In this document: positions 1 through 32,131 of the stretch, one piece after another
How positions within the stretch are numbered: the first letter of the stretch is position 1
Layout: the number at the start of each line of letters is the position of its first letter
Source: Synechococcus sp. SB0668_bin_13
GTDB lineage: Bacteria > Cyanobacteriota > Cyanobacteriia > PCC-6307 > Cyanobiaceae
NCBI GenBank assembly: GCA_009836025.1
Contig: VXWH01000020.1
Coordinates: 1-32,131 of the forward strand
Length of the DNA: 32,131 bases
Direction: 5' to 3'
Translations under genes and position numbers: made by a program
The notes under the pieces: generated by a model
Told to the model about the DNA's origin: nothing
The model's input: only the letters and a program-made list of their open reading frames with translations
Database searches by the model: none

Positions 1-596
1 ATGCCGGGGGTGACCAGGGCCATGGTGGGCTGCTGCCGGTGGAGCCGGGCGGCATCCCGGGGGGCGCAGACGCAGCCGCACAGACCGGCCCGGGCCGCCA
101 GTTGGGCCAGGCGCTCCACATGGGCTGACAGGGGATCTGCAACGGCCAGTTGCTGGCGGAAGGGCTGGGGTCGCCAACTGGTGAGAACCGTGACCGCCAG
201 CAGCAGGGGGGGCGGCAGACCAGCGGCGGCGGCGGCCTCGGAAGCAGCGTGCTGGGCCATGGCCATGGCCGCCGTGCCTGCACTGGCATGAACCGTGAGC
301 AGGCCGGCCCCAAGCACGGCGGCGCGGCGGCAGGCCCCAGCCATGGTGGCGGGAATGTCGTGAAACTTGAGATCCAGAAACACCTGAAGGCCACGGCGGC
401 GCAGTTGGGTCACAATGCCGGGCCCCGCGCTGATGAACAGCTCCAGGCCCACCTTCACCCAGCGCAATCCGGAAATTCCCTCCGCCAGCGCCATGGCCCC
501 ATCCCCGTCACAGCCATCCAGCGCCACAATGAGCCGCTCCTCCGGGGTTGTGGGCAAGAAGGCCTGAAGATCGGCTGTGTTGTCCATGGTGCCCAT
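1..596 (-). CDS. pyrF: Orotidine 5'-phosphate decarboxylase, 3' end truncated by the window edge
   Basis: My minus-strand translation from ATG at 596 gives [82 protein letters not shown]. It contains the OMP decarboxylase DLKFHDIP motif. The start overlaps the tyrS stop (TGATG). Confidence 0.93.
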   Translation of the reverse strand, partial: MGTMDNTADLQAFLPTTPEERLIVALDGCDGDGAMALAEGISGLRWVKVGLELFISAGPGIVTQLRRRGLQVFLDLKFHDIPATMAGACRRAAVLGAGLLTVHASAGTAAMAMAQHAASEAAAAAGLPPPLLLAVTVLTSWRPQPFRQQLAVADPLSAHVERLAQLAARAGLCGCVCAPRDAARLHRQQPTMALVTPG

Positions 597-1831
597 CAGG
601 CAACCAGACGGCAGAAGGTCTTTTTTCCAAGCTGGAGCACCTTCCCCTCCAGGGTCTCCCTGGCGAAAGCTGCTTTGGGATCCATGATTTTCTCCCCGTC
701 AAGGCGCAGGGCGCCCCCCTGAATGCGGCGGCGGGCTTCGCTGGTGCTGTTGACCCCTGCCCTGGTTTTGAAGACCCCATGCAGCAGTTGATAGGCCGGA
801 ATGGGTGTTGACCAGTCCCAGATGGACTCCAGGTGGGCTTCGGGCACCTGGGCCTGGGGGGAGGCGCTGGATTGGGGTGTCATCACCAAGGCGGTAGCGG
901 CGGTCTGGGCCCGCTGCGCGGCCTCTCTGCCATGGAGAGAGGCTGTCACCTCCAGGGCCATGGCCTTTTGGCGCTGGCGGGGATCCTCGGGCATGGCCGC
1001 CGGATCCAGGTCCGTGAGCAGGGTAATGTAGTCGCCCACCACGGCATCCGCCACCTTCTCCAGCTTGGAGTAGGTAGTGAGGGGATCCTCCTGGAGGCCG
1101 ATGGTGTTGCCCAGGCTCTTGCTCATCTTTTGCACCCCGTCAATGCCTGTGAGGATGGGCATCAGCAGCCCGAATTGCGGCGGTTGACCAAAATGACGTT
1201 GCAGATCCCGCCCCATGGCCACGTTGAATTTCTGATCCGTCCCCCCCAGTTCCACGTCCGCCTTCACCATCACGGAGTCGTAGCCCTGGAGGAGGGGGTA
1301 GAGAAACTCATGGAGGGCAATGGGAGTCCCCTGCCCATAGCGCTGGGCAAAGTCCTCCTTGGCCAGCATTTGCCCCACGGTTGTGGTGCCCAGCAACCCG
1401 ATCACCTGGGTGAGATCCAGCTTGGCCAGCCATGTGCTGTTGCGCTGAATCTCCAGCCGTCCCGGCGTCACGAAATCCAGAATCGGGCGCAACTGCTCCA
1501 GGTAGGTGCGGGCGTTCTCCTCCACCTCCTGGGCGCCGAGTTGAGGTCGGGTGGCTGATTTGCCGGTGGGGTCCCCGATCCGGGCGGTAAAATCCCCGAT
1601 GATCACAACCGCAGTGTGGCCAGCGTCCTGAAAGGCCCGCAGCTTGCGGTAGAGGATGGTGTGCCCCAGGTGAATGGAGTTGGCGGTGGGATCAATGCCC
1701 AGCTTCACCCGCAGGGGGCGATTGGCCTGCTGTGCAGCAGCCAGCCGGGCCGACAGGCTCTGGTTCCGGTGATCGGCAGCATGGGGGAACAGGTCCGCCA
1801 GACCCCGTTCCAACCAACTGGGGAGTTTCAT
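596..1831 (-). CDS. tyrS: Tyrosine--tRNA ligase
   Basis: 411 aa ORF with HLGH (class I HIGH-like) and KMSKS motifs, the Tyr[10 protein letters not shown] motif and a C-terminal S4-like region. Confidence 0.97.
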
Positions 1832-1883
1832 CCAGTGCAGTGTGGCCAGGCTGGATGGTAGACTGCCGCCTCAGCCAACTGCC

Positions 1884-2204
1884 TCAACCCATGGTGGTTT
1901 GGCGGCGCATCTGCTCCAGGGTGCGCTTCATCTGATCAAACATTTGGTCCAGGGTAATGCCCAGCGGTCCCAGTTGGGTCTTCAGTTGCTCGACCGTCAT
2001 GCGGGCCTGGAAGTCGTCGGAGAGTTCAAAACGCTTCATGAAGATCCGGTAACGCTCCATGAGCGCCTCCATCTGGGCAATGAAAAGCCTTTTGCCTTCC
2101 CGGTCAAACTTGCCGTAGTCACTGCCAAGGCGCATGAGTTGCTGGTAGTCCTCAAAGAGGCGCTTCGACTCCTGCTGAACAATTTCCGACTCGAAGAAGC
2201 TCAT
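1884..2204 (-). CDS. DUF1825 family cyanobacterial protein
   Basis: MSFFESEIVQQESKRLFEDYQQLMRLGSDYGKFDREGKRLFIAQMEALMERYRIFMKRFELSDDFQARMTVEQLKTQLG... The ATG at 2204 is preferred to the longer ORF start at 2351. Confidence 0.85.
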   Translation of the reverse strand: MSFFESEIVQQESKRLFEDYQQLMRLGSDYGKFDREGKRLFIAQMEALMERYRIFMKRFELSDDFQARMTVEQLKTQLGPLGITLDQMFDQMKRTLEQMRRQTTMG

Positions 2205-2322
2205 GGCCTGGCTGTGTGAAGGAACCCTGATGTCTTCCAATTGTCGCCATGAACACCTGCCTTTGGGCTTGCCGTTGTTGGGGTGTTTGCCACACTTGGG
2301 CGTCCTTGGCGATGCGCAATTG

Positions 2323-3021
2323 ATGGCAAAGAGGCACTGGCTTGATCCCATCGCTCGTCGTCTCCTTCAGGCTACGGGTCACTTGCCGCAGGATCCCGTG
2401 GCCGCCCCGCCGCCTGGGCCGGATGGCCATGGGGACGTTGTGGAGTTGGAATTGCTGTCTCTAAAACTTCACCAAAATCCATGGTTGCCCCTGCCGGACG
2501 AGGCCAGCGTGCAACGTGCGGCCCAGTTGGGCGTCCAGTTGGACGTGAACCGGGACCCCGCGTCCCAATGGCGCCGGCTGCCAGGCATGCGGTGGCAATG
2601 GATTGACCAACTGCTGCAACTCCAACGCCAGGGGACCCACATTCACGACCTGGCGGAGTTGGAGAAACGGCTGGGGGTGCCGCCAACCTTGCTGAGGCTC
2701 TGGCAGCCGGTTCTGGTGTTCCGCCTCCGTGGGGATCGCCCACGGCTGCCCCCGTTGGTTGATGTGAATGGAGCCGGTAGACAGCAGTTGTCCGGCTTGT
2801 CCGGCTTGAATGGGGTCCAGGTGGCCTCGCTGCTGCGGGAGCGTCAGCGGGGGCGGTTTTGCAGCATGGCGGACCTGCAAGACCGTTTGCGGCTCCCGGA
2901 TTCGGTGATGGCGCTCTTGGCGGGGCAACTCCACTGTGGCCGCGGCCCGGTCCCGCCGGACCTCCCCAGGCGGGCATTCAACCTGAACCCATCCGTTCTC
3001 CCTGTCTCAGCCAAGATGTGA
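2323..3021 (+). CDS. Helix-hairpin-helix domain protein
   Basis: Downstream ATG in the 2203..3021 ORF. The C-terminal half PLVDVNGAGRQQLSGLSGLNGVQVASLLRERQRGRFCSMADLQDRLRLP fits a ComEA-like HhH pattern. Confidence 0.75.
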   Translation: MAKRHWLDPIARRLLQATGHLPQDPVAAPPPGPDGHGDVVELELLSLKLHQNPWLPLPDEASVQRAAQLGVQLDVNRDPASQWRRLPGMRWQWIDQLLQLQRQGTHIHDLAELEKRLGVPPTLLRLWQPVLVFRLRGDRPRLPPLVDVNGAGRQQLSGLSGLNGVQVASLLRERQRGRFCSMADLQDRLRLPDSVMALLAGQLHCGRGPVPPDLPRRAFNLNPSVLPVSAKM

Positions 3022-3593
3022 CCCAGCCAGCCCTGTTCCCCACAGGGGACGACAGCCGCCTCATCGGTGGTCACCTTCATCTGCGCCGGGATCAACTCCA
3101 GCACTGGCAAGCTCGCGTGGCCGGCCACCAGCAGGCTGCCCGCCTTGGGGGAAGCGGCTGCCAGGGGGAGTTGTTTGCCGCTGACCAGGCTTCCCCGCTG
3201 CCCTGTGGCATTGATCCCTTCCTGCTGCTGCCCCAGCCGCTGAATTTCTGGCGCTGGCCGGTGCCCCCCAACGAAGGGGCTGCCCATTATTTTGTCATTG
3301 ACGACGCCGGCCACCTGCCCCATTCCCTGCTGCTGTACGCGGGAGAAACCGGTCAGGCGGACCAGCGCTGGAAGGGTAGCCATGACTGCAAGGCCTACCT
3401 GGCCAGCTATCTGCAAGCGCTGCAGACGGTGGGTCTTGCCGCCGCCGTCTCGGTGCGGTTCTGGTGTGACGCCCCATTACAACGGACAGCACGCCGCGCC
3501 CAGGAGACGCAGCTTATCCACTACTGGCAACCCCCGTTCAACCGGGAAACACAGGGGCGCTGGCGTACGCCGTTCACCGCGCTGGCGGATTGA
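3018..3593 (+). CDS. GIY-YIG-like nuclease domain protein
   Basis: GTG at 3018 overlaps the upstream TGA (GTGA). The core HSLLLYAGETGQADQRWKGSHDCKAYLASY...QETQLIHYWQPPFN shows GIY-YIG-type spacing with Arg, Glu and Asn. Confidence 0.7.
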   Translation: MTQPALFPTGDDSRLIGGHLHLRRDQLQHWQARVAGHQQAARLGGSGCQGELFAADQASPLPCGIDPFLLLPQPLNFWRWPVPPNEGAAHYFVIDDAGHLPHSLLLYAGETGQADQRWKGSHDCKAYLASYLQALQTVGLAAAVSVRFWCDAPLQRTARRAQETQLIHYWQPPFNRETQGRWRTPFTALAD

Positions 3594-3789
3594 GGGTTGT
3601 TTCCGCCTGCTTGCTACTACCCGAATTCCGGATCAGGAGATCGGAGGGAAACCAATCCCTGGTTCCCGTGGATTCCTCCGCGGGGGCTCACCGTAGGGTC
3701 CGCCGGGGAGCATCCACAGGCCAGTACGATGACCTTCTGTAGAAGCGCATTCCACGTTGGGTTTCCGATTCGTGCATAGGGCGGACCGG

Positions 3790-5881
3790 CAGTTGGGCAA
3801 CAGGTCGATGCCCGACCACCGATCCAGGTCAGCGGCTGTGCGGTTCTGGAGGTACTCGATGGATGCCGTGCCGGTGAGTAGTATTGGGATCGAATGTCGT
3901 CATGGTCAGAATGTCCTCACTGCTGTTGTCGGTCGGCTCGGTAGATACCCGCGACATGATTCGATATGACCGTGCCCAGAATAGTGTGGTGGTCAGGGTA
4001 TTTCGCGTTTTTCCATGAGGGATTACCGTGGGTCACATCCTGAAACGTGCCCGTTGACCATCCTGGACGAACGACGGCGACTCCAGGTGTCCAACGCTTC
4101 GGTGCGGGCGCCGTTGCGCAGGTAAGTGATCCCGGCACTCAACGTCGCAGCATCGAAGTCCGCCGTGAGGGTGATTTGCGGGGCTGACAAATCGCTGTGT
4201 TTCGGATTGATGACGCCGTTTACGTTCCCGGTCCACGTTGCGGACCAGCCAGCATGGGCGTGGGGCGCATCCGTGGACGGAATGTGTCCTGCTTCACGTA
4301 TGCGTAATGGACACCGTGGACGGTGATACCGCCGGGGTGAGCCTGCTGTCTGGTCAGCCAAGAGACTGCGGATCAGGGATGGCGGCGATGGCCTGCTGCG
4401 TAGCGAGGGGGAGGTCGTCCCAGGGTCCCCACGATCTCGGTCTCAGGCTCGGGTTCTGCGCTGACTCTGGAACGGCTGGCAGGTCAAAGCCCGGACAGGT
4501 GTTGCCGGAGCATCTGGCGGCTCCATAGGTGCCGAAGAAACGCGGGTGATTGATGTATCCGGCGATAGGAGAGGCAGGATCGACGACATTCTGTGAGGCG
4601 CAGGATGCATTATTGCCGTTGGCGCACGTAGCGTAAACGATACCAGACAACCCTTGCCCCTCGAAGCTCTGGTTGCCGGTAGCACTGAGAGGTACGCCGT
4701 TCCATCTGACTACCACTTCGCGCATCTCTGCGTCCAGACTGGTGGCGTCGTCCGCGTAGTCACCGAATGTTGGGTTGGTTGGTTGATTTGTCTGTTCAAG
4801 CGCTTGGTTCGTTGCATGATACTCCATGACAAAGGTAGGAGCGTGGGTCAAATTGCCAGATGGCACGGATCGAATGTCACCGGCCAGTCTACGGGCGGTC
4901 AGCTCCTCATCCAGGTAGTTCTTGTCGAAGTTGAGGGTCAGACTGATACGCGGGCCGCCGTAACCGTACTCATCAATTGTCAGCGTCGTTGGATCGTCTT
5001 TATTTCTATATATTGTGCCAAACAAATCAAGTCTGAATATACCTTGGGCGTCGCCCTTATATGTAGCGGTGCCGGTGGAGGTGTGGAGGAAGCCGGCATA
5101 AGCGCAGCCATCGCAGATGCCCAGTGCAGTTTCCATGTCATCTGCGCCCGGGTCTGGTAATGCTTGCTACAGCAGCTTGCGTTCCCGCCTGCAGATGGCT
5201 CCATGGGCCCCATCCGCGCTTCCCAACGTATGCGTCTATCCCGCTCTCCACTAGGACTACCTGCCTACGGATGAGCAACCATAGCGGTTGTTCCTCACGT
5301 CTGAAGATCCACATGTACGGGTGGTATCGGCTTTCGCGTTCTGATAACCGTCGCTCCCAATGTTTTGCGCATACCCGCCTCCCGGGTTGAACCAGGCCGG
5401 ACGGGGCGTGGTGGGCGGGGTAAACCAAATGGGCTACACGGGATCGTCCGGATCGTTGCTCAACACCACAAGCTGATCCTCGCTGGGCGGCGGGTCGTCC
5501 AGGGAAGAGAAGTCGAACTCCGGCTCCGGCGGCGGATCGTTCTGAACAACCGGCGCGTCCTCGACCGCCTCCGCCTCCGTGAGCGCCGTCAACGCCCCGT
5601 GAACCGCCTTCCAGGTCGTGTACATGCGGTCGCCGGAGTGGCCCCCCCTACCACGAGGCAGTGACCCGCGCCAGCAAGGGGTCGGACACCTGGCCCGTTG
5701 TCAGCGCGTCCCGGATCTCCGTCCAGTAGGCCAGCTTCTGGGTGCGCATGGCGGAGGGCTTACGGCTCTCCCAGAAGGCCACCACCGCCGCCACGTCGTC
5801 CGTCACGTCCGCAGCAACAAGTCCAGCGCCCACCACGCAGGCAGCAGCAAGCAGTGCCACGCAACTCCTCGTTGGGTTCAT
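3790..5881 (-). pseudogene. Decayed secreted/surface protein gene with several frame changes and in-frame stops
   Basis: Protein-like fragments run colinearly on the minus strand: signal-peptide-like MNPTRSCVALLAAACVVGAGLVAADV (5881..5648), MYTTWKAVHGALTALTEAEAVEDAPVV... (5625..5434), PIWFTPPTTPRPAWFNPGGGYAQNIGSDGYQNAKADTT after a TAG in the same frame, the 260 aa block 5136..4354, and 4361..4023 in another frame (GWSATWTGNVNGVINPKHSDLSAPQITLTADFDAATLSAGITY). The downstream limit is approximate. Confidence 0.6.
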
Positions 5882-6541
5882 CCTGCCCTCCCTGGACCTC
5901 TAGTCCATGGATAGGACGGATCAGAGCGCCGGGCCACCCTTCTATGAAGGTATGTAGCCTACGCTACACTTACCCCTCTCCGATTGTACATCGGAGATTT
6001 TCATTAGCAGCCGGGCTGGCACTGCAAGGGCCGTAGGCCGGCTTGGCTTCCCATTCCGCTGCTCAGTGCCGGTGGGGCCGGCAGGGCATCCATGCCCCCG
6101 CTGACCCGACGCCCTGGGATGTCCTGGGCACTGCTGCCGCAGCCCGGATCAGGACAGGCCGGCACCCACCTCCATCCGCAGCCGCTTTCCCCTCATGGAT
6201 ACCTGACAAGCCTGTCCTTATCACGGTTCCGATGGTTGCCACACTGCTGGCAGGCCAAGCCGGCAACACCGGACCTCCCACCCCTGAACCTCACCTAGCC
6301 TCACCCGTGTACCGTGACCATCAACGTACCCTGCACCATTGCGCCATGCCCACCCTTCCCCACGGCCTGACGCAATGAAGGAGATGGACAACGATCAAGA
6401 CAGGCTGTTTGATGATGGTGATCCTGGAGGGTTAGAGGATGCCCCTTCCCCGCTTCCGTAAGAATAAGCTCCGCAAGAATGACGAGAAAGGAGTGCAACC
6501 AGAAGAGGTGCAGCGAAAAGAAATGCGGGAATACAATTGAT

Positions 6542-7408
6542 TCAATAATTAATGGATTGGTGGGCTGCGTCAATGGCAGCCCGCTGTTGGGACGTCAGGG
6601 TAGGATAAGACAAGTTCATTGCGTCCAGAGTTTCTACAATGATCTTCATCACCACCAAACGACCAAATCTTTTCCGATTCATAGGAATGCAATACCATGG
6701 TGCATGGACACTTGAGGTTTTACATAGCATCTTTTCAAATGCCTTTTGGTACTCATCCCAAGAGTCACGCTCCCTCAGATCTGATGGGGAAAACTTCCAA
6801 TTTCTGGATGGCTGATTCAGTCTCTTCAGAAATCGTCTCCGTTGTTCTTCTTTGGAGATGTTCAGAAAGAATTTGACAACTCGAATGCCGTTATTCGTCA
6901 GATGCCGTTCAAAGGCATTGATGTCGTCATAGCGCCATTTCCATAGACTATCGCCCAGGAGATTTGGAGGAAGACGTTGTTGACCAATAAGGTCACGCAC
7001 TTTCACGACCAATACCTCTTCATAGTATGAACGGTTGAAAATACCAATGAAACCACGTGCGGGAACACGTGAGGAGTAGCGCCATAGCCAGTTATGACTC
7101 AACTCTTCCACAGAAGGTTGCTTGAAACTGTACACCTTGACACCCTGGGGATTTACTCCACTCATGACATGTTTGATGGTGCTGTCTTTCCCGGCTGCAT
7201 CAGTGGCTTGAAACAGGATTAGCAAACCATGGCGGCCGTCAGCGTAAAGTATATTCTGGAGTTCAGCCAGCCGCTCAACCCCTTCACGGGTCAACTGCTC
7301 AGCCTGCAACTTGCTTAACCCATTGTCCTTGGTTTCTGGGTCTTGAGTTGACAAATCGAATCGACCGTTGATCGGTACGCGGTAAGCTTCAGTGTCGATC
7401 CAGTCCAT
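6542..7408 (-). CDS. ppk2: PPK2 family polyphosphate kinase
   Basis: 288 aa from the second Met. Contains GLLILFQATDAAGKDSTIKHVMSGVNPQGVKVYSFKQPS (PPK2 Walker A) and GIFNRSYYEEVLVVKV. Confidence 0.93.
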   Translation of the reverse strand: MDWIDTEAYRVPINGRFDLSTQDPETKDNGLSKLQAEQLTREGVERLAELQNILYADGRHGLLILFQATDAAGKDSTIKHVMSGVNPQGVKVYSFKQPSVEELSHNWLWRYSSRVPARGFIGIFNRSYYEEVLVVKVRDLIGQQRLPPNLLGDSLWKWRYDDINAFERHLTNNGIRVVKFFLNISKEEQRRRFLKRLNQPSRNWKFSPSDLRERDSWDEYQKAFEKMLCKTSSVHAPWYCIPMNRKRFGRLVVMKIIVETLDAMNLSYPTLTSQQRAAIDAAHQSINY

Positions 7409-7779
7409 CACTGTGGGTCAAAGCCATGGCTACCCACAGCTTACAACACAACTCCACGATCCACAACCCCACTGCCCAGGGGTGGCAGTGGGCACAAGCA
7501 GGCGGGCAATGGCGCGTGCGTGAGCCGCGGAAGCATCTTAACCCCACTCCAGCCAGTGGGGACTTGGCTCCAGCACATGGAAGGGACCAGGGGGGATACA
7601 TGGGTGGAGCCGGAGACAATGGCCTGGCGGGAATGGCGTAGCCGGGAAAGCTGCCACCGGTAAAAAGTCGTCTGCCCGGTTCGTGTGCTGGGACTATGGG
7701 GGAGTTGAGAATCATTGTTTTGTCCAGCACCTGCTCAGGAAAGAAAATGCTGAAAACATCAAAATAGGTCCCTCGCATT

Positions 7780-7799
7780 ATTCCCGCGAAAGCGGGAAT
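7780..7799. repeat. Perfect inverted-repeat hairpin ATTCCCGC-GAAA-GCGGGAAT
   Basis: 8 bp perfect stem with a GAAA loop, read directly. It resembles short dispersed intergenic palindromes. Confidence 0.8.
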
Positions 7800-7900
7800 G
7801 ACAGTGGGCAGTTGAGATGCTTCTGAGTGCTTCAGTTTCTCGCTGGACAGTCATCCCAATTCCCTGCAGTGGATGGTTCCCAGGCAGTTTTTCCGCGCCA

Positions 7901-8494
7901 TCACATGCGGGCCATGGTCACCCGTTCTGGCTGGTTGTGATACTTGCCGTTTCTGGCCGCATAGCTGGTTTCGCAGGGCTCCCCTTCCAGAAACAACAAC
8001 TGGCAGATCCCCTCACCGGCGTAGATGCGGCAGTCGGCTCCGGAGCTGTTGCTGAACTCCAACGTCAGGTGGCCTTCCCAACTGGCTTCGGCAGGGGTGG
8101 CATTCAGGATGATTCCCATGCGTGCATACGTACTCTTGCCGAGACAGATCACGGTGATGTGACCCGGCACTTTGAGATTTTCCAGAGCCACCCCCAGGCC
8201 GTAGGAATGGGCCGGCAAGATGAAATAGTCGCCGTCCTCGTCGTGGTGCAGGTCGGTGGGCTCCAGGTTGGCCGGGTTGAACCGCTTGGGGTTCATCACC
8301 GTACCCGGCACATGGCGGAACACCAGAAACTCTTGTGGGGAAAGACGCAGGTCATACCCAAAGGAAGAGCAGCCAAAGCTGAGCACGGGCTGTTGCCGGC
8401 CCCCATCGTCCAAGTGGCGCACCAGACGAGATTGGAAGGGGTCGATCATGCCGAGGCGGGCCTGATCCCGGATCCAGGAGTCGTTCTTCAGCAT
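7901..8494 (-). CDS. dcd: dCTP deaminase
   Basis: MLKNDSWIRDQARLGMIDPFQ...SSFGYDLRL...GKSTYARMGIILNATPAEASWEGHLTLEFSNSS. The Dcd motif is clear; start chosen by family alignment. Confidence 0.95.
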   Translation of the reverse strand: MLKNDSWIRDQARLGMIDPFQSRLVRHLDDGGRQQPVLSFGCSSFGYDLRLSPQEFLVFRHVPGTVMNPKRFNPANLEPTDLHHDEDGDYFILPAHSYGLGVALENLKVPGHITVICLGKSTYARMGIILNATPAEASWEGHLTLEFSNSSGADCRIYAGEGICQLLFLEGEPCETSYAARNGKYHNQPERVTMARM

Positions 8495-8569
8495 CGGGCG
8501 AGCAGGGTGGAAAACAGATGCGGCAGGCATCAACGGTGACCCCATTGCAGTGGAGCCAGCCCTTCCAGA

Positions 8570-9223
8570 TCACCGCATACTCAGTGGGATGTAGCTGGTG
8601 GGATCCGGTCGGTGGAGAGACCCGCCGGAGGAATGACGACAGCGGAGCCGCGTCACCTGGTTGGCCATGTCCAGAATAGCCTCGGACATGGCTGAGCCAA
8701 TCAGCGTCAAATCCAACGAAGCGGGACGCTGCCGCAGGGCCTTGAGCACATGGTCCTCCTCCAGCAGGCCAAACTCCAGGGCTAAGCCCACCTCATCCAG
8801 CACCATCAAATCCAGCACACCGGACAAAAGCTGCCGGCGAGATGCTGCCCAGACAGCGTTGACGGCCCGATGATGCTGTGGGGTAATGGCGGCGGGATCC
8901 ACCAGGCAGCAGTCAATCGCTGGACGGATCCATTCCAGGCTGCCGCAGAGCCTTGTTGCCTGTTCCGGGCCTTGATTGATACCACCGCTGAGGAACTGGG
9001 CAATCATGACCCGACTACCCTGGCCTGCCACCCGGATCGCCTGGCTCAACACGTCGTTACAGGATCCCCGGAAGGGAGCAACAGTCACCTGAAAGAGGCC
9101 GTCGGCCTGGGCAAAGCGGTCGGTAGTTCCGTGGTTACGCACCGGTGAACCCAGACGGTGAGTGCCGTTGAGGGGGTGGCGTCCTGTAGCAGGAGCATTG
9201 TTGCCCAAAGGCGTGTTAACCAT
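8570..9223 (-). CDS. CobO/BtuR-like cob(I)alamin adenosyltransferase family protein with a non-canonical P-loop
   Basis: GQGSRVMIAQFLSGGINQGPE and VLDLMVLDEVGLALEFGLLEEDHVLKALRQRPASLDLTLIG resemble CobO-type P-loop proteins. Start MVNTPLGN at 9223. Confidence 0.72.
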   Translation of the reverse strand: MVNTPLGNNAPATGRHPLNGTHRLGSPVRNHGTTDRFAQADGLFQVTVAPFRGSCNDVLSQAIRVAGQGSRVMIAQFLSGGINQGPEQATRLCGSLEWIRPAIDCCLVDPAAITPQHHRAVNAVWAASRRQLLSGVLDLMVLDEVGLALEFGLLEEDHVLKALRQRPASLDLTLIGSAMSEAILDMANQVTRLRCRHSSGGSLHRPDPTSYIPLSMR

Positions 9224-9556
9224 GCAGGTAAGGCCTGAAAAAGGGGAAGGTTCCGCAGACGGGCAGAACAAGCCTGAACTCTGAATGTAGCGCTACTTGG
9301 CGGTCAAGTAGCTTTTGAGACACCAGGGGTAGTGTAGTTGATATGTTCTATCCACTTCAGGAAGGTGGCCGCCCCACAAGGCGTCTGGGGTGGAGAGGAC
9401 GGGGGAAAGGGGAGATTTGGTGTCGCTGGCTACAAATGGACCGGTGGGGGCGTTTCTAGGGTTATGTCTCATATCTTATGCACAAGTAGTGACGGCTCTG
9501 AGCATGGGCAAGCATGGATCCTCCGTGAGCACCGCGCCTCTGTCCTCACTTTGGCC

Positions 9557-10264
9557 ATGAGCTTTTCTCAGACCGCATCCCCCAGCCGTCCGTCTGGAAA
9601 CGTGACCGATGCGATTGCTGGGGGAACGCTCACCACAATTATCCGCTGCCTCTCGGGCAGTTCCCTGGACCTGGTGGAGCGTGGGAAGACCATTTTCCTT
9701 CCTGGCGATCCTGCAGAGCGGGTCTATCTGTTGCGGTGCGGCGCGGTGCGCCTCTCCCGCGTCTATGAAAGCGGAGAGGAGATCACCGTGGCGCTGCTGC
9801 GGGAAAACAGCCTGTTCGGGGTCCTCTCTCTGCTGACTGGCCACCGCTCGGACCGCTTCTACCACGCTGTTGCCTTTACCCGTGTGGAAATGATTTCCGC
9901 ACCGGCCACATCCGTACGTCAGGCCATTGAGGGGGATGCCCGGGTGGGCTTGATGATGCTGCAGGGCCTGTCCTCCCGGGTCCTGCAGACGGAGACCATG
10001 ATTGAAACCCTCACCCACCGGGATATGTCATCACGACTGGTGAGCTTTTTGCTGGTGCTTTGCCGCGACTTTGGCGTTCCAGCGGAGCAGGGCATCACCA
10101 TCGATCTACGGCTCTCCCACCAGGCCATTGCCGAGGCCATTGGCTCTACCCGCGTGACCATCACCCGCCTGCTGGGGGACTTGCGCAACGAGGGGATGCT
10201 CAGAATTGACCGGAAGAAAATCACGATCTTTGACCCGGTGGCCCTCTCACGTCGGTTCAGTTAA
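9557..10264 (+). CDS. ntcA: Global nitrogen regulator NtcA (CRP/FNR family)
   Basis: Effector domain [53 protein letters not shown] and [31 protein letters not shown] at 9557 chosen over the longer ORF start. Confidence 0.95.
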
Positions 10265-10304
10265 GCCCATAGTGGAGTGGTGAGGACCGTCTGGAGGAGA
10301 AGTA

Positions 10305-11534
10305 CTGGCTGGCTGGCTGCTGATTCTTGCACTCCTGCTGCTGGGAGGCGGGCTTGCGGTCACGGGGGACCGGCTGGGCACACGCATCGGCAAGGCTCGC
10401 TTGTCGTTTTTCAGGATGCGGCCCCGACGCACCGCCATGGTGTTTACAGCCATCACCGGCAGCCTGATTTCAGCGCTGAGCTTCACGGTGTTGATCACCG
10501 TCAATGACCGCTGGCGACGGGGGCTGTTCGAGTTGGGTCGCATTGAGAGGAGTCTGCAGACCACCCGCGAAGATCTCAACACGACCCGGAAGACCTTGGA
10601 ATCCGTCCAGGAGGCCCTGGTGACAAGTCACGAGACTCTCATGGACGCAGAGCGCAACCGCGCCCAGGCCGAGGCCCGGGTGCAGGAGCTAAGGGAGTAC
10701 ACAGGCACGTTGCAGGTGCAAACCCAGGAGTTGCAGCAAACCATCCATGTGCTGGATGGCCAGCGTCAGCAACTGTGGAACGAGCAAGCGTTGCTCACGG
10801 AGACAGTGCGCCGACGGGATCAACAACTCGATGCTCTTCAGGAACAAATCAACAGCCAGGTCGATATGTTACATGGTCTCAGGCGCAGCGTCACAGCGTT
10901 GCGTCGTGGCGATGTGACCATTAGCCGCAATGAGCCCCTGGCCATGGCCAAGGTGGTACTGCCGCGCTCCGATGACAGCAAAGTGGCCATTAACAGCCTG
11001 CTGAATCGGGCCAACCAGGTGGCCTATGAGCGGCTGCTGCCAGGCCAAACGCCAACCCGGCAGATCATTTACATCCCCACCAGCGAGGTGGAGAGGATCG
11101 CCACGGTCCTGCAGGATAACGAAGCCTGGATCGTCATCATCCGCAGCGCAAACAACGTCCTTGTGGGGGAGAACTTCTTGCTGGCCTTTGCGGACATGCG
11201 CCCCAGCCGCCAGGTTCTGGCGGCTGGCCAGGTTCTGGCGTCCGTGATTGTTGAAGAGGATGAGCGCTCCCTGGAAGCCGTGAATCAGCGTCTCAGCCTG
11301 CTGCTGGCCACGGCCCGCAACCGGGCTGATCGGTTGGGGTCCCTGAACGGACAGGTCATGTTGGATAATCAAGCCCTGACCGCACTGGTCCAGGACCTGG
11401 TGGGTCGCACAACTCCCCGGGCCGCCCTGGAGGCATTCAGCATGGAGGACGGCGAGACAGGGGATCCCCTGCGTCTGGGCGTCCGTTGGCTCAATTCACC
11501 CCTGGGCGATGCCCTGGACCCTGATCATGGCTGA
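10305..11534 (+). CDS. DUF3084 domain protein (start uncertain; the ORF track begins at a TTG at 10401)
   Basis: In-frame sequence upstream of 10401 encodes WLLILALLLLGGGLAVTGDRLGTRIGKARLSFFRMRPRRTAMVFTAITGSLISALSF, matching the expected DUF3084 N-terminus and followed by coiled coil. In-frame TGA at 10281. Confidence 0.8.
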   Translation: MAGWLLILALLLLGGGLAVTGDRLGTRIGKARLSFFRMRPRRTAMVFTAITGSLISALSFTVLITVNDRWRRGLFELGRIERSLQTTREDLNTTRKTLESVQEALVTSHETLMDAERNRAQAEARVQELREYTGTLQVQTQELQQTIHVLDGQRQQLWNEQALLTETVRRRDQQLDALQEQINSQVDMLHGLRRSVTALRRGDVTISRNEPLAMAKVVLPRSDDSKVAINSLLNRANQVAYERLLPGQTPTRQIIYIPTSEVERIATVLQDNEAWIVIIRSANNVLVGENFLLAFADMRPSRQVLAAGQVLASVIVEEDERSLEAVNQRLSLLLATARNRADRLGSLNGQVMLDNQALTALVQDLVGRTTPRAALEAFSMEDGETGDPLRLGVRWLNSPLGDALDPDHG

Positions 11535-11979
11535 AGGCGGCTGCGCCATTGGTTTGGACCCCGGCTACAGCAAATGCGGCCTGGCGTGTAGCGATGCCAG
11601 CCAGCAGCAACTTGATCTCTGCTTGATCTGCACACCGCACGAGTGCTGGCAATATCTCCAGGACTGGCGGTTGGAGCGACAACCGGCAGCGCTTTACCTG
11701 GGGGACGGCACCTGCTCCACCCGCTGGCGGGTGGCCCTGCTCACTTGGTGGCCCGCCCAAGCCCTCCAACTGGTGCCTGAGTCTCACACGAGTCTGGAAG
11801 CGCGTGAGCGCTATTGGCGGTTGCATCCACCCCACGGCTGGCAGCGCTTGCTGCCGGAGGGATTGCGACAGCCTCCCAGACCGGTGGACGACCTGGCGGC
11901 CCTGGTGATCCTTGAGCGAGGCTTGGGCCGTTCCCTGCGGGTGATGCCGGGCTCCTTCAGGACAGCCGTCAGACCGTAG
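11527..11979 (+). CDS. RuvC-like / RNase H-fold resolvase-like protein
   Basis: N-terminal AIGLDPGYSKCGLACSD, internal SLEARERYW and C-terminal PVDDLAALVILERGL are consistent with a RuvC-like acidic core. Confidence 0.7.
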   Translation: MAEGGCAIGLDPGYSKCGLACSDASQQQLDLCLICTPHECWQYLQDWRLERQPAALYLGDGTCSTRWRVALLTWWPAQALQLVPESHTSLEARERYWRLHPPHGWQRLLPEGLRQPPRPVDDLAALVILERGLGRSLRVMPGSFRTAVRP

Positions 11980-12226
11980 CCCGCACCAGAAAGCTGTACT
12001 CTCCACCCACATCCAACTGGTGGTCGCAGCGCAGAAGAAAGCGGAGCAACGCATCCTCAATCAACGCCCGACCCAAGCAGGGCTCAACCCGCAGCTTCCC
12101 TTGTCGGAAGTGCCAATGGAAGACCCAGGCAAATTCTCCGGCCCAGACCTGACCCTTGTAAAGGCCCAACTGAAGATCCTGGTTGAGAACCTGGAGGCGG
12201 GCTGTTGTGATGGGAAGTTTTGCCAT
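11969..12226 (-). CDS. DUF3146 family cyanobacterial protein
   Basis: MAKLPITTARLQVLNQDLQLGLYKGQVWAGEFAWVFHWHFRQGKLRVEPCLGRALIEDALLRFLLRCDHQLDVGGEYSFLVRATV. 3' end overlaps the convergent upstream gene. Confidence 0.72.
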   Translation of the reverse strand: MAKLPITTARLQVLNQDLQLGLYKGQVWAGEFAWVFHWHFRQGKLRVEPCLGRALIEDALLRFLLRCDHQLDVGGEYSFLVRATV

Positions 12227-12228
12227 CT

Positions 12229-12855
12229 TCAGTGGGGGATGCCAGGACTGGTTCTGGTTTGGATCCGGAGCCCATTGAGGGCATTCATGGCTGCACCCAA
12301 TCCCTGCCGTTGGAGAATGTGGATTCCCCGCACCACCTCGTTGAGCACCTGACGCAGCAGGGGATCTTCTTCGGCGCTGAAACGTCCCAACACATGCCCA
12401 ACGGTGGCCGCCTTGCGGACTGCCCGATCCTGGCTGGGGGCGCCAATGCCCACCCGCAGACGGGCAAAGGCCTGGGTGTTGAGGTGCGCGATGGCGCTCC
12501 GCAGTCCCTTATGGCCTCCGTCGCTGCCTTCGCCACGAAGCCGTAAGCGGCCCAGGGGAAGGTCCATGTCATCCACAACAACCAGCAGATGCTCGGGCCT
12601 CAAGTGGAACCAATCCAGGGCGGCACGGATCGAGACGCCACAGGCGTTCATGTAGGTCTGGGGCATGAGGAGACGCAGGCGCTGCTCACCCCAGCCCACC
12701 TCGGCCAACCGGGCCTTGAGTCTGGTCTGATTACGGAAGACAACCTGGGCCTGACTGCTGGCCAGGGCCTCAAGGACCATGAAGCCCGCATTGTGCCGTG
12801 TCCCGGCGTAGCGGGAGCCAGGATTGCCCAGGCCGGCAATCAGGCGCAGATCCAT
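12229..12855 (-). CDS. pth: Peptidyl-tRNA hydrolase
   Basis: MDLRLIAGLGNPGSRYAGTRHNAGFMVLEAL...VVVDDMDLPLGRLRLRGEGSDGGHKGLRSAI, diagnostic Pth motifs. Confidence 0.97.
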   Translation of the reverse strand: MDLRLIAGLGNPGSRYAGTRHNAGFMVLEALASSQAQVVFRNQTRLKARLAEVGWGEQRLRLLMPQTYMNACGVSIRAALDWFHLRPEHLLVVVDDMDLPLGRLRLRGEGSDGGHKGLRSAIAHLNTQAFARLRVGIGAPSQDRAVRKAATVGHVLGRFSAEEDPLLRQVLNEVVRGIHILQRQGLGAAMNALNGLRIQTRTSPGIPH

Positions 12856-12900
12856 GGTGTGGCGTCTCTTGTTGTCCTGGACATGCGGGGGCAGCACCGC

Positions 12901-13185
12901 TCAGTCCTTGTCTTCAGCACCATGTTGCTGGGGTGTGCTCGCTGACTCGGCCGGCGAGACCATGGCGGTAGAGGTGATTTGCTGCTGCGTTGTGGGCACA
13001 GGCGTCTCCGGGGCATTGGCCTCCGTCATGACAGCGTTGCTGAATTCCCGGGACGCCGACTGAAAAGCCTTGAGAGTTTTGCCGAGGGTGCGCCCCAACT
13101 CCGGCAGCTTCTTGGGACCAAAGACCAACAGACCAACCACGGCAATGACAGCCATTTCCGGCAGACCGACACCAAACACGCTCAT
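12901..13185 (-). CDS. tatA: Twin-arginine translocase TatA/TatE family subunit
   Basis: MSVFGVGLPEMAVIAVVGLLVFGPKKLPELGRTLGKTLKAFQSASREF: TM helix, FGPKKLPELG hinge and amphipathic helix. Confidence 0.95.
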   Translation of the reverse strand: MSVFGVGLPEMAVIAVVGLLVFGPKKLPELGRTLGKTLKAFQSASREFSNAVMTEANAPETPVPTTQQQITSTAMVSPAESASTPQQHGAEDKD

Positions 13186-13269
13186 GGATCCCATCCCTGA
13201 GGGGAAACAGCAGGCAAAGCCTAGGGAATGGAGGTCCCGTTGTTGTGCTTGGTGTGGTTGGTGTGGTTG

Positions 13270-13470
13270 TCAACCCAGACTGGTCCAGTCCACATCGACG
13301 CCATTGAGGAGGAGGGACTGGTTGTAAATCTGCAGAATGACCAGCAGAAACACGAAAAACAGGAGCATGAAGATTCCCATCACTGTGGTGGTGCCCCAAC
13401 CAGGGACCACTTTTCCGTATTCAGAGTTGAGGGGGCGCAGCAAATCTCCCAGACGGGTCCGTTGAGGCAT
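13270..13470 (-). CDS. psbH: Photosystem II reaction center protein H
   Basis: [62 protein letters not shown] matches PsbH. Confidence 0.96.
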
Positions 13471-13558
13471 GGGTGGCGAGCTCCAGCACAGGGATTCGGG
13501 TGGTTAGCCTAAGTCCTCACCGCGGTTGGTCGCGGCATCCTTTGCAGCCTGTGATGGA

Positions 13559-13708
13559 ATGAGCCAGGTTTTGACCCTTTCCCCAGGACTCGGCCTTGGT
13601 CTGGCGGTTCTGGCTGTGCTGGTGGGCCTCACTGGCTTTGGCATCTACACCGCCTTTGGTCCACCCGCCCAGGGACTGAGCGATCCCTTCGACGACCACG
13701 AGGACTAG
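13559..13708 (+). CDS. psbN: PsbN
   Basis: MSQVLTLSPGLGLGLAVLAVLVGLTGFGIYTAFGPPAQGLSDPFDDHED. Classic PsbN LTGFG-YTAFGPP signature, divergent from psbH. Start could also be 13526. Confidence 0.93.
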   Translation: MSQVLTLSPGLGLGLAVLAVLVGLTGFGIYTAFGPPAQGLSDPFDDHED

Positions 13709-13722
13709 GACTAGGAAGAGAA

Positions 13723-16593
13723 CTAAAACCCGTCAGACCTGCCGGCCAGGGGCACACTGCGGATCTCCCACGGCTGGAGTGGCTTGGGTTCCATGTCGGT
13801 GAAGGACTTCAGCCAGGCAAGACGGCCCCGCCACGGCGCCAACTGTTGCAGGCTGAGTCGGGACGGCCGGCCATCTGCTGTTGGCCGCAACTCCAGCAGC
13901 CGCTGGGCGCTCTCCGGCCAGGGGAACCACAGTTGCCGTGCTGGTTCATGGCCCTGTGCAAGGGGCAGGGGGCGCAGCCAGAGGGGCCAGCGCAGGTGGT
14001 CCGCCGCCGCCGGAACATGGTTCCCACACCAGCCCCCATCCAGGGGCATGAGTCCGATCCGGTGGCGCCACCAGCCCCGGTCCGCCCCTGGATCAGGCCA
14101 TGTGGTCCCGCGCAGCAGGGCCACGCTCAGATGGTCGTCCTGCGCATGGATCCCCTGGGGGCCATCCAGGAGCACCGCCAGGCCGCCCTGCTGCTGCAAC
14201 AGGGCCATCCAACTGACAACCGCACAGTGCCAGCGGCTTTGCTCCCGTGCTGTCCGTGGTCGCGCCGGGCGTTCAATCACCCCGCCCGCCGTATCGGCCG
14301 CCCAGCGCTGGACGGGCTGGGCCAGGTCCCCATCCAGGCTCAGCAGTTCGTGGGCCTGGCGCCAGTGGATGCTCAAGCGGAGTTCCAGGTAGGGACTGCC
14401 CGCGGCAAGGCACACCACCATGCTGATCCGGCTCTGCCCGAAAGCGCCACGCCAACGCAGCCGCACCATGCAGGAGTTCCGCTCCAATAGCTCGGGCTGG
14501 CCCAGCCTTATCGCCCCAAGGGGATGCTGGCGGTGGTCAGGCGCCAGATCCCAGGCATCCCAGTACTCACCCCGATCCCGCCAGCGGCCGAACCCCAACG
14601 GTTTTCCCAGCACCTGCCGACCACCTGGGGAAAAGAGTTGCAGGACACCTTCAGGACCACAGTGTGCAGTGCAGAGACCATTGTCGAGTTGCCAGTGGTC
14701 GGGGGTTGCAACCTGATGGATGCGCACTGGATGGGGCGGAGGTTCGGCGGCATCGGATGTCCCTTGGAGCCGCCAGCAACCCAGACCCGCCATGGGGGGC
14801 AGCACCCGATGCTGCCGGGCCTGGGGAAGGCACACCACCCGTGGCCATGGGCCGGCCGGTTGCAGTTGGAGCGCCACCCAGTGATCCGCTGTCGCCGATG
14901 GATGCCCATCCCGAGGCCCGGTTCCCAGAAGTTCGTGGAGCACCTGGTCACGAAGACGGCTGGCCTGGCGTCTCAGGCGCCGCCATTGGGCCTCCAACTG
15001 GGCAAACACCTCGCCGGTGGCCGTGCCAGGCAGGATGTCGTGGAACTGATGGAAGAGGAGTGTCTGCCAGCAGCGCTTCATCTGTTGGAGCGGACCGTTC
15101 CGGCCTTCCCCCGCCGGAGCCCACTGGCCATGGCCCAGATGCTGGGCCAGCCACAGCACCCGCTCAGCCTCCAGCAACAGCCGCTCAGCGGTGCGGTTGT
15201 GGCGCTTCTGGTCGGGGTGGGTGGTGGCGCAGCCGCGGTGCAGTTCCAGGTAAAGCTCGTCGGCCCACACCGGCAGGGTTGGGGCCAGGGGCTTGAGGTC
15301 CTCCAACCAGCTGCGCAGCGTGCCATGGCGATACCGGGGCAATTGGGGGTGCCCCCACCAAAGCTGCACCTGATCCATCAGGTCCTGGTTGGGGCCGCCC
15401 CCATGGTTGCCCACGCCGGGTAGCCAGAGGCTGCTGTTGACGCCAGTCCGGGCACGCCACTCCCCATGGGCCTGCTGGATTGCCCGCGGGTCCCCTGTCC
15501 CCCCGAGAGGGCCTGGCAGCAACGCCAGCACTTCGGCCCCACTGGGGTCACGCCAGCGGAACAGGCGGTGGGGGAAGGAGTTCCGGTCATTCCAACTGAG
15601 CTTGGTGGTCACGAACCAGCCGATGCCCTGGCGCCGCAGGGCCTGGGGGAGACCTGCGGCAAAGCCGAAGCTATCCGGTAGCCAGGCCAGGTCGTGGCGC
15701 CATTGGGGGAAGTGCTGCTGACACCAGCGCTGCCCCGTCTCCAGTTGGCGTAACACGGAAACAGTGCTGATCAGCACGCAATCCATTTCCACCCAGGGAC
15801 CACACAAAGGCTCCCAGCGACCGGTCTCGGCCAAGGCATGGATGCGCTGCCAAAGGGCCGGGCGGTGCTGTTGCAGCCAGGCATAAAGCGCTGGTGTGGA
15901 GTGGCCGAAGCAGAGGTCAGGGTGCTCCTCCATCAGGTTCAGCACACTGGTGAAGGTGTCCACCGCAGCCCGCCAGGTTTCCGCAACGGGCCAGAGCCAG
16001 GCCAGATCCAGATGGGCATGGCTCAGCAAGGTGACGTGATCGTTCCGGGGGCGTGTTTGCCCTGCCCCTCCATGGCCCGGAGCCGCGAGATCCTCTTCCG
16101 TGCTCCTCAGCAGATGCAGCGGGTCCTCCCCACGACAGCGAGGCTCCAGCACCACGTTACTGTGCCGCAGAGAACCCTCGTCATGGCGAGGGCTGTGCAG
16201 TTCCAACTCCAGCAGCAGGGGCCTACCCGCCAACCAGGAGGCCGGCAGGGGGAGACGGCAGGTGTTGGCAAACAGGTCACCGTGGCGCCGGGGTGTTCCA
16301 TCCACCTTGAGCACCGCGGTTTCCGCCCACCAGAGCAACACCAGCCGGGGGATGAATGCCGAATGGGACAGACCTTGCCAGGACAAGGGCGTTGTCAGGA
16401 CAAGGTGCAGGCGGAGTGGGCAGCCACCCCGCGGCCAGACCAGATCACCACGGGCTTGCCAGTCCTGCCGCAGGGGCAGGCGGCGAACGTGGGCCAGTGC
16501 CGGCGCCCCGGTGTCCAGACGCCAGCGATGTTGCAAGTCCAGCTTCCAGGGAAAATCTCCTGGGCCGTGCGGCCGTGCCGCGGCCTGGATCAT
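13723..16593 (-). CDS. Glycoside hydrolase family 38 alpha-mannosidase
   Basis: 956 aa. [12 protein letters not shown] (zinc His/Asp), [14 protein letters not shown] (nucleophile Asp region), GNHGGGPNQ and [13 protein letters not shown] are GH38 motifs. Confidence 0.93.
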
Positions 16594-16729
16594 GGTTGGC
16601 GTGCCACCAGGCTTTGCAAAAGACTATGGACCAGGGTCTCTCTGCTGCCCGGAGACCATAGGATGCAACAGGCGCAAGGATCCAAACCCATGGGTTCCTG
16701 TGTACTCCGACTGCTGTCGCACTACCACC

Positions 16730-16852
16730 ATGCTTGCTCTCAAGATCTCCGTCTACGCGGTTGTTTTCTTTTTCATTGGTCTCTTTGTGTTCGGCCAACT
16801 GGTCAGTAGTGATCCCAGCCGTACCCCGAGCCGCAAAGATCTGGAGGAGTGA
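16730..16852 (+). CDS. psbI: Photosystem II reaction center protein I
   Basis: 40 aa [40 protein letters not shown] matches PsbI (SSDP.R.P.RKDLE tail). ATG read at 16730. Confidence 0.94.
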
Positions 16853-16910
16853 CGCCGGGCAACCTCTCCACAAGAGGCCACAGCGTTCCCTTCCCCGCCA
16901 TGCTTAAGGG

Positions 16911-19205
16911 TTGAGGTTGTTGGCTGATTGTTTTCGCTTTGCCTGTCTCCTTGTGCTCGCAGGCATAGGGGGTCTGGGGTGCGGCCCTGCTTCAAGCACG
17001 GAAATCCTGACGCCGGTCCACGGGAGCCATGCTCGCGACGGCGCCAGGGCCGGTTCCGCCACGTGGAACGACTTGAACCTCACCATCCGTGCGGACCGCC
17101 AATACGCCGACCTCCAACAGGACCAGGTGGTGGCAGAGGGCAATGTGCGGTTACATCTTGCCGGCGGGGATCTGGCGGCGGAGCGGGTTACCTACGGACG
17201 CGGCACCGGGCTGCTGACGGCCAGCGGTGCCGTGCGTTTCCGGCGGGGATCCCAGTACCTCCAGGCCAGTTTCTTGCGTTACAACCTGGAGACCCGGAAG
17301 GGGGAGTTGCGGGATGTGTATGGGGTGATCAACTTTGACCACCACACCACGGATCTCAACTTCAGCGGTTCACAAGTCCAGCCCATCTCTGAAGCAGGAA
17401 CCGTTGATCCAGGTGCCCCGTGGGCTGAGCTGCCGCCCATGGCTTGTCCCCCCCTGCTGCCGCCTGGTGCTCCCAATCGTCCCGTGGGCCGGGCGACCAC
17501 GGGGCAGCAAAGCCTTGTACTGCCCCTGGGTTGCCCCAATCCTGATGGCCATACCCGGCACCAGGATCCCCCGTGGTCCAGCCTGGTGGAGGACCAACGG
17601 GTCCAGGGAATCACCTCCAACACGGGGCTGCAACTGGAGTACCGCCTGGATTTTGAAGGCAGGTTCCGGCCGGGCGAGACAGAGGAGGAAGAGGAAGGGT
17701 ATATTCATGACCCGGTGATTCCTGCTGCCTTCACGAATCTGGAGTGGAGGCCGGAGTTGAATCAGGAGCGGGGCAAGATCAGCCGCTGGCGTTTCCAGGC
17801 CAAGTCCCTCTTCCTCACGCCGGAAGCATGGACCAGTCCTCTGGTTGTGCTGACCAATGATCCGCTGACGCCGGCCCAACTGATCCTCGAAGGCCGGGAC
17901 ACCCAAGTGCGGGAACAGCCGGATGGCACACTGATCCTCACCAGCGCCACGAACCGCGGCCTGCTGGATGGCAAGCTGTCTGTGCCGCTACTGCGCCGCA
18001 TTGCCCTCAATGGTGACGGTTCATCCTGGGCCTTTCTCAGCGATGAGAACAGGCGCGACGGCTTCTACGTTGAACATACACTTGCATCCCGCTCCCTCCT
18101 TGGCGGTGAGTTGACCCTGAGGCCTCAGTTGATGCTGGACCGCGCTGTGAGCGGCAAGACCAATGCCTATCCCCCAGTCCATGACGATTCTCCCGAGGCT
18201 GAGCCCACCCGGCAGGGCATCTCCGTTGGCGACCTTTTTGGCGCGGATGTTGGTTACATCCGCCCAGTGGGGCCGCGGGGTGAACTCCGGTTGCGGGCTG
18301 ACCTCTCCACCATCTCGCCCCGCCATCTCGCCAGCCAGACACGTGCAGAGGCCAGTCTCCTGCACCCATTGACCGTACCTCTCCTCGGTGAAACAAGGGC
18401 CACCCTCAACGCTGCCTATCGTTTTCGTGTCTGGAACGGCTCGCTGGGGGAGCAGGATGTCTACACGGCTTTTGGTGGGTTCCTGGAGAGGGATGTCCAG
18501 CTTCCGCCATGGGGTTCCCTGCGCAGTCGCCTGTTCTGGAGATTGGGCCTGCAAAATATCAACACCACAGTCTTTGATACGAAAGATTTATCAGGGAAGA
18601 CATGGCGCGCATCGGGATATGCACGTCTCACCTCCACCTTGCCCATGTGGCAAGGTGAGATTCTGGAGGATTCCACGCAAGCACTGCGCCATGTTCCGCG
18701 ACCGATTCGCCCCGAGGCTTCACTCACGACGTTTCTGATTGCTCATTCATCAAGTTATGGTGATCATAGTGGCCAGAGATACTACACACTTGGCGTCCTG
18801 TCTGATGTGGCTGTGGGCCATTTTAGCCGCCCCTATCTTGACTATACAAAACTCTCAATAGGCAGCAGTGTCTCTATTGTTGAACAGCGCAGCAGATTTA
18901 GCTTTGATCGGGCTGTAGATTTGGGTTTATTTCATATCTCGTGGACACAGCAGTTGGCTGGCCCCCTGCTTCTGTCAACAAGCATGTCCTACAATATAGA
19001 TAGAGGATCAGAGAAATATGGTAACAGAATTGACTCCATCTTCGAATTAAAATGGCAACGACGTGCCTATGGTTTGGGACTGTTTTATAGCCCAGAGCGC
19101 AAGCTGGGTGGTTTACAAATTAGCATCAACGGCTTTGACTGGCGTGGTACAGGAACTCCTTTTATCCCCTACACGCCATCATCCTGGCCACAGGATGACC
19201 GGTGA
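16911..19205 (+). CDS. DUF3769 / LptD (OstA)-like outer-membrane beta-barrel protein
   Basis: N-terminal OstA-type stretch IRADRQYADLQQDQVVAEGNVRLHLAGGDLAAERVTYGRGTGLLTASGAVRFRRGSQYLQASFLRYNLETRKGELRDVYGVI, then a long beta-rich barrel with GLGLFYSPERKLGGLQISINGFDW near the end. TTG start. Confidence 0.82.
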   Translation: MRLLADCFRFACLLVLAGIGGLGCGPASSTEILTPVHGSHARDGARAGSATWNDLNLTIRADRQYADLQQDQVVAEGNVRLHLAGGDLAAERVTYGRGTGLLTASGAVRFRRGSQYLQASFLRYNLETRKGELRDVYGVINFDHHTTDLNFSGSQVQPISEAGTVDPGAPWAELPPMACPPLLPPGAPNRPVGRATTGQQSLVLPLGCPNPDGHTRHQDPPWSSLVEDQRVQGITSNTGLQLEYRLDFEGRFRPGETEEEEEGYIHDPVIPAAFTNLEWRPELNQERGKISRWRFQAKSLFLTPEAWTSPLVVLTNDPLTPAQLILEGRDTQVREQPDGTLILTSATNRGLLDGKLSVPLLRRIALNGDGSSWAFLSDENRRDGFYVEHTLASRSLLGGELTLRPQLMLDRAVSGKTNAYPPVHDDSPEAEPTRQGISVGDLFGADVGYIRPVGPRGELRLRADLSTISPRHLASQTRAEASLLHPLTVPLLGETRATLNAAYRFRVWNGSLGEQDVYTAFGGFLERDVQLPPWGSLRSRLFWRLGLQNINTTVFDTKDLSGKTWRASGYARLTSTLPMWQGEILEDSTQALRHVPRPIRPEASLTTFLIAHSSSYGDHSGQRYYTLGVLSDVAVGHFSRPYLDYTKLSIGSSVSIVEQRSRFSFDRAVDLGLFHISWTQQLAGPLLLSTSMSYNIDRGSEKYGNRIDSIFELKWQRRAYGLGLFYSPERKLGGLQISINGFDWRGTGTPFIPYTPSSWPQDDR

Positions 19206-19814
19206 TCAACTGGATAGCACAAAGTCATTGAGATAGGGAAGCCGTAAGGCGGTCCGCTGCAATTCATCTCCATGGCTGAGCAGGAGGCCTGTCCCATCCC
19301 AACCACCATTCAGGAGCATGGTTTGCGGGCCGCTCTCGATCATCAGGGGCCAATGGCGGTCCGGCCCACGGAGCCTGGGCGCAGCAAGCGTGAGGCAAAA
19401 ATGAACGCCGGGCTGCTCCTGCACCAGTTGCTGGATGTCTTCAACTACCCCTGTCTCTCCCCTCAGACAGGGCATGCCCAGGGCAAGGCAATTGCTGGCA
19501 AAAATCTCGGCAAAGCTCTCGCCAATCACAGCGGCAATGCCCCAGCGGCGCAGGGCCTGGGGGGCATGTTCACGGCTGGAGCCACAGCCAAAATTGCGGT
19601 TGACCACCAAAATCCTGGCCCCCTGATGCTCGGGGCGATCAAAGGGATGGCATCCCCCTGCTGCGGCCCGGTCATCGGCGAAGACATGGTTGCCCAGCCC
19701 GGTAAAGCTGATGCTTTTCAGGAACCGGGCTGGAATGATGCGATCCGTGTCGATGTCATGGCCCTGGAGGGGGATCGCCTTGCCCTCCACCATGGTGACG
19801 GGGGCCGGCGTCAT
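19206..19814 (-). CDS. leuD: 3-isopropylmalate dehydratase small subunit
   Basis: [16 protein letters not shown] and [35 protein letters not shown] are diagnostic of LeuD. Confidence 0.97.
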
Positions 19815-21253
19815 GATTCGGCAGGCGCCGTTCCGGCGTCCTTTGCGCTGCTCAGCAGGGTGCGCACGTCGGTGACAACACCGCTGACTGCAGCAGCAGC
19901 CACCATGGCCGGACTCATCAGCAAGGTGCGGCCGGACGCCGAGCCTTGACGCCCTTTGAAATTCCGGTTACTGGAGCTGGCGCTGAGTTGGCGCCCCTCC
20001 AGCCGGTCCGGGTTCATGGCAAGGCACATGGAGCAGCCAGGCCGGCGCCACTCAAACCCCGCCCGGGCAAAGACGGCATCCAGGCCCTCCGCCTCCGCAG
20101 CCCGGGCCACCTGTTGAGAGCCGGGGACCACAAACGCTTTCATGCCGTCGGCCACATGGCGGCCCCTGGCCACCAGAGCCGCATCCCGTAGATCACTGAG
20201 GCGGCCATTGGTGCAACTGCCGATGAAGCAAACATCCACCGGCGTCCCCGCAATGGGCTGCCCTGGTTGCAGATCCATGTAGCGATAGGCTTCCTGCGCA
20301 AGGGGCCGCTCCCCGGCAGGCAGTTGATCCGGTGTGGGAACGGCCTCGTCCACAGCCATGGCCTGCCCCGGCGTAATGCCCCACGTGACGGTGGGTGCGA
20401 TCTCCCCGGCATTGATGGTCACCTCGTCGTCATAGACGGCATCCCCGTCACTGGCGAGGCTGCGCCACCAGGTGACGGCACGCTGCCACGCCGCCCCCCG
20501 AGGGACACAGGGCCGATTGTGGAGATAGTCAAAACACACCTGATCGGGATTGACGTAGCCACAGCGCGCTCCCGCTTCGATGGCCATGTTGCACAGGGTC
20601 ATGCGCTCCTCCATGGCCATGGCCGCAACGCAACTCCCGGCAAATTCATAGGCATAGCCAACGCCGGATTTCACGCCGAGACGGCGGATGACGTGCAAGG
20701 CCACGTCCTTGGCGAAGACACCAGGGGCGAGGGCGCCGTGAATGGAAATCCTGCGCACGCTCAGCTTATCCAGGGCCAGGCTTTGGCTGGCCAGCACGTC
20801 ACGAACCTGGGTGGTGCCGATGCCGAAGGCAATGGCGCCAAACGCGCCATGGGTGGAGGTGTGGGAATCGCCGCAGGCAATGGTCATGCCCGGCTGACTC
20901 AATCCCAATTCCGGAGCAATCACGTGGACAATGCCCTGTTGGCCGCTGTCGAAGCCATAAAGCCGCAGGCCGTAGTGGGCGCAATTCTTCTCCAGGGCGC
21001 TGAGCATGGCCTCCGCCAGAGGATCGGCCAGGGGACGGCCCTGGTCGGTGGTGGGGACAATATGATCCACCGTGGCCACGGTGCGCTCAGGATGACGGAC
21101 GCCGAGACCCCGCTCCCTCAGCATGGTGAACGCCTGGGGACTGGTCACCTCATGGATGAGGTGCAGGCCAATGAACAACTGGGTCTGGCCACCCGGCAAC
21201 TCCGCCACCCGATGCAGCGCCCAGACCTTGTCATAGAGCGTGCCTGTGCTCAA
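19811..21253 (-). CDS. leuC: 3-isopropylmalate dehydratase large subunit; in-frame extension possible to 21412
   Basis: LeuC-like from [42 protein letters not shown] with TTG at 21253. [12 protein letters not shown] and [10 protein letters not shown] carry the Fe-S ligands. The frame stays open upstream through a methyltransferase-derived segment to 21412. Confidence 0.95.
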
Positions 21254-21301
21254 GGGGGATCGTCCTGCAGCGAAGGGGGAACCACAACCAAGGCTAGCAT
21301 C

Positions 21302-21412
21302 AAAGCCGCCCACACCGTAGGCGCCATCGGACACGATGAGATCCGGGGGATCCCATGTGCCGTACACCTCCTGGGCCGGTCCCGGATGCAACGTGCTCAG
21401 CCCCCTGGACAC
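21302..21412 (-). pseudogene. 5' fragment of the adjacent methyltransferase gene, in frame upstream of leuC
   Basis: Encodes [37 protein letters not shown], identical except one residue (N to D) to the N-terminus of the 22559..23590 methyltransferase. Confidence 0.93.
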
Positions 21413-21627
21413 GGCAAACCAACTGCCAACTGCTCAGTAGAAGTGTACTTGTTCCCGGCAGAGTCAATGATCGGGGTCGAGTGAACACGGATTCCCATGG
21501 CCAGTGAAACCGCAACGGGTGACGTGCATTCCGGCCTGACTCTGGAGGAGGCTGGGGCGCAACTGACCACTGCCGTCACCAGGTTGTCTCCCCCCTTCCC
21601 CTGGGCGGCGCTGCCTGGGGATGCCGT
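21302..21627. repeat. Long direct repeat copy A (~326 bp, partner 23480..23805)
   Basis: Direct alignment at constant offset 2178 with no indels. I count 5 mismatches in the 312 bp core 21306..21617. Contains the methyltransferase 5' fragment, spacer and cca 5' fragment. Confidence 0.97.
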
Positions 21628-21673
21628 GAGGGGAAGTTATTCTACCGGAACCACTCGACAATTCGAGAGATGA
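21497..21673 (+). pseudogene. Truncated copy of the cca 5' end (58 aa ORF)
   Basis: MASETATGDVHSGLTLEEAGAQLTTAVTRLSPPFPWAALPGDAVRGSYSTGTTRQFER. The first ~40 aa match the intact cca at 23675 before the sequences diverge. Confidence 0.93.
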
Positions 21674-22554
21674 CTTCGGCAAAGTCGGCTGGCACATCCT
21701 CGTTCACTCCCCTCTGTCGCAAGTCCCGTTCCAGGCTGGCGAGCATCTTGTCTGGGTCTTTTGCCTCCGCATGTCGCTTGAAAAACACGATCCAATGATC
21801 AGCCGGAATCCCGGCGATCCGTTGTGCCCGCAAGGAAGACGTGTAGTCGTCCATGAGACCAGTGATCCGTGCGATGCGACCGAAATTCCCCCCTCCATCA
21901 TTATCGGGCTGATCAGCAATTCTTGCCTTGGGTGGGGGGTAAGGACTGACCTGCGTATCTGGTGGACTGGACCAGTCGTTGGTCCAACGTGTCTCTCGTC
22001 CTCCTTTCATTCGTCCAAAACCAGTTGCGCAATTCGGCCACATGGCGAGCTTGCTCAATGTAGGGCTTGTAAACCACAGGCTCTCCCGACAAGACGTTTT
22101 TGAGGTGCCAGGGAACGACGACCAGCAGATCCTGGGGAGCGCAAGCGGAAGGTGTCACCTTGTACCTGAAGCTGGGCTCCCCTTCTTTGGATAGGAGATA
22201 CCATCCCTTGAGTTCGATGCCGAGGGCAATATGGGGATGCTTGTCTTTGCCATGGGCGACCAACCTCACATCCGGGAAGGTTTGCGCTGAGCGCACAAAT
22301 CGGTGACGCGGCCAACGGTTGTCGGGATCCCAGACCTCCCGGATCCGATTGAGGGTTTCAACCACCTGGACCTCAATGGCGCTGCCCAGAACAGCGCTGA
22401 GGTTAAACATCTCGCCTCCCTCGAGGCCTTCGATTCGGGTTGCCGTTTGGAAATACGCCGGAAGGGCGCTGAGTGCATCTCTCACATGACTGACAAGCTC
22501 TCGCTCAGGGCTGTGCAGCTCCTGTCGTCGTGGCTGTGGGTTGTCCATCGGCAT
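21642..22554 (-). pseudogene. Probable PD-(D/E)XK restriction endonuclease, frameshifted near 22000-22010
   Basis: The 213 aa ORF has FPDVRLVAHGKDKHPHIALGIELKGWYLLSKEGEPSFRYKVTPSACAPQDLLVVVPWHLKNVLSGEPVVYKPY, with PD and ELK placed as in a PD-(D/E)XK core. The overlapping ORF 21642..22058 supplies a plausible C-terminus in another frame. Begins 4 nt after the methyltransferase stop. Confidence 0.7.
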
Positions 22555-22558
22555 GACG

Positions 22559-23590
22559 TCACACCTTTAGCGGTAACTGGTCACCAGCAAACTGGTTGGT
22601 CAGGCGCTGTTTTGCCAGTGCCGAGAAGTAGGGGTTGGGTTCGGCGGCACAGGCATTCCGACCGGTCTCAATCGCCGCAACCGATGCAGTGCATAGCCCG
22701 CCGAACGGTTCCCAGATTGTGTCGCCCTCGTTTGAGGCCACCTTGATGATGCGGCGCATGAACTCCAGAGGCTTCTGATTCAGGTGTGCCGCTGCATTCC
22801 TCCCCGGGTTATGGACTCGGGGAGCAACGCGACGGCCGTCACCCCGATAGCGCTCTGCACCGTTCAGGGGCGGATGGGACCAGACATTCGTCAGGCCGTG
22901 CTCGTGGTGCCATGGGTGGCGGAGCCGCGCCCACTCCGCTTCAGTCACAGGTTGCTTTCCGTCAATCGCGTAATAGGGTCGTCCTGCCGGGTCACCGTGA
23001 TCGTTGGCGAAGGCAACCAGCCGGACCATCATCTCCGCGGGTGGGAAGTACCAGAGCCAGTCCTGGGTGAGATACTTGCGGGTTGCAGCGTTCTTGACCC
23101 CACATGCCTCGTTGGCGCGATACAGGGGTAGTCCGGTCCGCCGCCATTCCACACGCAGCCAACGGCAGAGAGGCATCCTGCCGACTGGAGTCTTCAGCAC
23201 CAGCCGTCGCCGATAGAAGGCGCAGATTTCCGTAACCGTCGGCAGCCGGCGAATGGTGTCCCCGTTCACGTTGCCTGCGATATGGCCAACGCCTTTGTCC
23301 CACAGAATCGTCTGGACGTATTCCCAACCTTCCCTTGCCAGAAGGGGATGGGTGGTTGCCCAGCCAATCTCGGTGTTCCAGAACCACAACGTGGTGGCCG
23401 GGTGTGCGAATTTCGACCACGCTGCCACATGTTCGGCATACCACCCTTCCAATCCCTCCGGAGTGCGAGGATCGCCCGGAAACCCGCCCACACCGTAGGC
23501 GCCGTCGGACACGATGAGATCCGGGGGATTCCATGTGCCGTACACCTCCTGGGCCGGTCCCGGATGCAACGTGCTCAGCCCCCTGGACAC
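22559..23590 (-). CDS. DNA methyltransferase of a restriction-modification system (beta-class-like motif order)
   Basis: N-terminal [18 protein letters not shown] (motif IV position), C-terminal LNQKPLEFMRRIIKVASNEGDTIWEPFGGLCTASVAAIETGRNACAAEPNPYF (motifs X and I). GTG start. Confidence 0.9.
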   Translation of the reverse strand: MSRGLSTLHPGPAQEVYGTWNPPDLIVSDGAYGVGGFPGDPRTPEGLEGWYAEHVAAWSKFAHPATTLWFWNTEIGWATTHPLLAREGWEYVQTILWDKGVGHIAGNVNGDTIRRLPTVTEICAFYRRRLVLKTPVGRMPLCRWLRVEWRRTGLPLYRANEACGVKNAATRKYLTQDWLWYFPPAEMMVRLVAFANDHGDPAGRPYYAIDGKQPVTEAEWARLRHPWHHEHGLTNVWSHPPLNGAERYRGDGRRVAPRVHNPGRNAAAHLNQKPLEFMRRIIKVASNEGDTIWEPFGGLCTASVAAIETGRNACAAEPNPYFSALAKQRLTNQFAGDQLPLKV

Positions 23591-23805
23591 GGCAAACCAA
23601 CTGCCAACTGCTCAGTAGAAGTGTACTTGTTCCCGGCAGAGTCAATGATCGGGGTCGAGTGAACACGGATTCCCATGGCCAGTGAAACCGCAACGGGTGA
23701 CGTGCATTCCAGCCTGACTCTGGAGGAGGCTGGGGTGCAACTGACCACTGCCGTCACCAGGTTGTCTCCCCCCTTTCCCTGGGCGGCGCTGCCTGCAGAT
23801 ACCGT
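23480..23805. repeat. Long direct repeat copy B (~326 bp, partner 21302..21627)
   Basis: Same alignment as copy A. This copy is continuous with the intact methyltransferase and the intact cca. Confidence 0.97.
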
Positions 23806-24988
23806 CCTGGTGGGGGGTGTTGTTCGTGACGCCTTGCTGGGGCGCCTCAGGGACAACCCTGACGTGGATCTGACCGTTCCCCGGGGGGCAATCCATCTTT
23901 GTCGGCAGTTGGCCGGCCGCTGGGGGGGCACGGTGGTGGTGTTGGACCCGGTGCGTGACATGGGGCGCCTGGTCCATGGTCCCTGGACGGTGGACGTGGC
24001 GGCCTGGAACAGCTCCACCATGGAGGCGGACCTGTGGCGGCGGGACTTTTCCCTCAATGCCATGGCGTATCACCTGAAGCAGCGGACGTTCCACGATCCC
24101 TGTGGCGGCCTGCAAGACCTGGCCCGGCGGCGGCTGCGCTGTGTGGCTGCCGCCAACCTGGCGGCTGATCCCTTACGGGTGTTGCGGGCCTATCGCCTGG
24201 CTGCCGAACTGGGATGCACCATCGAGGGGCGCACCCGTCAATGGCTTCAGCAGGTGGCGCCCAAACTGGGCATGGTGGCTTCCGAGCGGGTCCTGGCGGA
24301 ACTGGAGCGCCTCTGTCGGGCGGCCCAGGCCCATCACTGGCTCCTTGAGACAGGCACTGCTCTGGGGACCTGGCTCCCCATGGCGCGACCGTGGCCAGGC
24401 CTTGGACGCCTTAGCCATCAACTGGCCCTGGCTGTGGGACTGGAGGGAGAGTCCTTGACGCGCCAGTTGGCCTTGGCCCGGCTGGCGGGGGTCCTGGGGG
24501 CACAATCCGTGGTGGAACGCCTGGGCTGCAGCAGGCGCCGGCAACGGCAATGGCAACGGCTCCACCATTGGCGTCAAGTGTGGGCCGAAGCAACGGCGGG
24601 ACTGACGGAAGACCAGCAGCTTCAGCTTCATCTGGACCTGACGACAGACCTCCCAGCGCTCCTGCTGGTTCTGCTGGCCCACAACCAGTTGCCCCTGAAA
24701 CAAGCCAGGCTTTGGCTGTGCCGCTGGCAGGATCCTGCCGACCCTCTCTGCTATCCCCGCTGCCCCCTTGGCGGTCATCGCTTGCAAGAGGCCCTGTCTG
24801 TATCACCCGGTCCCCAACTGGGGGCATTGATGGCGTTTCTGCGGTGCGAGAGTGCCTTCGGGCGCTTGGCCGTTGATGATGAGGCGTCCATCCTGGACAG
24901 CGCTCGACAATGGCTGCAACAGACAGGGCTGCAACAGACAGCCTCTCCCCGGCAGGCGCCCCGTCGGAGCAAGCCTGATTCACCTTGA
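23675..24988 (+). CDS. cca: CCA tRNA nucleotidyltransferase / poly(A) polymerase family
   Basis: VLVGGVVRDALLGRLRDNPDVDLTV, DVAAWNSSTMEADLWRRDFSLNAMAYHLKQRTFHDPCGGLQDLARRRLRCV, RVLRAYRLAAELG. Confidence 0.95.
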   Translation: MASETATGDVHSSLTLEEAGVQLTTAVTRLSPPFPWAALPADTVLVGGVVRDALLGRLRDNPDVDLTVPRGAIHLCRQLAGRWGGTVVVLDPVRDMGRLVHGPWTVDVAAWNSSTMEADLWRRDFSLNAMAYHLKQRTFHDPCGGLQDLARRRLRCVAAANLAADPLRVLRAYRLAAELGCTIEGRTRQWLQQVAPKLGMVASERVLAELERLCRAAQAHHWLLETGTALGTWLPMARPWPGLGRLSHQLALAVGLEGESLTRQLALARLAGVLGAQSVVERLGCSRRRQRQWQRLHHWRQVWAEATAGLTEDQQLQLHLDLTTDLPALLLVLLAHNQLPLKQARLWLCRWQDPADPLCYPRCPLGGHRLQEALSVSPGPQLGALMAFLRCESAFGRLAVDDEASILDSARQWLQQTGLQQTASPRQAPRRSKPDSP

Positions 24989-25120
24989 CGTGCCTTGATG
25001 TGATAAAGATAGTGGCGACTTTGGCTTGGATCTGCCAAAAAGCTCCGGCATCCTGTTGACTTCACTCTTGACTTCAACGTTCTTTTCACACTTTTCACGT
25101 CCCCTTCACCATTGCAACGC

Positions 25121-25573
25121 ATGAACAACCGTTCCAACAATAATCAGCAAGGAATTCGCATCTATGTGGGCAACGTGCCACGGGATGCCGATCTCCAGGA
25201 GCTTGAGGGCCAGTTCAAGGCCGTTGTTGATCAAAGCATTCGCTTCAAGCCGGTAACCGACCGGGAGAGTGGCGAGTGCCGTGGTTTTGGCTTCATCAGC
25301 GTCAGTGATGAGCGGCTGGCGGAGGCAATTATTGCCCAGTTCAACGGCAAGGAGTTTGCCGGCCAAGCCCTGCGTGTGGAGCGTTCGGAGCGCAAGGATG
25401 GCAACCGCAACGCCGGTGGCCGCCGTAACGACCAGGCATCCTCCCGCATCGGCAAGGTGGCCGACAAGCTGGTTCACCGCGAGCTTGCCGAGGTGGATGC
25501 TCCGGATCCCCGCTGGAGTCAGGAACTCTCCAAGCTCAAGCTGTTGCTGGACCAACAGAAGACGGCGGTTTAA
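25121..25573 (+). CDS. RRM-domain RNA-binding protein
   Basis: IRIYVGNVPRDADLQELEGQF (RNP2) and GECRGFGFISVSDE (RNP1). 3' end overlaps convergent crtB. Confidence 0.93.
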   Translation: MNNRSNNNQQGIRIYVGNVPRDADLQELEGQFKAVVDQSIRFKPVTDRESGECRGFGFISVSDERLAEAIIAQFNGKEFAGQALRVERSERKDGNRNAGGRRNDQASSRIGKVADKLVHRELAEVDAPDPRWSQELSKLKLLLDQQKTAV

Positions 25574-26547
25574 CGGGACTGGGCCAGGCTGAAGGAGATG
25601 GGCAGGCTCAGCAGCTTTCTCAGACGTGGCACGTAAGCCCTGCGGGAGAAAACGTCGTAGCTGTTGTCTTCAATGACCTTGAGGATGTCCTGATAAAGCT
25701 GCAGAGAGGTCCACACGGGCCAGCGGGCATCTCTGCAGAGCCAGCGAATCCCCGCCTCCGAGCGACGAAACCATTCCCGGGCGCGCTGCACCTGGAATCT
25801 CATCAGCGCCCGCCAGCGCTCGTTGATAACGCCATCCATCAACTCCGCCTCCGTGTAGTTGAACCGGGTCAGTTCCTCCTGGGGGATGTAGATGCGCCCC
25901 CGCTCCCGGTCTTCCCCCACGTCCCGCAGGATATTGGTGAGTTGGCTGGCGATGCCCAGGGCCACGGCGCAGTTGGTGGGATCGGGGCAGCGGCTCCAGG
26001 GGGCGGAGGTGAAGGCCGCATCCAGTCCCATCACCGCCTGGCTCATCAGCCCCACGGTGCCCGCCACCCGGTAGCAGTAACGTTCAAGTTCCGCAAAGGT
26101 CCGGTAGCGCTTCAGGTTGATGTCCATCCGTTGCCCGGCAATCATCTCCAGGTAGGGCGTGATGTCCTGGGGATAGCGTTGCAGGGTGTCCCAGAGGGCC
26201 ATGTCCTGGGCGTCCTGCACCTCTCCGGCAAACAGCCGCCGGGTGCGCTCCTCCCACTGGTTGAGACGCTGGTGGAGTTGGCCGGGGTCCAGGGCGGCCG
26301 CATCGGGGGCGTCCACCAGCTCATCGGTGCGTCGGCACCATACGTAGATGGCCCAGATGGCGCGGCGCTTCCGGGGGGGCATCAGCAGGCTGCCCAGGTA
26401 ATAGGTTTTGGCCCAGTGCCGGGTTTCGGCGCGGCAGGCTTCATAGCCCTCCTCCAGGCTGGGACAGTTCACCGCGGCGCCACGCCACAGGAGGGACGGA
26501 CGGGAGTCGGCCAGCCAGTTGGGACGGACAGATTGCGAAGAGCTCAT
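25570..26547 (-). CDS. crtB: Phytoene synthase
   Basis: TYYLGSLLMPPRKRRAIWAIYVWCRRTDELVDAPD and GIASQLTNILRDVGEDRERGRIYIPQEEL carry the DELVD and DVGED signatures. Confidence 0.97.
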   Translation of the reverse strand: MSSSQSVRPNWLADSRPSLLWRGAAVNCPSLEEGYEACRAETRHWAKTYYLGSLLMPPRKRRAIWAIYVWCRRTDELVDAPDAAALDPGQLHQRLNQWEERTRRLFAGEVQDAQDMALWDTLQRYPQDITPYLEMIAGQRMDINLKRYRTFAELERYCYRVAGTVGLMSQAVMGLDAAFTSAPWSRCPDPTNCAVALGIASQLTNILRDVGEDRERGRIYIPQEELTRFNYTEAELMDGVINERWRALMRFQVQRAREWFRRSEAGIRWLCRDARWPVWTSLQLYQDILKVIEDNSYDVFSRRAYVPRLRKLLSLPISFSLAQSR

Positions 26548-26580
26548 GGGCGCAATGGCAGCCGTCCAGGCAAGCTGGGA

Positions 26581-29362
<2,782 letters not shown>

Positions 29363-29363
29363 C

Positions 29364-30551
29364 TCATATCACCCGCCCCTGGAAGATGCCCCGTGGGCGC
29401 CAGATGAGCACCACCACCAGAATGATGAAGGAGACGGCGAACTTGTAATCCGTGGACAGCAGTTGAACCAGGCTGTCGGTCTCAAAGCCCAGGTAGCCGA
29501 GAATTCTTCGATAGGGATAGGTGAGGGCAATTTCCGAGAAGGCCACCACGAAACCACCCGCAATGGCCCCAAGAGGTTTGCCAATCCCACCCACAATGGC
29601 GCTGGCAAAGATGGGAAGCAACAACTGGAAATAGGTGAAGGGTTTGAAGGATTTATCGAGGCCGTAGAGGGTGCCCGCGATGGTGGCGAGGGTGGCGGCA
29701 ATGATCCATGTCCAGAGGGCCACCCGTTCCGGATTAATGCCACTGAGCAGGGCCAGGTCTTCATTGTCGGCATAGGCCCGCATGGCCTTGCCCAAGGATG
29801 TCCGGTTGAGGAAGAGAAACAGGCCCAGCACCACGATCACGGCAACCACCAGGGTGATCGCCTGGGTGGTTCTCAGGGCAAGGCCTTCCGATAACCCTGT
29901 CATCTCCTTGAACGCCTGGACCCGAATGATGAAGCGCACCCCATCGGCAAAGCGCTGATCACCGGGGCCGATGATGAGGCGCACCAATCCGTTGGTGACA
30001 AACATGGCGCCGATGGACGCAATGACGAAGGTGACCGGCGCCGCCCGCTGTCGTCGATAAAATCGATAGACGGTGCGATCAAACACCAAAGCCAGGGTTA
30101 TTGCCCCGAGGATGCCAAAAGGGAGTGCCAACAGTGCTGTGGGCAGTGGTCCCGCCGAGATGCCCATCCCCTGCAACACCCGCGTCACCAGGATGACCCC
30201 CATGGCCCCAAAGGCCATGGTGTCCCCATGGGCAAAATCGGAAAACCGCATCACTGCATAGATCAGGGTCACCCCCAAAGCCCCCAGGGCAAGCTGGGAC
30301 CCATAGGAGATCCCTGGAATCACAACAAAATTGGCAAGCCGCACCAGGGCATTGAGAAGATTGACGCCTCCCCCCTCCCGGCTCACCAGGGCGAGGACAA
30401 CGACCCCCAGGGCCACCCCCACGGCAATCCGCCAGGGCGGGCGCCGGGGGGGACGGACGGTTGGCCCGGTCCTGGCGTCCACGGCCTGGGTGTCCACAAC
30501 GTTGCTGTCCACGGGCGATGGGCGCCGGGGGGGATTCATCATCAAGCTCAC
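29364..30551 (-). CDS. livH: LivH-type ABC transporter permease
   Basis: YGSQLALGALGVTLIYAVMRFSDFAHGDTMAFGAMG and GKAMRAYADNEDLALLSGINPERVALWTWIIAATLATIAGTLYG. GTG start overlaps the livF stop. Confidence 0.88.
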   Translation of the reverse strand: MSLMMNPPRRPSPVDSNVVDTQAVDARTGPTVRPPRRPPWRIAVGVALGVVVLALVSREGGGVNLLNALVRLANFVVIPGISYGSQLALGALGVTLIYAVMRFSDFAHGDTMAFGAMGVILVTRVLQGMGISAGPLPTALLALPFGILGAITLALVFDRTVYRFYRRQRAAPVTFVIASIGAMFVTNGLVRLIIGPGDQRFADGVRFIIRVQAFKEMTGLSEGLALRTTQAITLVVAVIVVLGLFLFLNRTSLGKAMRAYADNEDLALLSGINPERVALWTWIIAATLATIAGTLYGLDKSFKPFTYFQLLLPIFASAIVGGIGKPLGAIAGGFVVAFSEIALTYPYRRILGYLGFETDSLVQLLSTDYKFAVSFIILVVVLIWRPRGIFQGRVI

Positions 30552-31261
30552 CCCCCCCCCAGAAAGCTCTGGCGCACGTCCGGGTCGTTCAGCAGATCCC
30601 GGCCCGTGCCCGTAAAACGGTTTTTCCCCTGCACCAGAACAAACCCCTTATCGGCCAGGCTCAAGGCCTGCCGGGCGTTTTGCTCCACGATCAGCACGGC
30701 GATGCCTGCCGCTGCAATCTCCTGAATCCTGGCAAAGAGTTCCTGCACCAGGATGGGGCTCACCCCTGCCGTGGGTTCATCCAGCATCAACACCTTGGGC
30801 TGGGTCATCATGGCCCGGGCCACGGCCACCTGTTGCCGTTGTCCGCCGGAAAGCTCCCCCGCCGGCTGCCGGGAGCGCTCTTGCAGGATGGGAAACAGTT
30901 GGGCCAACTGCTCAATCCTGGCCTCGATGTCGTGGGGGCAGAGGTAGGCGCCCATCTCCAGGTTCTCCCGGACGGTGAGGGAGGGAAACACGTTGTTGGT
31001 TTGGGGAACAAACCCCATGCCGGCGGCCACCCGATCCGGAGGGGTGAGGGTGGAAATATCCTGGCCCCCCAGGCGCACGGACCCCTCGCGAAGGGTGAGA
31101 AGGCCGAAGACGGCTTTCATGGCGGTGGACTTGCCGGCCCCGTTGGGCCCCACAATCACCGCGATTTCCCCCTTCTCCACAGAGATGGTGCAGCCGTGGA
31201 GGATGTTGGTGTCCCCATAGCCACAGGTGATGGCCTCGCCGAGGAGGAAAGGATCAGACAT
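30548..31261 (-). CDS. livF: LivF-type ABC transporter ATPase
   Basis: VGPNGAGKSTAMKAVFGLL (Walker A), LSGGQRQQVAVARAMMTQPKVLMLDEPTAGVSP (signature and Walker B). Confidence 0.9.
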   Translation of the reverse strand: MSDPFLLGEAITCGYGDTNILHGCTISVEKGEIAVIVGPNGAGKSTAMKAVFGLLTLREGSVRLGGQDISTLTPPDRVAAGMGFVPQTNNVFPSLTVRENLEMGAYLCPHDIEARIEQLAQLFPILQERSRQPAGELSGGQRQQVAVARAMMTQPKVLMLDEPTAGVSPILVQELFARIQEIAAAGIAVLIVEQNARQALSLADKGFVLVQGKNRFTGTGRDLLNDPDVRQSFLGGG

Positions 31262-31279
31262 GGATGGCGGGGTGGCGGC

Positions 31280-32047
31280 TCATGGGTGGATCAGGCTTTT
31301 GCCAAGGTAGGCCTCCACCACCCGCTGATCACGCTGCACCTGGTCGGCGCTGCCCTGGCAGAGCACCCTGCCCTCGGCCATCACCACCACCGAATCACAA
31401 AGCTGGCCAATGAGGTTCATATCGTGCTCGATCATGCAAAAGGTGTAGCCCCGTTCCCGGTTGAGCCGTTGAATGGCCGTGGTGACGGTTTTGAGCAGGG
31501 TGCGGTTCACCCCGGCGCCCACTTCATCCAGGAAAACAATCTTGGGATGGATCATCATGGTGCGCCCCAATTCCAGAAGTTTCTTCTGGCCGCCGCTCAA
31601 GTTTCCGGCCAACTGGTGGGCCACGTGGGTGATCTGGAGAAAATCCAGCACCTGGTCAGCCTGCTGTTGAATGTCCCTTTCCCGCGTCTGCACCTGCCCC
31701 GGGCGGAACCAGGCGTTCCAAAGCTGCTCCCCCGGTTGCCCACCGGGGACCATCATCAGGTTCTCACGCACGGTGAGGGTGGAGAACTCGTGGGCAATCT
31801 GAAAGGTGCGCAGCAAGCCCCGGGCGAAGAGTTCATGGGCGGTGAGGCCCGTCACGTCCTCCCCGTCCAGATAGACACGGCCGGCGGTGGGCTTGTGGTG
31901 CCCAGCCACCACGTTAAACAAGGTTGTCTTGCCCGCGCCGTTGGGGCCAATCAGACCGGTGATCCTGCCCCTGGGGATCTCCAGGCTGACGCCGTTGACA
32001 GCCCGGATGCCGCCAAAGTGCATATGGAGGCAGTCGGTGCGAATCAT
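31280..32047 (-). CDS. livG: LivG-type ABC transporter ATPase
   Basis: IGPNGAGKTTLFNVVAGHHKPTAGRVYLDGEDVTGLTAHELFARGLLRTFQIAHEFSTLTVRENLMM and LSGGQKKLLELGRTMMIHPKIVFLDEVGAGVNRTL. Confidence 0.9.
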   Translation of the reverse strand: MIRTDCLHMHFGGIRAVNGVSLEIPRGRITGLIGPNGAGKTTLFNVVAGHHKPTAGRVYLDGEDVTGLTAHELFARGLLRTFQIAHEFSTLTVRENLMMVPGGQPGEQLWNAWFRPGQVQTRERDIQQQADQVLDFLQITHVAHQLAGNLSGGQKKLLELGRTMMIHPKIVFLDEVGAGVNRTLLKTVTTAIQRLNRERGYTFCMIEHDMNLIGQLCDSVVVMAEGRVLCQGSADQVQRDQRVVEAYLGKSLIHP

Positions 32048-32131
32048 GGGCAGTTCCCGGAAACATCCCCGCCTGGTTGACTTCCTGCCCGCCCTGAGAG
32101 GGGGGGGATTCCTTCTCTCAAGCGGTGCATA

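Follow-up and report, generated by a model that had tools for sequence, protein, structure and literature searches.

Relics of a predicted restriction-modification insertion at ycf34/cca in the Candidatus Synechococcus spongiarum group: probable amplification and rearrangement

To our knowledge, the present picture of how restriction-modification (RM) units that lack a transposase enter and leave chromosomes comes largely from inference in a small number of genera, Helicobacter among them. RM insertion with a long target duplication of variable length is attributed to Nobusato et al. 2000 and to Furuta, Abe and Kobayashi 2010, as these papers are cited in PMC3031569 and PMC3874152. Similarly, the tandem multiplication of an RM gene complex lying between direct repeats (Sadykov et al. 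2003) is described in PMC3031569, and genome rearrangement linked to RM genes, by inversion or translocation, is described in both PMC3031569 and PMC3874152.

The mechanism is already known from Kobayashi and colleagues; what the present locus adds is an unusually complete set of states. Within a single genus, the same site can be seen empty, inserted, truncated, as a tandem remnant and rearranged, and the target duplication is directly readable, a concrete series on which RM insertion, amplification and loss can be tested. Like the units with long target duplications, the locus has no visible transposase, directly repeated target DNA on a scale of about 100 bp and an empty site in relatives; it differs in that the focal repeat is larger and contains methyltransferase coding sequence, and in that one original flank, ycf34, has moved away. 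The structure fits unequal crossing-over between flanking repeats, as in the tandem multiplication of Sadykov et al., but here there is a truncated remnant of the extra copy and no array. Breakpoints at the RM locus in the focal genome (G000) and in two of the nine relatives compared (G006 and G009, of G001 to G009) resemble RM-linked rearrangement, although the partners differ (leuC; a multicopy repeat and the ruvX region; carboxypeptidase Taq) and, in draft genomes, the type of event is open to several readings.

The window is the whole stretch that was analysed, 32,131 nucleotides, and corresponds to contig C166 of the G000 assembly, a 2.16 Mb draft in 201 contigs. Its nearest relatives live in sponges as symbionts and belong to the Candidatus Synechococcus spongiarum group. 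The present order is leuC - M' - spacer - cca' - R - M - spacer - cca, where R is an endonuclease gene, M a methyltransferase gene and M' and cca' are partial copies. leuC (19811-21253, minus strand; TIGR00170/PRK05478) has its probable own start at a TTG at 21253; its open frame runs past this start through M' to 21412, giving a 533-aa reading frame in which homology to leuC of relatives starts at residues 45-53. Codons 1-37 of M' are in frame with leuC (window 19811-21412), a fusion that is probably due to chance, because relatives also have long upstream frames. No transposase is visible between leuC and cca, and between the repeat copies there is no insertion sequence (IS), the open reading frames there being R and M only, in agreement with the earlier note, which had seen no transposase.

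That note had also described a direct repeat, and its description holds. Copy A (21302-21627) and copy B (23480-23805) align without gaps at an offset of 2178, with five mismatches in a 312-bp core (21306-21617). Over all 326 positions there are nine mismatches (21305, 21326, 21352, 21533, 21558, 21598, 21618, 21619 and 21623; 97.2% identity), the longest identical run is 180 bp (21353-21532), and the match far exceeds chance. Each copy comprises, on the minus strand, M codons 1-37, then the spacer and, on the plus strand, cca codons 1-44. In copy A these are M' (21302-21412, minus strand) and the target-duplication segment cca' (21480-21627, plus strand; pseudo start at 21497), joined to leuC on one side and to the 3' end of R on the other. 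Only copy B extends into an intact M (22559-23590, minus strand; 343 aa) and an intact cca (23675-24988, plus strand; PF01743).

M belongs to the N6_N4_Mtase family (PF01555). Its relatives at 74-86% are Gammaproteobacteria, Acidobacteriota and Verrucomicrobiota MAGs, more distant ones occur in Actinobacteria and cyanobacteria, and in many of 80 loci, from several phyla, M is accompanied by an adjacent R of about 300 aa. A homologue at 57% identity is also present in the Mycobacterium phages Xavia and Tortellini (NC_051740.1 26921-27910). The focal R (21642-22554, minus strand) is split into two open reading frames by a frameshift near 21962, which had previously gone unremarked; its homologues in other phyla are a single frame of about 300 aa. 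R has no match in Pfam, NCBIfam or PDB sequence and a weak PADLOC match to REase_II. The residues P95-D96 ... E115-L116-K117 are invariant in 18 homologues, so R fits a PD-(D/E)XK nuclease, and the AlphaFold model (pLDDT 89) weakly resembles EcoRV and SwaI. We therefore treat R as a predicted PD-(D/E)XK nuclease, and R and M as a predicted Type II RM pair that is not intact in both parts in the focal genome. We also looked for inverted repeats of the kind that bound transposon-like RM units; the ends of this unit gave only an 8-bp match, which is not convincing, and the idea was rejected.

The earlier note had placed the RM locus between leuC and cca. Outgroup synteny points to another original neighbour: in 22 of 22 outgroup loci from the same family the neighbour of cca is ycf34, transcribed divergently and at a variable spacing, and leuC-cca was accordingly rejected as the ancestral order. 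In the sponge clade the start codons of ycf34 and cca overlap in CATG (L143 10509-10512; L147 8035-8038). Two relatives, G002 and G008, have empty sites, colinear through ycf34-cca-rbp with nothing inserted. G003 reads cca - spacer - M - R - cca' - ycf34. A segment of 169 bp from the empty site, of which about 30 bp belong to ycf34 and 138 bp to cca, has one match on each side of the RM genes; the exact limits of these alignments are uncertain by a few bases, and we therefore give the target duplication as about 165 bp. G003, set against the empty sites, directly shows that the RM pair entered the shared start of ycf34 and cca with a target duplication of that length.

The duplication preserves one intact 5' end for each gene, that of ycf34 in the far copy and that of cca in the near copy, and the 82-aa ycf34 aligns over its full length in the site comparisons of G001-G005 and G008. 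Far copies are shortened in G000 (on contig C4), G004, G005, G006, G009 and G001; in G001 a far-copy stump is left and both RM genes are decayed. In the window, comparison with relatives places the near copy, made up of what is left of the ycf34 start and of the cca 5' end, at 23658-23812 (plus strand). The RM-side spacer between M and this copy lies at 23591-23657, from comparison with G003, G004 and G009: its first 39 bp are common to G003, and all of it is common to G004 and G009. The A/B repeat takes in 111 bp of M and the RM-side spacer, and is not a target duplication alone. The previous view that target duplication is not the whole explanation is sound for the M part; the cca part, in contrast, is a genuine target duplication of about 165 bp, as G003 shows against G002 and G008. 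Membership of the known target-duplication family applies to the original insertion and not to copy A.

The cca 5' end is present in three copies in G000. An intact ycf34 lies on contig C4 together with about 70-80 bp of far-type cca' that differs from both A and B, which rules out copy A as the original duplicate. For the same reason, that the original far copy sits on C4, we rejected copy A as an original far copy homogenised with B. The boundary between copy A and R is identical to that between the far copy and R in G003 and in the R stump of G006; leftward from R come cca', spacer and M', which is the order expected of a second tandem unit, cut at M codon 37. Head-to-tail RM units are seen as remnants only, namely M' in G000 and, in G004, an extra 97-bp M fragment (codons 145-180; L145 4340-4436) between R and the far cca', which suggests former tandem units there as well. 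A and B differ by 2.8%, whereas M differs by 10.9% between the sister genomes G000 and G009; unless the copies have been homogenised, the duplication therefore seems to postdate the split of these two species.

The link to leuC has a different origin. leuC adjoins a neighbour that we call Y in eight of the nine relatives, on other contigs (with a Type ISP gene between the two in G006 and G009), and in G007 it adjoins other sequence that is neither Y nor M; adjacency of leuC and cca was seen in the focal genome alone. In G000, Y is on contig C99 and continues into sequence that is IS-like by eye, which indicates that the leuC-Y link is truly broken. The leuC/M' junction (21302-21309) shows microhomology of 6-8 bp: GCGGGTTT is common to M and to the region upstream of leuC, over 8 bp in G002, G004 and G008 and 6-7 bp in G003, G005 and G007, and the focal junction copy has one changed base. 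The chance of such microhomology is about 0.002 for at least 6 bp and about 0.0003 for at least 8 bp. The leuC adjacency thus appears to be a secondary rearrangement through this microhomology.

We consider the best explanation, with a probability of roughly 0.7, to be an old RM insertion at ycf34/cca, followed by tandem amplification and by a break in the first M that was rejoined upstream of leuC. A Type II R and M pair inserted in an ancestor of Candidatus Synechococcus spongiarum, duplicating about 165 bp of target, a step that the comparison of relatives shows. The two target copies may then have recombined unequally in the focal lineage to give a tandem array of the form ycf34 - far copy - R - M - spacer - copy A - R - M - spacer - copy B/cca. 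A later break in the first M, at codon 37, would have been joined to the region upstream of leuC at the short microhomology, giving two products that are both seen today: leuC - M' ... cca here, and ycf34 with a diverged far copy elsewhere. Of the two scenarios in the earlier note, tandem duplication followed by deletion in the first copy fits best and is largely supported; the leuC adjacency is, however, secondary and the insertion is not recent. With M open and R frameshifted, the repeats are a relic of RM entry, amplification and disruption rather than parts of a working device. Against this explanation, a full tandem array was not found in any genome compared, and the missing remainder of the first M is absent from the G000 assembly. 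In addition, the eight A/B differences outside the junction are unevenly distributed: about seven seem to have arisen in B and one at most in A, which is unexpected under simple duplication and equal drift. Strain mixture in B or conversion may be the cause.

Could the structure have arisen otherwise? The second scenario in the earlier note was that a circle of R - M - spacer - cca', formed when target copies recombined, integrated through a single crossover into a pre-existing leuC - M' - spacer - cca. The final structure would be the same, and direct repeats flanking the RM genes would permit such a circle to form, but the required leuC - M' - cca, and any M remnant at leuC, are present in none of the relatives, where leuC has the neighbours given above; we regard circle entry as unlikely. 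Still less credit can be given to an artefact of assembly or strain mixture, at the leuC/M' junction or between the copies. Such an artefact is suggested by the 201-contig draft and by the 180-bp run that the copies share, both of which also weigh against the best explanation, as well as by the concentration of derived changes in B. Nevertheless, the nine A/B differences lie on both sides of the identical run, the R/target boundary recurs in other assemblies, and both original partners were assembled and are joined to other sequence (ycf34 on C4, Y on C99).

A further alternative touches the history of the site and can hold alongside the account of the focal genome that we favour: G002 and G008 may never have had the RM genes, and the other lineages may be independent insertions at the same site. 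Among carriers, M gives a star-like tree that departs from the species tree, which leaves room for exchange or separate entries. However, the carrier M genes form one clade (100/100), the target boundaries coincide and the outgroup G001 has an RM remnant. In the cca-rbp and leuCD trees, both rooted on G001, the empty-site genomes also nest inside the carriers, with carrier G004 (100/100). Independent entry is improbable on this evidence, and the nesting favours clean loss. One old insertion and one clean loss would be the shortest account on the trees; recombination between the target copies could have produced the loss, but exchange with an empty strain would look alike, and the star shape of the M tree keeps it from strengthening this account. 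R is broken in six of six carriers and M is intact in G000 and G004 only, and the RM pair accordingly appears old and decaying. Recent mobility, as the earlier note had entertained, is not supported given an old insertion and an R broken in every carrier, although the A/B pair itself is younger.

A plausible reason for the target duplication is that ycf34 and cca both have to remain intact. More tentatively, and with considerable doubt on our part, divergent genes with one shared start may select for duplication: only insertions that copy both starts would survive, and the repeats would then provide a route to clean loss (G002/G008), amplification (G000, G004) and recurrent breaks (G000, G006, G009). 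If this is general, long RM target duplications would be a survivorship effect of dense, start-overlapping sites and not a property of an insertion enzyme. In an open-access literature search we found no account of an RM target duplication with overlapping genes; nor did we find a target that is a gene pair sharing a start codon described, and the reading as a survival condition is one that we infer.

Breaks at the site recur. Throughout the clade of G000, G006 and G009 the ycf34 side and the R side are separated, differently each time. In G006, ycf34, the far copy and a 3' stump of R are followed by carboxypeptidase Taq and a recR-like frame. In G009, R is followed by a multicopy 205-bp repeat and, beyond it, by the ruvX region, and the ycf34 side of the broken far copy runs into a truncated Type ISP gene, a C-terminal domain gene (L202 893-1735) that abuts it. 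The 205-bp repeat (G009 L148, about 9934-10139) has no Pfam match and by eye resembles an outer-membrane barrel fragment; it has many copies across these genomes and is possibly coding. Separately, the ends of two G006 contigs (L149 7542-7914 and L150 1-374) have 373 bp in common, 99% identical, from the 3' end of cca and the start of rbp. The Type ISP RM gene between leuC and Y in the same two relatives encodes 1159 aa (G009 L165 5921-9400; G006 C33 6655-10095), and occupies the same intergenic spot at which leuC meets M' in the focal genome.
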